Below are positions 1 through 64,000 of a stretch of DNA of 64,000 nucleotides, one piece after another (the stretch's first letter is position 1; each line of letters opens with the position of its first letter). This DNA comes from Acidobacteriota bacterium (GTDB taxonomy: Bacteria > Actinomycetota > Acidimicrobiia > Acidimicrobiales > Microtrichaceae), in contig QEUP01000015.1 of assembly GCA_003577145.1 (NCBI GenBank), positions 62,001 through 126,000 of the forward strand, given 5' to 3'. The notes beneath the pieces were generated by a model. The model was not told the DNA's origin. It saw only the letters and a program-made list of their open reading frames with translations, and searched no databases. Position numbers and translations under genes: made by a program.

Positions 1-240
1 TTCCTTGTCGGCCTGCTCCATCTCGGCGAGTTCTTCCGGAGTGGGCTTTCTCGGCCCACTAACACTCTCGTCGAGCGCAGATTGAAGGGTGCCCGTGCCG
101 GGCTGGCTGAGTTCGTCATCCCCAGTTGCGACCTCTGATGGCTGCTGCTGCTGGAAGTTCCAAGCCGTTGCGGCCGCGATGAGGCAAACGAGAATTGCAG
201 CAATCACCCAGATGATCGATCTCTGAGTGGGTTTCGTCAT
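1..240 (-). CDS. Membrane-anchored or secreted protein, N-terminal part (runs off left edge)
   Basis: The first 80 codons of a gene that continues beyond the window edge. The ATG at 240 begins a short basic stretch (MTKPTQRS) followed by a hydrophobic segment of about 20 residues (IIWVIAAILVCLIAAATAW), then a hydrophilic Q/E/S/P-rich region. This is a signal anchor or uncleaved signal peptide with an extracytoplasmic linker. It lies 12 nt downstream of the secreted-protein gene at 253-720 on the same strand, so the two are probably co-transcribed. No domain is visible in this part and function is unknown. Confidence 0.6.
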   Translation of the reverse strand, partial: MTKPTQRSIIWVIAAILVCLIAAATAWNFQQQQPSEVATGDDELSQPGTGTLQSALDESVSGPRKPTPEELAEMEQADKE

Positions 241-252
241 CTCGTCACTTCC

Positions 253-720
253 TCACACCGGTCCGCACAGCAGCGCCCAAACCACTGGCCAGTTTGATTT
301 GAGTGAACCGGCAAGCCAAGCCCAGTGGAACACGCCAGCACGGTTCCACGCCGTCATCCAGTTCGGGCATGAGGCATCGGCCAAGGTGAAGGTCGGGCGC
401 CAGCCCGTGTCGTCACCGGCGCAGTAGAGCCAGTTGCCCTCGATAAGCACATGGTGTTCGAGATAGGTCCGGGTCCATGAATAGGTCACGAGGTTCCCGC
501 CTGGACATGGAGCATTGTGCACATCTGTTAGCGCTGTGTCGTCGATCCCCTGGATCCCGAAGTTGCGGTCCATGATCAGCGTGCCGCATCCGTGGTAGCC
601 CGCGCTGGAGCCGAACTCCTCGAAGAGATACGAGTTCTCCGCCATCGCCGGCGCGGCGTAGCTCACGATGAACACAAGCACCAGCGCCGCCGCGACAACC
701 ATGCGTGGTACACGACACAT
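253..720 (-). CDS. Small secreted protein, Cys- and Trp-rich, unknown function
   Basis: Encodes 155 aa. I chose the ATG at 720, not the longer frame opening at 810, because it puts a classical Sec signal peptide at the N-terminus (MCRVPR, hydrophobic VVAAALVLVFIVSYAA, cleavage after APAMA) and has AAGAGGG-like Shine-Dalgarno about 10 nt upstream. The mature part begins ENSYLFEEFG, has five cysteines (GCG, APCPGG, YCAG, SCPNW, LCGP) and many Trp, and ends WALLCGPV. I do not recognise a family. Secretion is clear; the role is not. The upstream region holds two perfect palindromes at 783-836 that may be operators. Confidence 0.6.
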   Translation of the reverse strand: MCRVPRMVVAAALVLVFIVSYAAPAMAENSYLFEEFGSSAGYHGCGTLIMDRNFGIQGIDDTALTDVHNAPCPGGNLVTYSWTRTYLEHHVLIEGNWLYCAGDDTGWRPTFTLADASCPNWMTAWNRAGVFHWAWLAGSLKSNWPVVWALLCGPV

Positions 721-782
721 CCCTATACAACCCTCTTGGCTTACGCGGTTCCCCGATCCATCCTCGCGCCCGAGGGTAGGGG

Positions 783-836
783 TTTCTATAGAAATCGGGG
801 AGAGGAACACTCAGCTACCAGACATGCGTACGCATG
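783..836. promoter_or_regulatory. Two perfect palindromes upstream of the secreted-protein pair
   Basis: TTTCTATAGAAA (783-794) and CATGCGTACGCATG (823-836) are both perfect palindromes. The first is a strikingly AT-rich island about 65 nt upstream of the start at 720, and on the minus strand it contains a TATAGA-type -10 candidate. The arrangement resembles a promoter with dimeric-repressor operators. The binding protein is unknown. Confidence 0.4.
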
Positions 837-842
837 GCGTTC

Positions 843-873
843 GAGGTCGCAGCCCAGGCTGCTGTGCGACCTC
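843..873 (-). terminator. Hairpin downstream of the cyclase gene
   Basis: GAGGTCGCA (843-851) pairs perfectly with TGCGACCTC (865-873) across a 13-nt loop that can fold further (GCAGCC/GGCTGC). It lies about 70 nt past the stop codon of the minus-strand gene ending at 942 and before the next minus-strand gene, so it may be an intrinsic terminator without a U-tract. Confidence 0.45.
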
Positions 874-941
874 CCGGCCAAGGAAACACCTTCTGGCCAA
901 GTGTGAGCTGCCGACGGACCAGGTTCCCACCACGAGTCAGT

Positions 942-3900
942 TCAAGCGGGGATGGCCCTACCGGAAGCGACCATCGAGTAGGCGGTTCGCCACCCGGTGG
1001 CTTCGATGCCCAGGCTCTTCAACCGCTGTTCGGCATCGTCGCACACCATCGCGGCCCGGTGATCGGCCTGCTCGGTCAACGCCACCCCTTCCGCCAGTCT
1101 GACAAGGGCCTGCGCGACGACGTCGTCGGTCGAGTCCGCCCGCTCCTGAGCCGTCACGAAGATCGACTCGCACTTCTCGACGCCTTCGCCGCGGCTGGTC
1201 ACCAGACCGGCCGCGATCTCGGCGGTGAGCCGGTCGAGGTAGGTGGCACGCGGGCTCTCAGCCACCTCTTCGACCCGCGCCAGAGCCTCGTCGTCGCGTC
1301 CCGCCGCACCGAGCGCCAAGGCGAGAGCCGAGAGGATGTAAGGACTCGGACCCAAGTCGTTGTCCGCGCAACAAGCGAGCTCCAGCACTTCGATGGCACC
1401 GGGGACGTCACCGCTCTGGAGCCGCCCCAGCCCAACGGCCACCAACTCGTCAGTGCGTCCGATCGCCGACAGATCGACTTCGTCGGCTCGAGGGTCTTGT
1501 TCGATCAGCAGCGCCGGATGCGGATCGCCGAGCTGGACCGCCGCGTTTGCCAACGAGATCGAGCTGAGCTCCTTGTAACGTGCCTCGCTCTCACCCATCT
1601 CGAGGGCAGCCGCCCTTTCGAGTGCGGCCATGCCGTCGACGATCCTGCCCATCGCGACGAGCGCGCGACCGTGGATCGCCAGAGCCTGCTGTAGGCCCAT
1701 CGTCTCGCTCAGGTCCTGGAATCGCTCGATCGCCCGGTCAGTAGCAGAGGCCGCGTCAGCCGCTCGGCCGGACCACAGCTCCACGCTGGCGATCACCACC
1801 TCCATCATGCCCTGACCCCAGCGATCGCCACGCTCCACCGCTTCGTGATGCACTCTCTGGGCGAGCTCGATCCCCTCGTCGAAATGGCCCTGGTGGAACT
1901 TCACGAAGGCCAGCAGGCCCAGGGCCCATCCGCGTCCCACACCGTCGCCGAGATCGGTGAAGGTAGCCGCTGACTCGCTCAAGCGCTTCTCTGCGTCGTA
2001 GACCTTCCCGTCGGTGAACTCGATCCATGCCAGGTTCTGCAAGGCCCATGCTTCGCCCCGGCGATCGCCTGCCTCGCGGTACGAGTCCAGGGCCGCAGAT
2101 ATCGAGTCGCGGGCCAGTTCGAGCTCTCCCCGCACGAGATCCTGGAAGCCCGAGTACCGCAGCGCTTCAGCGCGGCCCTGCTGATCACCTATGGCCTCGA
2201 ACTCCTCGATGGCACGGGCCAGCGACGAGCCGGCCTCCTCGAAGTCGCCCTCCTTGGTGGCGATCCCGCCGCCGATCATCGTGGCCCGGGCATGAGACCT
2301 CTTGTCACCGATGCCGTCGGCCATCTCCAGCGCGGCCTCGACATCGGCCCGGGCCTCTTTCAGGTTCCACATCTCGAGGTTGGCGTGGGCCCGCCCGACG
2401 AGGAGGCTGAGGTGGTCCGGACCGGCACCAGGACCCAGCAGCTCCAAGCCCTGGCTGAAGAAGCGTGACGACACCGGGTGGACATGAGCCTGTTCAGCGC
2501 GCCTCGCCGCCTCCCGGATCCATTTCAACGCCCGCTCGGCCAGCTCAGCCCGCTGTCCGTCGCTACTGCCGATCTCGCGCGCGATGAGTGCAGCCTCCGC
2601 GTAATGGCGGGCGATCAGGTCGACCACGCCATCATCGACGAAGCGATCGGCGAAGACGGCTTCCAGGTAGGCCGCGATGCCGGAGTGGCGCCGCATGCGA
2701 TCGGACTTGGTCAGCCGCGAGTAGGCGATCTCACGGACCAGATCGGACCTGAAAGCCCAGTCCGTCCCGTCGAAGGTCAGGATCTCCTTCTCTGCCAGCG
2801 ATTCGACGATGTCGCCGACATCAGGGATGTCCCTGATCCACTCCGACATCTTGTCGAGGACGTCGAGCGAGCCCCGGGACCCCCACACCGAAGCGTCCTC
2901 GAGCGTGTCGCGCTCGTCCTGGCCGAGACCATCTAGGCGGGCCGCCACCAGGCCCCGCAGGGTGTCGGGCAGGTCGCTGACCGACACGTCCGTCACCGTG
3001 CCGACGCCCACCTCGCTCAGCAGCACAACCAACTCCTCGAGGAAGAACGGATTGCCGCCACTGCGATCCAGCAAGACGTCCCTGAGGTCGGATGGGATGT
3101 CGGACGCCAACAAGGCATCGAGCAACAGCTCAGCCGAGTCGCGGTCGAGTGGATCGAGGTTCACAACCAGGCTGTTGTGTCGTCCCGCCCGCGGCGACCA
3201 GCGCTCGATCAGTGACCGCCGGGCCGTCGCCACCATCAGGAAGGGATGTCGACCCAGCTCCTCGGTCAGGTAGTCGATGGTTTCGAGGACGATGTCGTCG
3301 GCCCAGTGCAGATCCGCGATCCGGACCATGATGGGGCGCTGCTGCGCCGCGGCCTCGATGTAGACGTGCAGCGACTGGGACGCCTCGGCGCGAGCCCGCT
3401 CGGGTTCGATGTGACGCAGCGGGCCCTCTAACCCCATCAGGTACAGGAGCCCGTTGACGACCCTTGTGACATCGGGGTGCGACTCGGGATGGCCCAGAAC
3501 CCGCGCCACCGCCGTGGTCGTCTTCGAGGTTGCCTCGGTGAGAGAGTCGTCTTGAGTCACGCCGCTGCCGTTGCGCAACGCCTCGGCGATCGGCCACCAG
3601 ACGTTGGCCTCGCCATAGGGGACGCTGCGGCCGTCGAGGACGAGCATGTCGTGTTCGACCTCGGCCAGAGCTGCCAACTCCTCGGCGAGGCGGGTCTTGC
3701 CCACACCGGCCTCTCCGAGGATGAGGATCTGCTGGGCACGCCGGTGGCCGACCGCGGCATCGACGGCGTTGCTCATCATCCCCAGTTCGGCGTCTCGGCC
3801 GACCAATGGGGCTCTCAGGCGACGTGGGCGGTAACCGGGTGGCGCCAGCGCCGCGATGGCCACCCACACGTTCACGGGCTCCTCCCTACCCCGCGCCACG

Positions 3901-4472
3901 AGTGCGCCCCGCGACTCGTAGCCGATCACCTCCTTGGTCGCATGGAAGGTCGCCTCGCCGACCAGCACGTCGCCCGGTTCAGCCGAGGTCTCCAGACGCG
4001 ACGCGATGTTCACCACGTCACCCATGGCGGTGTAGTCGCCGCCGGCGCGCAACGCGCCGACGAGGACCTCGCCGGTGTTGACCCCGATCCGCATGCGGAT
4101 GTGGGCACCCGTCTCCTCGGAGTACTGGCCCAGGGTCTCCTGCATCTGAAGACCGGCGCGCACCGCCCTCTCGGCATCGTCCTCGTGAGCGATGGGGGCA
4201 CCGAAGAGGGCGACTATCGCGTCGCCGATGATCTTGTCGACGCGGCCGCCGAAGGCGGTGACGTCGGCAACCAGCCGTTCGAACGCATCGTCGACGAGGT
4301 TCTTGACCTGCTCCGGATCGAGGGTCTCGGACAGCGACGTGAAACCCACGAGATCGGCGAAGAGCACGGTGACGACGCGACGCTGGTCCGACGAACTGCG
4401 CAGCGCCTGCCCACACGACCAGCAGTAGCGTGCCGCGTCAGGACATTCGACACCGCAACTCCGGCACTTCAT
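942..4472 (-). CDS. Zinc-ribbon / class III adenylate cyclase / AAA ATPase / TPR regulator
   Basis: Encodes 1176 aa if started at the ATG at 4472. That start sits 7 nt behind a TATGAT box; a second in-frame ATG at 4484 would add four residues. In order: a zinc ribbon (C3-x2-C6, C17-x2-C20); a cyclase homology domain with both metal Asp (D40 in FADLVGF, D84 in GDAIVALFG), the Lys of the adenine pocket (K80) and the Asn/Arg pair (N155, R159 in VVNIASRLE), so catalysis is plausible; a STAND/AAA ATPase with P-loop GEAGVGKT near 253-260 and ADLHWAD as Walker B; and a long alpha-helical TPR-like C-terminus. The architecture matches large actinobacterial cyclase-AAA signalling proteins. What it senses and whether it makes cAMP are not visible. 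Confidence 0.88.
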   Translation of the reverse strand: MKCRSCGVECPDAARYCWSCGQALRSSSDQRRVVTVLFADLVGFTSLSETLDPEQVKNLVDDAFERLVADVTAFGGRVDKIIGDAIVALFGAPIAHEDDAERAVRAGLQMQETLGQYSEETGAHIRMRIGVNTGEVLVGALRAGGDYTAMGDVVNIASRLETSAEPGDVLVGEATFHATKEVIGYESRGALVARGREEPVNVWVAIAALAPPGYRPRRLRAPLVGRDAELGMMSNAVDAAVGHRRAQQILILGEAGVGKTRLAEELAALAEVEHDMLVLDGRSVPYGEANVWWPIAEALRNGSGVTQDDSLTEATSKTTTAVARVLGHPESHPDVTRVVNGLLYLMGLEGPLRHIEPERARAEASQSLHVYIEAAAQQRPIMVRIADLHWADDIVLETIDYLTEELGRHPFLMVATARRSLIERWSPRAGRHNSLVVNLDPLDRDSAELLLDALLASDIPSDLRDVLLDRSGGNPFFLEELVVLLSEVGVGTVTDVSVSDLPDTLRGLVAARLDGLGQDERDTLEDASVWGSRGSLDVLDKMSEWIRDIPDVGDIVESLAEKEILTFDGTDWAFRSDLVREIAYSRLTKSDRMRRHSGIAAYLEAVFADRFVDDGVVDLIARHYAEAALIAREIGSSDGQRAELAERALKWIREAARRAEQAHVHPVSSRFFSQGLELLGPGAGPDHLSLLVGRAHANLEMWNLKEARADVEAALEMADGIGDKRSHARATMIGGGIATKEGDFEEAGSSLARAIEEFEAIGDQQGRAEALRYSGFQDLVRGELELARDSISAALDSYREAGDRRGEAWALQNLAWIEFTDGKVYDAEKRLSESAATFTDLGDGVGRGWALGLLAFVKFHQGHFDEGIELAQRVHHEAVERGDRWGQGMMEVVIASVELWSGRAADAASATDRAIERFQDLSETMGLQQALAIHGRALVAMGRIVDGMAALERAAALEMGESEARYKELSSISLANAAVQLGDPHPALLIEQDPRADEVDLSAIGRTDELVAVGLGRLQSGDVPGAIEVLELACCADNDLGPSPYILSALALALGAAGRDDEALARVEEVAESPRATYLDRLTAEIAAGLVTSRGEGVEKCESIFVTAQERADSTDDVVAQALVRLAEGVALTEQADHRAAMVCDDAEQRLKSLGIEATGWRTAYSMVASGRAIPA

Positions 4473-4479
4473 GCCGGTA

Positions 4480-4485
4480 ATCATA
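4480..4485 (-). promoter_or_regulatory. -10 box TATGAT of the cyclase gene (leaderless)
   Basis: Minus-strand TATGAT lies 7 nt before the ATG at 4472, the geometry of a leaderless actinobacterial transcript. It decides in favour of 4472 over 4484 as start. Confidence 0.5.
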
Positions 4486-4599
4486 CGGCGTAAGTGGTTG
4501 CAACCGGCCTGGCGACTGGTGGCCCGGCCTGCGCTCTCCTACCCGAGGATGAGGGGCAATATCGGTCTGCCGGATGACGCCCCGGCCGGGTCATCCCGG

Positions 4600-4605
4600 T
4601 ATTTT
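4600..4605 (+). promoter_or_regulatory. -10 box TATTTT of the histidine kinase gene (leaderless)
   Basis: TATTTT is followed after 6 nt by GTG at 4612, with no Shine-Dalgarno sequence. It supports the GTG start and forms a divergent pair with the cyclase promoter at 4480-4485. Confidence 0.45.
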
Positions 4606-4611
4606 CTGAGT

Positions 4612-5817
4612 GTGAGCGACGTCCGGGCATCGTTGCGATGGTTCCGCTCCCATCCTCAGGTGGCGGACAGCATCCTCGTCGGCGTCCTGCTGGTGTGCTC
4701 CATCGCCGCGCTCTTCGCCGCCGAGGCCGCGCCCGGTTCGACGGAGCGGCCGGGTGACTTCTGGGGGGTGGTGCTGATCGTCGGCATGCTCGCCCCGCTG
4801 ACACAACGACACAGATACCCCCGCCTCGCGCTCGTGGCTGTCCTGCTCGCCACGATGCCCTACTGGATCCTCGACTATCCCGATGTGGTCGGCGGGGTCG
4901 GGCTGCTGGTCGCCGTGTACTCGGTTGCGTCCTACTGCGATCGCCGGCCGGCCCTCGAGATGCTGGCCCTCGTGCTGGTCGTCACGATCCCTGTCATGCT
5001 CGTCGGTGTCTTCGTCGAAGAGGAGAACCTCCCCATCGCTGCAGTGGTCGCTCAGGTGATGATCTTCGTCGGTGCCTGGGTCTTGGGTGACAGCACCCGC
5101 AACAGAAGGCTGTTGACCGAGGCGTACCGGCTCCGTGCCGAAGCGGCCGAGAAGGCGCAGGAAGAGCAGGCTCGCCGGGCGGCTCTCGACGAGCGCAGCC
5201 GGATCGCACGCGAGATGCACGATGTGGTCGCTCACAACATGTCGGTCATGGTCGTCCAGGCAGGTGGTGCCCGCAGGATGCTGCACCAGGACCCGGCCCA
5301 GACAGAGGCCGCCCTCGAGGCGATCGAACAGACAGGCCGGCAGGCGTTGGGTGAGATGCGCCGACTCCTCGGCGTGCTCCGGGAGGACGACACGACGGCT
5401 GACCTGTCACCCCAACCAGGCCTGGCAGGCGTGGAGGAACTGGTCTCGACCTGCAACGACGCCGGGCTGGCGGTCGACCTGGCGATCGAGGGTGAACCAC
5501 GTGATCTCCCTGCGGGGATCGACCTCTCGGCCTACAGGGTGGTGCAGGAAGCCCTGACCAACACGCTCAAGCACGCGGGTCCGGCGCTTGCTCACGTCAG
5601 GCTCGACTACGGCGAGACGGAGTTGCGTATCGAGGTCGTGGATGACGGTCGCGGTGCGGCGGCTGCAAGGGGCGGCCCCTCGATCGGGGCTCGCCAAGGC
5701 CTGGTGGGCATGCGCGAGAGAGTCGAGCTCTACGGGGGACGACTCGAAGCGGGACCGCGGCCCGGTGGCGGCTTCGGCGTGCGCGCGACCATTCCTTACG
5801 AGCGCGTACCTGTGTGA
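4612..5817 (+). CDS. NarL-type sensor histidine kinase
   Basis: Encodes 401 aa from GTG 4612. The frame is open further upstream, to 4471, but that stretch runs into the divergent cyclase gene. The N-terminal half has about four to five hydrophobic segments with short loops (residues 18-160), then a coiled-coil linker rich in E, A and R. HisKA_3 dimerisation domain: RSRIAREMHDVVAHN, phospho-acceptor H203. HATPase: N-box QEALTNTLKHA, then VDDGRG and a C-terminal GLVGMRERVELYGG. There is no large extracellular sensor domain, so it is probably an intramembrane-sensing kinase. Its partner is the response regulator 6 nt downstream. The adjacent ABC exporters suggest it controls, or senses flux through, these transporters; that is inference from position. 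Confidence 0.9.
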   Translation: MSDVRASLRWFRSHPQVADSILVGVLLVCSIAALFAAEAAPGSTERPGDFWGVVLIVGMLAPLTQRHRYPRLALVAVLLATMPYWILDYPDVVGGVGLLVAVYSVASYCDRRPALEMLALVLVVTIPVMLVGVFVEEENLPIAAVVAQVMIFVGAWVLGDSTRNRRLLTEAYRLRAEAAEKAQEEQARRAALDERSRIAREMHDVVAHNMSVMVVQAGGARRMLHQDPAQTEAALEAIEQTGRQALGEMRRLLGVLREDDTTADLSPQPGLAGVEELVSTCNDAGLAVDLAIEGEPRDLPAGIDLSAYRVVQEALTNTLKHAGPALAHVRLDYGETELRIEVVDDGRGAAAARGGPSIGARQGLVGMRERVELYGGRLEAGPRPGGGFGVRATIPYERVPV

Positions 5818-5823
5818 TCGACC

Positions 5824-6498
5824 ATGACCATCAGTGTGCTTGTCGTCGATGACCAGAAGCTGGTCCGTACCGGCTTCAGGATGATCCTCGACTCCGAGGA
5901 CGACATAGAGGTGGTAGCCGAGGCGGCCGATGGCAACGAGGCGCTCGCGGTCTACGCCACGGTGCAGCCCGACGTCGTGCTGATGGACATCCGCATGCCC
6001 AACATGGACGGTGTCGAGGCCACCCGTGGCCTCGTCGAGCGCGACAGCTCCGCTCTCGTGCTGATCCTCACCACCTTCGACCTCGATGAGTACGTCTACG
6101 CGGCCCTCCGAGCCGGTGCGTCGGGCTTCCTGCTCAAAGACACCCCTCCCGAACAGCTCATCGAGGCCGTTCGTGCGGTTGCTCGGGGCGATGCATTGAT
6201 CGCGCCGAGCGTGACCCGACGACTGATCGAGACCTTCGCCCACAAGCTGCCGCGCGGTGAAGGGGAGCCTCCGGTCCGCAAACACCTCGAAGCCCTGACA
6301 GATCGCGAGGTGGACGTCTTGACTCTCATGGCACGCGGCTTGTCGAACGCCGAGATCGCGGCGGAGCTCTTCGTGGGGGAGACGACCGTCAAGACCCACG
6401 TCGGGCACATCCTGACAAAGCTGGCTGCCAGAGACCGCGTGCAGGCAGTCGTGGCGGCTTACGAATCCGGTCTGGTGGTACCCGGCGGGACCGACTGA
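5824..6498 (+). CDS. NarL/LuxR-family response regulator
   Basis: Encodes 224 aa, starting 6 nt after the kinase stop. The receiver is intact: acidic pair VVDDQ at 8-10, phospho-acceptor D55 (VVLMDIRMP), the switch Thr in ILTTFD and Lys in FLLKDTPP. A GerE/LuxR helix-turn-helix follows (LTDREVDVLTLMARGLSNAEIAAELFVGETTVKTHV region). It forms a two-component system with the kinase at 4612-5817 and probably regulates the ABC modules that begin about 210 nt downstream. Binding sites are not evident in the 6499-6709 gap, where I see no gene. Confidence 0.93.
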   Translation: MTISVLVVDDQKLVRTGFRMILDSEDDIEVVAEAADGNEALAVYATVQPDVVLMDIRMPNMDGVEATRGLVERDSSALVLILTTFDLDEYVYAALRAGASGFLLKDTPPEQLIEAVRAVARGDALIAPSVTRRLIETFAHKLPRGEGEPPVRKHLEALTDREVDVLTLMARGLSNAEIAAELFVGETTVKTHVGHILTKLAARDRVQAVVAAYESGLVVPGGTD

Positions 6499-6709
6499 CC
6501 GGGCGCCGGTACGAGGTTCTGCCGGAGTCACCCAGCTCGCAGCAGCGACGACGGTTCCGGACGCGCGGTCTCACACCGCAGCACGAGACACGCCCGCCCA
6601 AACCGTCCCCTGGGACGACACCGAATCGCCGCCAGGCCTGACGACAGCGCAGGTCGGTCATGAGACGTTGTGCTCAGTCACGAGTCAGCTATCACAAGGA
6701 GGTCAGGCG

Positions 6710-7495
6710 ATGAGCACGTCCATCGACGTGAGCACGGTCACCAGCGAGGGTCACGACGGGGCCCGACAACTCGCTGCCGCCCGGACACACCGAGCAGTGA
6801 AGGTCTACGGGTCCGCCGAAACAGCGGTCCGAGCCCTCGACGGCATCGACGTGGTGTTCGACAGGGCCATGTTCACCGCCATCATGGGTCCGTCAGGGTC
6901 CGGGAAGTCGACCCTCATGCACTGTCTTGCCGGCCTCGACGACCTGACCTCGGGTGAGGTCTGGTTGGGCGAGACCCAACTCGGGCGCCTCAGCGAGAAA
7001 CAGCTGACCCGCACCAGGAGGGAGAAGCTCGGCTTCGTGTTCCAGGCCTTCAACCTGGTTCCCAGCCTCACTGCACTGGAGAACATCACGCTTCCCCTCG
7101 ACCTCGCGAGCCGCCGTCCCGACAAGACCTGGCTCGACCACGTCATCGAGACGGTGGGCCTCGGCCAACGCCTCGCGCACCGCCCCTGCGAGCTCTCCGG
7201 TGGCCAGCAGCAGCGGGTCGCGGTGGCCCGGGCACTGGCATCCCGGCCCGAGGTCATCTTCGCCGACGAACCGACCGGCAACCTCGACACCAGCAGCGGC
7301 GCCGAGGTGCTCGATCTCCTGCGCCTGGCCGTCAGGGAGTACGGTCGCACTGTTGTGATGGTCACCCATGACCCGGTTGCAGCCTCGTATTCGGAACGGG
7401 TCGTCTTCCTCGCCGACGGGAAGATCGTCGACGACATGGCTGGTCCGACGCCAGAACGCGTCATCGACCGGATGAAGAGCGTCGGGGAGGTGTGA
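6710..7495 (+). CDS. ABC exporter ATP-binding subunit (module 1)
   Basis: Encodes 261 aa. The ATG at 6710 is chosen because AAGGAGG (6696-6702) sits 7 nt before it; the frame opens further upstream at 6668. Walker A GPSGSGKS, Q-loop FQAFNLVP, signature LSGGQQQR and Walker B VIFADEPTGNLD are all present: the MacB/LolD-type subfamily that pairs with FtsX-type permeases. It has an N-terminal extension of about 35 residues before the core. The permease gene follows 3 nt after the stop. It is closely related to the ATPase at 10184-10933, a tandem module duplication. Confidence 0.93.
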   Translation: MSTSIDVSTVTSEGHDGARQLAAARTHRAVKVYGSAETAVRALDGIDVVFDRAMFTAIMGPSGSGKSTLMHCLAGLDDLTSGEVWLGETQLGRLSEKQLTRTRREKLGFVFQAFNLVPSLTALENITLPLDLASRRPDKTWLDHVIETVGLGQRLAHRPCELSGGQQQRVAVARALASRPEVIFADEPTGNLDTSSGAEVLDLLRLAVREYGRTVVMVTHDPVAASYSERVVFLADGKIVDDMAGPTPERVIDRMKSVGEV

Positions 7496-7498
7496 GCC

Positions 7499-10045
7499 GT
7501 GTTCAGGACAACGTTCAAGAACCTGCGGGCGCGCAAGCGGCGTCTGCTCACCACGGCCCTCGCCGTGACCATCGGGGTGGCCTTCATGGCCGGTACCCTC
7601 GTCATCGCCGACACGATCTCCAGGACCTTCGACGACCTCTTCGCCGACGCCACCGAGGGGATCGACGCAGCCGTGCGCGGCTCCCAGTCCATAGACGTCG
7701 ATTTCGGTCCGGAGGCGCGAAACCCCGTCCCCGAGACGCTGGTGGCGCAGATCGCCGAATTGGACGGCGCAGCGGCTGTCGAGGGCCAGGTCAGCGGGTA
7801 CGCCCAGTTCCTGGACAAGGACGACGAACCCGTGGGCAACCCCGGAACCGGTGCTCCGACCCTGGGCTTCAACTGGAACGAGGTCCCCGAACTCAACCCC
7901 TTCGAGCTCACCGACGGCGGGCCGCCGAGCGGCGCCGGCGAGGTGGTCATCGACCGGGGGACGGCCCGAGATGGTGGTTTTGCGGTCGGGGACACGATCG
8001 CGGTGCTCACCCAGGCCGGGCGCGGCGACTTCACCGTCACCGGAATAGTCACCTTCGGCGGCCAGGACCGCCCCGCGGGCGCGACCACCGCGCTCTTCGA
8101 GACCACCACCGCTCAGGACCTCGTCGGCGAGCCTGGCACCTTCCAGGAGATCGCCGTCGTCGCCGGCGAAGGCGTCAGCGAAGAGGATCTCGTCACACAG
8201 ATCCAGGCAATCGCGCCGGCCGGCGTGGAGGTGCTGACCGGCGAGCAGTACACCGAGGACAGCCAGAACCAGGTCCAAGAAGGCCTGTCGTTCTTCAACA
8301 CCTTCCTGCTCGTGTTCGCCGGCATCGCCTTGTTCGTCGGCTCGTTCATCATCTACAACACCTTCAACATCCTGGTCGCCCAAAGGACCGGCGAACTGGG
8401 TCTCTTGCGTGCACTGGGAGCCTCCCGGCGCCAGGTCTTCGGCTCGGTGATCCTCGAAGCCACGATCGTGGGTGTCATCGCCGGCGTGATCGGCCTGGTG
8501 TTGGGCATCGGCCTGGCATCCCTGCTGAAGCTGGCCATGGCCGGGCTCGGGATCGAGTTGCCAGGGGGAGCGCCTGTCGTGACCGTCAGAACAGCCATCA
8601 CCGCGCTGGCCACCGGAATGGTCATCACCGTCCTGGCGGCCCTGGTTCCGGCCAGGCGTGCCGGTGCCGTGCCCCCGCTGGTTGCGCTCAGGCAGCGCTC
8701 CGTCGAGGACAGGGCCCTACCCCGCCGACGCACGATTGCAGGAGGCGTCGTCACCGCGATCGGCCTCGCCTCGCTTGGCTACGGCCTGTGGGGTGAGCCC
8801 GGCAACGCCATCCAGTTCGTCGGCCTCGGAGCCCTGGTCACCTTCATCGGTGTGGCGCTCCTGGCCCCGGTCCTGGCCTCGCCGTTCGTCAAGGGTGTGG
8901 GCGGTCTCATCGCGAAGCTTCGTGGCACTCCGGCAGCACTCGCCGAGAAGAACGCTCTGCGCAATCCGAGGCGCACCTCGGCCACGGCATCCGCGCTCAT
9001 GATCGGTGTGGGGCTCGTTGGTTTCATCACCATCTTCGCCGCCTCGACGAAGGCATCGATCGACAAGACGATCGATGACGCGTTCACCGGTGACCTGGTG
9101 GTGGCATCGGGCACCTTCGGCTTCGGAGGGCTTCCGCCTGAGGTCGCCGACGAGATAGCCGCCCTGCCGGAGATCGACCTCGTCTCGGGAATGCGATTCG
9201 GCCCCGCCCGCGTCGACGGCGAGGACACAGGCGTCGTTGCCGTCAACACCGATCAGATGGCCCGCCTGGCCGACATAGGCATCAGCGAAGGCTCCGCGGA
9301 CGACTTCGGAGTGAGCTCCTTCGGCATCCACGAAGATGTCGCCGAGGAGAAGGGCTGGGAGCTGGGGACACCTGTGACGATCGAGTTCGTCGACACCGGA
9401 GCACAGACGTTCACGGTTGACGTCATCTACAGCGAGAACGCCCTGGCGGGCCCGTGGTTCATCGACACAGCAGCCTTCGAGGCCAACTACGCCCAGCAGT
9501 TCGACGCTCAGATCTATGCCTCGTTGACCGAGGGCGCCTCCCTGGCGAAAGCTCGGGAGTCCGTCGAGGAGATCGTCGATCCCTACCCGGCAGCCGAAGT
9601 CCAGGACCAGGAGGAGTACACCGAGGCCACTGCCGGCCAGATAGACCAACTCCTCGGTCTGGTCTACCTCCTTCTCGTGTTCGCGGTGATCATCGCAGTG
9701 ATCGGCATAAGCAACACGCTGGCCCTGTCGATCTACGAGAGAACCCACGAACTGGGACTGCTCCGGGCGGTGGGCATGACCCGGCAGCAGATGCGGTCGT
9801 CGATCCGGTGGGAGTCCGTGATGATCGCACTGTTCGGAACCATCCTCGGTCTGACCGTGGGGCTGGTTTTCGGCTGGGCAGTCGTGAGCGCCCTGGCCGA
9901 CGAGGGTTTCAGCGTGTTCCAGGCACCGGTGTCCCAACTCGTGGTGATCGCGCTGCTGGCCGCGCTGGCCGGGGTGATCGCATCGTTGCGGCCCGCTCGA
10001 CGCGCTGCCAAGCTCGACATGCTCGAGGCCATCATGACGGAGTGA
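7499..10045 (+). CDS. FtsX/MacB-type ABC permease (module 1)
   Basis: Encodes 848 aa from GTG 7499, with GGGGAGG 8 nt upstream. An N-terminal membrane segment (RRLLTTALAVTIGVAFMAGTLVIADT) is followed by a large extracytoplasmic domain, an FtsX four-helix unit (FNTFLLVFAGIALFVGSFIIYN to about residue 400), further helices, a second external domain and a C-terminal FtsX unit (LGLVYLLLVFAVIIAVIGISNTLALS). This duplicated ten-helix layout is typical of lipoprotein, lipid or peptide exporters and of mechanotransmitting ABC systems. Substrate is unknown. It works with the ATPase at 6710-7495. A degenerate intergenic repeat begins just after its stop. Confidence 0.9.
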   Translation: MFRTTFKNLRARKRRLLTTALAVTIGVAFMAGTLVIADTISRTFDDLFADATEGIDAAVRGSQSIDVDFGPEARNPVPETLVAQIAELDGAAAVEGQVSGYAQFLDKDDEPVGNPGTGAPTLGFNWNEVPELNPFELTDGGPPSGAGEVVIDRGTARDGGFAVGDTIAVLTQAGRGDFTVTGIVTFGGQDRPAGATTALFETTTAQDLVGEPGTFQEIAVVAGEGVSEEDLVTQIQAIAPAGVEVLTGEQYTEDSQNQVQEGLSFFNTFLLVFAGIALFVGSFIIYNTFNILVAQRTGELGLLRALGASRRQVFGSVILEATIVGVIAGVIGLVLGIGLASLLKLAMAGLGIELPGGAPVVTVRTAITALATGMVITVLAALVPARRAGAVPPLVALRQRSVEDRALPRRRTIAGGVVTAIGLASLGYGLWGEPGNAIQFVGLGALVTFIGVALLAPVLASPFVKGVGGLIAKLRGTPAALAEKNALRNPRRTSATASALMIGVGLVGFITIFAASTKASIDKTIDDAFTGDLVVASGTFGFGGLPPEVADEIAALPEIDLVSGMRFGPARVDGEDTGVVAVNTDQMARLADIGISEGSADDFGVSSFGIHEDVAEEKGWELGTPVTIEFVDTGAQTFTVDVIYSENALAGPWFIDTAAFEANYAQQFDAQIYASLTEGASLAKARESVEEIVDPYPAAEVQDQEEYTEATAGQIDQLLGLVYLLLVFAVIIAVIGISNTLALSIYERTHELGLLRAVGMTRQQMRSSIRWESVMIALFGTILGLTVGLVFGWAVVSALADEGFSVFQAPVSQLVVIALLAALAGVIASLRPARRAAKLDMLEAIMTE

Positions 10046-10047
10046 GT

Positions 10048-10085
10048 GTGCCGGCGGATCGGGTTCTGGGGTACCCAGTGCGTGT
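10048..10085 (+). repeat. Dispersed intergenic repeat, divergent copy A
   Basis: This begins 3 nt after the permease stop codon. Its core, ATCGGGTTCTGGGGTACCC, aligns with ATCCGGTCCTGGGATCCCC of copy B at 13583-13632 and, on the other strand, with the 34-bp tandem units at 61591-61719 (about 20 of 26 positions). It is weaker than copies B and C. Confidence 0.35.
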
Positions 10086-10109
10086 GACATGCGATCCGAA
10101 CTCTGCTGA

Positions 10110-10154
10110 GACGGGGGCCGGGCAGCTACCTTGTAGCTGATCTCGGCCCCCGTC
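10110..10154 (+). promoter_or_regulatory. Composite hairpin between the two ABC modules
   Basis: An 11-bp perfect outer stem (GACGGGGGCCG 10110-10120 with CGGCCCCCGTC 10144-10154) encloses a second perfect 6-bp stem (CAGCTA 10123-10128, TAGCTG 10134-10139) with a 5-nt loop. It ends 29 nt before the GTG of the second ATPase. There is no U-tract, so it is either a U-less terminator or a 5' leader structure affecting read-through or mRNA stability. Confidence 0.5.
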
Positions 10155-10183
10155 CAGTTCCATTGTGGAACCTTGGAGGAACA

Positions 10184-10933
10184 GTGACCGCTGCCACCAC
10201 CGCCCCGACCAGCATCGCCGCCCAGGCTGTGCACGCCACCAAGGTCTACGGCTCCGGAGACACCGCGGTGAGAGCCCTGGACGACCTGTCGGCCGAGTTC
10301 GGCACCGGCCAGTACTCGGCCATCATGGGACCTTCGGGCTCGGGCAAGTCGACCCTCATGCACTGCATGGCCGGCCTCGACACCCTCACCGACGGCCAGG
10401 TCTTCATCGGCGGAACCGATCTGAGCGAACTGTCCGAGAAAGAGCTCACCCAACTGAGGAGGGAGAAGGTGGGCTTCGTGTTCCAGGCCTTCAACCTCGT
10501 GCCGACCCTCGACGCCCAAGAGAACATAACCCTCCCCATGGACCTCGGCGGTTCGGCCTACGACGACGGCTGGGTCGACACCGTGATAGACACCGTGGGC
10601 CTCCGCGACCGGCTCGAACATCGTCCCGCTGAGCTGTCGGGCGGCCAGCAACAGAGGGTGGCAGTGGCTCGGGCGATGGCCAGCCGACCCGAGATCATCT
10701 TCGCCGACGAGCCGACCGGCAACCTGGACTCCAAGACGGGACACGAGATCCTCGACTTCATGAGATCGGCTGTCGACGACTTCGGCCAGACCATAGTCAT
10801 GGTCACCCACGATCCGATGGCGGCGTCGTACAGCGACCGCGTCGTCTTCCTCGCCGACGGACGGATCGTCGACGAGATGCTCGAGCCGACCGCCGAGCGG
10901 GTCCTCGACAAGATGAAGCAACTCGGCGAGTAG
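10184..10933 (+). CDS. ABC exporter ATP-binding subunit (module 2)
   Basis: Encodes 249 aa from GTG 10184, chosen for GGAGGA at 10175-10180; an in-frame ATG at 10163 lacks such a site. Walker A GPSGSGKS, FQAFNLVPTLD Q-loop, LSGGQQQR and FADEPTGNLD are intact. It closely resembles the module 1 ATPase throughout (KVYGSxxTAVRALD, STLMHCxAGLDxLT and VTHDPxAASYS are shared), showing duplication of the ATPase-permease pair. The permease follows 6 nt after the stop. Confidence 0.93.
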   Translation: MTAATTAPTSIAAQAVHATKVYGSGDTAVRALDDLSAEFGTGQYSAIMGPSGSGKSTLMHCMAGLDTLTDGQVFIGGTDLSELSEKELTQLRREKVGFVFQAFNLVPTLDAQENITLPMDLGGSAYDDGWVDTVIDTVGLRDRLEHRPAELSGGQQQRVAVARAMASRPEIIFADEPTGNLDSKTGHEILDFMRSAVDDFGQTIVMVTHDPMAASYSDRVVFLADGRIVDEMLEPTAERVLDKMKQLGE

Positions 10934-10939
10934 CAGCTC

Positions 10940-13579
10940 ATGCTCCGCATCGCGCTCAAGAGCGCGCTGGCCCACAAGCGGAGGCTGATTACGACGGGCA
11001 TCGCCATCGTCATCGGCGTGACGTTCATGACCGGCACGCTGATCCTGTCCGACACGCTCGGCACGGCAATCGACAGCCTCGTATCGGATGCCTACGACGA
11101 ATACGACGCAGTGATCCGCTCGAAGGAGGTGCAGACACTCCCCTTCGGTGGTGAGATAAGGGCGACAGTGCCGGCCGAGATCGAGGCAGCCGTCTCCGCG
11201 GTCCCCGAGGTGAAAGCGGCCGCAGGCAACGTCGAAGGGTTCGCGTTCGTGATCGGCAAGGACGGAGAGGTCCTCGGATCCACGGGCTTGGGGCCGCCGA
11301 GCCTGGCGTTCAACTGGATCGACGTGCCCGAGTTGCAGGTGGGCACCCTCTCCGAGGGCCGGCCACCCGAGAACGATGACGAGGTCGTGCTGGACTTCAG
11401 GACCGCCGAGAAGGGTGGCTTCCGGATCGGTGACACGGTCACGATCGAGTCCCCCAACACCGGCACCTACGAGTTCGAGCTGGTGGGACTGACCGGCCTG
11501 GGCGAGGCAGGCGACGAGACAACCGGCTCGACGATCTCGGTGTACACCCTCCCCACCGTGTGGAGGGTGGTCGGCCAGCCGAACAAGTTCCAGTACATCT
11601 CGGCGGTGGGTACGGGCGGCGCCAGCCAGGAGGAGGTCGTCGAGGCGATCACCCCCGTGCTGCCCCCCGATCTGGAGGCGATCACCGGCGCCGCCTACGT
11701 CAAGGAGCAACAGGAACTATTCGGCCAGTTCGTCGGGCTCATCACGACGTTCATCCTCGTCTTCGGGATCATCGCGGTGTTCGTGGGTGCGTTCATCATC
11801 TACAACTCGTTCTCGATCATCATCGCCCAACGGACCCGGGAGATGGGGCTGCTACGCGCGGTGGGCGCCGGCCGTGGCCAGATCCTGGGCTCGGTCGTGA
11901 TCGAAGCGGTGCTGGTAGGCCTGGCTGCGGGAATCGTCGGCCTCGTCAGCGGCATCGGCATCGCCTTCGCACTGAAGAGCTTGATGGGATCGTTCTTCAC
12001 CCTCCCCCCGGGCCCCCCGACGATCACACCCGACTCGGTGCTCGTCGCCATCCTCGTCGGATTGCTGGTCACCGTCGTCTCGGCGCTCATACCAGCTCGC
12101 CGCGCTGCGAAGATCACACCAATCGCGGCGATCACCGAGGTCGAAGTCGACTCCTCCTCCCTGTCGAGAGGCCGCAAGGTCTTCGGGACAGCGCTGGTGG
12201 TGACCGGTGGTCTCTCGCTCTACCTGGGCCTGAGCGACACACTCGGCAACCCCCTCACGGCAGTCGGCATAGGCGCAGCGTGCTTCTTCATAGCCTTCGC
12301 GGTCCTCGGACCGGTCATCGCCGCTCCGATGAGCCGTGTGCTCGGCAAGCCGCTGCCGGCCCTAGCCGGCGTCTCGGGCCGGCTGGCCCGCGAGAACGCT
12401 GCGCGCAACCCCAAACGGACCGCCGCCACCGCCGCCGCTCTCACCATCGGTGTGGCCCTGATATCGGTCATAGCCGTCATGGCCGCATCGTTCAAAGCTG
12501 ACATAGTCGACTCCACCACCAACCAGATGACCGCCGATTACGTCGTCAGCTCCGGCGGCTCGTTCTTCGGCTTCAATCCGGCGATCTCCGAGGAGATCGC
12601 CGGGCTCGACTCGGTCGGCATCGCTTCACCGCTTCGTTACACGGGAGCGCAGATCACCACCGGGATCGGCATGGAGGTCCCCGAAGGCGATACCGATCAG
12701 CCGCTCTCGGAACAGTCCGGCGAGCCGACGGCGGTGGATGCGCCGCTGGAGTTCCTGCAAGGAATCGATCCGGAGACCTACTTCGAGGTCGTCGATGCCG
12801 GTGAACTGGTGGGCGATCCGGGCTCCTTGACCGACGGCAAGTTCGCGTTGGCTGAGGCGAGAGCTGAGGAGGAAGGTCTCGAGATCGGGGACAAGGTCGA
12901 GTTCTACTTCGTCGAAGGAGGTCGCGTGGAACTGGAGCTCGCACTCACCTACAGCGAGCCACTCGACCCGACGACCGTCTACTACCTGCCGCTGAGCAGC
13001 TTCGAGAAGTACGCGTCACCGCAGTTCCGGAACGACTTCGCTCTTCTCGTGACCAGCGCCGGCGGTTCAACCCGAGCCGAGACCAAGGCTGACGTCGAGG
13101 AGGTGGTCGCGGTCTCCCCGATGGCCGAGGTCAAGGATCCGGCCGACTGGGGAGAGGAGCAAGCAGCGATGCTCAACGGGCTGCTCGGCGTGATCTATCT
13201 GCTGTTGCTGCTGGCCGTCGGGGTGGCTCTGATAGGCATCGTCAACACCCTCACGCTGTCGATCTTCGAACGCACCCGGGAGCTCGGCCTCCTGCGGGCG
13301 GTCGGCATGAGCCGGGCGCAGCTACGAACGGCGGTGCGCTGGGAATCGGTCATCATGGCGGTCATCGGGACACTGATCGGGCTCGTCATCGGCATCGGCC
13401 TGGCCCTGGCCATCACCACCGCCCTGAGCCTCCAGGACTTCCTGTCCGGCCCGTCCTTGCCTGTCGTCCAACTCGTCGTCGTGTCGATCCTGGCGGGGCT
13501 TGCCGGTGTCGCTGCGTCGATCTGGCCGGCCGGCCGGGCCGCGCGCCTCAACGTCCTCGACGCCATCGCCATGGAGTGA
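10940..13579 (+). CDS. FtsX/MacB-type ABC permease (module 2)
   Basis: Encodes 879 aa from ATG 10940. It has the same duplicated FtsX architecture as the module 1 permease: N-terminal helix (RRLITTGIAIVIGVTFMTGTLILSDT), external domain, FtsX unit from about residue 255, central helices, second external domain, and C-terminal FtsX unit (LLGVIYLLLLLAVGVALIGIVNTLTLS, then a RELGLLRAVGMSR loop). The second external domain carries an acidic insertion (GMEVPEGDTDQPLSEQSGEPTAVD region) absent from module 1, suggesting divergence in substrate or partner recognition. Probable export or membrane-remodelling role; substrate unknown. Confidence 0.9.
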   Translation: MLRIALKSALAHKRRLITTGIAIVIGVTFMTGTLILSDTLGTAIDSLVSDAYDEYDAVIRSKEVQTLPFGGEIRATVPAEIEAAVSAVPEVKAAAGNVEGFAFVIGKDGEVLGSTGLGPPSLAFNWIDVPELQVGTLSEGRPPENDDEVVLDFRTAEKGGFRIGDTVTIESPNTGTYEFELVGLTGLGEAGDETTGSTISVYTLPTVWRVVGQPNKFQYISAVGTGGASQEEVVEAITPVLPPDLEAITGAAYVKEQQELFGQFVGLITTFILVFGIIAVFVGAFIIYNSFSIIIAQRTREMGLLRAVGAGRGQILGSVVIEAVLVGLAAGIVGLVSGIGIAFALKSLMGSFFTLPPGPPTITPDSVLVAILVGLLVTVVSALIPARRAAKITPIAAITEVEVDSSSLSRGRKVFGTALVVTGGLSLYLGLSDTLGNPLTAVGIGAACFFIAFAVLGPVIAAPMSRVLGKPLPALAGVSGRLARENAARNPKRTAATAAALTIGVALISVIAVMAASFKADIVDSTTNQMTADYVVSSGGSFFGFNPAISEEIAGLDSVGIASPLRYTGAQITTGIGMEVPEGDTDQPLSEQSGEPTAVDAPLEFLQGIDPETYFEVVDAGELVGDPGSLTDGKFALAEARAEEEGLEIGDKVEFYFVEGGRVELELALTYSEPLDPTTVYYLPLSSFEKYASPQFRNDFALLVTSAGGSTRAETKADVEEVVAVSPMAEVKDPADWGEEQAAMLNGLLGVIYLLLLLAVGVALIGIVNTLTLSIFERTRELGLLRAVGMSRAQLRTAVRWESVIMAVIGTLIGLVIGIGLALAITTALSLQDFLSGPSLPVVQLVVVSILAGLAGVAASIWPAGRAARLNVLDAIAME

Positions 13580-13582
13580 GCA

Positions 13583-13632
13583 GCGCCGGCTTCGCCATCC
13601 GGTCCTGGGATCCCCGCTGCCACACCGCAGGC
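13583..13632 (+). repeat. Dispersed intergenic repeat, copy B
   Basis: A 50-nt element starting 3 nt after the module 2 permease stop. It matches copy C (14961-15010) at 43 of 50 ungapped positions by eye; GGCTTCGCCATCCGGT and CCCGCTGC are identical in both. It does not encode a plausible protein. Confidence 0.55.
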
Positions 13633-13778
13633 TCGCCACATCAACAACACTCTTGTCCGTTGCTCTCCGCGCGGGTGCGTAGGTCGTTCGGACGGTCCTT
13701 CTCAATGCGCCTGCGCAGCCGGCCGATATCGCGATGGGTGGAGGACCCCGAACCCGACGCACTTGGGAAGGAGTGGAG

Positions 13779-14489
13779 ATGGGCGGTGAGATCGCTGACG
13801 CCCCGGTCACCGTACTGGTCGTCGATGCTCGAACCGAGACCCTCAGGCGCTGGGCGGACGCCATCGATGCCGACCCCCAGATGGAGGTCATCACGACAGC
13901 GGCCACCCCACAGGAGGCGATGGAGCGAACGTTGGAGCTGGTTCCCGATGCCGTGGTTCTCGGACTGGGAGCGCCTGGAGACGACAGCACCGAGCTTTGC
14001 AGGCAGATCAGGCGGATGGCCCCGGCGATCAGCATCGTCGTAGCCGCCCCGGCAGACCGCGACGAGGACGCCTACGAGTGCCTGCTCTCGGGCGCGTCCA
14101 GTGTCATCAGCGCCGACTCGTCGGAGGCCTCCATCGCAACAGCTGTTCGAGGTGCCACTCAAGGCGAGACACTGCTGCCTTCGACGATCGCCGATCGCGT
14201 CCGGCGTGATCTCACGACCGATGAGGGCCTCGGGGTCGCAGATCTCGCTCCTCGGCTCACCGCCACCGAGCAGGAGGTTCTGAGACTGCTCGCAGACGGG
14301 TTACAGCCCGCAGAGGTCGCCGACACCTACGAGGTGAGCGAGCGGCTCGTCAACCTCCACGCCGGCTATGCCGTGACCAAGCTCCAGCGAAGCTCGTTGG
14401 AGAGCGTCGGAATCGAACTCGACGGAGCCGACCCGGCGTGTTCCGACCCCGGAGAGAACAGCGCCGCGCCGGAGACCTCAGCGGTCTAG
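13779..14489 (+). CDS. Response-regulator-like protein with degenerate receiver
   Basis: Encodes 236 aa. ATG 13779 is preceded by GGAAGGAG. The N-terminal domain folds like a receiver (VTVLVVDARTE ... PDAVVLGLGAPG), but Gly62 replaces the phospho-acceptor Asp, the acidic pair is reduced to one Asp (D16), and the conserved Lys is not evident (SVISADSSEAS). It should not be phosphorylated in the usual way. The C-terminal domain (LTATEQEVLRLLADGLQPAEVADTYEVSERLVN) is LuxR-like, but its recognition helix departs from the consensus. It follows the ABC modules on the same strand after a 199-nt gap. Possibly a phosphorylation-independent DNA-binding regulator. Confidence 0.78.
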   Translation: MGGEIADAPVTVLVVDARTETLRRWADAIDADPQMEVITTAATPQEAMERTLELVPDAVVLGLGAPGDDSTELCRQIRRMAPAISIVVAAPADRDEDAYECLLSGASSVISADSSEASIATAVRGATQGETLLPSTIADRVRRDLTTDEGLGVADLAPRLTATEQEVLRLLADGLQPAEVADTYEVSERLVNLHAGYAVTKLQRSSLESVGIELDGADPACSDPGENSAAPETSAV

Positions 14490-14505
14490 CCCTCGTCATT
14501 CACGC

Positions 14506-14517
14506 GCTCGCGCGAGC
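14506..14517. terminator. Short palindrome between convergent genes
   Basis: GCTCGCGCGAGC is a perfect 12-bp palindrome in the 40-nt gap between the convergent stop codons at 14489 and 14530. It could be a weak bidirectional terminator, but the absence of a loop makes this uncertain. Confidence 0.25.
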
Positions 14518-14529
14518 AGCCCGACGCAC

Positions 14530-14916
14530 TCATCCCTCGAACGGTCGGATGTCGTTCATGCTCCAGTAGGCGCGCATCTCGGTGACCTTGCCCGTTTCGT
14601 CGAACTTCATGGTGTCGACGACATCCAGCACCACCTTGGTCTCCCCCAAGCGGCTGATGACCTGGAAGGGGAAGGCAACCTCGTTGGCCGCGACCCGGAC
14701 CGGTCCGGTCGAAACCAGTTCGACCTCGTCGGCCAGCGCCTGGGTGGACTCGTAGAACGAACGGATGGCGTCATGACCCTGGTGCGGTTCGCTACCGATG
14801 GGATCTTCGACGGTAGCGTCAGGGGCGTACAGGGCGACGATCGCATCGACGTCACCGGCTGTGTTGGCCGCGATGTACCGCCCGACGACTTCTCTCATCT
14901 GCTCGGCTTCAGGCAC
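14530..14916 (-). CDS. Ketosteroid isomerase (steroid delta-isomerase) homologue
   Basis: Encodes 128 aa from GTG 14916, with GGGAG 9 nt upstream. This start aligns the protein residue-for-residue with Comamonas testosteroni ketosteroid isomerase as I remember it (family about 125 aa). The general acid Tyr14 (VVGRYIAAN), catalytic base Asp38 (DATVEDPIGSEP) and second Asp (D101 in DVVDTMKF, equivalent to Asp99) are all conserved, as is the MRAYWSMNDI C-terminus. The family moves the C5-C6 double bond of 3-oxo-steroids. No other steroid gene is nearby, so the natural substrate is open. A longer frame from 14976 would run through the hairpin and repeat at 14930-15010 and is rejected. Confidence 0.85.
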   Translation of the reverse strand: MPEAEQMREVVGRYIAANTAGDVDAIVALYAPDATVEDPIGSEPHQGHDAIRSFYESTQALADEVELVSTGPVRVAANEVAFPFQVISRLGETKVVLDVVDTMKFDETGKVTEMRAYWSMNDIRPFEG

Positions 14917-14929
14917 GCCAGCAGGCTCC

Positions 14930-14961
14930 CACACCGGCGTTGCTGCCGCAACGCCGGTGTG
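14930..14961. repeat. Perfect 14-bp inverted repeat with 4-nt loop
   Basis: CACACCGGCGTTGC (14930-14943), loop TGCC, GCAACGCCGGTGTG (14948-14961). It is 13 nt upstream of the isomerase GTG and abuts repeat copy C. It could be a 5' leader hairpin, an operator, or part of a composite mobile repeat. Confidence 0.6.
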
Positions 14962-15010
14962 CGCGGGCTTCGCCATCCGGTACCGGGGTTCCCGCTGCTA
15001 CGCCGCAGGC
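14961..15010 (+). repeat. Dispersed intergenic repeat, copy C
   Basis: A 50-nt element, 43/50 identical to copy B. Its first 20 nt (GCGCGGGCTTCGCCATCCGG) match the reverse complement of the 34-bp tandem unit at 61591-61719 at 18 of 20 positions. It lies in the divergent gap between 14916 and 15063, next to the inverted repeat. Confidence 0.55.
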
Positions 15011-15062
15011 CAGCTCACCTGGCGGGTTATGATCCGTCCCGCAGCACGGGGAGGAGTTCGGG

Positions 15063-15608
15063 ATGAGCGATGCGCCGCAAGAGCCGGGATGGTGGCAGGC
15101 AAGCGATGGCAAGTGGTACCCGCCTCCTGCTGCGGGGCAGACCCACGCAGCCCTGGCCCCGCCCGAGCCGGCTCCGTCATGGGTACGGCCGGCCTTCAAC
15201 TACGTCGTCTCCCTGCTGGCCATCGCAGTGATGGTGATCGCCTCGATGATCTTCGCCCTCGGAGTGGCCCAGACCATCTACCCCGACCTGCGATCGGACA
15301 GCGATCCGATTTCACGTCTCGCCACCGGCATCACCGCGGTCGTGGAGGCGGCGTCGGAACTGGACCTCGAACAGGTACAGCAAGCAGACAGCGAGTTCGT
15401 GGACGACGAATACCTCACCGCCCTCCAGGAGCAACAAGATCTGATCAAGCAGATGACCGGGGAGGTGGAGGGTGAGGTCGCCAGCCAGAGCCGCACCGCC
15501 GCGATCAACCAGATGATCGGTGCCGCGGCTCTTTTCGGGGTGGCCTTCGTCGTGTACCGGATCCATTTCCGGCGCCAGGAACCCGGCACCCGGCTACTGA
15601 AGCCGTGA
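15063..15608 (+). CDS. DUF2510-type membrane protein
   Basis: Encodes 181 aa. ATG 15063 is preceded by GGGGAGGAG. The N-terminus carries the actinobacterial DUF2510 signature (PGWWQASDGKWYPPP), then a Pro-rich linker, a transmembrane helix (NYVVSLLAIAVMVIASMIFALGVA), an acidic helical region (ELDLEQVQQADSEF to about residue 145) that looks coiled-coil, a second transmembrane helix (MIGAAALFGVAFVVYRIHF) and a short basic tail. DUF2510 is a small motif found on many actinobacterial membrane proteins and has no assigned function. It converges on lhr, with 29 nt between the stops. Confidence 0.75.
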   Translation: MSDAPQEPGWWQASDGKWYPPPAAGQTHAALAPPEPAPSWVRPAFNYVVSLLAIAVMVIASMIFALGVAQTIYPDLRSDSDPISRLATGITAVVEAASELDLEQVQQADSEFVDDEYLTALQEQQDLIKQMTGEVEGEVASQSRTAAINQMIGAAALFGVAFVVYRIHFRRQEPGTRLLKP

Positions 15609-15637
15609 CGCCACCGGCGGCGACCGGCCCCACCTCC

Positions 15638-20128
<4,491 letters not shown>

Positions 20129-20245
20129 CAACGACGACTGATCAATCTGTTCGTCGGCCCGACGCAGCCGGGTCGGGAACAAAACCGGCCGCCGGTGCGT
20201 CACACCTGCACGGGAACGGGGCCAGGGGAACCGGAGGACTCCCGA

Positions 20246-20521
20246 ATGACCCAGCGGGCAGAGCACAGGACCCACGCTGATCACGCCGGTATCAGCCGAG
20301 GCGAGACCACCTTGCTGCTGAACCGCGACCTCAACGAATGGTGCCGCCGGATCGCGGCGGTTCACCACCGGGCGGAACGGCTTCGCCGGCACTCGCGTCA
20401 TCTCACACCCGGCATCCGCGAACGGGTCTTCAGGATCGCGGCCGAAGCAGAGATCGGTGCTCACCGCCTCGAGAGCGGCCGCTCCCGTTTCTCGCTGGTC
20501 GAGTACTCGCTGGCGTCATGA
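20246..20521 (+). CDS. Small basic protein coupled to a PASTA-domain gene
   Basis: Encodes 91 aa. ATG 20246 follows GGAGGA at a 7-nt spacing. It is Arg/His-rich and predicted helical (WCRRIAAVHHRAERLRRHSRHL, IRERVFRIAAEAEIG), with no membrane segment. Its stop overlaps the ATG of the next gene (ATGA, 4-nt overlap), so the pair is translationally coupled. I do not recognise the family. It could be a cytoplasmic partner of the membrane protein it precedes. Confidence 0.6.
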   Translation: MTQRAEHRTHADHAGISRGETTLLLNRDLNEWCRRIAAVHHRAERLRRHSRHLTPGIRERVFRIAAEAEIGAHRLESGRSRFSLVEYSLAS

Positions 20522-21306
20522 ATCAGGCTCACACAACCGTCTACCGGGAGTTGCCGTTGGTCGTGCCACATCCCCAACGACGCGTGCCGCGGTGGGGCTG
20601 GGCTCTGGCTGTTGTCGCGTTCGCTGCCGGGGCGGCTCTGGCCGTGGCAGCAGTTGAGTACGACGAGGTGGTCCGGGAATGGTTGTCTCTGGCAGGGGCC
20701 TCCGAGGCCGGTGCCGGCGAGGACACCTCGGCCGGCGAGTCGACAGCGGTGACCACCGCCGAACCCACAGACGCGGCCAACGGGCCTGTTGGCCTCGACA
20801 CCGAGGAGGAGGTCGAGTCGGGACCCACCGAGCAGGAAGGTGCCGACAGCTCGACCGTCACCGACACTGCTCAACCGGATGACTCGGGCGCATCTCCGGA
20901 GAGCGCCTCGCCGTCCTCCCCGTCCACCGACGTCGCGGTTCCGAACCTCAACGGAACCGGCCGCGCCGAAGCCGAGCAGACGCTGTGGGACCTGGGCCTC
21001 AGTCCCGTTTCCGAGTTCGCTTCCGACGGTGGAAGCCCCGGGGTGGTGATCGGTTGCGATGTCTGTGGCACCTCGGTCCAGCCGCTCAGCACCGTCGTGC
21101 TCACCGTCAGCGCCGAGCCGGCCCCTGATGTCCATGGCCTGAGCGAGGCGATTGCCTCCAGCACCATCACCAGCGCCGGACTGAGCCCCTACGCCGTGTA
21201 CGGGCCGTCACCCACCGTCCCTGCCGGCAACGTCTATGACCAGTCGCCAGTCGGATCGGTACCGCAAGACGGCGTGGTGATGATCTGGGTGAGCACCGGT
21301 CCCTGA
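20518..21306 (+). CDS. Membrane-anchored PASTA-domain protein
   Basis: Encodes 262 aa, starting in the ATGA overlap. A short cytoplasmic tail (to about residue 27) precedes one transmembrane helix (WGWALAVVAFAAGAALAVAAV). A low-complexity acidic S/T/E/A linker follows (about 55-140), then two PASTA repeats (DVAVPNLNGTGRAEAEQTLWDLGLSPV..., and HGLSEAIASSTITSAGLSPY...). PASTA modules bind peptidoglycan fragments or beta-lactams in Ser/Thr kinases and penicillin-binding proteins. Here there is no kinase or transpeptidase domain, so a wall-sensing or scaffolding role is inference. The first repeat has two Cys (GCDVCGTS), unusual for PASTA. Confidence 0.75.
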   Translation: MNQAHTTVYRELPLVVPHPQRRVPRWGWALAVVAFAAGAALAVAAVEYDEVVREWLSLAGASEAGAGEDTSAGESTAVTTAEPTDAANGPVGLDTEEEVESGPTEQEGADSSTVTDTAQPDDSGASPESASPSSPSTDVAVPNLNGTGRAEAEQTLWDLGLSPVSEFASDGGSPGVVIGCDVCGTSVQPLSTVVLTVSAEPAPDVHGLSEAIASSTITSAGLSPYAVYGPSPTVPAGNVYDQSPVGSVPQDGVVMIWVSTGP

Positions 21307-21347
21307 TGCCACGGCCACACCTGCGGCCGGGTTGCGCCAAGGGCCCA

Positions 21348-21353
21348 TAGACT
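21348..21353 (+). promoter_or_regulatory. -10 box TAGACT of the DtxR-like gene (leaderless)
   Basis: TAGACT lies 6 nt before GTG 21360, with no Shine-Dalgarno sequence. The same hexamer at the same or similar distance precedes the dtd and hemQ starts. Confidence 0.5.
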
Positions 21354-21359
21354 TGATGC

Positions 21360-22106
21360 GTGACTGCACCGCCACGTACCACCTACCACCCCGCCTTCGA
21401 GGAGTACTGCGAGGCCATCTTCGAGCTCCACGAGGACGACGTCGCGGTGATCCAGGCGCGTATCGCAGATCGCCTCGGTGTCTCACGCCCAGCGGTGTCG
21501 GAGATGATCAGGCGAATGGAGGATGAGGGGCTCGTCGAGATCGACCAGCGGATCACCCTCACCGACAAGGGCCGTCGCCTCGCCGAAAGAGTCGTGCGCC
21601 GGCACCGGCTCGCCGAGCGCTTTCTCACCGATGTGCTCGGGCTGTCTTGGGCCGAGGCCCACAACGAAGCGGGCAAGTGGGAGCACGTGATCTCCGAAAA
21701 GGTCGAAGCTGCCCTTGATCGCCTGCTGGGTGAGCCGACCACCTGCCCGCACGGCAACCCCATCCCCGGCTCGGGCTACTCGGCACCCGAGACCGTGAGC
21801 CTCAACCAGCTGGGTGTCGGCCAGACCTTCGTCGTGTGCCGCATCCCCGAAGAGCTCGAGTTCACCCCTGGCCTGCTCGACTTCCTCGAGGAGGGGGGTG
21901 TCCGCCCCGGGATGAGAGGTGTGCTCACCGCCTGTTCACCGGACGGGACCATGACCGTCGAGATAGAGGGGAGCCACGTGGGCGTGGGGTCCTTCGCGAG
22001 CGAGCGGATCCTAGTCACCTCGAATGTGTTCGGGATCGAAGACCACCGGCGAGTCACCGATGAAGCGGGTCCCGACACGATCACCCCGCTTGAAAGCGGG
22101 CGCTGA
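21360..22106 (+). CDS. DtxR/MntR-family metal-dependent regulator
   Basis: Encodes 248 aa from GTG 21360. The N-terminal winged helix (ARIADRLGVSRPAVSEMIRRMEDEGLV) and dimerisation/metal domain align well with DtxR (RRHRLAERFLTDVLGL; WEHVISEKVEAAL; GNPIPG), and a C-terminal SH3/FeoA-like domain follows. Ancillary-site ligands H82, E86 and H101, plus E108 and H109, are conserved. The primary-site Cys (DtxR C102, MntR E99) is Gly105, and the DtxR Met10 position is Glu15. Metal preference may therefore differ from Fe(II) or Mn(II). Its 3' end overlaps the convergent ABC ATPase gene by 96 bp, and that gene is a likely functional relative. Confidence 0.85.
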   Translation: MTAPPRTTYHPAFEEYCEAIFELHEDDVAVIQARIADRLGVSRPAVSEMIRRMEDEGLVEIDQRITLTDKGRRLAERVVRRHRLAERFLTDVLGLSWAEAHNEAGKWEHVISEKVEAALDRLLGEPTTCPHGNPIPGSGYSAPETVSLNQLGVGQTFVVCRIPEELEFTPGLLDFLEEGGVRPGMRGVLTACSPDGTMTVEIEGSHVGVGSFASERILVTSNVFGIEDHRRVTDEAGPDTITPLESGR

Positions 22107-23099
22107 CGTGGCCCGTACGTGGATGCTGACCCCGCCGTCGAGGCTGACGAGGTAGACGGTGTCGTGACCGTAGTACTCGACCAGCTCCACCACACCGCGA
22201 TTGCCGGGCTCCAACTCGACGTCCTCGGGCCGTACCGCGACCTCGACCGCTCCCGTGTACGAGCCACCGGATGCCAGCATCCCGATGGGGGTTTCAAGGT
22301 GGCCGTCGCTCGCCTGAGCCGGCAGGAGGTTGGCATCGCCCACGAAGCGGGCGATCCAGGGACTGGCCGGCCGCAGGTAGAGCTCTGAGGGAGTGGCCTG
22401 TTGCACGATGAGCCCCCGGTTCATGACCGCCACCTCGTCACCGAGCACGAACGCCTCCTCCTGATCGTGGGTGACGAAGACGGCAGTGACGCCGAGGCTC
22501 GTCAAGAGGCGATGCACCTCGGAGCGGACCTGCACCCGCAGGTTCGTGTCGAGATTGGAGAAGGGCTCGTCGAGCAGCAGGACCGCGGGCTCCGGTGCCA
22601 ACGCCCGCGCGATGGCGACCCGCTGCTGCTGTCCGCCGGAGAGAGTGCCCGGCATGCGGTCGCCCATACCCGCCAGGCCCACCATCTCCAGTGCGCCGGC
22701 CACGCGGACGTCGGTGTCGGCACCCTTGCCGATGCCGTAAGCCACGTTCCTCGCCACGCTCATGTGCGGGAACAGCGCCCAGTCCTGGAAGACCATCCCG
22801 ACCCGCCGTCGCTCGGGGGCGACGTGCAGGTCGGGGCCTGTCACCGGCTCGCCGCCGATCGCTATCGCGCCGGCGTCGGCGGTCTCCAGGCCGGCGATCG
22901 AGCGCAGGAGCGTGGTCTTCCCGCAGCCGCTGGGCCCGAGCAGGGCCACGATCGAGCCCGGATCGACCCTGAGGTCGACACCTCGCAGGACCCGCTGAGC
23001 ACCGAAGGACTTCTCGAGGGCCCCCACATCGATGGCCGAGGTGCTGGCCTCGTCCCTCTTCCCCTCCCTCGCCTGGTCCTCGAGCGAGATGTTCAGCAT
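22011..23099 (-). CDS. FbpC/PotA-type ABC transporter ATPase
   Basis: Encodes 362 aa. Walker A GPSGCGKTT, FQDWALFPHM Q-loop, LSGGQQQR signature, LLDEPFSNLD Walker B and the VTHDQEEA switch are intact. The C-terminal TOBE-like part (EVAVRPEDVELEP ... VSIHVRATSAPAFKRGD) is typical of Fe(III), spermidine or sulfate importers; the shape is closest to FbpC. There is no permease or binding-protein gene beside it, so it must pair with subunits elsewhere. It lies 10 nt downstream of the HelD-like gene and overlaps the DtxR-like gene tail to tail. Confidence 0.85.
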   Translation of the reverse strand: MLNISLEDQAREGKRDEASTSAIDVGALEKSFGAQRVLRGVDLRVDPGSIVALLGPSGCGKTTLLRSIAGLETADAGAIAIGGEPVTGPDLHVAPERRRVGMVFQDWALFPHMSVARNVAYGIGKGADTDVRVAGALEMVGLAGMGDRMPGTLSGGQQQRVAIARALAPEPAVLLLDEPFSNLDTNLRVQVRSEVHRLLTSLGVTAVFVTHDQEEAFVLGDEVAVMNRGLIVQQATPSELYLRPASPWIARFVGDANLLPAQASDGHLETPIGMLASGGSYTGAVEVAVRPEDVELEPGNRGVVELVEYYGHDTVYLVSLDGGVSIHVRATSAPAFKRGDRVGTRFIGDSPVVFDPEHIRGD

Positions 23100-23109
23100 G
23101 CTTAACAGC

Positions 23110-25167
23110 TTACCCGAGCGGTTCGGCCAACACCGGGGGAAGCGCCTCGGCGTGCACGATCCCGAGTCGCTTGGTCGCCCGTGTCAGCGCTACGTAAAGG
23201 GCGCGCGGGCCCTGCGCCTCCTCGGTGAGGATGGCGGCGGGCTCGACCACGATGCAGGCATCCAGCTCGAGGCCCTTGACCAGACCGACGGGCACGAGGG
23301 TCACCTGGTGCTCGAGGCCGTGACGATCGGCGTGCCCGAAATCCACGCCCGCAGCTTCCAGTGCAGCTTCCGTGTCGGCCACCAGGGATTCCGGGGCGAT
23401 CACGGCCAAGGTTCCACTCGACAAGGCCTCCAGCTCGCGCTGTACCTCTCCCGCCACCGTGTGGGCCAAGGAGGCATGAACGGCGGGGGTGATGACAGGG
23501 TTGTCGCCCTCCTCGCGGATCGATCGTGGCGGGCGCAGATCGGGCGCCGCTTCCCGCAGCACCCGGGCCGCCAGCTCCATGCTCGGACCTGGCACCCGAT
23601 AGCCGATCGTCAGCTCCGCCCGGCGGGGAGGCCGGCGATCGGGGAGATGCTCGAGGATCGACTCCCAGTCCTCGTGGGCCCATGCCCCGGTGGCCTGCGC
23701 GATGTCGCCCACGATCGTCATCGAGCCGTTCAGTGAGCGGCGCTTCAGGACGCGAAGCTCCATCGGTGACAGGTCCTGGGCCTCGTCTATGACGATGTGG
23801 CCGTAGGTACGCAGCTCGTCCTCCTCGCGGTGCGCTGGCCGTGGGCCGAGACGGGCGCGGGCCTCGTCCAGAAGTGGCACGTCCTGACGGGTCCAGACGA
23901 CGTCGTCGGCTCTCGCCGCGCGTGGCCGGTACAGCAGGGTCAACTCGGAGGCGTCGAGGTGTCTGCCGGCGGCGAGCGCCAGGAGGGCAGGTGAACCGAA
24001 CAGATCGTGAAGGAGCTGAGCGGGGCTGAGCACCGGCCACATCCATTCGAGCGCCTTCCGGATCTCGAGGGTGCGGCGCGTGCGCTCACGAAGGGTCTTG
24101 GGATCGACCTGGCCCCGGCCGCTCGCGGCCAGGACATCGAAGAACCGCTCCTCCACGAACCGGCGGGCGGCGTTGTGGGATCGGAACCGGCGGCGGGCCT
24201 CGGTGACGATCTCGAGGCTCTGGTCAACCGTGAATCGAAGGGTCTGGAGCCCGTAGCCGAGCGCGAGGTCGCAACGCAGCGGCCGCTCGCGATCCCGGAC
24301 TGCTTTGGCCACCAGCTTCGTCATCCGCAGGTCACCCTTCACGCGGCCGACGGCCGGCGGGTCGTATCCCTGCACCCGCACCGCCGGTGCCAGCAGGTCA
24401 CCGAGCACTGCGAGCTCCACTCCGGCCTCTCCCAGCGACGGCAGGACCTGGTCGATGTATCCCAGGAAGAGCCGGTTGGGGCCGACAACGAGGACGCCTT
24501 GCCCCTCGAGCGGGAAGCGGTGGGTGTAGAGCAGGTAGGCAGCTCGGTGCAGCGCCACGACCGTCTTGCCCGTACCGGGGCCGCCCTGCACGACGAGAAC
24601 GCCGGGCAGCTCGGATCGGATCACCTCGTCCTGCTCCCCTTGGATCGTGGCGACGATGTCGGACAGCTTGCCGGTACGGCTCTCCTCGAGCGCCGACATC
24701 AGCGCGCCGTGGCCCGTGACGCCGCCATCGTCGAGCTCGAGCGCGGCCTCACCGAAGAACTCGTCTTCGATGTCGAGCAGCTCCCGACCACGGGTGGCGA
24801 AGTGGCGGCGACGCAGCAAGCCCATCGGCTCACGCCCGGTCGCGCGGTAGAAGGGCTCGGCCACCGGCGCCCGCCAATCGACGACCACGGGCTCCTGGCG
24901 TGAATCGGACACCGCCAGTCGGCCGATGTAGAACTGCTCCTCGGCGTGACCGCCGTTGCCGCCGTTGTCCCTGGCCAAATCGGCGTGGTCGCCCTCCGGC
25001 TCCGGTTCGGGCCCGTCGATGGCGTGCCGGTCGATGCGCCCGAAGCACAACGAGTGATCGCCCAGCTCCAGCTGCGACAGACGGGAGAGCATCGTGTCCC
25101 AGATCACGTCCCGTTCGAAACGGGCTTGGTTGGGCCCCCCTCGGCCTACCTCGACCAGCTCGCGCAT
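23110..25167 (-). CDS. HelD-like UvrD/SF1 helicase (RNA polymerase recycling factor family)
   Basis: Encodes 685 aa from the first conventional start, ATG 25167. The family signature region FYIGRLAVSD...VVDWRAPVAEPFYRATG is present, with Walker A GGPGTGKT, VIDEAQDLSPMELRVLKRR, and the C-terminal motifs VPVGLVKGLELDACIVVEP and ALYVALTRATKRLGIVH. HelD proteins remove stalled RNA polymerase from nucleic acid, and actinobacterial members also protect against rifamycins. The reading frame and recognisable N-terminal coiled-coil (ELRAEQAYIDFAYECLEETR) continue upstream to about 25251, where GGGAGG precedes an ATC. The true start may be that non-standard codon, giving 713 aa. Confidence 0.88.
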   Translation of the reverse strand: MRELVEVGRGGPNQARFERDVIWDTMLSRLSQLELGDHSLCFGRIDRHAIDGPEPEPEGDHADLARDNGGNGGHAEEQFYIGRLAVSDSRQEPVVVDWRAPVAEPFYRATGREPMGLLRRRHFATRGRELLDIEDEFFGEAALELDDGGVTGHGALMSALEESRTGKLSDIVATIQGEQDEVIRSELPGVLVVQGGPGTGKTVVALHRAAYLLYTHRFPLEGQGVLVVGPNRLFLGYIDQVLPSLGEAGVELAVLGDLLAPAVRVQGYDPPAVGRVKGDLRMTKLVAKAVRDRERPLRCDLALGYGLQTLRFTVDQSLEIVTEARRRFRSHNAARRFVEERFFDVLAASGRGQVDPKTLRERTRRTLEIRKALEWMWPVLSPAQLLHDLFGSPALLALAAGRHLDASELTLLYRPRAARADDVVWTRQDVPLLDEARARLGPRPAHREEDELRTYGHIVIDEAQDLSPMELRVLKRRSLNGSMTIVGDIAQATGAWAHEDWESILEHLPDRRPPRRAELTIGYRVPGPSMELAARVLREAAPDLRPPRSIREEGDNPVITPAVHASLAHTVAGEVQRELEALSSGTLAVIAPESLVADTEAALEAAGVDFGHADRHGLEHQVTLVPVGLVKGLELDACIVVEPAAILTEEAQGPRALYVALTRATKRLGIVHAEALPPVLAEPLG

Positions 25168-25381
25168 GCGGCTGGCCGCCTCCCTCGTCTCCTCCAGACA
25201 CTCGTAGGCGAAGTCGATGTATGCCTGCTCGGCTCGGAGTTCTGGGTGGATCGTGAGCCTCCCGTCGGCCCGCTGGTGATCACCGAAAAAGGGGTAATGG
25301 ACAAGTGTATCGGCCCGGCGCTCAGCGTCCCCACCGTGGCGGCTAGTGGCGGCTGCGGGGCAGGGCCGAGAGAATGAAGGC

Positions 25382-26350
25382 GTGCCATCGATAGGACTGG
25401 TCTTGGGAGCCGGGGGCGTGCTGGGCGGGTCCTTTCATTCCGGCGTACTTGCGGCGATCCACGACGCCACCGACTGGGACGCGCGCAAGGCCGACGTCAT
25501 CGTCGGGACCTCCGCCGGCGCAACCACCGCGGCATCGCTGCGCGCCGGGCTGTCGCCGGCCGACCACTTCGCCCGGGCAACCGGATCGCCCCCCTCCGAC
25601 GAGGGCACGGCCCTGCTCGGCCGGATCGAGCGGCCTTATGACATACCCGACCGGCGTCCCCGGCTTCGGGGACTCGGCAATCCCACCGCGGCCCGCCTCG
25701 TCTGGGCCGCGGTGCGAACCTGGCCGATCCGCCCGATGATCGCCCTCGCCGGCCTCCTGCCGCGAGGAGAGGTCGACGGCTCGGCGATCCGGGACCGCAT
25801 CGACGCCATGGCCGGCGGTGATTGGCCCGACGACAAGCCTGTCTGGATCTGCGCGGTGCGCCTCGACAACGGGAACCGCGTCGTGTTCGGTCGTGACGAC
25901 GTTTCAGTGGGGAGCTTCGGTGCTGCAGTCCATGCCTCCTCAGCCGTGCCAGGCTTCATCAGGCCCGTCACCATCGACGATGTCGAGTACGTAGACGGGG
26001 CAGCTCACTCGGCCACGAACGCAGATCTGCTCGCCGGCCTCGAACTCGACCTGGTCGTCGTCATCTCACCCAAGTCGGGGCCTCTTCCCGACGCGTCGTG
26101 GCGCTGCTCGTCCATCGCCCGCATCTGGAGCGGCTCGACGCTGTACCGGGAGGTCGACGCCGTCATCGAGAGCGGCACCGAGGTGGTGGTGGTGGAACCC
26201 GACGCCGCGCTGGGGGTCCTCCTCGACAGCAACAGCATGAACCGCAGCGACCGTTCGAAGAGGGCAGCGGTCGCACGTGCCGCCTACGAGAGGTCGCTCC
26301 GGCAATTCCACGAGATCGACCTGTCGCAGTTCGTCGACCGCGCTTCGTGA
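25382..26350 (+). CDS. Patatin-like phospholipase
   Basis: Encodes 322 aa from GTG 25382; a GAGAAT box 6 nt upstream suggests leaderless expression. The oxyanion-hole motif LGAGGVLGG opens the protein, the nucleophile elbow is GTSAG (IVGTSAGATT), and the catalytic dyad Asp is in YVDGAAHSATNADL. This matches bacterial patatins, which hydrolyse acyl esters of phospholipids. No signal peptide. It is divergent from the HelD-like gene and upstream of the heme operon, without an obvious link to either. Confidence 0.88.
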   Translation: MPSIGLVLGAGGVLGGSFHSGVLAAIHDATDWDARKADVIVGTSAGATTAASLRAGLSPADHFARATGSPPSDEGTALLGRIERPYDIPDRRPRLRGLGNPTAARLVWAAVRTWPIRPMIALAGLLPRGEVDGSAIRDRIDAMAGGDWPDDKPVWICAVRLDNGNRVVFGRDDVSVGSFGAAVHASSAVPGFIRPVTIDDVEYVDGAAHSATNADLLAGLELDLVVVISPKSGPLPDASWRCSSIARIWSGSTLYREVDAVIESGTEVVVVEPDAALGVLLDSNSMNRSDRSKRAAVARAAYERSLRQFHEIDLSQFVDRAS

Positions 26351-26439
26351 CCGGTCTCGGCCGCTGACGCTACCCGGGTCCCCACCGTGGACGATAAGGG
26401 CCGGCGCCGGCACCTGGCGAGCCCGGGGAATGATCGGAC

Positions 26440-26445
26440 TAGCGT
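26440..26445 (+). promoter_or_regulatory. -10 box TAGCGT of the heme operon (leaderless)
   Basis: TAGCGT stands 6 nt before GTG 26452. It is the probable promoter for hemE-hemH-hemY-lnt. Confidence 0.4.
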
Positions 26446-26451
26446 GGCCGG

Positions 26452-27531
26452 GTGGTCAGGCCCGCTGCGCAAAGCTCCCCGTTCCTGAGGGCGTGTCGGT
26501 GCGAGCCCGGCGATCGGGTACCCGTCTGGTTCATGCGCCAGGCCGGACGCTCACTGCCCGAGTACCGGTCGGTGCGGGGCCAGGGAAGCATCCTCGAAGC
26601 CATCGCAGATGCCGCTCTCGCAGCCGAGATCACGATCCAGCCGGTACGCCGCTACGGCGTGGATGCCGCCGTTCTCTACAGCGACATCATGGTTCCCGTC
26701 TGGGCCATCGGTTTCGGCGTGGAGGTGACACCGGGTGTCGGACCCGTCATCGATCCACCGTTCCGCCACCGCAGTGACCTGCGGAGACTGCGCCCGCTCG
26801 AACCCGAGATCGACACCCCGTTCGTGATCGAGACGGTCGAAAGGCTCGTTGCCGAACTCGACGTCCCGCTCATCGGCTTCGCCGGAGCACCCTTCACGGT
26901 GGCGAGCTACCTCGTCGAGGGCGGCCCGTCACGCACGTACAGCCGAACGAAGGCGCTGATGTACGGTGACCCTGGTCTGTGGGCGGACCTGCTCGACCGG
27001 CTGGCCGACCTCGCCATCGCCTCGATCCGGTCCCAGGTCACCGGCGGAGCGAGCGCCATACAGCTCTTCGACAGCTGGGCAGGCGCCCTGTCTCCCCCCG
27101 ACTACGAGCGCTTCGCCCTTCCCGCCAGCCAGAAGGTGCTGCGCGCCGCCGGCGAACTGGGTGTGCCGCGCATCCATTTCGGTGTGTCCACCGGCGAGCT
27201 GCTCGGTCCGATGGCCGAGGCCGGCGCCGACGTCGTCGGCGTCGATTGGCGGGTGCCACTCGACACTGCCCGTGACCGGGTCGGTCCCCACCTAGCCCTG
27301 CAGGGGAATCTCGACCCCGCGGTGTGCCTCGCGCCTTGGCCGGCGGCCGCCGCGGCGGCCCGTGATGTGCTGCGGCGCAACCGCGGTCACCCCGGCCACA
27401 TCTTCAACCTCGGTCACGGCGTGCTGCCCGAGACCGACCCGGCGATGCTCGAACAGCTCGTGGAGCTGGTGCACCGTGAGGGCCGAGCCGACGGACCCTG
27501 GCCGGCAGGCGCCGCCGAGGTGGCGACGTGA
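26452..27531 (+). CDS. hemE: Uroporphyrinogen decarboxylase
   Basis: Encodes 359 aa from GTG 26452. The family signature [15 protein letters not shown] (substrate-carboxylate-binding Arg) is near residue 25, followed by [17 protein letters not shown] and the C-terminal [13 protein letters not shown]. It converts uroporphyrinogen III to coproporphyrinogen III in the cytoplasm. It is first of a tightly packed operon: the GTG of hemH overlaps its stop (GTGA). Confidence 0.96.
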
Positions 27532-28451
27532 GCAGCCGTGTCGGCGTGCTCGTCATGGCTTACGGCTCACCCGCCGGCCCCGACGCGATCGAAGCATTCC
27601 TCACCCACATCGGGCGAGGGCGGGCCCCCAGCCCCGCGGAAGTAGCCGACCTGCGGCGGCGCTACCGCGCCATCGGGGGGCTCTCACCGCTCGCCGCGCG
27701 AACCGAGGCACAGAGATCGAAGCTGGCCTCCCTGCTCGGTGAGACCCTGCCCGGCGTCGTCGTCGCACGGGGCAACCGCCACGCCCCGCCGTTCATAGAA
27801 GATGCAGTCGGGCAGTTGGCGGACTCCGGTGTGAGCGAGATCGTGGGGCTGGTCATGGCCCCGCACTTCTCGACTGCGGGTGTGGGACAGTACCTCGAAC
27901 GTTGTTCTCGATCTGCTGGTCAACGGGGGCTCGGCTTCCACGGCATCGAGAGCTGGCACCTGCTGGAGGAGTTCGTCGACTTCCTCGCCCGTGGCGTCAC
28001 GGCTGAGCTCGACCGGATGCCGGCAGCGACAACCGTGTTGTTCTCGGCACACAGCCTGCCCGAACGTGTGCTCACCGACGACCCCTACGAGCCGGCACTC
28101 CGGGAGTCAGCCGGCCTGGCAGCCCGTCGAGCCGGCCTTCACCCGTGCGCCGGCTGGTCACTCACTTGGCAGAGCGCGGGCCCCACACCGGAGCCGTGGA
28201 GGGGCCCGGACGTCACCGCGGTCATCAGGCAGCTCGCCGAGACCGGTCGGTCCGAGGGCGTGGTCGTGTGCCCTCAGGGCTTCGTGTCGGACCACTTGGA
28301 GGTTCTCTACGACCTCGACATAGAGGCCAGGGGCGTGGCCGAGGCAGTGGGGCTTCGCTTCGCCCGCACGCCGGTGGTCAACGATGACACGCCGGTGATG
28401 CGGGGGCTGGCAGCGCTGATCGCGGCACGGGTGGGTAGCGACCGTGGCTGA
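27528..28451 (+). CDS. hemH: Ferrochelatase (probably coproporphyrin ferrochelatase)
   Basis: Encodes 307 aa, GTG start in a 4-nt overlap with hemE. Recognisable motifs: [43 protein letters not shown] (His of the active site), [17 protein letters not shown] and [18 protein letters not shown]. In actinobacteria this enzyme (CpfC) inserts iron into coproporphyrin III, and the HemQ/ChdC gene at 52.6 kb supports that route here. The Cys residues do not form an obvious [2Fe-2S] ligand set. Confidence 0.95.
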
Positions 28452-29811
28452 GGTGGTTGTCGTCGGGGGAGGTATCGCCGGCCTGACGGCTGCTCACGAG
28501 CTCGAGAAGCTCGGACTGCGGACAACCGTCCTCGAGGCGGCCGCTCAGGTGGGCGGCAAGATCCGGACGACGGAGTTCGGCGGCCGGCCCGTCGACGAGG
28601 GCGCCGACATGTTCCTGGCTCGGGAGCCCTGGGCGGTGGAGCTCTGCGACGAGCTGGGGATGCGCGACGAGCTCACCCCGCCGGCCACCACCGGCGCGTC
28701 CATCTGGCGTGACGGTCGACTGCGGCGAATCCCCCGCGGCCATGTGTTAGGCGTCCCCTTCGACTTCGAAGCCCTGGCGGAGACCGACCTGCTCGATCCT
28801 GCCGACCTTGCCCGCGCAGCCCGAGAACCGGAGCTCCCCGGGGAGCCGCTCACCGGGGACGAGTCGATCGGCTCCCTGGTGCGCCGGCGCTTCGGCGACG
28901 GAGTCGCCGCTCATCTCCTCGCCCCCCTCGTCTCGGGCGTGCACGCCGGAGACATCGACCGCCTGAGCGTCGAGGTCGTCGCTCCCCGGGTCGCCGACGC
29001 CGCCCGTCGCGGCCCGAGCGTCGCGCGGGGGCTACGAGACGAGCGTGACCGGGACAGGCCCGGCCCGTCGGCGCCCCTGTTCCTCGCTCCACGCGGGGGG
29101 ATGGGCCGGCTGGTCCAACGGCTCACCGAGGAGTTGGCCGACCGGATCCAGACCGGTGTCGCCGTCGAGGCTGTCAGGGCGTCCCGCGGGGGTCACCACA
29201 TCGACACGAGCGAAGGCGAGATCTCCGCCACCGGAGTGATTGTGGCAGCACCAGCATGGGCGGCGTCGTTGATGCTCGCCGATCTCTGCCCCGAGGCAGC
29301 CGTCGCCCTGGGCAGCATCGACTATGCGCCCGTGGCGCTCGCCACTCTCGGCTACCCCGCCGGGGTGGGCGGGACCGACTTCACCGGGAGCGGCTTCCTG
29401 GTCGACCCCTCCGCAGATCTCATGATGACCGCCTGCTCGTGGGGGTCGCTGAAGTGGCCCGCGTGGAGTCCACCGGATCGGGTGGTCCTGCGGGTCTCGG
29501 CTGGCCACCGGGGGGATCACCGCCCGATCCATCTCGACGACTGCAAGCTGTTGGCGCAGCTGAGGGCTGATCTCCGCACGACCGTCGGGATGACCGCCGA
29601 GCCCGCCGAGGTCAGGATCACCCGCTATCCCCACGCTCTGCCCCAGTTCGACGTCGACCATCTGAGCAGGGTGGAGCGGATCGAGCACGCATTGGGGGAG
29701 GCCGCGGCCCGGGTCGTCCTCACCGGATCTTCCTACCGAGGCCTCGGTGTCCCCGCCTGCATCCGCCAGGCTCGGGAGGCCGCGGCCCTCCTGCAGGATC
29801 GCCTGGGTTGA
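28444..29811 (+). CDS. hemY: Coproporphyrinogen/protoporphyrinogen oxidase (HemY/CgoX)
   Basis: Encodes 455 aa, GTG start overlapping hemH by 8 nt. The FAD-binding dinucleotide motif VVVGGGIAGLTAAHELEKLG opens the protein; GGKIRTTEFGGRPVDEGAD and a C-terminal TGSSYRGLGVPACIRQAREAA complete the PPOX signature. It oxidises the porphyrinogen to porphyrin using oxygen. With ChdC in the genome, the likely substrate is coproporphyrinogen III. Confidence 0.93.
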   Translation: MAEVVVVGGGIAGLTAAHELEKLGLRTTVLEAAAQVGGKIRTTEFGGRPVDEGADMFLAREPWAVELCDELGMRDELTPPATTGASIWRDGRLRRIPRGHVLGVPFDFEALAETDLLDPADLARAAREPELPGEPLTGDESIGSLVRRRFGDGVAAHLLAPLVSGVHAGDIDRLSVEVVAPRVADAARRGPSVARGLRDERDRDRPGPSAPLFLAPRGGMGRLVQRLTEELADRIQTGVAVEAVRASRGGHHIDTSEGEISATGVIVAAPAWAASLMLADLCPEAAVALGSIDYAPVALATLGYPAGVGGTDFTGSGFLVDPSADLMMTACSWGSLKWPAWSPPDRVVLRVSAGHRGDHRPIHLDDCKLLAQLRADLRTTVGMTAEPAEVRITRYPHALPQFDVDHLSRVERIEHALGEAAARVVLTGSSYRGLGVPACIRQAREAAALLQDRLG

Positions 29812-31337
29812 GCAGTCGACTGCTGCCGCACCTCGGCTCCCCGAGGACGACCTGGGTAATGGACAGCGCGGTTGCGCTCCTGGCCGGAACGCTGATCTGC
29901 TTCTCGCTCCCACCGTGGGGTTGGTGGCCACTGACCTTCGTCGGCCTCGGCCTGTGGGTCGCGCTGCTGCGTGACGCCCCCCCTCGAACGAGGTTCTGGC
30001 GGGGCTGGCTGGTGGGCGTGGGGTGGTTCGCCCCGTCGACTCTGTGGATGATCGCCTTCACGCCGCCCGGTTGGTTCCTCACCGTCTTCGCCGGCTTCGC
30101 GGTGATGACGGCCGTGGTGTCGTTGTCCTGCCCTCCCAGCCGCTGGCTCTGGTTGGCGCTTCCGGGCACCCTTGTCCTCATGGAGTACGTCCGGTGGCGT
30201 GCACCCTTCGGGGGAGTCCCCCTCTCGACGCTGCCGATGGCCCAAGCCGGCGGTCCTCTCCTTCCGACCGTCAGGCTCGCCGGCTCCCTCTTCCTCACGG
30301 GGATCATCGCGGCGACGGGTGTGGCAGTAGCAGCCGCATGGGAACGCTGCTGGAAGGTCCTGGGAGCAACCGCGCTCGGGATGGTGGTGGTTTTCGCCCT
30401 GGCGTTCCTGGCCCCCGCTGGGGAGACGGTCTCGGCCATGGAGACGGCCCTGGTCCAGGGAGGCGGGCCCCAGGGCACCCGCGCCACCACTACCGATTTC
30501 CGGGAGGTGTTCGAACGGCAGTTGGAGGCGTCGCAGCTGGTGCAGACCCCGGTCCAGATGGTGCTGTGGCCCGAGAACACCGTCAACCTGGACGTTGCGC
30601 TGGAGGAATCAACCGAGCACGACGAGCTGGGCGCGCTCGCCCGTGAGCTTGACACCACCCTCGTCGTGGGAGTGGTCGAGAGCGTCGGTGCCGACGAGTT
30701 CACCAATCGCGTGGTGGTGTATGACGCCTCCGGTGAGATCGTCGACAGCTTCGACAAGGTCCGCAGGGTCCCGTTCGGCGAGTACGTGCCGGTGCGCTGG
30801 CTCTTCGAGCCCTTGGCCGGAAGCGCGCTGCCGCCACGCGATGCCATCGCAGGAACCGAACCCGCGGTGCTCGAGACTCCGGAGGGAACCATGGGCGTGG
30901 TCGTCTCGTGGGAGGTCTTCTTCGACCGCCGGGCGCGGGAGGCGGCACGGGAGGGAGCCCTCGCGCTGTTGAACCCCACCAACGGCGCTTCCTACTGGTT
31001 GACGATGGTCCAGACCCAGCAGGTCGCCTCCTCCAGGTTACGGGCTGTGGAGATCGGGCGGTGGGTGCTGCAGTCCTCTCCGACCGGGTTCAGCGCCTTC
31101 GTCGATGCCGACGGGGAAGTGCTTGCCCGAACCTCGATCAGCGAGCAGGCGGTGCTCGAGGACGAGGTCGAACTGAGGCGAGGCACGACCTGGGCCACCG
31201 CTGTCGGCGACTGGCCGGTGTTGATCCTCGCGGCGATCGCCCTGGCCTCGGCGTGGGTCGGGCATCGCCGCTCAGCGCAACGTGGTATCGGACCGCCGGG
31301 TCGCGCCGGGCGCGGGTTGGCGGTCCCAGATCCGTAG
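29808..31337 (+). CDS. lnt: Apolipoprotein N-acyltransferase-like protein, catalytic Cys replaced by Ser
   Basis: Encodes 509 aa from TTG 29808 in a TTGA overlap with hemY; ATG 29859 is an alternative. Six to seven membrane helices (for example VALLAGTLICFSLPPWGWWPLTFVGLGLWVA) precede a nitrilase-fold domain and a final helix (WPVLILAAIALASAWVG). Of the Lnt triad, Glu (E256, LWPENTVN) and Lys (K317, SFDKVRRVPFGEYVPVRW) are present, but the position of the nucleophilic Cys is Ser367 (VVVSWEVFF, against the usual C-[YF]-E). Lnt adds the third acyl chain to lipoproteins. A Ser nucleophile would be unusual, so activity is uncertain. The flanking CN-hydrolase motifs are otherwise good. Confidence 0.85.
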   Translation: MSSRLLPHLGSPRTTWVMDSAVALLAGTLICFSLPPWGWWPLTFVGLGLWVALLRDAPPRTRFWRGWLVGVGWFAPSTLWMIAFTPPGWFLTVFAGFAVMTAVVSLSCPPSRWLWLALPGTLVLMEYVRWRAPFGGVPLSTLPMAQAGGPLLPTVRLAGSLFLTGIIAATGVAVAAAWERCWKVLGATALGMVVVFALAFLAPAGETVSAMETALVQGGGPQGTRATTTDFREVFERQLEASQLVQTPVQMVLWPENTVNLDVALEESTEHDELGALARELDTTLVVGVVESVGADEFTNRVVVYDASGEIVDSFDKVRRVPFGEYVPVRWLFEPLAGSALPPRDAIAGTEPAVLETPEGTMGVVVSWEVFFDRRAREAAREGALALLNPTNGASYWLTMVQTQQVASSRLRAVEIGRWVLQSSPTGFSAFVDADGEVLARTSISEQAVLEDEVELRRGTTWATAVGDWPVLILAAIALASAWVGHRRSAQRGIGPPGRAGRGLAVPDP

Positions 31338-31356
31338 CTCTGACCCGACTCTGCGC

Positions 31357-31794
31357 TCATACCTCCAGCAGCAACGTCACCGGGCCGTCGTTGACCAGCT
31401 CTACCGCCATGTGGGCACCAAAGCGTCCGGTTGCGACGGCCGCCCCGGCCAGCCGCAGCACCTCCACGAGATGGGCGATGAGCGGTTCGGCCTGCTCGGG
31501 CCTCGCCGCAGCCACGAAAGACGGCCTACGCCCCTTGCGGGTGTCGCCGTAGAGGGTGAACTGGCTGACGACCAGCATCTCGGTACCGAGGTCGGCCGCG
31601 GACAGGTTCATCGCTCCGGTGTCGTCCTCGAACACCCGCAGGTTCCAGAGCTTGCGCGCCAGTTTCTCGGCCTCGGCGACGGTGTCGTCGCCACTGACCC
31701 CGACCAGCACGAGCAGACCTCGGCCGATGCTTGCGACCGCTTCACCGTCGATGGTCACGCCGGCGCGGGAGACCCTCTGGACCAGACCCCTCAT
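31357..31794 (-). CDS. dtd: D-aminoacyl-tRNA deacylase
   Basis: Encodes 145 aa from ATG 31794, the classical MR-VQRVSRA start; a GTG two codons upstream is possible, but TAGACT sits 8 nt before the ATG. Contains [17 protein letters not shown] (catalytic Thr region) and the Gly-cisPro motif [11 protein letters not shown]. It removes D-amino acids, and mischarged Gly, from tRNA. It converges on lnt with 19 nt between. Confidence 0.96.
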
Positions 31795-31802
31795 CGTCAC
31801 GG

Positions 31803-31808
31803 AGTCTA
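31803..31808 (-). promoter_or_regulatory. -10 box TAGACT of dtd (leaderless)
   Basis: Minus-strand TAGACT, 8 nt before ATG 31794. It favours the shorter start. Confidence 0.4.
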
Positions 31809-31860
31809 GAAGTGCCTTCTATTTGACCGGCACCCTGACGGCCCGTGAAGCTGTTGCGTC

Positions 31861-33153
31861 ATGCGCCCGGCCCAGCGAACTGCTGCCTGGGCCCGACGGC
31901 TGCCGGGGCCCGACGATCCGCTGCGGATCGCCCTGCTCTCCTATCGTGGCAAGCCGCACTGCGGCGGGCAGGGCGTCTACGTCCGGCACCTGAGCAAGGC
32001 GCTCGCCGATCTCGGCCATCAGGTGGAGGTCATGTCCGGCCAGCCCTACCCCGAGGTCGACCCCCGGGTACCGCTGGTGAAGTTGCCGAGCCTGGACATC
32101 TACAACGACTACTTCCCGATGAGGATGCCCGGCATCTGGGAGCTGAAGACTCTCGGCGACTGGGTCGAGGTCACGCAGTTCTCTGCAGGCACGTTCCCCG
32201 AGCCGCTTGCCTTCTCGGTACGGGCCGCCATGCACCTACGCCATAGGCTCGACGAGTTCGACCTCGTGCACGACAACCAGTCCTTGGGTTACGGGCTGCT
32301 CGCCATCGAGGCCATGGGCCTTCCCGTGCTGGCCACGATCCACCATCCGATCACCGTCGACCGGCGGCTCGAGATGGAGCACGCCGAGACCGTCTGGAAG
32401 CGGTTCTCGAAAGCTCGCTGGTACAACTTCACGAAGATGCAGACGCGCGTGGCGCGGCGCATGAAGAGGGTCGTGACGGTCTCGGAATCCTCGCTGGCCG
32501 ACATAACCGCCGATCATCAGGTCCCGGTGGGAAACCTCCACGTCGTCCCTGTCGGGGTCGACCCGGATCTGTTCCGACCGCTCCCCCATGTCACTCGACG
32601 CCCCCATCAGCTCATCACCACCGCCAGCGCGGACGTGACGATGAAGGGCCTCCGGTACCTCCTGGAGGCGGTCGCCAAGCTGCGCACCGAGAGGCCGGTG
32701 AACCTCGTCGTCATCGGCAGGCTCAAAGAGGACAGCGCGGCGGCTCGCACGATCGACTCCCTCGGGCTCAACGACGCCGTCGATTTCGTCAGCGGTGTCA
32801 GCGACGAGCGGATCGTGGAGCTGTACGCAGAATCGGCGCTGGCCGTCGTGCCCTCTCTCTACGAGGGATTCTCGCTCCCGGCGATCGAAGCGATGAGCTG
32901 CGCCGTTCCCCTCGTGGCGACGACGGGGGGCGCTCTCCCGGAGGTCGTGGGCAACGACGGCGAGACCGCCATCCTCGTCGAGCCCGGCGACAGCAACGCC
33001 TTGGCCACAGCCCTGCGGCGCGGACTCGACGACCCCGAGCGGTCGGCGGTGATCGGGCTCGCTGGTCGTGAGCGAGTAGCGACCCGCTGGTCCTGGAGAA
33101 ACACCGCCCGACGTACCGTGGAGCACTACCGAGCCCTGCTGGCGGGTGGCTGA
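31861..33153 (+). CDS. GT4-family glycosyltransferase
   Basis: Encodes 430 aa from ATG 31861. GT-B fold: N-terminal ALLSYRGKPHCGGQGVYVRHLSKALADLGHQVEV, linker region VPVGVDPDLFRP, and the C-terminal nucleotide-sugar site with the EX7E motif (SLYEGFSLPAIEAMSC). Long interior helices after IHHPITVDRRLEMEH suggest a membrane-surface association, but there is no transmembrane segment. Its stop codon abuts the methyltransferase ATG (TGAATG), and a third gene overlaps that one. Acceptor unknown. Confidence 0.88.
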   Translation: MRPAQRTAAWARRLPGPDDPLRIALLSYRGKPHCGGQGVYVRHLSKALADLGHQVEVMSGQPYPEVDPRVPLVKLPSLDIYNDYFPMRMPGIWELKTLGDWVEVTQFSAGTFPEPLAFSVRAAMHLRHRLDEFDLVHDNQSLGYGLLAIEAMGLPVLATIHHPITVDRRLEMEHAETVWKRFSKARWYNFTKMQTRVARRMKRVVTVSESSLADITADHQVPVGNLHVVPVGVDPDLFRPLPHVTRRPHQLITTASADVTMKGLRYLLEAVAKLRTERPVNLVVIGRLKEDSAAARTIDSLGLNDAVDFVSGVSDERIVELYAESALAVVPSLYEGFSLPAIEAMSCAVPLVATTGGALPEVVGNDGETAILVEPGDSNALATALRRGLDDPERSAVIGLAGRERVATRWSWRNTARRTVEHYRALLAGG

Positions 33154-33909
33154 ATGCTCACCGTCGACTACGACCACCTGGGCCTGAACGCCGGTGACCT
33201 CGTCCTCGACATGGGGTGCGGCGCCGGCCGCCACGCCTACGAGTCGTTTCGCCGGGGGGCACGCGTCGTCGCCCTCGACTACTCGGCCGGTGAGCTGAAG
33301 GAGGTCCGGGACCTCTTCGCCGCACTGGAACACGCAGGTGAGGCACCCTCACCGGGCTTCGCCGCGACCGTCAACGGCGACGCCCTGCGGCTCCCCTTCC
33401 CCGACGAGTCCTTCGAGCGGGTCATAGCGTCGGAGGTCCTCGAACACATCCCTGACGACGACGGGGCCATCACCGAGTTGGCCCGCGTGCTCAAACCCGG
33501 CGGCACCATGGCCGTGACCGTGCCCGCCTGGCTCTCGGAACGGATCTGCTGGGCACTGAGCGACTCCTACCACGCGCCGATCGCCGCAGGCGGCCATGTG
33601 AGGATCTACACCGAGAACGAGCTGCGGACGAAGCTACGGCGCTCGGGGTTGTCAGACGGCCGATCCCATCTGAACCATGCGCTGCACGCCCCGTACTGGT
33701 GGTTGCGCTGCATCGTCGGCCCCACCGATGATCAGCACCCGCTCGTCAGGGCGTACCATCGCCTGCTCGTATGGGACATCGCCAAGGCTCCACGGCTCAC
33801 GCGAACCACCGAGAAGCTGCTCAACCCGGTGATCGGCAAGAGCGTGGTCGTCTACTGCCAGAAGCCCGCCTACCGGACCAGACCGGAGTACGCCGATGAC
33901 GCTGCCTGA
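33154..33909 (+). CDS. Class I SAM-dependent methyltransferase
   Basis: Encodes 251 aa, starting immediately after the glycosyltransferase stop. The SAM site VLDMGCGAGRHAYESFRRGA is motif I; VIASEVLEHIPDDDGAITELARVLKPGG is the typical UbiE/Methyltransf_11 motif II-III region. The C-terminal part (HAPYWWLRCIVGPTDD, LLVWDIAKAPRLTR) is aromatic and basic, as in lipid- or polyisoprenoid-modifying enzymes. Coupled to both neighbours in a three-gene operon; substrate unknown. Confidence 0.88.
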   Translation: MLTVDYDHLGLNAGDLVLDMGCGAGRHAYESFRRGARVVALDYSAGELKEVRDLFAALEHAGEAPSPGFAATVNGDALRLPFPDESFERVIASEVLEHIPDDDGAITELARVLKPGGTMAVTVPAWLSERICWALSDSYHAPIAAGGHVRIYTENELRTKLRRSGLSDGRSHLNHALHAPYWWLRCIVGPTDDQHPLVRAYHRLLVWDIAKAPRLTRTTEKLLNPVIGKSVVVYCQKPAYRTRPEYADDAA

Positions 33910-34966
33910 AGTGCCCGGGATCCTCTCCGCTGACGAGGTGAGTTCAACGGTCGACGCCATCGCCGAGTGGCAGCTCCCGAGCGGCATGATCCCGTGGTTT
34001 CCCGGCGGGCACGCTGACCCCTGGAACCACGTCGAAGCCGCCATGGCCCTGGCTCTCGGCGGGCGGCGAGGCGAGGCCGAGCGCGCCTACGAGTGGCTGG
34101 TGAGCACCCAACGTCCTGACGGAGCCTGGCACCAGTACTACCTCGAGGACCGCATCGAGCAGGACAAGCTGGACGCGAACTGCTGTGCCTACGTCGCCAC
34201 CGGTGTGTGGCACCACTACCTGCTGTTCGGGGACACCGGCTTCCTGGAGTCCATGTGGCCCGTCGTCGAGTCGGCCATCGACTTCGTTCTCGAGCTCCAA
34301 ACCCCGCGAGGCGAGATCATCTGGGCACGTCACGCCGACGGCACACCCTGGTCGTTCGCGCTGCTGACGGGGTCATCGAGCGTCTGCCACAGCCTCCGCT
34401 GCGCCATCGCCGTCGCCGAGCATCTCGGCCACGAGCGGCCTGACTGGGAGCTCTCGGCGGCCCGCCTGGCCCAGGTCATCGCCGACGAGCCCGACGCCTT
34501 CGCACCCAAGCACCGCTGGGCGATGGACTGGTACTACCCGGTGCTGTCCGGGGTGCTACGGGGCAACGACGCCATGACCCGCCTCGACGAGCGGCGCGGG
34601 ACCTTCGTGATGGAGGGCAAAGGAGTCCGGTGCGTGGCGGACCGTCCGTGGGTGACCGCCGCCGAGACCTGCGAGTGCCTCATGGCCTACCTCTCGATCG
34701 GTGAGATCGATCATGCCCACACCCTCTTCGAGTGGGCGCAGTCCCTCCGTGCCGACGACGGTCACTACTGGACAGGCATCGTGTTCCCGCAGCTCATCCA
34801 CTTCCCCGGTGAGGAGAAGTCCACCTACACGGCCGCTTCCGTGATCCTCGCCGCCGACGCCTTGAGCCGGACCAGCCCCGCCTCTTCGCTGTTCGTGGAC
34901 CACGACTTCCTGCCCGACCTGATCGACCTGCACACCACCGCTGACCTCAACAACAGCCTCGACTAG
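33896..34966 (+). CDS. Alpha/alpha-toroid protein (prenyltransferase/cyclase-like fold), unknown function
   Basis: Encodes 356 aa; the ATG lies inside the methyltransferase gene (14-bp overlap). It is made of helical-hairpin repeats with a QxxxGxW motif (STQRPDGAWHQYY), as in terpene cyclase and prenyltransferase toroids, and with six-hairpin-glycosidase-like aromatic/acidic stretches (MIPWFPGGHADPWNHVEAAMAL, WAMDWYYPVLSG, ADDGHYWTGIVFP). The DXDD motif of squalene-hopene cyclases is not present, and the protein is about half the length of those enzymes, so a cyclase assignment would be unsafe. Its partners suggest work on a glycosylated lipid or glycan. Confidence 0.75.
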   Translation: MTLPEVPGILSADEVSSTVDAIAEWQLPSGMIPWFPGGHADPWNHVEAAMALALGGRRGEAERAYEWLVSTQRPDGAWHQYYLEDRIEQDKLDANCCAYVATGVWHHYLLFGDTGFLESMWPVVESAIDFVLELQTPRGEIIWARHADGTPWSFALLTGSSSVCHSLRCAIAVAEHLGHERPDWELSAARLAQVIADEPDAFAPKHRWAMDWYYPVLSGVLRGNDAMTRLDERRGTFVMEGKGVRCVADRPWVTAAETCECLMAYLSIGEIDHAHTLFEWAQSLRADDGHYWTGIVFPQLIHFPGEEKSTYTAASVILAADALSRTSPASSLFVDHDFLPDLIDLHTTADLNNSLD

Positions 34967-35003
34967 AGCCGGCGTAGTGTTCCACCCGCCACCTACACGG
35001 CTC
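34966..35003 (+). terminator. Terminator-like hairpin after the GT4/methyltransferase/toroid operon
   Basis: GAGCCG starting at the stop codon (34966) pairs with CGGCTC (34998-35003), extended inward by GTAG/CTAC after a small bulge; the loop is about 15 nt. There is no U-tract. The position directly after the last operon gene supports a terminator. Confidence 0.4.
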
Positions 35004-35050
35004 GAGGCCTGCCTTTGAGGCACGCCGCCGACCCGAGCATGATGGTGGGG

Positions 35051-35386
35051 ATGAGTCGTTGCCGGATCGCCTGGCTGGTCGCCGTCGCCGTCTCGCTGGC
35101 GCTGCTGCTGTTGATGGCACCTGACTCCTCCGCCGTGCCTGATCAGACCCAGGGAAGCGACCCGACCGAGACCGGGGAACTCCCCCCTCTCGAGCCCGCG
35201 GTCGAGAGCCCCGACATCATCCCCCAGCCGAACTCCGGATCCCCGCCCGACCACCCCGGCGACCGGGGCGGCTGGCAACAGCTGAGCCTGCTGGCACTGA
35301 TCGTCGTCGCCGTCGCGGCCATCTTCTTGCTCGTGAGGCGGGAATCCAGACGCAAGAGGGACGCCCAGCGTCAGCCGGCCCGCTGA
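35051..35386 (+). CDS. Small single-pass secreted/membrane protein
   Basis: Encodes about 111 aa; the exact start is unsure because ATGs at 35039, 35042 and 35051 are in frame. A signal peptide (RIAWLVAVAVSLALLLLMAPDSSA) is followed by a Pro/Ser/Glu-rich linker of about 55 residues, a second hydrophobic helix (LSLLALIVVAVAAIFLLV) and a basic tail RRESRRKRDAQRQPAR. This is a type I membrane protein with its tail in the cytoplasm. Nothing identifies a function. Confidence 0.55.
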   Translation: MSRCRIAWLVAVAVSLALLLLMAPDSSAVPDQTQGSDPTETGELPPLEPAVESPDIIPQPNSGSPPDHPGDRGGWQQLSLLALIVVAVAAIFLLVRRESRRKRDAQRQPAR

Positions 35387-35398
35387 GGATCGACCCCC

Positions 35399-35471
35399 TC
35401 AGCACCCCTCGTACCGATCGCGCATGATCGTTCGGAGGAGCGGCTGGCCCTCCCTCAGGTAGATCTCATGG
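35399..35471 (-). pseudogene. Possible gene-end remnant with 20-bp repeat
   Basis: The minus strand reads HEIYLREGQPLLRTIMRDRYEGC then stop at 35399, but a stop codon lies a few codons upstream in this frame, so it is not an intact gene. Its first 20 bp (35452-35471) are identical to 36776-36795 inside the methyltransferase gene (encoding HEIYLR there). It may be a decayed coding tail. The evidence is thin. Confidence 0.25.
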
Positions 35472-35507
35472 CGCGGCCGTCATCTTTGGGCAACAGCCTC
35501 GCGGGCT

Positions 35508-35963
35508 TTACGACGCCGGCCTCGACGAGACGAGGTCGACGCCTATGGGCTCGTCGACCTCGAACGCAGGAATACAGCAGGTGAGGTCGGTTCGGCAGGC
35601 CGAGGGTGGCGGCGAGCCTTCGAGGCCGGCCCGTACTGCGTCGAGCTGCGCCGAGAAGCTCTCGAGTGCGCTGATGCGCTCGGCGATCTCCGTCTGCTTT
35701 TCAGCGATCAGCTGTCCGACCCGTTCGTGCGCGGCACCGCAGTTGGTGCCATCCCAGATCGGAAGCAGCTCACCGATCTGCTGGCAGCTCAAGCCCATCT
35801 TGCGGGCCCGCGAGACGAACAGCAGACGCGCAGCCGCATCCTCGTCGTAATCGCGGTAGCCCGAGGCCGTGCGAGCAGGAGGCGCGAGCAGCCCCACCCG
35901 TTCGTAGTACCGAATCGTGGATGTCGGCACCCCGACCCGGTCGGCGAGCTCGGCGATACGCAC
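35508..35963 (-). CDS. MerR-family regulator with C-terminal Cys motif
   Basis: Encodes 151 aa from GTG 35963, 6 nt behind a TATGGT box. The MerR winged helix is canonical (MRIAELADRVGVPTSTIRYYERVGLLAPPARTASGYRDYD), followed by the dimerisation helix (IAEKQTEIAERISALESFSAQLDAVRAGL). Cys residues at NCGAA and in a C-terminal CRTDLTCC cluster resemble heavy-metal or thiol sensors of the ZntR/MerR type, though the spacing is not one I can assign to a metal. It is divergent from the cupin gene, whose promoter carries a well-formed MerR operator. Confidence 0.88.
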   Translation of the reverse strand: MRIAELADRVGVPTSTIRYYERVGLLAPPARTASGYRDYDEDAAARLLFVSRARKMGLSCQQIGELLPIWDGTNCGAAHERVGQLIAEKQTEIAERISALESFSAQLDAVRAGLEGSPPPSACRTDLTCCIPAFEVDEPIGVDLVSSRPAS

Positions 35964-35969
35964 CCGTCC

Positions 35970-35975
35970 ACCATA
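35970..35975 (-). promoter_or_regulatory. -10 box TATGGT of the MerR-family gene (leaderless)
   Basis: Minus-strand TATGGT, 6 nt before GTG 35963. It lies about 33 nt from the -35 box of the divergent cupin promoter, so MerR binding could affect both. Confidence 0.4.
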
Positions 35976-36007
35976 AACCCTTCACCCCGGTTCATGGTCA
36001 AGCCCCC

Positions 36008-36039
36008 TTGACCTTGCATTCGAGTGCAGGGCTTACGCT
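36008..36039 (+). promoter_or_regulatory. MerR-type promoter/operator of the cupin gene
   Basis: -35 TTGACC (36008-36013) and -10 TACGCT (36034-36039) are separated by 20 bp, the lengthened spacer used by MerR activators. The spacer holds a dyad, CCTTGCATTC/GAGTGCAGGG (36012-36031), 16 of 20 positions symmetric. It is divergent from the MerR gene and 68 nt upstream of the cupin ATG. Confidence 0.7.
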
Positions 36040-36106
36040 CACCGCATCGACCACCCACACCACAGGCGGCAGCGAGAAACGCCGTCCCGACCACGAGGGG
36101 AACACC

Positions 36107-36481
36107 ATGCCCAAGATCAGCAAAGACAACGCCCCTGATGCTCTCACGCTGGAAGGCTACGAAGGCCACTTCGGCGAGCTCGGCGACTACACCGTCGGCT
36201 TCGAGACCTATACCGCCGAGGCCGACCTAGCGGACCTGTTCAAGGGCCTCCCCGAGGACCGCTGCCAGTGCCCCCATTGGGGAGTTGTCCTCAAGGGCAA
36301 GCTCGAGTACACCCACGACGGCGGTGAGACCGTTGTCGAAGCCGGCGAAGCCTACTACGTCCCGGCGGGCCACCTCCCCTACCTGTACGCCGGAACCGAG
36401 GTGATCGAGTTCAGCCCCACCAAGGAACTCGTCGAGACCCTCGAGGTCGTCGAGAAGAACATGGCCGTACCGCGGCAGTAG
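36107..36481 (+). CDS. Small cupin-domain protein under MerR control
   Basis: Encodes 124 aa; ATG 36107 follows GAGGGGAA. Single cupin: GVVLKGKLEYTHDGGETVVEAGEAYYVPAGHLPYLYAGTEVIEF. It has two closely spaced Cys and a His (RCQCPHWG) just before the cupin core. The metal-binding HxH of classical cupins is not evident. The promoter architecture implies induction by the neighbouring MerR regulator; ligand and reaction are unknown. Confidence 0.8.
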   Translation: MPKISKDNAPDALTLEGYEGHFGELGDYTVGFETYTAEADLADLFKGLPEDRCQCPHWGVVLKGKLEYTHDGGETVVEAGEAYYVPAGHLPYLYAGTEVIEFSPTKELVETLEVVEKNMAVPRQ

Positions 36482-36516
36482 CGGCCATGGCCGAACAGTT
36501 GCCGCGAACGCCAGAT

Positions 36517-36554
36517 GTGGTCACGCGAGTCGGTTCGCCGACTCGGGTGACCAC
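36517..36554. terminator. Strong bidirectional hairpin with UUCG loop
   Basis: GTGGTCAC-G-CGAGTCGG, loop TTCG, CCGACTCG-G-GTGACCAC: 16 bp with a single G/G mismatch and a UUCG tetraloop. It lies between the convergent cupin (stop 36481) and methyltransferase (stop 36669) genes. The rest of the 187-nt gap shows nothing else. Confidence 0.7.
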
Positions 36555-36668
36555 GTTGCTTGGACGGCTGCTGCGGCACGCGGTGTCCGCGCTCACCGAA
36601 CAGAGGCAACCGGCCTGTCGCTTGTTCCCACGTGGTCCCCGGCCATCAGGATGCCGGGAAGGGACTGC

Positions 36669-37334
36669 TCAGCCGAATCGAGCATCGGGCACGTGCTCTG
36701 AGCCGTGGGCGAGACGGCGGAGGATCCGCAGCGAGCCGACTTCGCGCACTTCCTCGAAGTTCCCGGACTCGATAGCCCTCAGGTAGATCTCATGGGGGGG
36801 GCGGCCCCCGTCTGCGGGGTCGGGGAAGACGTCGTGCACCGCGAGGATGCCGCTCGGTGCGACAAAGGGGGTCCACATCTCGTAATCGCGATGAGCGGGC
36901 TGCTCACCGTGGCCGCCGTCTATGAAGAGCAGGGCCAGTGGGGTGGTCCAGTACCTGGCGACGGTGGGCGAGTCACCGACCAGCGCCACCACCCAGCCCT
37001 CCAGGCCGGCCTCGTGAACCGTGCGCCGGAAGAACGGCAGGGTGTCCATCACGCCCAGCTCGGGATCCATCAGCGTGGGATCGTGATGCTCCCAACCCGG
37101 TTGGTTCTCCTCCGAGCCGCGGTGATGGTCCAAGGAGAACAAGACGGTGTCCCGTTCCCTTGCGGCCGTCCCCAAATAGACCGCTGACTTGCCACAGTAG
37201 CTCCCGATCTCGAGCAGCGGTCGACCGGGTACCGCTCCAACGGCTTCGAGGCCGGCCTCGTAGAGGGCTATGCCCTCGTCGCCGGGCATGAAGCCTCGCG
37301 CCGCCTCGGCGCGGGCCAACTGGCTCGGATCCAT
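36669..37334 (-). CDS. Class I SAM-dependent methyltransferase
   Basis: Encodes 221 aa from ATG 37334; an ATG at 37370 would overlap gtrA by 29 nt. Motif I is PLLEIGSYCGKSAVYLG, with SLDHHRGSEENQPGWEHHDP and LLFIDGGHGEQPAHRDYEMWTPFV, the Methyltransf_24-type pattern with an acidic/His pocket. It closes with SLRILRRLAHG. It is co-directional with and just downstream of GtrA, so possibly a glycan or sugar-lipid methyltransferase. Confidence 0.8.
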   Translation of the reverse strand: MDPSQLARAEAARGFMPGDEGIALYEAGLEAVGAVPGRPLLEIGSYCGKSAVYLGTAARERDTVLFSLDHHRGSEENQPGWEHHDPTLMDPELGVMDTLPFFRRTVHEAGLEGWVVALVGDSPTVARYWTTPLALLFIDGGHGEQPAHRDYEMWTPFVAPSGILAVHDVFPDPADGGRPPHEIYLRAIESGNFEEVREVGSLRILRRLAHGSEHVPDARFG

Positions 37335-37341
37335 CGCGGCT

Positions 37342-37833
37342 TCAGGCGACTTCGGTGGCGCTGTCGACACCAGCGGCAGTGGAGGCCTTGCGCGCCAGGT
37401 AGTGGTGGCGGCCGAACATCACCCGATCGAGGATCAGGAACTTGGCTATCCAGATGACACCGAAGGCCGTGAGGCTGGCGATGTTGACCGCCAACTTCCA
37501 GTCGGTGAAGGTCTCGACCCACGCCACGGCAAGGGTGGACAGGATCAGGCCGACCAATGCCATGATCCAGAAAGGCAGGACCTCGGTGGTGAAGCGGTTC
37601 TTGTCCTTCTTGCCCCACACCCAGTAGCGGGTGAGGAGATAGGCGGGGATGGTCGTGACGGTCACCGCGATGAGATTCGACACGGTCCCGGGCCAGTCGA
37701 GGACGTTCACGCAGAACCAGAGGATGGCCTGGCCGAGAGGGACGTTGATGGCCGAGACGGCGACGAATCTGACTGCTTTCCTGCCCTGCTCGGAACGGGC
37801 ACGCTCCATGAGGGCGGCGGGGGTGATCACCAT
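37342..37833 (-). CDS. GtrA-family membrane protein
   Basis: Encodes 163 aa with four predicted helices: KAVRFVAVSAINVPLGQAILWF, VSNLIAVTVTTIPAYLLTRYWVW, FWIMALVGLILSTLAVAWV and VNIASLTAFGVIWIAKFLILDRVMF. This is the GtrA fold, with the conserved RYWVW after helix 2. GtrA proteins are linked to flipping of lipid-linked sugars. The methyltransferase follows after 7 nt. Confidence 0.85.
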   Translation of the reverse strand: MVITPAALMERARSEQGRKAVRFVAVSAINVPLGQAILWFCVNVLDWPGTVSNLIAVTVTTIPAYLLTRYWVWGKKDKNRFTTEVLPFWIMALVGLILSTLAVAWVETFTDWKLAVNIASLTAFGVIWIAKFLILDRVMFGRHHYLARKASTAAGVDSATEVA

Positions 37834-38002
37834 TGCACCGGATGGTACTGGTACCGCACCTCCATCGGTAGTTCATGGCGCCTACCTGAGCCCCACCTCG
37901 GGCCGTCGGGCACGCCCGCGCGATGCCCACCGATGGCCTCCGACCCCCTACCATCTCCTCGATTGCAAGCGACAGGGAACACCTCGAACACCCGTACCCG
38001 AC

Positions 38003-39400
38003 ATGGTCACCCCCAAACTGCGAGGCTCGGCGGCTCTGCCGGCATTGTCGTTGCTGCCGGCATTGTTGTTGCTGGCCGGTGCGTGCGCCACCACCGACGA
38101 CCCCACCGCCGAACCCGCACCCATAGTCGTCGACGACGAAGGGTCCACGCCCACGACCACCCCGGACGGCTCCTCCGATGCACCGAGCGCTGACGGAGAG
38201 CCGCTCGTCGCCGACATCGACGCCGCCGAGTTCGAGCTCACCGAGATAGCTGAGCTCGATGAGTTGGAGGAACCCATCGCCCTTGCCGCGCACCAGGGAT
38301 CACCGAACCTGTACATCGCCGAGCGACAGGGCCGGATCTGGGAAGTCGAGGTGAACCACGACGAGGAGCGAGACACCTACGAGTACGACCTCGGGAGCTC
38401 TCCCATCCTCGACATCTCCGCCGCCGTCGGTAACACCGACGGCGAGAAGGGTCTGCTGGGGATCGCGTTCTCCTCCGACGGTCGACGGCTGTTCGTGAGC
38501 TACACCCAGGCTGCGGACGGGTCCAGCCGGGTGGAGGCCTACGACTTCGAGGACGGCGACGTGGACGAGGACAGCGCCGCGACCCTGCTCACCGTCGAGC
38601 AGCCCTTTCCCAATCACAACGGCGGTCATCTCGTCATCGGACCCGACGGGTTCCTCTACTTCGGGCTGGGCGACGGCGGCGGTGAAGACGACCCCGATGA
38701 CAACGGTCAAGATCCCAACACCCTGCTCGGCACCATCCTCCGCATGGACCCCGAAGAGATGGTGGTCTCACCCAGCGGGGAGGTCGTTGTTCCCTACGGC
38801 ATCCCGGAGAGCAACCCCTTCGTCGGTGACGACAACGGCCGCGACGAGGTGTGGCTCTACGGCGTCCGCAACCCATGGCGGTTCTCCTTCGACAAGCAGA
38901 CCGGGGACCTGTGGATCGGCGATGTCGGGCAGAACGAGATCGAGGAGATCGACTTGCTCCCGTTCGAGGACGGCTACGGCATCGGGGCCAACCTCGGCTG
39001 GAGGAACATGGAGGGCTCCAACGAGTACCTCGGCCCCGAGCCCGACGGACATGTCGGGCCGATCTTCGAGTACAGCCACGAGGGAGGGAACTGCTCGGTC
39101 ACCGGCGGTTACGTGTACCGGGGGACGCGGATCCCTTCGTTGCAAGGCGTCTATTTGTTCAGCGACCTGTGCGAAGCGGGCATCCGGGGAATCGTCGCCG
39201 CTGAAGGCGAACTGGTCGCCGAGCGCACCTTCGACGTCGGGCCGTCTGAGGTCTACTCGTTCGGTGAGGCCTCCGACGGCGAGTTGTACGTGCTCAGCGC
39301 CGGCTCCGGCGTCTACCGGATCGATCCCGTCGGCACGAGCGGAGCCGCCGAGAGCGAAGGCAACGGCACCTCCTCCGACGACGGCGATGGGGACAGCTGA
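38003..39400 (+). CDS. Glucose/sorbosone dehydrogenase-like lipoprotein
   Basis: Encodes 465 aa; ATG 38003 gives a signal peptide ending LLLLAGAC, a probable lipoprotein site at C. An acidic Thr/Ser linker follows, then a six-bladed propeller of the soluble PQQ aldose dehydrogenase type: LIYIAERxGRIWEV-like blade, GEKGLLGIAFSSDGRRLFVSYT, FPNHNGGHLVIGPDGFLYFGLGDGG, YGVRNPWRFSFD, IGDVGQNEIEEID. Many such proteins do not bind PQQ, and I see no PQQ gene nearby, so the substrate is open. Location: outer face of the membrane. Confidence 0.85.
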   Translation: MVTPKLRGSAALPALSLLPALLLLAGACATTDDPTAEPAPIVVDDEGSTPTTTPDGSSDAPSADGEPLVADIDAAEFELTEIAELDELEEPIALAAHQGSPNLYIAERQGRIWEVEVNHDEERDTYEYDLGSSPILDISAAVGNTDGEKGLLGIAFSSDGRRLFVSYTQAADGSSRVEAYDFEDGDVDEDSAATLLTVEQPFPNHNGGHLVIGPDGFLYFGLGDGGGEDDPDDNGQDPNTLLGTILRMDPEEMVVSPSGEVVVPYGIPESNPFVGDDNGRDEVWLYGVRNPWRFSFDKQTGDLWIGDVGQNEIEEIDLLPFEDGYGIGANLGWRNMEGSNEYLGPEPDGHVGPIFEYSHEGGNCSVTGGYVYRGTRIPSLQGVYLFSDLCEAGIRGIVAAEGELVAERTFDVGPSEVYSFGEASDGELYVLSAGSGVYRIDPVGTSGAAESEGNGTSSDDGDGDS

Positions 39401-39409
39401 GCGCCCGGC

Positions 39410-39874
39410 TCAAGCATCTCTTACCCCAGGGTCCTTCTCGGGGTTGTAGCGGTAGACGAACGATTCCCGCTGTTCGAAACCCATACGTCGATAAAGGCGA
39501 TTGGCAGCTTCGCGGTTGGGTCGAGAGGTCAGGTCGATGGTCCGGGCACCGGCTTGCTCGGCACGCTTGATGGCAGCCCGGTTCAACGCCTCACCGATTC
39601 CTTTGCCCCGGCAGCTCTCGTCGACGATGACGTCTTCTATCCACGCCCGGAGGCCGGTGGGAATGCGGAACAGAGCCAGGGTGAGGGCCCCCACGATCCT
39701 GCCGTCGTGCTCGTCGTCCCTGGCCAGGAACAGAACCGTCGCCCTGGAGGTGACGATGCCTGCCAACTCGGCCTCCGAAGGTGGCTTGCCCGACTTGGAG
39801 AGCTGCGGCACGAGTCGCTCGAACGCCTCGATCAGCTCCGGGGTCACCTCGGTGGCTTCGGTGATCTCGCTCAC
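39410..39874 (-). CDS. GNAT-family N-acetyltransferase
   Basis: Encodes 154 aa from GTG 39874 (VSEITEATEV); the frame extends to 39925 but the extra residues are low-complexity. The acetyl-CoA motif VIVDESCRGKGIGEALNRAAIKRAEQAG (R/Q-x2-G-x-G/A) is clear, as are the NREAANRLYRRMGFEQRESFVYRY strand-helix and the C-terminal beta bulge. The acetyl acceptor is unknown. It converges on the dehydrogenase gene, 9 nt apart. Confidence 0.85.
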   Translation of the reverse strand: MSEITEATEVTPELIEAFERLVPQLSKSGKPPSEAELAGIVTSRATVLFLARDDEHDGRIVGALTLALFRIPTGLRAWIEDVIVDESCRGKGIGEALNRAAIKRAEQAGARTIDLTSRPNREAANRLYRRMGFEQRESFVYRYNPEKDPGVRDA

Positions 39875-40016
39875 CCTGCCATCGCCTCGCCCGCGGAGGC
39901 CCATCGCCGGTTTCCGGCCCCGCATCTCATCTGATGGTCTCCCTCACTGGATCCGCCGCCGCTCACTCTAGCCCTGATCCCAGGGCGCCGCGGTGGGTGC
40001 GCAGCCGGACAGCCGA

Positions 40017-40022
40017 TACGGT
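40017..40022 (+). promoter_or_regulatory. -10 box TACGGT of the PAC2 gene (leaderless)
   Basis: TACGGT lies 7 nt before ATG 40030 and only 1 nt before the alternative ATG at 40024, which favours 40030. Confidence 0.4.
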
Positions 40023-40029
40023 GATGTCG

Positions 40030-40872
40030 ATGGAGCATCTCCGCTGGTCTGCCCGGCCTGTCCTGGATGAACCGGTGCTCATCGCCGCCTTCGAGGGATG
40101 GAACGACGCCGGCGAGGCGGCCACCACCGCGATCCGCTTCCTCAAGGACCGCTGGCACCACGAGGACTTCGCGACAATCGATCCCGAGGACTTCTACGAC
40201 TTCACGACGACGCGCCCGCTGGTCACCATCGACGACGAGAGCGTGCGCGAGGTCGTCTGGCCCGGGAACGTCTTCTCGGCGGTCACCCACCCCGAACGAA
40301 GCCTCGACCTCATCGTGCTCGACGGAGTGGAACCTCAGCTGCGATGGCGCACCTACTGCGATCAGGTGATCGACATCGCCCGCGCCTACGGGGTCCGGCT
40401 GGTGCTGACACTCGGCGCGCTCCTCGCCGACGTTGCCCACACCCGCCCGGTCTCGGTGTTCGGAACTGCCTATGACGACCAGGTCATCGAGGCGCTCGAC
40501 CTCGAGCCGTCACGCTACGAGGGGCCCACGGGTATCGTCGGCGTCCTTCACTCGGCCTGCCGGGCGGCTGACATCAACTCGGCGTCGCTCTGGGCAGCTG
40601 TTCCCACCTACGTCTCGGGAGCCCCCTCGCCGAAGGGTGCCCTGGCCCTCGTGGAGCGGACTACTCAGATGCTCGACCTCCCGGTATCCACAACCGAGCT
40701 GACCATCGCCGCGACCAGCTACGAGAGGCAGGTGAGCGAACTGGTCGCCGACGACGAGGACACGCTCGCATACGTGCGACGACTCGAGGAGCAGTACGAC
40801 CGCAACGAGCACAGCGTCGGATCGGCCGACGACCTCGTCGAAGAGGTGGAGCGCTTCCTCCGCGACCAGTGA
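40030..40872 (+). CDS. PAC2-family (proteasome assembly chaperone-like) protein
   Basis: Encodes 280 aa. Typical PAC2 opening VLIAAFEGWNDAGEAATTAIRFL and core motifs LDLIVLDGVEPQLRWRTYCDQVIDIARAYGVRLVLTLGALLADVAHTRPV, GPTGIVGVLHSACRAADI, LWAAVPTYVSGAPSPKGALALVERT, with an acidic C-terminal coiled-coil. In actinobacteria this family occurs alongside the Pup-proteasome system, though a chaperone role is unproven. No proteasome gene lies in this window. Confidence 0.88.
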   Translation: MEHLRWSARPVLDEPVLIAAFEGWNDAGEAATTAIRFLKDRWHHEDFATIDPEDFYDFTTTRPLVTIDDESVREVVWPGNVFSAVTHPERSLDLIVLDGVEPQLRWRTYCDQVIDIARAYGVRLVLTLGALLADVAHTRPVSVFGTAYDDQVIEALDLEPSRYEGPTGIVGVLHSACRAADINSASLWAAVPTYVSGAPSPKGALALVERTTQMLDLPVSTTELTIAATSYERQVSELVADDEDTLAYVRRLEEQYDRNEHSVGSADDLVEEVERFLRDQ

Positions 40873-40882
40873 CCAGCATGGT

Positions 40883-42280
40883 TCACAGAAGCTGATTGGT
40901 GGTGCGGGGCCAGGGACGGATCTGCTCGAAGATGCGCGAGAGGCGCAGGACGACGTCGTCGGCATGGCGTCGGCCCATGATCTGGAGGCCTACGGGCAGG
41001 CCTTCGCTGGTGAAGCCGGCCGGTACCGATGCAGCGGGATTCCAGCACAGATTGGCGGCCATCGTGAACGGCACGCTCATGCCGACGTGGACCCGTCGGC
41101 CGTCTATCTCGTCCGGCGGCGGTCCTTCGGCGACGAACGCCGGCACGGCGGTCGTCGGCGTCAACAACACGTCGACGTCGCTGAAGATCTCCGCGACCTC
41201 CTCCTCGAGCTTCCACCGGTGACGGAACCCCTTGGCGAGTTGAGGCGTCGTCGCCTCACTGGTGATCTCGAGCGAAGAGCGGACGAATGGGGTCAGCTCG
41301 TCCTTGCGCTCGAGCCATCGTGCACAGTCGTGCTCGGCCCAGAGATCTATGCCGCCCTGCGACATCCAGGTACGGATCGGGTCGGTGAGGAGCACGGACC
41401 GCTCGACACGCTCCATGCCGGCCGCGTCGATCAACGCCGCGGCAGCAGCGGACGTGACCGCTTCCACCTCCGGGTCGACCGCGGCGAAACCCAGGTCGGG
41501 CGACCACGCCACCCGCAAACCGACTGGGCTGAGGACCTCGACAACCTCCTCGTAGCGCACTCCTGACGGGGGTAGCGACGTTCGGTCCCGGTCGTCAGGT
41601 CCGTGGACGACGTCGAGGTGACGAGCCGAGTCGGTCACCGTCGTGGTCAGCGCCCCGAAGACTGCGGTCTGGGACGTGCACGGGTGCTCACTGGGGATCC
41701 GACCGAAGCTCGGCTTGAGGCCGAAGAGGCCACTGAATGAAGCAGGGATCCTCGTCGACCCACCGCCGTCGGAAGCGGTGCCCATCGGGACCATGCCGGC
41801 TGCCACCGCCGCGGCTGTGCCGCCACTGGACCCGCCTGGTGTCTTGTCGGGGTTCCAGGGGTTGCGGGTCGTTCCGAAGGCCACCGTACGCGTGTACTGG
41901 AGGGTCCCCAGCTCCGGTGCAGCTGTCTTGCCCAGCGGAATCGCTCCCGCGGCCCGGAGGCGACCCACATGGATCGAGTCACGCTCCACCGGCCCGCGGT
42001 CGAGGTACATGACCGAGCCGTGTGAGGTCGGCATCCCCGCACAGTCCTCGAGGTCCTTGACGCCCAACGGCACTCCGGCCAGCGGACCCGGGTCGACGCC
42101 GGCGGCGACCGCGTCATCGATCTCGCGCGCTCGCGCCAGAGCACCCTGGTCGTCGAGGTGCACGAAGGCGTTGAGCAACGCGTTCTTCTCGGATATGCAG
42201 GCAAGGCACTCCTCCACCACCTCCACCGCCTTGCGTTCGCCGCTACGAACTGCTTCTGCTATCTCGATGACGGTGTCCAT
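40883..42280 (-). CDS. Amidase signature family enzyme
   Basis: Encodes 465 aa. The Ser-cisSer-Lys triad is present: Lys in VPLGVKDLEDCAGMPTSHGS, the Gly/Ser-rich loop GGSSGGTAAAVAAGMVPMGTASDGGGSTRIPASFSG. The C-terminus PAGFTSEGLPVGLQIMGRRHADD is standard. It hydrolyses an amide, but the family is too broad for a substrate call. Upstream is GAGGGAG before the ATG at 42280. A second amidase of this family is at 59835-61283. Confidence 0.92.
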   Translation of the reverse strand: MDTVIEIAEAVRSGERKAVEVVEECLACISEKNALLNAFVHLDDQGALARAREIDDAVAAGVDPGPLAGVPLGVKDLEDCAGMPTSHGSVMYLDRGPVERDSIHVGRLRAAGAIPLGKTAAPELGTLQYTRTVAFGTTRNPWNPDKTPGGSSGGTAAAVAAGMVPMGTASDGGGSTRIPASFSGLFGLKPSFGRIPSEHPCTSQTAVFGALTTTVTDSARHLDVVHGPDDRDRTSLPPSGVRYEEVVEVLSPVGLRVAWSPDLGFAAVDPEVEAVTSAAAAALIDAAGMERVERSVLLTDPIRTWMSQGGIDLWAEHDCARWLERKDELTPFVRSSLEITSEATTPQLAKGFRHRWKLEEEVAEIFSDVDVLLTPTTAVPAFVAEGPPPDEIDGRRVHVGMSVPFTMAANLCWNPAASVPAGFTSEGLPVGLQIMGRRHADDVVLRLSRIFEQIRPWPRTTNQLL

Positions 42281-42422
42281 GTCTCCCTCTCAGGGACCGA
42301 GCCGGTAGGCGGGGATCCGATGTGACAGCGCCCTGTCGAACCAGGCGCAGCTTGGCGAGGCGAACCTCTCGGCACGATCAGCTTGACCTGTCCGATCAGG
42401 TCCTCAGCGCTCCTCGCAGACC

Positions 42423-42660
42423 CTACTGTCTGGACTCCCGCAGCTCGTAGAAGTGGTCCTCGATTGCTCGGGTGAGGACATCGATGTCGGGTACGGCCTC
42501 CCTGTCACCAGTGATGCCGAAACCCAACTCGCCGTTGTAGGAGATCAGCGGCGATCATCAGCCCCTGGTTCGCGAGCAGGCCCACACAAGGGAAACGCCT
42601 CCCGCATCTCGGCGCCAACCACATCCAGCTGTACCTGTGGACCTGTCCATGAGCACCCTG
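42423..42660 (-). pseudogene. Wax ester synthase/DGAT gene, decayed C-terminal remnant
   Basis: The 410-nt gap between the amidase and the NUDIX gene has no intact gene. The minus strand preserves the end of a WS/DGAT protein in three frames: TGPQVQLDVVGAEMREAFPL, then VGLLANQGLMIA, then ISYNGELGFGITGD...VPDID followed by about 20 more residues and stop TAG at 42423-42425. This matches the family end (N-x-PGP, LYxxGA, QGL.I..xSYNG.L.FG, PD). At least two frameshifts separate the pieces and the catalytic HHxxxDG part is gone. The 42281-42422 part holds only the amidase upstream region. Confidence 0.7.
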
Positions 42661-42690
42661 CCGCCCCGACAGAGGTCCAGGGACGAACTC

Positions 42691-43371
42691 CTACCGGTCT
42701 TGATTGCCCTTCCAGGGCGGCTTGCGCGGTGGGTCGTACATGACCTCCACCGGGTCGCCCCGGATCGCAGCAAAGGCGTGCGCGCCCCAGTGCTCGGCAC
42801 CGGCGATGGGCTCTGGCAGTGCGCCCTGGGAGAACCAGCCGACATCGGAGCATTCGAGAGGGTGGCGCACGAGCTCACCGCCCACTGCCCGGCAGTGGAA
42901 GATCAGCGAGTACAGCGGGATGCGTGTGAAGCCCAGGCGCAGACCGTCGAAGACCCCGATCAGGCGCGCGACCTCCACGTCGATGCCGGTCTCCTCCTTG
43001 ACCTCCTTCACCGCCACCTCGGAGGCCGAGTAACCCACGTCGGCCCAACCTGTGGGATAGAGCCAGATGCCCGAGTCGGCACGTTGGATCAGAAGGATCT
43101 CTCCGGTCTCGTTGCCCACAACCGCTCCCACGGCGATCTTGGGCGTCACATATCCCGGCACTCCCTCTCCGACGTGTTTCATCCACTCGTCGACGATCGA
43201 GTCACGATCGAGATCGCCCCCGGCTACAGCTCGGATCTCCCCGGCTACGGTGAGCACCTCCTCGAAGCGCTCGCGCTCGTACACGTTCTCGCTGAAGCCG
43301 AGTCCGGTGCGGGCGATCCCCGACAGCGCCTCGGCCCAGCGGACCAGGTCCTTCTGGGAGACGCTCTCCAT
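42691..43371 (-). CDS. NUDIX hydrolase with N-terminal NUDIX_N domain
   Basis: Encodes 226 aa. An N-terminal helical domain (LVRWAEALSGIARTGLGFSENVYERERFEEVLTVAGEIRAV) precedes the NUDIX fold (IAVGAVVGNETGEILLIQRADSGIWLYPTGWADVGYSASEVAVKEVKEETGIDVE). In the Nudix box the REUXEEXGU half is KEVKEETGI, while the first Glu is Tyr; the GWADVG variant is usual for this NUDIX_N subgroup, which cleaves ADP-ribose-like substrates. It is followed on the same strand by the WS/DGAT remnant. Confidence 0.88.
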   Translation of the reverse strand: MESVSQKDLVRWAEALSGIARTGLGFSENVYERERFEEVLTVAGEIRAVAGGDLDRDSIVDEWMKHVGEGVPGYVTPKIAVGAVVGNETGEILLIQRADSGIWLYPTGWADVGYSASEVAVKEVKEETGIDVEVARLIGVFDGLRLGFTRIPLYSLIFHCRAVGGELVRHPLECSDVGWFSQGALPEPIAGAEHWGAHAFAAIRGDPVEVMYDPPRKPPWKGNQDR

Positions 43372-43419
43372 CCAGCGCGAGGCTACCGCCTGACCGACCC
43401 CGAACAGCCCCCGTTCCCT

Positions 43420-45723
43420 TCACTCGTGCCCGGGGGCGTGGGCGAGAGCGTGCAGTATCGCCCGGCGGATCTCCTCGAGGTCCTCCCACTCGACGACCTT
43501 GCCCATCTCCCGGTCGCGGAGGTAGAAGGAGTCGACGACGTCGTGCCCCAGTGTCTGGACCCGGGCGCTGCGGATGTCGAGGTCCATCTCCGCGAGGGCC
43601 TCGGTGAGTCGGAAGAGCAGACCGATTGCGTCCTGGGCGAGGACCTCTACGTAGGTCGCGTCCTTCGACGCCTCGTTGTCGAAGGTGACCGTCGGCTCTG
43701 CCGGCCGTGCGGTGCCCGGAGCCTTCCGGCGGTAGGTTCGCGCTCGGTCGGCCAGACGGGCCCGGATAGCCAGCTTCCCGTCGAGAGCCCGGTCGAGGTC
43801 GGCTATGACCCGCTCCCAGTGAATCGTGGGACCGGTGCTGGACTCGACCTTGAACACCTCCAGCGCCATCGCCTCGTCGGTGTAGGCGCTGGCCGCCAGG
43901 ATGTCGAGCCCGTTGATGGCGAGCACGCCGGCGACCCGGCTGAACAGACCCGGCCGGTCGCGGCACACCACCGTGAGGCGGTCTTCGACCCCTTCCAGTA
44001 CACGGCGACCCGCCGCCATCAGCTCCTTGTGCCGGTCGCTCGGGATCTTCATCCGCACGACCTCGCCGATGTCCCCGCCCCCGAGGACGTGGGCCACCCG
44101 CTCGGCCAGCTCATCTACGAGCTCGGCCTTCCAAGCGCCCCACGCCGCCGGCCCGGTGGCTATCGAGTCTGCTTCGGTCAAGGCGTGCAGCAGCCGCAGG
44201 AAGGCCACCGACTCCACCCGCTCGGCGACGAAACTGATGGTCAGCTCGTCGTCGAGATCCCGTCTCGTGGCCACGTCGGGCAGCAGCAGGTGCAACTCGA
44301 CGAGACGGACCAGGGTTGCGACGTCCTCGTCGTCATAGCCCATCCTGGTCACGATGGTCCGGACCAGATCCATCCCGACGATCGTGTGATCGCCGGGGTA
44401 GCCCTTGCCGATGTCATGGAACAGCGATCCCACCACCAGCAGGTCCGGACGATCGACCCTTTCGGCGAGCACCGACGCCTGCGCCGCGGCCTCGCACAGG
44501 TGCCTGTCCACGGTGAAGCGGTGATAGGCGTTGCGCTGGGGGCGGCTCCGCACCGGACTCCACTCGGGTACGACAACGGTGAACAGCCCGCTCTGGTCCA
44601 GCGACTCGATCACCGGGATCGCGCTGAACCCCGACAGGAGCAGCTTCGAGAACAGATGGCGAGCTTCGACTGGCCACGGCGCCGGTATCGCCGGACAAGC
44701 ATGCAGCCGCTCCATCGTCCGGCGGTCGATGCGAGCGTCGTTCTCGGCTGCGGCCGCAGCGATCCGCAGCATGATCAGGGGATCAGCTCTTACGTCGAAC
44801 CCGTCGTCGACATGGATGAGGCCTGCGCTGAGCGTCATCCCCTCGCCGATCCGGCTGTCCCTGTGGAACCTCGCGAACACTCTGCTGTCGAGTGACGCCT
44901 TCACGCGGTGCCAGATCTCGTCGCTTCTCCAGGCGATCGCCCGGCCGGCCGCCGCAATCCGCTTCATCAACGCGTCCGCATCGGCGTCCCCCAACCGCTC
45001 GGCCACGGCGTCCTGCTCTTGGAGAACCAGGCGATCACCAGGACGATTGGTGTCCCGGTGCAGTTCCACTCGCGCCGCGAGGAGGGTCTCGTAATGGGGT
45101 CCCAGCGCCAGCTCACCCGGGTCGAGTGGCACCGCCGTCGTGGCCCGAGCCCATTGGAGTGCCTGCACGTCACGCAAGCCGCCGCGGCCTTCTTTGAGGT
45201 CGGGCTCGAGCTCGAACGCGACCTCACCGAAGCGGGCGTGTCTGTCATCGACCGCCCGCGCAAGCACCTCCAGCCACCGTTTGGACTTGCGCCGCCACTG
45301 GCCTCGCGCTCGCTCCTGGAGTTGCGCCGACATCTCCTCGTCACCGGCGATGTGCCTCACCTCGAGCAGCGAAGTCGCGGTATCGAGGTCCTCAGCGGCC
45401 AACGAGAGCGCATCTTTGACAGTCCGGACCGAGTGGCCGAGCTTCAATCCCTGGTCCCAGATCGGGTACCAGAGCCGATCGGCGACTGCGCTGGCGTCTC
45501 GTCCGTCGTGAAGGAGCAGCAGGTCGAGATCGCTGTACGGGGAGAGCTCGCCGCGACCGTACCCGCCGACTGCCACCAGCGACACCCCCTCGGCACCGTC
45601 GACTGCCTTCCAGAAGACGGCCTGGAGCCACTCGTCTACCAGGCGACTGTAGGAGCGACAGAACTCACCCCCTCTGAGGTCGTTGTCGGCGAGCAGCTTC
45701 GCCCGGTCGGCGGTGACGGTCAC
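43420..45723 (-). CDS. glnD: [Protein-PII] uridylyltransferase/adenylyltransferase (GlnD)
   Basis: Encodes 767 aa from GTG 45723. In order: nucleotidyltransferase domain (AVGGYGRGELSPYSDLDLLLLHD, 51-73, with its catalytic Asp pair), helical linker, HD domain (SLFHDIGKGYPGDHTIVGMDL, about residue 436), and two ACT domains (VEDRLTVVCRDRPGLFSRVAGVLAINGLDILAASAYT and YVEVLAQDAIGLLFRLTEALAEMDLDIRSARVQT). It modifies and demodifies PII in response to glutamine. Third gene of the amt-PII-glnD operon. Confidence 0.96.
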   Translation of the reverse strand: MTVTADRAKLLADNDLRGGEFCRSYSRLVDEWLQAVFWKAVDGAEGVSLVAVGGYGRGELSPYSDLDLLLLHDGRDASAVADRLWYPIWDQGLKLGHSVRTVKDALSLAAEDLDTATSLLEVRHIAGDEEMSAQLQERARGQWRRKSKRWLEVLARAVDDRHARFGEVAFELEPDLKEGRGGLRDVQALQWARATTAVPLDPGELALGPHYETLLAARVELHRDTNRPGDRLVLQEQDAVAERLGDADADALMKRIAAAGRAIAWRSDEIWHRVKASLDSRVFARFHRDSRIGEGMTLSAGLIHVDDGFDVRADPLIMLRIAAAAAENDARIDRRTMERLHACPAIPAPWPVEARHLFSKLLLSGFSAIPVIESLDQSGLFTVVVPEWSPVRSRPQRNAYHRFTVDRHLCEAAAQASVLAERVDRPDLLVVGSLFHDIGKGYPGDHTIVGMDLVRTIVTRMGYDDEDVATLVRLVELHLLLPDVATRRDLDDELTISFVAERVESVAFLRLLHALTEADSIATGPAAWGAWKAELVDELAERVAHVLGGGDIGEVVRMKIPSDRHKELMAAGRRVLEGVEDRLTVVCRDRPGLFSRVAGVLAINGLDILAASAYTDEAMALEVFKVESSTGPTIHWERVIADLDRALDGKLAIRARLADRARTYRRKAPGTARPAEPTVTFDNEASKDATYVEVLAQDAIGLLFRLTEALAEMDLDIRSARVQTLGHDVVDSFYLRDREMGKVVEWEDLEEIRRAILHALAHAPGHE

Positions 45724-45805
45724 ACGCCTATGGAATCGTCAGCGGACGGCAATGGCAAGTGATGACAACGGTTCCCTCGGCCGCTGATCGCAGCACCTCC
45801 ACACT

Positions 45806-47417
<1,612 letters not shown>

Positions 47418-47447
47418 CGCCCCTCCTCTGCCATCGCTTGTGCGGAG

Positions 47448-47470
47448 CCGTTGCAGTGTTCATGCAACGG
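47448..47470. promoter_or_regulatory. Inverted repeat upstream of amt
   Basis: CCGTTGCA, 7-nt spacer, TGCAACGG: a perfect 8-bp inverted repeat 31-53 nt before the amt ATG. It is an operator or 5' leader hairpin candidate between the putative GlnR box and the start. Confidence 0.5.
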
Positions 47471-47507
47471 TCGGCTCGGGATCGTAGGCGCTCCAGCGAG
47501 CCCCGTT

Positions 47508-47523
47508 GTTTCCGGAGGGTTAA
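47508..47523 (-). promoter_or_regulatory. GlnR-like box upstream of amt
   Basis: The minus strand reads TTAAC-CCTCCG-GAAAC, matching the actinomycete GlnR half-set gTnAc-n6-GaAAc at 9 of the 10 specified positions counted loosely (first G is T). A second half-set at the expected distance is not seen, so binding might be weak. Amt-PII operons are classical GlnR targets. Confidence 0.45.
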
Positions 47524-47621
47524 ATCGCTGACTTCTGACCCTTTGTGACGCTCAGCCTGCCCGCGTTACCACCGTCGGTGAGAGGTGGGGTGCAAACGGC
47601 TGCGCGTGCCATGCTTGGCAC

Positions 47622-47810
47622 ATGGCCGTGCGCGACGATTGCCGTCACTACTCGAGCCGGTCGATCGGCCCGGACGAAATGGTCCAGCGGTGCCGGCTCG
47701 GGGCCGCCGACGAGATGCCCTTCGCCTGCCCCGAGGGCTGCCTGTTCTTCGAAGCCCGCTCGATCTCCGAGACCGGGTGGCGACGCCACTCCGACGAGCA
47801 GGACCGCTGA
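47622..47810 (+). CDS. Small four-Cys protein (possible zinc ribbon)
   Basis: Encodes 62 aa from ATG 47622; a CATGCT box lies 6 nt upstream. Four cysteines in a zinc-ribbon-like pattern: DDCRHY, RCRLG and ACPEGCLFFE (last pair C-x3-C). The rest is acidic and aromatic (FFEARSISETGW) with no membrane segment. The codon pattern and the isolated position between two unrelated minus-strand genes suggest an independent leaderless gene. I believe similar short proteins occur in actinobacteria but cannot name a family. Confidence 0.6.
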   Translation: MAVRDDCRHYSSRSIGPDEMVQRCRLGAADEMPFACPEGCLFFEARSISETGWRRHSDEQDR

Positions 47811-47854
47811 CAGCCGCCTCCGGTCCTTTCGCCGGTGGCCTGCGGGGCCGGGGC

Positions 47855-49417
47855 TCAGATCACCCTGCCGGTACCCTCCCAGTAGGGATCACGTAGCAAT
47901 CGCTTGTAGAGCTTGCCGGTCGGATGACGCGGCAGCCGCGCTACGAAGTCGATGCTACGGGGAAGCTTGTAGCCGGCCAGGTGCTCGCGGCAGTGGCCCA
48001 TGAGATCCCCGGCCAACTCGTCGGATGGCTCGTAACCGTCGACCAGTTCCACCGCGGCCTTGACCTGCTCGCCCATCTCGGCCTCGGGAATCCCGAAGAC
48101 CGCGGCGTCGGCCACAGCCGGGTGGCCGACGAGCACATGCTCTATCTCGGCGGGGTAGATGTTCACCCCGCCTGAGATGATCATGTCGATGCGGCGATCG
48201 GACATGTACAGGTAGCCGTCATCGTCCAGGTAGCCGATGTCACCCAGCGTGCCCACACCCGGTTCGCGGTGGGCGGCTGTGGTCTTGTCGGGGTCGTTGT
48301 GGTATTCGAAGTCGGTCCCGAGCTTGTTGCGGAAGTAGATCTGTCCGGCTTCCCCCGGACCGGCGAGCGTGTCGTCATCTCTCACGATCATCAACTCGAC
48401 GTTGTCCATCGCTCGACCGAGGCTGCCCGGATGTTCGAGCCACTCCTCGCTCGAGATCATCGTGAGGAAGCCACCTTCGGTTCCCCCGTAGTACTCGGTG
48501 ATGACCGGCCCCCACCAGTCGATCATCGACCGCTTCACCTCCGGCGGGCACGGCGCGGCTCCGTGCATCACCGTGACCAGAGAGGAGCCGTCGAATCCGC
48601 CCCGCACGTCGTCCGGGAGCTTGAGCAATCGCACGAACTGGGTCGGTACCAGGTGCACATTGGTCACCCGGTACCTGTCGATCAGCTCGAGCATCTCGGT
48701 CGGGTCGAACTTGTGGCGCATCACCAGGGTGCTTCCACCACCGATGAGCGGGAACACCGAGAAGACCCACTGGGCCGAGTGATAAGCCGGCCCGTCGAGG
48801 AGGGTCACCCCGTCGGATGGGAGCGACAGGAGATCACAGAACATCGTCGTGATCATCCCCAGGACCTCCAGCGGCAGGCCCACTTGCGTCAGGGTGCTCC
48901 GGACACCCTTCGGGAACCCGGTTGTCCCCGAGGTGTAGAACATCGGCCCGCCCATGCCCTGGTCCGGTGGCTCATCCGGGTTCCCCGAAGCGAGTACGGC
49001 TTCATAGGCCTCGAGGCCGTCGCGTGCCCCACCGATGACGATCCACTGGTCGACACCGTCGGTGGCGGGGTCGGCCCTGGCTTCGAGCGCGACGTCGGCG
49101 AAGCGGTCATCGACCACGAGCGCCTTGGCTCCGGAGTCCTCGAGCACGTATGCGAGCTCCTCTGCAACCCAGTGCCAGTTGATCGGTACAACGATCCACG
49201 AGCCGTGAGCAACGGCCACAGTCACCTCGAGGAGTTCCCGGCGGTTGCCCGACATCACCGCGATCGTCTGGCCAGGCGCCAAGCCTCGCTCACGTAGTGC
49301 GCTGAGGAGACGATTGGTCCGCTCGTCGAAGCCCCGCCAACTCGTCTCGCCGAACTCGTCGACGAGCGCAGGTACGTCGGGCTTGCGAGCAACGGTGGGC
49401 GCCAGCAGCTCTGCCAT
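47855..49417 (-). CDS. AMP-forming acyl-CoA synthetase (FadD-like)
   Basis: Encodes 520 aa from ATG 49417 (GGGGGA 9 nt upstream; another ATG two codons earlier). ANL superfamily: P-loop MFYTSGTTGFPKGV, ITEYYGGTEGGFL (A5), the hinge region YLYMSDRRIDMIISGGVNIYPAEIE (A7/A8) and catalytic Lys in RHPTGKLYKRLLRDPY (A10). It activates a carboxylic acid, probably a fatty or steroid-type acid, to its CoA thioester. The ketosteroid isomerase at 14.5 kb makes steroid side-chain acids conceivable; that is speculation. Confidence 0.92.
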   Translation of the reverse strand: MAELLAPTVARKPDVPALVDEFGETSWRGFDERTNRLLSALRERGLAPGQTIAVMSGNRRELLEVTVAVAHGSWIVVPINWHWVAEELAYVLEDSGAKALVVDDRFADVALEARADPATDGVDQWIVIGGARDGLEAYEAVLASGNPDEPPDQGMGGPMFYTSGTTGFPKGVRSTLTQVGLPLEVLGMITTMFCDLLSLPSDGVTLLDGPAYHSAQWVFSVFPLIGGGSTLVMRHKFDPTEMLELIDRYRVTNVHLVPTQFVRLLKLPDDVRGGFDGSSLVTVMHGAAPCPPEVKRSMIDWWGPVITEYYGGTEGGFLTMISSEEWLEHPGSLGRAMDNVELMIVRDDDTLAGPGEAGQIYFRNKLGTDFEYHNDPDKTTAAHREPGVGTLGDIGYLDDDGYLYMSDRRIDMIISGGVNIYPAEIEHVLVGHPAVADAAVFGIPEAEMGEQVKAAVELVDGYEPSDELAGDLMGHCREHLAGYKLPRSIDFVARLPRHPTGKLYKRLLRDPYWEGTGRVI

Positions 49418-49488
49418 CTCCATTTCCCCCGGATCGGCTACCGAACGATAGCGAAGACCCCGGGCCCGTGATCAGCCACGCCGCACGC

Positions 49489-50178
49489 TCACCGTTCCAT
49501 CGACTCGGGATCGATGAGATCCACCGGTTCGTCGGAACCACCGGTCGACTCGCCGCTGAGGTACGGCCGAACCACGTCAGGTATCTCGTGAGCAACACAG
49601 CCGACTTCGGCGACGCCGGACAAGACGACGACCTCGGGCTCGCACGGCAGGTAGGTCTGGTCCGGTATCTCGACGGAGAGAGACTCGATTCCGGGAGCCT
49701 CGATGAACAGCGTGCCCTCGCCGACAGCGATCGTCGCCGCCACCAGGCCACCCGTGCCGTCGTCCACCAGCACCTGACCCTCGTCGAAGACGACCGTCGT
49801 GCCCACCAGCTCGGACACTGCGCTCTCGCTCATGGTCCCCACGATCTCAACGCGATCGGCGTCGATGACCTCGATCGTTCCCCTGAAGACCGCTCCCCTG
49901 TCCACCGTCAGCCCTTCGACATCGATGTCCACCCTCTCCAAGTGCACACCCTGCCCGCTGACATCTTGCATGACCACGTCGATCGTCGGAACGCTTCCGA
50001 GTACCAGCACGCGAGCGACGAAGGGCAGGGAGGGGATCGACACAGTCACCTCCTCGCTGTCCAACACGTTCTCCTGGATCAAGTCGGCGACCTCATCCTG
50101 CACCACCGACCTGACAACCAGATCCACCACCACATAGACGATGACGACGACGAGAAGGACCACCAGCAGCTTCTTCAT
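49489..50178 (-). CDS. LmeA-like (DUF2993) phospholipid-binding protein
   Basis: Encodes 229 aa. ATG 50178 gives a clean N-terminal signal anchor (MKKLLVVLLVVVIVYVVVDLVV); the longer frame overlaps larE. The beta-rich body with repeated V-x-D/E-V strands (VHLERVDIDVEGLTVDRGAVFRGTIEVIDADRVEIVGTMSESAVSEL) is typical of DUF2993/LmeA, a periplasmic phosphatidylinositol-binding protein needed for mannan extension in mycobacteria. A C-terminal acidic tail follows. It lies 13 nt downstream of larE. Confidence 0.78.
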   Translation of the reverse strand: MKKLLVVLLVVVIVYVVVDLVVRSVVQDEVADLIQENVLDSEEVTVSIPSLPFVARVLVLGSVPTIDVVMQDVSGQGVHLERVDIDVEGLTVDRGAVFRGTIEVIDADRVEIVGTMSESAVSELVGTTVVFDEGQVLVDDGTGGLVAATIAVGEGTLFIEAPGIESLSVEIPDQTYLPCEPEVVVLSGVAEVGCVAHEIPDVVRPYLSGESTGGSDEPVDLIDPESMER

Positions 50179-50191
50179 CGCCTTGGCGCTC

Positions 50192-51061
50192 TCAAGCTTC
50201 CAGCGGTTGCCACCGCGATCCATCGGAGGCTGCGCGGTCAGTCGTGAGAGCATCATTGAGATTGCCCGAGCGCAACCCCGCTGGGTCGAGGGTCACACGC
50301 CGGTAGCCTGCGCTGCGCGCCGCGGCCTCGACGGCGGTCCGTGAGTCCAGCAGACGGGGGAGATCCACCAGCGGCACCTCTACCCGGGCCAGGTCGCCGT
50401 AGTGGCGGACCCTCAGATCAACGAAGCCCAACTGTCGGATCCGCCGCTCGGCCACCTCGACCCGTCGGAGCACACCGAGACTCACCTCGGTGCCGTAAGG
50501 GATGCGGGATGCCAGGCACGGCGCTGCCGGCTTGTCCCAGGTCACCAGACCCAGCCGGCGCGATTCGGAGCGGATCATCTCCTTGGTGAATCCGGCATCG
50601 ACGAGAGGAAAGCGCGCGCCGCGCGCTGCCGCCGCTCGTTGACCGGGACGGTGATCGGCGAGATCGTCGATGTTGACGCCCAGGACCACCGTGGCCGCCT
50701 CGCGGCGCGCGAGTGGCTCCAGCGCGTCGATTAGCGCGTCCTTGCAGTAGTAGCAACGATCACCGCTGTTGCGGCGGTATTCGGGGCGCTCCATCTCGCA
50801 CGTGGCGACCTCCCGCCAGCGAAGCCCCCACCCGGCCGCCAGCTCCGAGCAGGCCCGACGTTCGCTGGCAGCGAGCGAGGGTGACACCGCGGTGACAGCC
50901 TGCGCCCGATCGGTCCCCAGCACGTCGGTCGCCACCCAGGCGAGAAAGCTCGAGTCGGCGCCGCCGCTGAACGCCACCATCACCCGCCCCAGGTCACGGA
51001 GAACCTGAGCAAGCTCCCGGAACCGAGAGTCCTCCTTCTCCCCGAGGTTGGAGTCACGCAT
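50192..51061 (-). CDS. larE: LarE-like ATP-dependent sacrificial sulfur transferase
   Basis: Encodes 289 aa from ATG 51061 (CAGACT box 7 nt upstream). The reading frame remains open far upstream to 51715, but that part is antisense to the next gene. PP-loop AFSGGADSSFLAW at 30-42, a CYYCK motif at 103-107, and the sacrificial Cys182 in KPAAPCLASRIPYG (LarE Cys176). LarE donates its Cys sulfur to make the nickel-pincer cofactor of lactate racemase; no larA, larB or larC is in this window. Related PP-loop enzymes serve other sulfur-insertion reactions, so the final product is not certain. Confidence 0.88.
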   Translation of the reverse strand: MRDSNLGEKEDSRFRELAQVLRDLGRVMVAFSGGADSSFLAWVATDVLGTDRAQAVTAVSPSLAASERRACSELAAGWGLRWREVATCEMERPEYRRNSGDRCYYCKDALIDALEPLARREAATVVLGVNIDDLADHRPGQRAAAARGARFPLVDAGFTKEMIRSESRRLGLVTWDKPAAPCLASRIPYGTEVSLGVLRRVEVAERRIRQLGFVDLRVRHYGDLARVEVPLVDLPRLLDSRTAVEAAARSAGYRRVTLDPAGLRSGNLNDALTTDRAASDGSRWQPLEA

Positions 51062-51215
51062 GCCATCGAGTCTGCCTCCTCGAAACCTCCCTAACCAGGC
51101 CCGGCGTTTCACGTCGACGCTCGGCGGGCCGCGAAACCAGCCTGACCGGAGGCTAGAGTCCGCGCCGGGCCTCCCCGCCGGGCGCCGCAGGTAGCCGGTG
51201 AAGAAGGGTTTGAAC

Positions 51216-52547
51216 ATGGCACGAAAGGGCGCAGCGTGGCGTTTCTCCGCGCTGCTCATCGCCTTCGGTCTGGCCGCCGCTGCTTGCAGCGACGACGAGA
51301 GTGGCGATACGACCACCACGACCGAGGCCAACACGGTGACGACCGAGGGCGAGGCGACAACGACCGGCGGAGAAGGACCGGGCAGCGACGGCACGTTCGC
51401 CCTCGGCTCGATCCTCCCGCTCACGGGCGAGTTGGCGGAGTTCGGCCCCGGAATGCAAGCGGCAGTGGAGATGGCAGTGGCCGACATCAACGCCGCAGGG
51501 GGGGTGAACGGGAGCGAGGTCACCCTGACGAAGAAGGACTCCGCCAACGATGTCGAGACGGCCGGGCCGGCAGCTGAGAGCCTGGTCAACAGCGACGATG
51601 TCGATGCTGTGATCGGCGCCGCCTCGAGCGGTGTCACGTTGGCCGCCGTGATCGACACGGTTACCGGTGCCGAGCGGCTCGAGTGCTCGGGTTCCACCAC
51701 CGGCCCGCAGCTCACCGAGTACGGGGACGGCGGCTACTTCTTCCGCACTGCCCCATCGGATCTCTACCAGGCTCAGGTCCTGGTCGACCTCATCGCCGCC
51801 GAGGGCTACGCCAGCGTTGCGATCGTCTACCGCGACGACACCTACGGTGATGCATTGGCGGCTGCGACCGCGGACATACTGCTCGAAGAGGTGGGCGTCG
51901 AGGTGTCCGAGATCGCCATGGACCCGAACGGGACGGACTTCTCCAACGACGTCGAGCAGATCGTGAACGAAGATCCGGGGGCGATCCTACTGATCGCCTA
52001 CCAAGAGGAAGGCGCACGTCTGCTCGAGGAGATGATCAAGCAGGGGATCGGCCCTGCCGACAAGCCAATCTTGGTCACCGATGGACTGGCATCCGAAGAA
52101 CTTGCCAGTGCCGTCGATCCCGACGATCCAGCGGTGCTCAACGCCATGAGGGGCACCCGACCGGCTTCTGAGGGGGAGCCCACCGAGTTCAACGAGCGCC
52201 TCATGGCCGAGTACGGCGTGGCAACCACCTTCGGGCCCCGGTTCTACGATTGCGTGATGGTGCTCGCGCTTGCCGCCGAAGAAGCGGGAACCGACGACCC
52301 GACGAAAGTGGTCGAACAGGTCATCGGCATCACCAAGGACGGCGAGGCCTGCACCAGCTTCGCGGAGTGCAAGGCCGCCATAGCCGAGGGTACCGACATC
52401 AAGTACGAAGGGGTCACCTCGTTCGAGTTCAACGAGTTCGGCGAGCCCGACAGGGGCATATACCAGATCTGGCACTTCGACACCGAAGGGCTGATCGTGC
52501 CCGACGACACCGTCACCGTCGGCGTTGACGGGGCTAGTGACGAGTAG
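51216..52547 (+). CDS. Branched-chain amino acid-type ABC substrate-binding lipoprotein
   Basis: Encodes 443 aa; ATG 51216 has AAGAAGGG 7 nt upstream. The signal peptide ends FGLAAAAC (lipobox Cys), followed by a Thr/Glu-rich linker, then a Leu/Ile/Val-binding fold: FALGSILPLTGELAEFGPGMQAAVEMAVADINAAGGVNG, SSGVTLAAVIDTV, YRDDTYGDALAAATADIL, LIAYQEEGARLLEEMIKQG. Class I periplasmic binding protein, LivJ-like. No permease or ATPase genes are adjacent, so it is either an orphan binding protein or served by a distant transporter. Confidence 0.9.
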   Translation: MARKGAAWRFSALLIAFGLAAAACSDDESGDTTTTTEANTVTTEGEATTTGGEGPGSDGTFALGSILPLTGELAEFGPGMQAAVEMAVADINAAGGVNGSEVTLTKKDSANDVETAGPAAESLVNSDDVDAVIGAASSGVTLAAVIDTVTGAERLECSGSTTGPQLTEYGDGGYFFRTAPSDLYQAQVLVDLIAAEGYASVAIVYRDDTYGDALAAATADILLEEVGVEVSEIAMDPNGTDFSNDVEQIVNEDPGAILLIAYQEEGARLLEEMIKQGIGPADKPILVTDGLASEELASAVDPDDPAVLNAMRGTRPASEGEPTEFNERLMAEYGVATTFGPRFYDCVMVLALAAEEAGTDDPTKVVEQVIGITKDGEACTSFAECKAAIAEGTDIKYEGVTSFEFNEFGEPDRGIYQIWHFDTEGLIVPDDTVTVGVDGASDE

Positions 52548-52598
52548 GCAGAACCGGCCGGCCTGCCGCCAGCGACGATTCGGGAGCAGCTACGCCTT

Positions 52599-53285
52599 TC
52601 AGGACCCGGGGACCGTCGCCGCGAGGGCTTCGTCCACGGTTGCCACCATCCCGATGTAGAAGCGCCCGAATTCGGCGTAGACGGCCGAGGCCTCGTCGAA
52701 GCGCATCGCGTACACGACCTCTTTGAGCGCGTCAGGGTTGGCGCAAAAGAGGGTGACACCCCACTCGTAGTCGTCCAAACCGGTCGAGCCGGTGACGACC
52801 TGCAGCACACGACCGGCGAACTTGCGACCCGTCGAACCGTGTTGGTGCATGAGCTCGCTTCGTTGCTCGTAAGGAAGGGTGAACCAGTTCTGGTCGGCTT
52901 CGCGGCGCTTGGACATCGGGTAGAAGCAGAAGACCGGCTTCTGCTCCGGTGGCAGTTGGGGGAACAGGCGAGTCTGCTTCATCTGCTCGGGTGCACCCTG
53001 GGCGTACTCAGACACCTCTGTGAGCGAGGCGTACGAATCAACAAGGGCGAGCCCGGCGGATGCGAGGGCCGTCTGCAACCGTCTGAGGCGCCAGAGGTCC
53101 TGGCCCAGGGCCATGAAGGCGATGTCGGCTTTGTGCCCGAGAATTGCCGCGACAACGACCTGGTCACCGGCTGCGCGGGCGTCTTCGACCGCGGCGACAA
53201 CTGCCCCGCGGTCGATTTCCCGGTCGAGACGGTGGAACAGATGAAGTACGCCGAGGCCAGAGGTCGGCGTCACAGGCTCGGGCAC
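52599..53285 (-). CDS. hemQ: Coproheme decarboxylase (HemQ/ChdC)
   Basis: Encodes 228 aa from GTG 53285 (TAGACT 6 nt upstream). Chlorite-dismutase fold with the ChdC hallmarks: catalytic Tyr122 in FYPMSKRREADQNWF, proximal heme His149 in LMHQHGSTGRKFAGRV, and ITGSTGLDDYEWGVTLF-type closing motif (VVTGSTGLDDYEWG). It decarboxylates coproheme twice to heme b, the last step of the coproporphyrin-dependent pathway. It stands alone, 22 kb from hemE-hemH-hemY. Confidence 0.95.
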   Translation of the reverse strand: MPEPVTPTSGLGVLHLFHRLDREIDRGAVVAAVEDARAAGDQVVVAAILGHKADIAFMALGQDLWRLRRLQTALASAGLALVDSYASLTEVSEYAQGAPEQMKQTRLFPQLPPEQKPVFCFYPMSKRREADQNWFTLPYEQRSELMHQHGSTGRKFAGRVLQVVTGSTGLDDYEWGVTLFCANPDALKEVVYAMRFDEASAVYAEFGRFYIGMVATVDEALAATVPGS

Positions 53286-53291
53286 AACGCG

Positions 53292-53297
53292 AGTCTA
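53292..53297 (-). promoter_or_regulatory. -10 box TAGACT of hemQ (leaderless)
   Basis: Minus-strand TAGACT, 6 nt before GTG 53285; identical in sequence and spacing to the box before the DtxR-like gene. Confidence 0.5.
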
Positions 53298-53331
53298 TTC
53301 GGACGGCTTCCGGACCGAGCCCGCGCCGTGC

Positions 53332-55560
53332 TCAGCGGACCGCCTCCACGGTCACGATGGCGTTGTAGTCCGGGATCTTCGACCGAGGATCGCGATGTGC
53401 CGGCGACGGGTCGATCAGGGCGTTGCCCTCGGGCCAGTAGACCTGAAGGGAGCGGCTCGGCAACCTCACGAGCTTGAGGCGCCCTTCCATCGCCCCGAAA
53501 TCCGACACCAACCTCACCCGGGCCCCCTCTCCGAGCCCGAGTTCGGCTGCGTCGTCTCGGTCCATGAACACCGCGTCTCGTGCAGCACCGGTTTGCGGGT
53601 CGACCTGGCCCTGCACGATCGAGTTGAACTGCTTGCCGCGCCGGGTGGCGACCGTGAAGAACCCGGTGCCCAGCGCAGTTGCAGATACCTCGAGTGCAGA
53701 AAAGGACGCACGCCTGCTCGGCGTGGGGAAGTCCCCGTCGCGGCACAGATGCCTGCCGCCCCACTGCACCTGATCACCTGTCTCGGCCAGTGTCTCGATG
53801 CCGGCGTAGGCGGGGACGACCGCCGCGATCTCGGTTCGCAGGGCCCGGTTGTCGGGCCACGAGAAGAGCGGCCGGTACTCGGGCCTGACCCGCTGCGCCA
53901 CGTCGGCGAACAGGCGCCATTCGCTGCGGGCCTCGCCCACGGGGCGGGGGATCTCGGGTGAGTAGACGATGCGCCGCTCCGTGGTCGTCTCGGTGCCTCC
54001 CCCCTCCTGCTCGTAGCGGGTGCGGACCGGCAGGAGCAGGACTTCGTCCCCGGGCAGCAGCATCTGGTTGGTCAAGACGATGTCCTGGTGGACCCGCAGG
54101 GGGACGCGTTCGAGGGCCCGCCTCACCCGCTCGCGTTCGGGTAGGACCTCGAGGAAGTTCCCCCCGGACGCCCACAGCACGTCCAGGTCCCCGTCCAGCG
54201 CGGCGTCGACCATCTCGGGTGCTGTCATGCCTGGTCCGGCAGGGATCGGGAACCCCCAAAGCCGCGAGAGCCGAGCACACGAGACCTCGTCGACGTCGAG
54301 ACCTCCCGGCAGGGCAGTGGCGTAGGCACCCATCTCCGCGCCCCCCTGGACGCCGGAGTGACCGCGCAACGGCATGAGGCCGGCGCCGTCGCGACCGACG
54401 TTGCCTCGGGCCAGCGCCAGGTTGACGATGGCCCGGACGCCATCCACGGCTGTGACGTGCTGGGTGATTCCCATCGACCACAGCAGGATCGCCGAACCAG
54501 CGGCCGAGTACTCGTCACAGAACGACGAGACCTGATCGATCGAGAGGCCGGCGGCTCGAAGCAACTCCCCCATCGCCTGACCGGCCAGCGCTTCCTCCAG
54601 CTCGTCCCATCCGAGCGTGCAACGCTCGATGAAGCCCCTGTCCAGTTCGCCGCGTTCCATGAGGAGCTTGAGGGCCGCGTTCGCGAAAGCCACGTCACCG
54701 CCGGGGCGCACCGGGATGTGCAGATCGCAGATCCTGGTGCCGAAGAGCGCCGACTCCAGGTTGGAGGGCACCCAGTAGGCCTCGAGACCAGGCTCGAGGT
54801 AGGGGTTGACGACCACGACGCGACAACCACGCTGCTTGGCCAGGTACAGGTACTTCATGAACACGGGTTGGTTGTTGGCCGGATTCGCCCCCCAGATCAC
54901 GACGAGCTCCGACTCGAGCACGTCCTGCAACGAGCAGGTGGCCGCGGCGACCCCGATGCTTGCCTTGAGGCCCAGCGTGGAAGGTGCGTGGCACACCCGG
55001 GCGGCCGAGTCGATTCCGCGAATTCCCATGGCGCGAGCCGCCTTGCCGGCCACGTAATAGGTCTCGTTCGTCAACCCACGGCTCGTGAGGTAGATGGCGA
55101 TCCGTTCGGGATTCGTGTCACGGATCGCGCCGGCGAGGGTCTCCAGCGCCAGGTCCCATCCGATCCGCTCGAAGCCCGGCTCTCCCCGCCGTCTCCGCAG
55201 CGGGTAGCCGAGACGGCCCATGCGGCGGAGTTGCTCCGCCGAGTGGCCCCTGATGGCGGCCACATCCGAAACGACGATCGGATCGAAGGGGTCGGAGGTG
55301 TTGAGCTCCAGCAGGCGCAGCCGGGATGTGCAGAGGTGGATTCCGTCGATGGTCCAGTCGTGCAGACCGGCCACTCCCAGGGCACAGCCGTCACAGACCC
55401 CTTTGGTCAGGACCTGCCACGCGTAGCGAGGGTGAGCCCGGTTGTCCCACGCGGCGCGGGCCATCTCCCCATAGGGCTCGGGCTTTTGGGAACCCGTGCC
55501 GAAGGGCCGCAGGCTGACCCAGTGACTGGGATCGAAACGGACCTGGTCGCGCCAGCTCAC
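53332..55560 (-). CDS. FdhF/YdeP-family molybdopterin oxidoreductase
   Basis: Encodes 742 aa from GTG 55560, in a 4-nt overlap (GTGA) with fdhD; the open frame runs 159 codons further, but that part is antisense-like to fdhD. N-terminal GVCDGCALG (C56, C59) with LCTSR (C77) gives only three cluster-type Cys, as in YdeP-like proteins. The active-site segment SAARVCHAPSTLGLKASIG places Cys190 where formate dehydrogenases have Sec/Cys. A C-terminal molybdopterin-dinucleotide domain (RGKQFNSIVQGQVDPQTGAARDAVFM) is present. Proposed formate or related oxidoreductase; FdhD supplies sulfur to the Mo centre. The electron partner is unknown. Confidence 0.88.
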   Translation of the reverse strand: MSWRDQVRFDPSHWVSLRPFGTGSQKPEPYGEMARAAWDNRAHPRYAWQVLTKGVCDGCALGVAGLHDWTIDGIHLCTSRLRLLELNTSDPFDPIVVSDVAAIRGHSAEQLRRMGRLGYPLRRRRGEPGFERIGWDLALETLAGAIRDTNPERIAIYLTSRGLTNETYYVAGKAARAMGIRGIDSAARVCHAPSTLGLKASIGVAAATCSLQDVLESELVVIWGANPANNQPVFMKYLYLAKQRGCRVVVVNPYLEPGLEAYWVPSNLESALFGTRICDLHIPVRPGGDVAFANAALKLLMERGELDRGFIERCTLGWDELEEALAGQAMGELLRAAGLSIDQVSSFCDEYSAAGSAILLWSMGITQHVTAVDGVRAIVNLALARGNVGRDGAGLMPLRGHSGVQGGAEMGAYATALPGGLDVDEVSCARLSRLWGFPIPAGPGMTAPEMVDAALDGDLDVLWASGGNFLEVLPERERVRRALERVPLRVHQDIVLTNQMLLPGDEVLLLPVRTRYEQEGGGTETTTERRIVYSPEIPRPVGEARSEWRLFADVAQRVRPEYRPLFSWPDNRALRTEIAAVVPAYAGIETLAETGDQVQWGGRHLCRDGDFPTPSRRASFSALEVSATALGTGFFTVATRRGKQFNSIVQGQVDPQTGAARDAVFMDRDDAAELGLGEGARVRLVSDFGAMEGRLKLVRLPSRSLQVYWPEGNALIDPSPAHRDPRSKIPDYNAIVTVEAVR

Positions 55561-56366
55561 GGCCGCCCGCCCGATCCCTGTTCGACATAGAGGTTCACGT
55601 CGCCGTCGCGAGCGAAGCCGTAGAGCCCGATCCCTGCCCGTCGAGCTGTCTGCGCCGCCAGCGCCGAGGGGGCGCTCACCGACACGATCACCGCGAAGCC
55701 GCCGGCCCACGCCTTCTGCACGATCTCGAACGACGACCGGCCACTCACGTACAGGCCGCAGCCGCCCGCCGGTAGGCGGCCTCCCTGAACCAGGGAGCCA
55801 AGGATCTTGTCGACGGCGTTGTGACGGCCGATGTCCTCCCGCACGGCCAGGAGCTCTCCACCGGTATCGAAGGCTGCCGCCGCATGCACACCACCGGTGA
55901 CATCGAACAGCGTCTGCTGAGAGCGCACCCGCCGGGCGATGGCCGTGATGACGCCGGGGTCGAAAGGGGAAGCGTCGACAACGCGCCCCCATCGCCGGCT
56001 CAGCCTGTCGATGGCCTCTGATCCACAGAGACCGCACGAGGAGGTTGCCAGGCCGAGTCGGGGGGTCGGCGGGGGGGCCCGCCCCCCGGTTTCGACGTCG
56101 ACCACGTTGAACTCACCCTCCACTGCGCTCCCGGTGGCGCAGTAGCGGCTGCCTGTCACCGGGACGTCCCCGAGAAGGCCCTCACTGAAGCAGAACCCGA
56201 TGGCCAGCTCGAAGTCCTCGCCAGGGGTGCGCATGGTCGTGGCGACGAGGTGGTTGTCGAGCCTGATCTCGAGGGGTTCCTCCACGATCAGCTCGTCCGG
56301 GACGCGAGTCAGCCGCTCGTGTTCGTAGCGGCTGATCAACACCCTCCGGGTCCGTCCTCGCCCCAC
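55557..56366 (-). CDS. fdhD: Formate dehydrogenase sulfurtransferase FdhD
   Basis: Encodes 269 aa from GTG 56366. Conserved regions DELIVEEPLEIRLDNHLVATTMRTPGEDFELAIGFCFSEGL, the catalytic Cys pair in TSSCGLCGSEAI, DVTGGVHAAAAFDTGGELLAVREDIGRHNAVDKILG and SGRSSFEIVQKAWAGGFAVIVSVSAPSALA. FdhD transfers sulfur from a cysteine desulfurase to the bis-MGD cofactor. It is translationally coupled to the oxidoreductase gene, its probable client. Confidence 0.95.
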   Translation of the reverse strand: MGRGRTRRVLISRYEHERLTRVPDELIVEEPLEIRLDNHLVATTMRTPGEDFELAIGFCFSEGLLGDVPVTGSRYCATGSAVEGEFNVVDVETGGRAPPPTPRLGLATSSCGLCGSEAIDRLSRRWGRVVDASPFDPGVITAIARRVRSQQTLFDVTGGVHAAAAFDTGGELLAVREDIGRHNAVDKILGSLVQGGRLPAGGCGLYVSGRSSFEIVQKAWAGGFAVIVSVSAPSALAAQTARRAGIGLYGFARDGDVNLYVEQGSGGRP

Positions 56367-56392
56367 GCCCCGAGAGTAGGCGCGGCGCCGGA

Positions 56393-58015
<1,623 letters not shown>

Positions 58016-58076
58016 TTATCCTCCGTAGGTGCAGCAACCGGTGGTGAGTCGGCCTGCAGCCGACCACCCGACCTTT

Positions 58077-58103
58077 TTAGCACTCGACAGTCGAGAGTGC
58101 TAA
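58077..58103 (-). promoter_or_regulatory. CIRCE operator of groEL
   Basis: TTAGCACTC-N9-GAGTGCTAA, a perfect match to the HrcA-binding CIRCE consensus, 62-88 nt upstream of the groEL ATG. Confidence 0.95.
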
Positions 58104-58172
58104 CCAGCTCGGCCTGGTTCGGCACCGGGGGGACCGGCCGTTCCGGCCTTGGGTGAACAGGGGTTCAACCCC

Positions 58173-58212
58173 GCCGACCGATCCGGTTCCGCCGCCGTCC
58201 GGATCGGTCGGC
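58173..58212. other. Perfect 14-bp hairpin upstream of groEL
   Basis: GCCGACCGATCCGG (58173-58186) pairs perfectly with CCGGATCGGTCGGC (58199-58212) over a 12-nt loop. It lies in the gene-free 58104-58458 stretch between CIRCE and the MoaD-like gene. It may be a terminator insulating groEL from upstream transcription, or part of a non-coding RNA. Confidence 0.5.
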
Positions 58213-58393
58213 CCATGAGGGGTGAATAACGAGGTTCCCGCTTCGAACACCGAAATGGCTCTGCGTGAACCAGGTTGAAGGCAGGCCCGCTGTGGATCCG
58301 CAGCTGACCGGGGGGGAGGGCCATTCACCTGCGGTCTTGCCATCAACTAAACGAGGACATCGACGGAGCCGGTCACGTCGTTGAGCACAATGA

Positions 58394-58425
58394 GACGATC
58401 GGCCCAGCAGAATGAGCCGATCGTC
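58394..58425 (-). terminator. Hairpin after the MoaD-like gene
   Basis: GACGATCGGC (58394-58403) and GCCGATCGTC (58416-58425), 12-nt loop, 33 nt past the stop of the minus-strand MoaD-like gene. A terminator is likely although no U-tract follows. The interval 58213-58393 shows nothing I can name. Confidence 0.5.
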
Positions 58426-58458
58426 CATCAACCCGATCGCTCACCGCCGGATTCGGGC

Positions 58459-58737
58459 TCAGCTACCTCCGGCAACTGCCGGGATGATCGACAGCGTCTC
58501 GCCTTGCGGCACTGTTGTGTCGACGCCGTCCATGTACCGAACGTCGTCGTCGGCCACGAAGATGTTCACGAACCGGCGGATGCCTCCATCGTCGTCGAAG
58601 ATCCGCTCCCTGAAGCCCGGATGGCAGGCCTCGAGGGCTGACAGGACCTCCCCGACGGTGGAGCCTTCGACCTGCACCTCGGACTGACCGGCGGTCAGCG
58701 TGCGCAGGGTTGTCGGGATTCGGACGGTAACGCTCAC
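58459..58737 (-). CDS. MoaD/ThiS-family sulfur carrier-like protein
   Basis: Encodes 92 aa from GTG 58737. Beta-grasp fold: VTVRIPTTLRTLTAGQSEVQVEGSTVGEVLSALEACHPGFRERIFDDDGGIRRFVNIFVADDDVRYMDGVDTTV, ending LSIIPAVAGGS. Sulfur carriers normally end in a free Gly-Gly, which is adenylated; here one Ser follows. CysO- and QbsE-type systems can use a protease to expose GG. The role (molybdopterin, thiamine, Cys or thio-metabolite) is open. The Mo-enzyme gene pair is 3 kb away on the same strand. Longer frames to 59058 are antisense to gpgS. Confidence 0.82.
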   Translation of the reverse strand: MSVTVRIPTTLRTLTAGQSEVQVEGSTVGEVLSALEACHPGFRERIFDDDGGIRRFVNIFVADDDVRYMDGVDTTVPQGETLSIIPAVAGGS

Positions 58738-58909
58738 GAGTCCATCTCTTTCTTGGCCTGGCTCATGCTGCCTCGCAAGGACAGGTCGGTCAACCGGCGA
58801 GGCTCCACGGGCATTCCCAGTGCGCCTGGTAGAGGTCAGCCGGCACCGATCCTTGTGTCGATTCGGTTCCGGCATCGTATTGCGACGGGTCCCCACATTC
58901 GGTGACCAT

Positions 58910-59815
58910 GTGATCGTGCCGCCACCGGGGATCCGTTCCTTCAGCCACCGGGACTTCCCGGTAGCCACCCTCGCCGAAGCCAAGGGCGAGGTGTCCGTGT
59001 CGGTCTGCCTTCCCGCCAAGAACGAGGCCGCCACAGTCGGGAGGATCGTCGCGACCATCCACGAAGAGCTCGTGGCCGGAGTCGCGATAGTGGACGAGAT
59101 CCTCGTACTGGACGACTACAGCGAGGACAACACCGCCGAGGTCGCCCGGAGCGCCGGGGCACGGGTCGTCCACGCCGGTCAGGTACTCCCAGAGCACGGT
59201 CGTGGCAAGGGGAAAGGCGAGGTTCTCTGGAAGTCCCTCTATGCGGCGATCGGAGAGATCGTCGTCTGGTGCGACGCCGACATACGTGAGTTCGGGAGCC
59301 GGTTCGTGAGCGGCACCCTCGGTCCGATGCTCCTCGACCCGGAGATCGTGTTCGTGAAGGGCCACTACCGGCGACCCGTCGAGGGGTCACTCGGAGGCGG
59401 GCGGGTGACAGAGCTCGTCGCCAGGCCGCTGCTGTGCTTGCTGTTTCCCGAGCTCGCTGACATCGTCCAGCCCCTGTCGGGTGAGTACGGCGGACGGCGC
59501 GCAGTTCTCGAACGGATGCCCTTCGCCCAGGGATACGGGGTCGACATCGGCTTGCTCATCGACATCGTCACCGACACGGGGGTGCGAGGAATCGCCCAGG
59601 TCGACCTCGAGGTGCGCCACCACCGCAACCGCCCCCTCGACCAACTCGCCCCTCAGGCGATGGCGATCATGCAAACCGTGCTGCAACGCGCCGACCCCGA
59701 TCTCGTCAAGACCGTCGAGACGCTGATGAGACCCGAGCACCCCCACGAGATCGTCGACGTCAGCAACCGCCCGCCTCTCATCGAGCTCGACTCGTACTCA
59801 CCCGGTCGGGGCTGA
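58910..59815 (+). CDS. gpgS: Glucosyl-3-phosphoglycerate synthase-like GT81 enzyme
   Basis: Encodes about 301 aa from GTG 58910 (GTG 58916 also possible). GT-A fold: VSVSVCLPAKNEAATVGRIVATIHE, VDEILVLDDYSEDNTAEVARSAGARV, then the GpgS hallmark LPEHGRGKGKGEVLWKSLYAA, the metal-binding DAD at 122-124 (VWCDADIREFGSRF), and QPLSGEYGGRRAVLERMPFAQGYGVDIGLLIDI. It transfers glucose from NDP-glucose to 3-phosphoglycerate, the first step to glucosylglycerate and, in mycobacteria, methylglucose lipopolysaccharide. The phosphatase partner is not in this window. Confidence 0.88.
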   Translation: MIVPPPGIRSFSHRDFPVATLAEAKGEVSVSVCLPAKNEAATVGRIVATIHEELVAGVAIVDEILVLDDYSEDNTAEVARSAGARVVHAGQVLPEHGRGKGKGEVLWKSLYAAIGEIVVWCDADIREFGSRFVSGTLGPMLLDPEIVFVKGHYRRPVEGSLGGGRVTELVARPLLCLLFPELADIVQPLSGEYGGRRAVLERMPFAQGYGVDIGLLIDIVTDTGVRGIAQVDLEVRHHRNRPLDQLAPQAMAIMQTVLQRADPDLVKTVETLMRPEHPHEIVDVSNRPPLIELDSYSPGRG

Positions 59816-59834
59816 GGCTTGGCGGACCGAACAG

Positions 59835-61283
59835 CTACGCGTGGACCGGCGGCACCCGATCGGCCCAGGGCAGCGCCTGCTCCAGCTGTGAAGCCAGGCG
59901 TATGAGCAGATCCTCACGACCGTAGGCTGCAACGAGCTGGACACCGATGGGGAGCCCCTCGGCATTCCAGTGGAGAGGCAGCGAAACTGCCGGTTGACCC
60001 GTGACGTTGAACGGCAAGGTGAAGGTCACCAGCGGCTCGCTGCGCATGATCCCGGCCAGGGGATCCTCAGGCGTTCCGTCGAACTGGCCCAACGTCGGTG
60101 GCGGCTCGGTGAGTGTGGGCGTCACGAGGACATCATGCCGGTCCCACCAGGCCGCAACCCGGCGGGCGAAGCCGTGCATCTCCTCCACCGCCTTGATGTA
60201 GGCGGTTGCGGTCACGGTGCGACCGAATTCGGCCATCTCCCACGTACCCGGTTCGACCTGTTCGGCGGTCACCGGTTCGCCGGTCCACTCCTCGAAATGC
60301 TGCAGGTCGCGGGCGATCCAGGCCGGGTAGGCAGAAAGGAAGTTCACCTTGAAGTCATCGCTGAGGTCCCGATCGGTCAGCGCCTCCGGGTATCCGTCGA
60401 CCACCTCGTGCCGCAACACCTCTAGTGTCGCGACGGTCCTCTCCACTGCCTCCACGCAGTCGGTGGCGAGCTCTCTGTCGGGCCCCGCGGTCGTGACGAA
60501 GCCGATGCGCAGCCGGCCGGGATCAGAGTCGAGCTCCTCGACGTAGGGGCGCCTGGGTGGGGGTGCGGTGTAAGGGTCACCCGGTGAGGTTCCCCATGCG
60601 GCATCCAACAACCCGGCGGTGTCCCGCACCGTCCTGGTGACGGCCAGGCGACAGACCAGTCCCGCCCAGGCTTCGCCCTCGTCGGGGCCGAAGGAGGACC
60701 GGCCCCTCGACGGCTTCAGTCCGACCAGTCCGCATTCGCTGGCCGGCGCACGGATGGACCCGCCGCCGTCGCCGGCGTGCCCCACCGGAACCATGCCCGA
60801 TGCCACAGCCGCGGCTGATCCGCCGCTCGACCCGCCGGTGGAGCGGCCGAGATCCCAGGGGTTCCGGCAAGGCCCGTAGGCCAAGGGCTCGGTTGTCACC
60901 TTCAGTCCGAGCTCGGGTGTGTTCGACTTCCCTACGACGACAAGTCCGGCGTCCCGGAACCGCTCGAAGAGCCAGCTGTCACTGGTTGCGACATAGCCGT
61001 TGTCGCGGAGGTGGCGCGACCCGGCGTGATACGGCTCACCGGCGAGAAAGCCGTCGAGGTCCTTGACCACCATCGGAACACCTGCGAAGGGAGCCTCACG
61101 TGAGACGTCATCCGCCTCCTTGCGTGCCCGGTCGAAGCGTTCGTGGATCACGGCGTTTAGTCGGCCGTTGAGGCGTTCGATCCGCTCGATGGCGGCGTCC
61201 ACGAGCTCGAGAGGGGTGACCTCACCCTCTTTCACGAGCATCGCCTGTGCAGTGGCGTCGAGCAGGGAAAGCTCCTCGGTCAT
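59835..61283 (-). CDS. Amidase signature family enzyme
   Basis: Encodes 482 aa from ATG 61283, 6 nt behind TACATT; the frame opens 20 codons earlier but lacks a signal there. Ser-cisSer-Lys: MVVKDLDGFLAGEP (Lys), STGGSSGGSAAAVASGMVPVGHAGDGGGSIRAPASECGLVGLKPSRGR. The C-terminus TGQPAVSLPLHWNAEGLPIGVQLVAAYGRED is typical. Substrate unknown; related to, but clearly different from, the amidase at 40883-42280. Confidence 0.92.
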   Translation of the reverse strand: MTEELSLLDATAQAMLVKEGEVTPLELVDAAIERIERLNGRLNAVIHERFDRARKEADDVSREAPFAGVPMVVKDLDGFLAGEPYHAGSRHLRDNGYVATSDSWLFERFRDAGLVVVGKSNTPELGLKVTTEPLAYGPCRNPWDLGRSTGGSSGGSAAAVASGMVPVGHAGDGGGSIRAPASECGLVGLKPSRGRSSFGPDEGEAWAGLVCRLAVTRTVRDTAGLLDAAWGTSPGDPYTAPPPRRPYVEELDSDPGRLRIGFVTTAGPDRELATDCVEAVERTVATLEVLRHEVVDGYPEALTDRDLSDDFKVNFLSAYPAWIARDLQHFEEWTGEPVTAEQVEPGTWEMAEFGRTVTATAYIKAVEEMHGFARRVAAWWDRHDVLVTPTLTEPPPTLGQFDGTPEDPLAGIMRSEPLVTFTLPFNVTGQPAVSLPLHWNAEGLPIGVQLVAAYGREDLLIRLASQLEQALPWADRVPPVHA

Positions 61284-61289
61284 GGTGGG

Positions 61290-61295
61290 AATGTA
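61290..61295 (-). promoter_or_regulatory. -10 box TACATT of the amidase gene (leaderless)
   Basis: Minus-strand TACATT, 6 nt before ATG 61283. It fixes the start. Confidence 0.5.
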
Positions 61296-61374
61296 CCGCC
61301 GGACGGCACTCCCTCGCCCGCCCGATGCTGGAACGAGACCCACCGGTTCCGGGATCCCCGCCGGTGGAGGCTCC

Positions 61375-61380
61375 TACAAT
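61375..61380 (+). promoter_or_regulatory. -10 box TACAAT of the 68-aa membrane protein gene (leaderless)
   Basis: TACAAT, 6 nt before GTG 61387, divergent from the amidase promoter. A related CCGG-rich inverted repeat (CCACCGG 61340-61346, CCGGTGG 61361-61367) lies just upstream. Confidence 0.55.
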
Positions 61381-61386
61381 GGCCGG

Positions 61387-61593
61387 GTGACGACCAAGCC
61401 TCAACGACCGGCCCTCGGCTTCGGTGCTCGTGTCGTACTGGGCATCATCGCGTTGTTGCTCGCCCTGACGCTGATCCGCTGGATCTTTCTGGCGGTCTTC
61501 GGCTTCGTGAAGCTGATCCTGTTGGTGGCGCTCATCGGATTCCTCGTCGCCCTCGTCCTGTTCGGCTTCGGAGGTCGCGACGACCGGGACTGA
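61387..61593 (+). CDS. Small membrane protein, two helices
   Basis: Encodes 68 aa from GTG 61387. Basic N-terminus (TTKPQRPALGFGAR), two hydrophobic helices (VVLGIIALLLALTLIRWIFLAVFGFV and LILLVALIGFLVALVLFGF) and a charged tail GGRDDRD. Strong -10 box and leaderless start. Its stop codon is the first triplet of the 34-bp tandem repeat. No family recognised. Confidence 0.65.
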   Translation: MTTKPQRPALGFGARVVLGIIALLLALTLIRWIFLAVFGFVKLILLVALIGFLVALVLFGFGGRDDRD

Positions 61594-61719
61594 ACCCGAT
61601 GGCGCAGCCCGCGCTACGTGCCCCTGAACCCGATGGCGCAGCCCGCGCTACGTGCCCCTGAACCCGATGGCGCAGCCCGCGCTACGTGCCCCTGAACCCG
61701 ATGGCGCAGCCCGCGCTAC
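61591..61719. repeat. 34-bp tandem repeat, 3.8 copies, filling a convergent intergenic gap
   Basis: Units begin at 61591, 61625, 61659 and 61693; the first three are identical full 34-mers, the last is 27 nt. Each starts TGAACCCGATGGCGCAGCCC and contains GCGCTACGTG. The array begins on the stop codon of the upstream gene and ends on the stop of the convergent glycerate kinase gene (61716-61718). Confidence 0.9.
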
Positions 61720-61731
61720 CTGCGGTAGCGC
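61713..61731 (-). terminator. Hairpin at the glycerate kinase gene end
   Basis: GCGCTAC (61713-61719), loop CTGCG, GTAGCGC (61725-61731): 7 bp, overlapping the stop codon. The tandem array repeats its left arm. It may act as terminator for one or both convergent genes. Confidence 0.45.
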
Positions 61732-62726
61732 CATGTGAGAGCCAGTCGTCGGGTGACAACGCTCTCGACGCAGGAGACGGTTTGGGTCATCGCCTCTTCC
61801 TCGCCGAACTCGGCGACCAGCGACACGAGATCCAGACCGCTTCCGGCATCGCCGTAGACCTCGCCGGCGACGACGAACACGGGTACGGCCAGGTCCGCGG
61901 CATAAGAGATCACTCCGCCGACCACCTTCCCCGAGAACGACTGCTCGTCGAGGAAGCCCTCGCCGGTGATCACGAGGTCGGCGCCCTCCATGCTCTCGTA
62001 GAGACCTCGCTCCTCGGCGATGAGCTCGAAGCCTGTCACCAACTCGGCACCGAGCACCGCCAGGCCGCCCGCCAGGCCTCCGGCGGCACCGGCCCCTTCC
62101 AGTGCAACAACGTCGACCCCGTACTCGTCGAGATAGACCTGAGCCAAGCGCTCCAACCGGCGACGGAGCAGTTCGACTTGCGCCGGGGATGCACCTTTCT
62201 GGGCGGAGAAGACCTCGGCTGCGTCCAAGAAGCCCGTACTCACGTCGCAGGCCACGACCAGGTCGACCCCTCGAAGGCGCTGCAGGGGATAGAGCGCTCT
62301 CAGCGCGCCCAGCCCGCCATCGGTCGTGGCTGACCCACCGACACCGACGATGATCCGCTTGGCACCGGCGTCGAGCGCCGCGGCGATCAGTTCCCCGGTG
62401 CCATAGGTCGAAGCAGCCACCGGGTCGTTGCCCTCGGCGCCTCCGAGCAGTGCCAGCCCCGACGCACGTGCCATCTCGATGACGGCAATACCCCGGCTGA
62501 GGCGCCATTCGGCATCCACCGCGTCACCGAGGGGACCACTCACCGTCGTCGAACGGTTGGCACCACCGAGGGCTTCGAGGGTCCCCTCGCCGCCGTCGGC
62601 CATGGGTATCTCGATGACCTCCCATCCGGCGGGTCGCGCCGCTCTGGCCACGGCCGCCGCTATCTCGGAGGCTGTGGCGGTACCACGGAACTTGTCCGGA
62701 GCGGCGACAACCAATGGTGCCGGCAC
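61716..62726 (-). CDS. Glycerate kinase
   Basis: Encodes 336 aa from GTG 62726 (TAGTCT 6 nt upstream). Glycerate kinase type-1 family: VVAAPDKFRGTATASEIAAAVARA, EIPMADGGEGTLEAL, VGVGGSATTDGGLGALRALYP, GAGAAGGLAGGLAVLGAELVTGFELIAE, DLVITGEGFLDEQSFSGKVVGGV. It phosphorylates glycerate, to 2-phosphoglycerate in most characterised members. Glucosylglycerate breakdown releases glycerate, giving a possible link to gpgS about 2 kb away. Convergent with the small membrane protein gene. Confidence 0.93.
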   Translation of the reverse strand: MPAPLVVAAPDKFRGTATASEIAAAVARAARPAGWEVIEIPMADGGEGTLEALGGANRSTTVSGPLGDAVDAEWRLSRGIAVIEMARASGLALLGGAEGNDPVAASTYGTGELIAAALDAGAKRIIVGVGGSATTDGGLGALRALYPLQRLRGVDLVVACDVSTGFLDAAEVFSAQKGASPAQVELLRRRLERLAQVYLDEYGVDVVALEGAGAAGGLAGGLAVLGAELVTGFELIAEERGLYESMEGADLVITGEGFLDEQSFSGKVVGGVISYAADLAVPVFVVAGEVYGDAGSGLDLVSLVAEFGEEEAMTQTVSCVESVVTRRLALTWRYRR

Positions 62727-62732
62727 GCTCGG

Positions 62733-62738
62733 AGACTA
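62733..62738 (-). promoter_or_regulatory. -10 box TAGTCT of the glycerate kinase gene (leaderless)
   Basis: Minus-strand TAGTCT, 6 nt before GTG 62726. It forms a divergent pair with the otsA box at 62783-62788 in a 69-nt gap. Confidence 0.45.
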
Positions 62739-62782
62739 TGACGCGCAGCACGGTCACTGCTCGCCGCCAAAGGCGTCACCCG

Positions 62783-62788
62783 TATCCT
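62783..62788 (+). promoter_or_regulatory. -10 box TATCCT of otsA (leaderless)
   Basis: TATCCT, 7 nt before ATG 62796. Confidence 0.45.
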
Positions 62789-62795
62789 TTGGCTG

Positions 62796-64000
62796 ATGAG
62801 CGACCCGCCACTGGTGATCGTCTCCAATCGGGGACCCTTCTCCTTTCGCGTCCGTGACGGTCAGCTCGTGGCGAGTCGGGGTGCCGGAGGGCTGGCGTCA
62901 GGGCTCGTTCCCGTACTCGAGTCCAGCGGCGCGCTCTGGATCGCCTCTGCCATGAGCGAAGGCGACCACGCTGCTGCCGCACGTGGGGTCACCGAAACCC
63001 ACGGCCTGTTCGTCAAGATGCTCGCCATCGACAGAGCGGTCTTCGCCGATGCCTACGACGTGGTCTCCAACGGGACCCTCTGGTATCTCCATCACGGCCT
63101 CTTCGACGCGTGGCGGACGCCCGTGCTGGACGTGAGCTGGCACCGGGCATGGAACGCCTACCGCCGGTTCAACCAGACCATGGCAGTCGCAGCCGGGGAA
63201 GAGGCACCCCCGGACGCGGTGGTCCTGGTGCAGGACTACCACCTGAGCCTGTTCGCCACCTACCTGCACGAACTGCGGCCCGACCTGCGCACGGTTCACT
63301 TCCATCACACGCCCTTCTGTGCCCCGGACTCACTGCGGATGCTGCCCTCCGCAGTCAGGGGGGAGTTGATCGAGGGTCTCCTCGCCAACGGGGCCTGCGG
63401 ATTTCACACCCGGCGGTGGGCGGAGTCCTTCGAGCGGTGTTGCCGAGAGGTCGTCGGGGCTGATGCCACCGGCTTCGTCTCACCGCTGGCTCCGGACTCC
63501 TCGCGCCTCGCCTCCGCCGCGGGTGGTCGCGAATGTGCTGTCGAGCTGAGGCGCCTGAGCGCAGCCATCGGCGATCGATCCTTCATCGCGAGGGTCGACC
63601 GGCTGGAGCCCTCCAAGAACCTCCTGAGGGGCTTCCGGGCCTACGACGACCTACTCCGCCGCTACCCGCACTGGCGCCAGGAGGTGGTCTTCGGCGCGTT
63701 CTTGTACCCGTCGAGGGAGGCGATCGAGGACTACCGGCTCTATCGCGACGAGGTCCTCGCCACGGTGGAGGCCATCAACCGGCGGTGGGGCAGAGACGGA
63801 TGGGATCCCATCGTCTTGGATGTCAGCGACAACTACTCGCTCTCGCTGGCCGCTTTGCGGCGCTTCGACGTACTACTGGTCAACCCGGTTCGGGACGGCC
63901 TGAACCTGGTGGCGATGGAGGGTGCCCTGGTGAACGAGCACGATGGGTCCGTGCTGTTGAGCACCGAGGCCGGAGCTCACGCCATGCTCGAGGGGTCGGT
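62796..64000 (+). CDS. otsA: Alpha,alpha-trehalose-phosphate synthase, N-terminal 401 aa (runs off right edge)
   Basis: The first 401 codons of a GT20 enzyme (OtsA about 470-500 aa); the end is outside the window. VIVSNRGPFSFRVRDGQL (start of GT20), GLASGLVPVL, LVQDYHLSLFATYLHELRPDLRTVHFHHTPF (QDYHL), DRLEPSKNLLRGFRAYDDLL and the nucleotide-sugar site LLVNPVRDGLNLVAMEGALVNEHDG. It makes trehalose-6-phosphate from an NDP-glucose and glucose-6-phosphate. The canonical acceptor-site residues cannot all be checked by eye; related glucosylglycerol-phosphate synthases (GgpS) share this fold, so that alternative remains open. Confidence 0.88.
   Translation, partial: MSDPPLVIVSNRGPFSFRVRDGQLVASRGAGGLASGLVPVLESSGALWIASAMSEGDHAAAARGVTETHGLFVKMLAIDRAVFADAYDVVSNGTLWYLHHGLFDAWRTPVLDVSWHRAWNAYRRFNQTMAVAAGEEAPPDAVVLVQDYHLSLFATYLHELRPDLRTVHFHHTPFCAPDSLRMLPSAVRGELIEGLLANGACGFHTRRWAESFERCCREVVGADATGFVSPLAPDSSRLASAAGGRECAVELRRLSAAIGDRSFIARVDRLEPSKNLLRGFRAYDDLLRRYPHWRQEVVFGAFLYPSREAIEDYRLYRDEVLATVEAINRRWGRDGWDPIVLDVSDNYSLSLAALRRFDVLLVNPVRDGLNLVAMEGALVNEHDGSVLLSTEAGAHAMLEGS

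Follow-up and report, generated by a model that had tools for sequence, protein, structure and literature searches.

The window, i.e., the whole 64-kb stretch of DNA analysed, carries three successive open reading frames on the plus strand, listed at 31861–33153, 33154–33909 and 33896–34966. The stop of the first and the start of the second abut (TGAATG), and the second and third overlap by 14 bp. An earlier interpretation made from the letters alone, here called the sequence-only reading, had described a three-gene, same-strand unit with abutting or overlapping ends, and the coordinates and both junctions bear it out. The first frame encodes a GT4 glycosyltransferase of 430 aa, a homologue of ManT (410 bits, E 1.8e-121 to 7qsg_A). 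The second encodes a class I SAM methyltransferase of 251 aa (PF08241, 1.8e-22), the homologue of pMeT3. The third encodes a 356-aa (α/α)6-barrel protein, the homologue of MmpH (383 bits, E 1.2e-113 to 7qsj_A).

A hairpin had been placed 3′ of the last gene. One is present on the plus strand at about 34966–35003, but it is marginal and has no T-run: the 71-base stretch used for the fold test (34960–35030), which contains the mmpH hairpin plus a second one, gives a z of −1.9, and 7 of 200 shuffles fold equally well. The hairpin is absent from the terminators listed by a terminator scan. A terminator after mmpH is therefore unsupported.

The arrangement of the trio is conserved. In the 80 named loci, the closest of a set of at least 594 relatives, the methyltransferase gene directly precedes mmpH in every case, and ManT lies ahead of both, in the same order and on the same strand, in 76. 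Three of the four loci without ManT end at a contig edge; the fourth, L052, does not. Because order and strand are kept in 76 of 80 loci, the arrangement is not due to chance, and the trio behaves as one conserved unit that fits methylated-glycan work.

The toroid is a homologue of the endo-α-mannosidase MmpH, as judged from sequence and from a predicted model. The match to 7qsj covers residues 3–337 of 356 with 170 of 333 residues identical (51%). The model (pLDDT 94.8) superimposes on 7qsj with a TMq of 0.94 and an rmsd of 1.0 Å, and among the best 50 structure neighbours 7qsj stands at Z 56.8, the next entry at 35.4. The structure comparison proposed earlier, glycosidases against prenyltransferases, comes out on the glycosidase side, with the MMP (methylmannose polysaccharide) endomannosidase as best match. 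The protein is predicted to have endo-α-(1→4)-mannosidase activity. The barrel is common to the GH15 and GH63 (α/α)6 glycosidases, but the nearest of these enzymes, dextran dextrinase 9ju0 (Z 35.4), GH63 YgjK 5ca3 (30.7) and glucodextranase 1ug9 (30.3), share 12–14% identity with the window protein and represent a separate family. There is also a weak, below-cut-off match to the oligosaccharide amylase model TIGR01577 (6.3e-15). GH125, named by PMC9883506, is not among the best 50 structure neighbours listed.

The ManT homologue is 51% identical to 7qsg_A (207 of 405 aligned residues). In the alignment, it keeps the residues G15, H142, K240, D293, E313, G314, F315, L317 and E321 of the published enzyme, while L291 is replaced by V. 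In the alignment to the crystal chain (the 410-bit match), the window enzyme has H161, K262, E335 and E343. It is predicted to be an α-(1→4)-mannosyltransferase using GDP-mannose, and for donor supply a mannose-1-phosphate guanylyltransferase-like gene is present elsewhere in the genome. The methyltransferase shares 51–60% identity with its positional counterpart in 11 loci of family f37, which is probably the mycobacterial family, as its MmpHs reach 86% identity to 7qsj and the tree nests 7qsj within it. The window enzyme is a putative 3-O-methyltransferase of mannose units; the 3-O-methyltransferase activity of pMeT3 is putative in mycobacteria as well (PMC9883506).

A fourth cluster gene, meT1, was overlooked by the sequence-only reading. 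It lies at 36669–37370 on the minus strand, convergent with the trio, 1.7 kb 3′ of mmpH with two genes in between. Its product (PF13578, 3.9e-21) has a sole PDB match at E 0.001, 6g7d_A (236 bits, E 5.2e-69), which we take to be MeT1, the entry being titled ‘Methyltransferase domain protein’. It is predicted to act as a 1-O-methyltransferase for the reducing end. A mycobacterial-family locus showed the neighbour, and the match of the window ORF to 6g7d speaks against a cluster without MeT1. MeT1 is seen in 64 of the 80 named loci closest to the window (of at least 594 relatives), downstream and on the opposite strand in all 64; in seven named loci with 1.8–6.0 kb 3′ of MmpH, it was not found. 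Among the 30 own-order genomes of the phylum sample, 26 have MeT1 within 10 kb of MmpH on the same contig. The distance is 14 kb in G113, and the two genes are on separate contigs in G156, G252 and G382. In G374, MeT1 shares its strand with MmpH.

The two intervening genes encode a MerR-family regulator (35508–35963, minus strand; PF13411, 6.1e-19) and a small cupin protein (36110–36481, plus strand; PF07883, 1.2e-07; start picked by eye within ORF 35921–36481), and both are taken as bystanders. Beyond meT1, and overlapping it by 29 bp, is a gene for a GtrA-like small membrane protein (37342–37833, minus strand; PF04138, 1.3e-13). Conserved neighbours were counted in 40 named loci that have some 6 kb of flank on either side: MeT1 (39), GtrA (37), Lnt (35), a TesB-like thioesterase (25), DTD (25) and HemG (19). 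The TesB-like thioesterase is a tempting acyl-CoA link; TesB has no match in the 64-kb window. Among the neighbour clusters listed, no further glycosyltransferase that might start the chain is kept across many loci. Because genes with no obvious connection recur just as frequently, no fifth enzyme is claimed.

Taken together, the window holds a complete four-gene cluster, manT-pmeT3-mmpH with a nearby convergent meT1. We propose, with a probability of about 0.86, that this gene set makes and recycles MMP or a close relative. The steps would be as follows. ManT would transfer mannose from GDP-mannose in α-(1→4) linkage onto oligomannosides of at least three units, and pMeT3 would putatively methylate the newly added mannoses at O-3. 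MeT1 would place a 1-O-methyl cap at the reducing end. MmpH would cleave completed chains, and the defined fragments so released would serve as primers for further ones. For the mycobacterial enzymes, all four steps have been either shown or proposed (PMC9883506).

The M. hassiacum cluster consists of MHAS_04402 (ManT), 04403 (pMeT3), 04404 (MmpH) and 04405 (MeT1), and the same four genes in the same order make up the cluster of Mycolicibacterium hassiacum, M. smegmatis and M. avium (PMC9883506). The trio had been put forward as an undescribed pathway, the best unassigned candidate in the window; since the mycobacterial MMP cluster has matching genes in matching order, that claim falls. A methylated lipid or glycan had also been suggested. 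The glycan part fits, but it is not new, and by analogy the product would be a cytoplasmic polysaccharide, not a lipid. The window MmpH and ManT are each 51% identical to the crystal chains and keep the catalytic residues, and meT1 is convergent as in most f37 loci. The differences are that the window host is Acidimicrobiia-like and that MeT1 is set off by 1.7 kb and two genes. A related polymer, the acetylated MMP of Streptomyces griseus, comes from an actinobacterium outside the mycobacteria (PMC9883506). In family f32, putatively Streptomyces, MeT1 lies about 3–10 kb off, centre to centre. The methylglucose lipopolysaccharide (MGLP) pathway, whose first enzyme, GpgS, is encoded in the same window (58700–59815), makes a sister polymethylated polysaccharide, but one based on glucose; the available text of PMC9883506 places none of the four MMP genes in it.

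The active site of the window MmpH departs from that of M. hassiacum. In the alignment, the catalytic base E262 (E257 in the window) and the acid candidate D47 (D41) are conserved, and each position is kept in 115 of 115 aligned rows, some of which come from the same genome and from which rows of less than 85% query coverage and L001, L002, L083 and L113 had been dropped; a further row, L134 of family f15, has Asn at the Asp47 position. At three of the 11 active-site residues named in the paper, the window protein differs, with N44 for D50, C96 for F102 and Y311 for W315 (M. hassiacum numbering). Since these three residues are not matched, we call the protein a homologue of MmpH whose site is altered. 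Asp50 and Phe102 are among the site residues highly conserved in other genera; Asp50 is an acid candidate or a sugar contact, Trp315 is a plausible stacking residue, and Asp50Ala drastically lowers the activity of M. hassiacum MmpH (PMC9883506). Given the three changes and the Asp50Ala loss, the substrate or rate may differ. Asp47 is labelled only a putative catalytic acid by the crystal study (PMC9883506). Because the MmpH of the order has Asn at the Asp50 place, Asp47 (Asp41 in the window) is the most likely candidate for the acid.

The own order was compared with the mycobacterial family f37 plus f32 over all four enzymes. Positions were called fixed at 95% or more of rows, and the count was confined to these two groups. 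In 1142 columns, only D50N and W315Y are fixed but different. Both fall in MmpH (323 columns); ManT (395), the pMeT3 homologue (234) and MeT1 (190) have none. In the 30 own-order rows, position 102 holds V, C or T and in no case F. The chance of both fixed differences hitting the 11 named residues is 0.001 over all 323 MmpH columns, and 0.03 when the count is restricted to the 55 columns at which both groups are fixed, 10 of the named ones being taken as fixed. The clustering is thus suggestive and not proof. To judge from Asn50 and Tyr315, the −1 subsite is most likely altered in the order's MmpH. What is new is that these two residues, both at the MmpH active site, are the sole fixed differences across four enzymes, and the clade amounts to a natural experiment on two named residues of that site.

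D50N and W315Y would allow a different polymer, a special case of MMP: an α-(1→4)-mannan with other substitution or length, MmpH being retuned at positions 50, 102 and 315. The two fixed differences, both placed in the active site by PMC9883506, and the absence of Phe at position 102 from the 30 own-order rows speak for such a polymer. On the other side, ManT and both methyltransferases have no fixed differences, and Asn50 is found as well in families f10, f15, f20 and f44, with Trp315 retained wherever readable. W315Y needs only one change on the MmpH tree, and it therefore counts as a single event. Moreover, f32, if it is indeed Streptomyces, retains the mycobacterial MmpH residues though the S. 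griseus MMP is acetylated (PMC9883506). We regard the variant polymer as possible but doubtful. In the same tentative spirit, the Acidimicrobiales may make a distinct methylmannan, with MmpH re-specified by D50N and W315Y and the synthesis enzymes without fixed change; the polymer would therefore be substituted differently or yield primer fragments of other sizes.

An unlikely explanation is a cell-surface or lipid glycan, in which the nearby GtrA and Lnt would flip and attach the methylated mannan. It draws on the GtrA and Lnt matches in 37 and 35 of the 40 full-flank loci, but a tblastn search (1e-5) finds no GtrA in the loci retrieved for own-order families f2, f3, f5 and f6, for f10, or for families outside the class, and these same loci have the MMP genes. 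DTD and HemG, which have no evident link, are likewise kept nearby, so the neighbourhood alone says little. Far more improbable still is that the toroid is a half-length cyclase-like terpenoid or prenyl enzyme acting on a lipid. It has one QxxxGxW motif (QRPDGAW, residue 72), the motif noted by the sequence-only reading, a weak PF13249 match (E 0.011), a 46-residue squalene-hopene cyclase match (3.9e-06) and a barrel common to some cyclases (8pak_B, TMq 0.63, rmsd 5.9; 8zg5 and 1w6k, 0.53). M. hassiacum MmpH, however, has the same motif (QRPDGSW), many sugar enzymes score at or above 8pak_B in the structure comparison, and the squalene-hopene cyclases 3sqc and 1sqc reach only TMq 0.34 with an rmsd above 10 Å. 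No terpene cyclase is among the best 50 structure neighbours listed, an absence that alone is not evidence. With the MmpH match over most of its length, the fold agreement and the missing DXDD, which had also been noted, a terpene cyclase or prenyltransferase identity is rejected for the toroid, as the sequence-only reading had anticipated for a cyclase.

The preferred MMP reading extends well beyond this locus. MmpH and MeT1 go together: across 396 sampled genomes of the phylum, 64 have both, 1 has MmpH alone, 2 have MeT1 alone and 329 have neither. In that sample the listed genomes without a match, ordered by kinship, start at the level of the same class, so we take it that no own-order genome is without a match. 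In 148 genomes of the order (completeness at least 90%), the counts are 133 with both, 3 with MmpH alone, 4 with MeT1 alone and 8 with neither, some MmpH matches being fragmentary or split (G403, G474, G497, G466, G456). The MmpH tree, which excludes L150, follows the large groups. Because the gene set is in most sampled genomes of the order and the tree follows these groups, it looks like an old actinobacterial trait. No report of MMP in Acidimicrobiia was found in the open-access literature searched. The gene set is common in a second actinobacterial order, presumably Acidimicrobiales, many genomes of which are metagenome-only. One carrier, Aquihabitans sp. G128 (L033), has an isolate-style name and is a place to seek the polymer.

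The three genes lie on the plus strand and encode a GT4 glycosyltransferase homologous to ManT (31861–33153; PF00534, 1.2e-32), a class I methyltransferase homologous to pMeT3 (33154–33909; PF08241, 1.8e-22), and a homologue of MmpH (33896–34966), for which a Pfam search gave no family above the cut-off. As the sequence-only reading stated, the genes abut or overlap: TGAATG joins the first stop and the second start, and genes two and three share 14 bp. The hairpin it placed after the last gene is indeed present 3′ of the third gene, but it is marginal and without a T-run.

In a search of solved structures, the third protein, an (α/α)6 toroid, overwhelmingly matched MmpH (7qsj), the methylmannose polysaccharide hydrolase from M. 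hassiacum; the match spans residues 3–337 and scores 383 bits (E 1.2e-113). Structure comparison, which had been proposed earlier, gave the same best hit: a predicted model of the window MmpH (pLDDT 94.8) fits 7qsj with a TMq of 0.94 and an rmsd of 1.0 Å, at Z 56.8 versus 35.4 for the next entry. The toroid carries QxxxGxW, and its sequence has no DXDD motif, both as first described. The former is no mark of a cyclase, since MmpH itself has it. On these motifs and the MmpH matches, the terpene cyclase reading is rejected. The barrel's likeness to cyclases is TMq 0.63 (rmsd 5.9) for 8pak_B and only 0.34 for 3sqc and 1sqc, and many sugar enzymes score 0.6–0.7 against the model.

Against solved structures, the glycosyltransferase scored 410 bits with 7qsg, versus 99.5 bits for the next solved glycosyltransferase. 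The depositors label 7qsg "D-inositol 3-phosphate glycosyltransferase"; its numbering agrees with each of the ten ManT residues of PMC9883506 that were checked, and on this ground we treat it as ManT. Nine of these ten are the same in the window homologue, L291 being V. For the methyltransferase, the solved structures include no more than general relatives (the best at 61 bits), and its assignment to pMeT3 comes from its position between ManT and MmpH, as in the published locus order (in M. hassiacum, ManT MHAS_04402, pMeT3 04403, MmpH 04404, and MeT1 04405; PMC9883506, main text). It is 51–60% identical to the intervening gene of 11 loci of an inferred mycobacterial family, f37.

A fourth gene of the cluster, a MeT1 homologue, is at 36669–37370 on the minus strand (236 bits to 6g7d, its sole PDB match), with one MerR regulator gene and one cupin protein gene between it and mmpH. 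The entries 6g7d, 6g80, and 6h40 bear the title "Methyltransferase domain protein"; we read them as MeT1, and the position of the gene in the cluster supports this: at the mycobacterial-family locus L112 its counterpart is the gene next after MmpH, on the opposite strand (2543–3235).

The sequence-only reading took the pathway to be undescribed. This does not hold, as the methylmannose polysaccharide (MMP) pathway is already known (PMC9883506). The main text of that paper treats mycobacteria, names homologues in Corynebacterium, Rhodococcus, Streptomyces, and Nocardia, and does not contain "acidimicrobi"; a search of an open-access library found no paper with both "methylmannose" and "acidimicrobi". 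The cluster therefore ranks as an addition to a known pathway. What looks new is an MMP-type cluster in this host, together with a testable MmpH active-site variant. By analogy with the model in the main text of PMC9883506, MmpH would cut mature chains asymmetrically, ManT would lengthen the fragments with GDP-mannose as donor, the putative pMeT3 would methylate O-3, and MeT1 would cap the reducing end. A mannose-1-phosphate guanylyltransferase-like gene is on contig C2 of the same genome. A neighbourhood scan of MMP loci gave no convincing candidate for a chain-starting enzyme.

The trio is conserved: of the 80 named loci closest to the window, drawn from at least 594 relatives, 76 have ManT, the methyltransferase, and MmpH in this arrangement, on one strand. 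Three of the four loci without ManT are at contig ends. The fourth, L052 (1–1776), has the methyltransferase and MmpH and no ManT match in 1.8 kb of N-free upstream sequence, by loss, rearrangement, or assembly error. Of the same nearest 80, 64 have MeT1, in every case 3′ of MmpH and convergent with it; the gap between the match ends ranges from 13 to 5054 bp (median 373). In nine of the other 16, the sequence stops less than 1 kb behind MmpH; seven (L009, L044, L052, L055, L058, L073, L077) show no MeT1 despite 1.8–6.0 kb downstream. Elsewhere, MeT1 and MmpH share a strand in genome G374 (L156) and at L119, L146, and L148, and MeT1 is upstream at L126.

Across a phylum sample of 396 genomes, 65 carry MmpH, 66 carry MeT1, and 64 carry both. 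The one MmpH-only genome (G242) is 68% complete, with MmpH less than 100 bp from a contig end; the two with MeT1 alone are a contig-end fragment (G046) and a weak match (G272). Both genes are found in 30/30 genomes from the window's family and order, its own counted, and in 1/8 of other orders of the class. They lie on one contig less than 10 kb apart in 26 of the 30, 14 kb apart in G113, and on different contigs in G156, G252, and G382. An order sample of 148 genomes (completeness at least 90%) has MmpH in 136, MeT1 in 137, both in 133, and neither in eight, with MmpH alone in G403, G474, and G497 and MeT1 alone in G440, G462, G491, and G510. Fisher values for co-occurrence are 2e-70 (396) and 1.6e-8 (148), the genomes being related and the trials thus not independent.

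In a quick MmpH tree, one branch (SH-aLRT 97) sets off the 30 own-order rows, another (96) f37 together with 7qsj, and another (100) f32, possibly Streptomyces. Of the tree's 62 inner branches, 21 score below 80, and the rows L149 and L148 are long. This is compatible with, and does not prove, old and mostly vertical descent. The window MmpH is nearer G134 of family f4 (78–80%) than its own family f1 (65–69%), unlike ManT, the methyltransferase, and MeT1, which resemble the two to much the same degree. Metagenome bins that go by the titles Bifidobacterium breve (L023, L029, L036), Thermoanaerobacterales (L017), and Acidobacteria (L022) hold MmpHs 69–73% identical to the window's; these titles are probably wrong.

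Eight of the 11 checked active-site residues of PMC9883506 are the same in the window MmpH; the other three, Asp50, Phe102, and Trp315 of M. hassiacum, are Asn44, Cys96, and Tyr311 there. In M. hassiacum numbering, Asn50 and Tyr315 are shared by all 30 rows of the own-order families f1–f9 (two from one genome, G274), in which residue 102 is V, C, or T; the f3 row has an additional Ala at 163. D50, F102, and W315 are found in 11/11 rows each of f37 and f32. Among other families, f10, f20, and f44 (one row each) pair Asn50 with Trp315, f15 has Asn50 in five of six readable rows, and f52 (two rows) and f64 (one row) pair Asp50 with Trp315. When the 30 own-order rows were compared with 23 rows of f32, f37, and 7qsj, only D50N and W315Y, of 323 columns, were fixed (at least 95% of rows) but different, and 53 were fixed and equal. 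The same test found no fixed-but-different column in ManT (395 columns), the methyltransferase (234), or MeT1 (190). According to the main text of PMC9883506, Asp47Ala and Asp50Ala each drastically lower MmpH activity and one of the two may be the acid, Asp47 being labelled the putative acid. Since a clade with Asn50 keeps Asp47 and the full set of partner genes, the sequence comparison argues for Asp47 as the catalytic acid. The MmpH homologue at L134 (f15) has Asn at both positions; possibly it is inactive, or it counts against Asp47 as a universal acid.

A GtrA-like membrane protein gene (37342–37833, minus strand) overlaps meT1 by 29 bp. Among 40 named full-flank loci (L003–L082), 37 contain a match to it, as do f1, f4, f7, f8, and f9 (one of two genomes); the loci examined from f2, f3, f5, f6, and f10 and from outside the class gave none. 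The gene at L035:9506–10438 and its like, presumably TesB-like acyl-CoA thioesterases, have no match within the window. In 25 of the 40 full-flank loci, and in at least one genome of each of f1, f2, f4, f7, f8, and f9, such a gene follows the MMP cluster within a few kb. The proposal that MMP sequesters acyl-CoA makes this neighbour worth noting, but unrelated neighbour genes are kept as well as it is. The window also holds, along with the MMP cluster, a gene for GpgS, glucosyl-3-phosphoglycerate synthase (58700–59815, plus strand; NF010496, 350 bits, cut-off 262), which catalyses the first step towards MGLP, a sister polymethylated polysaccharide.
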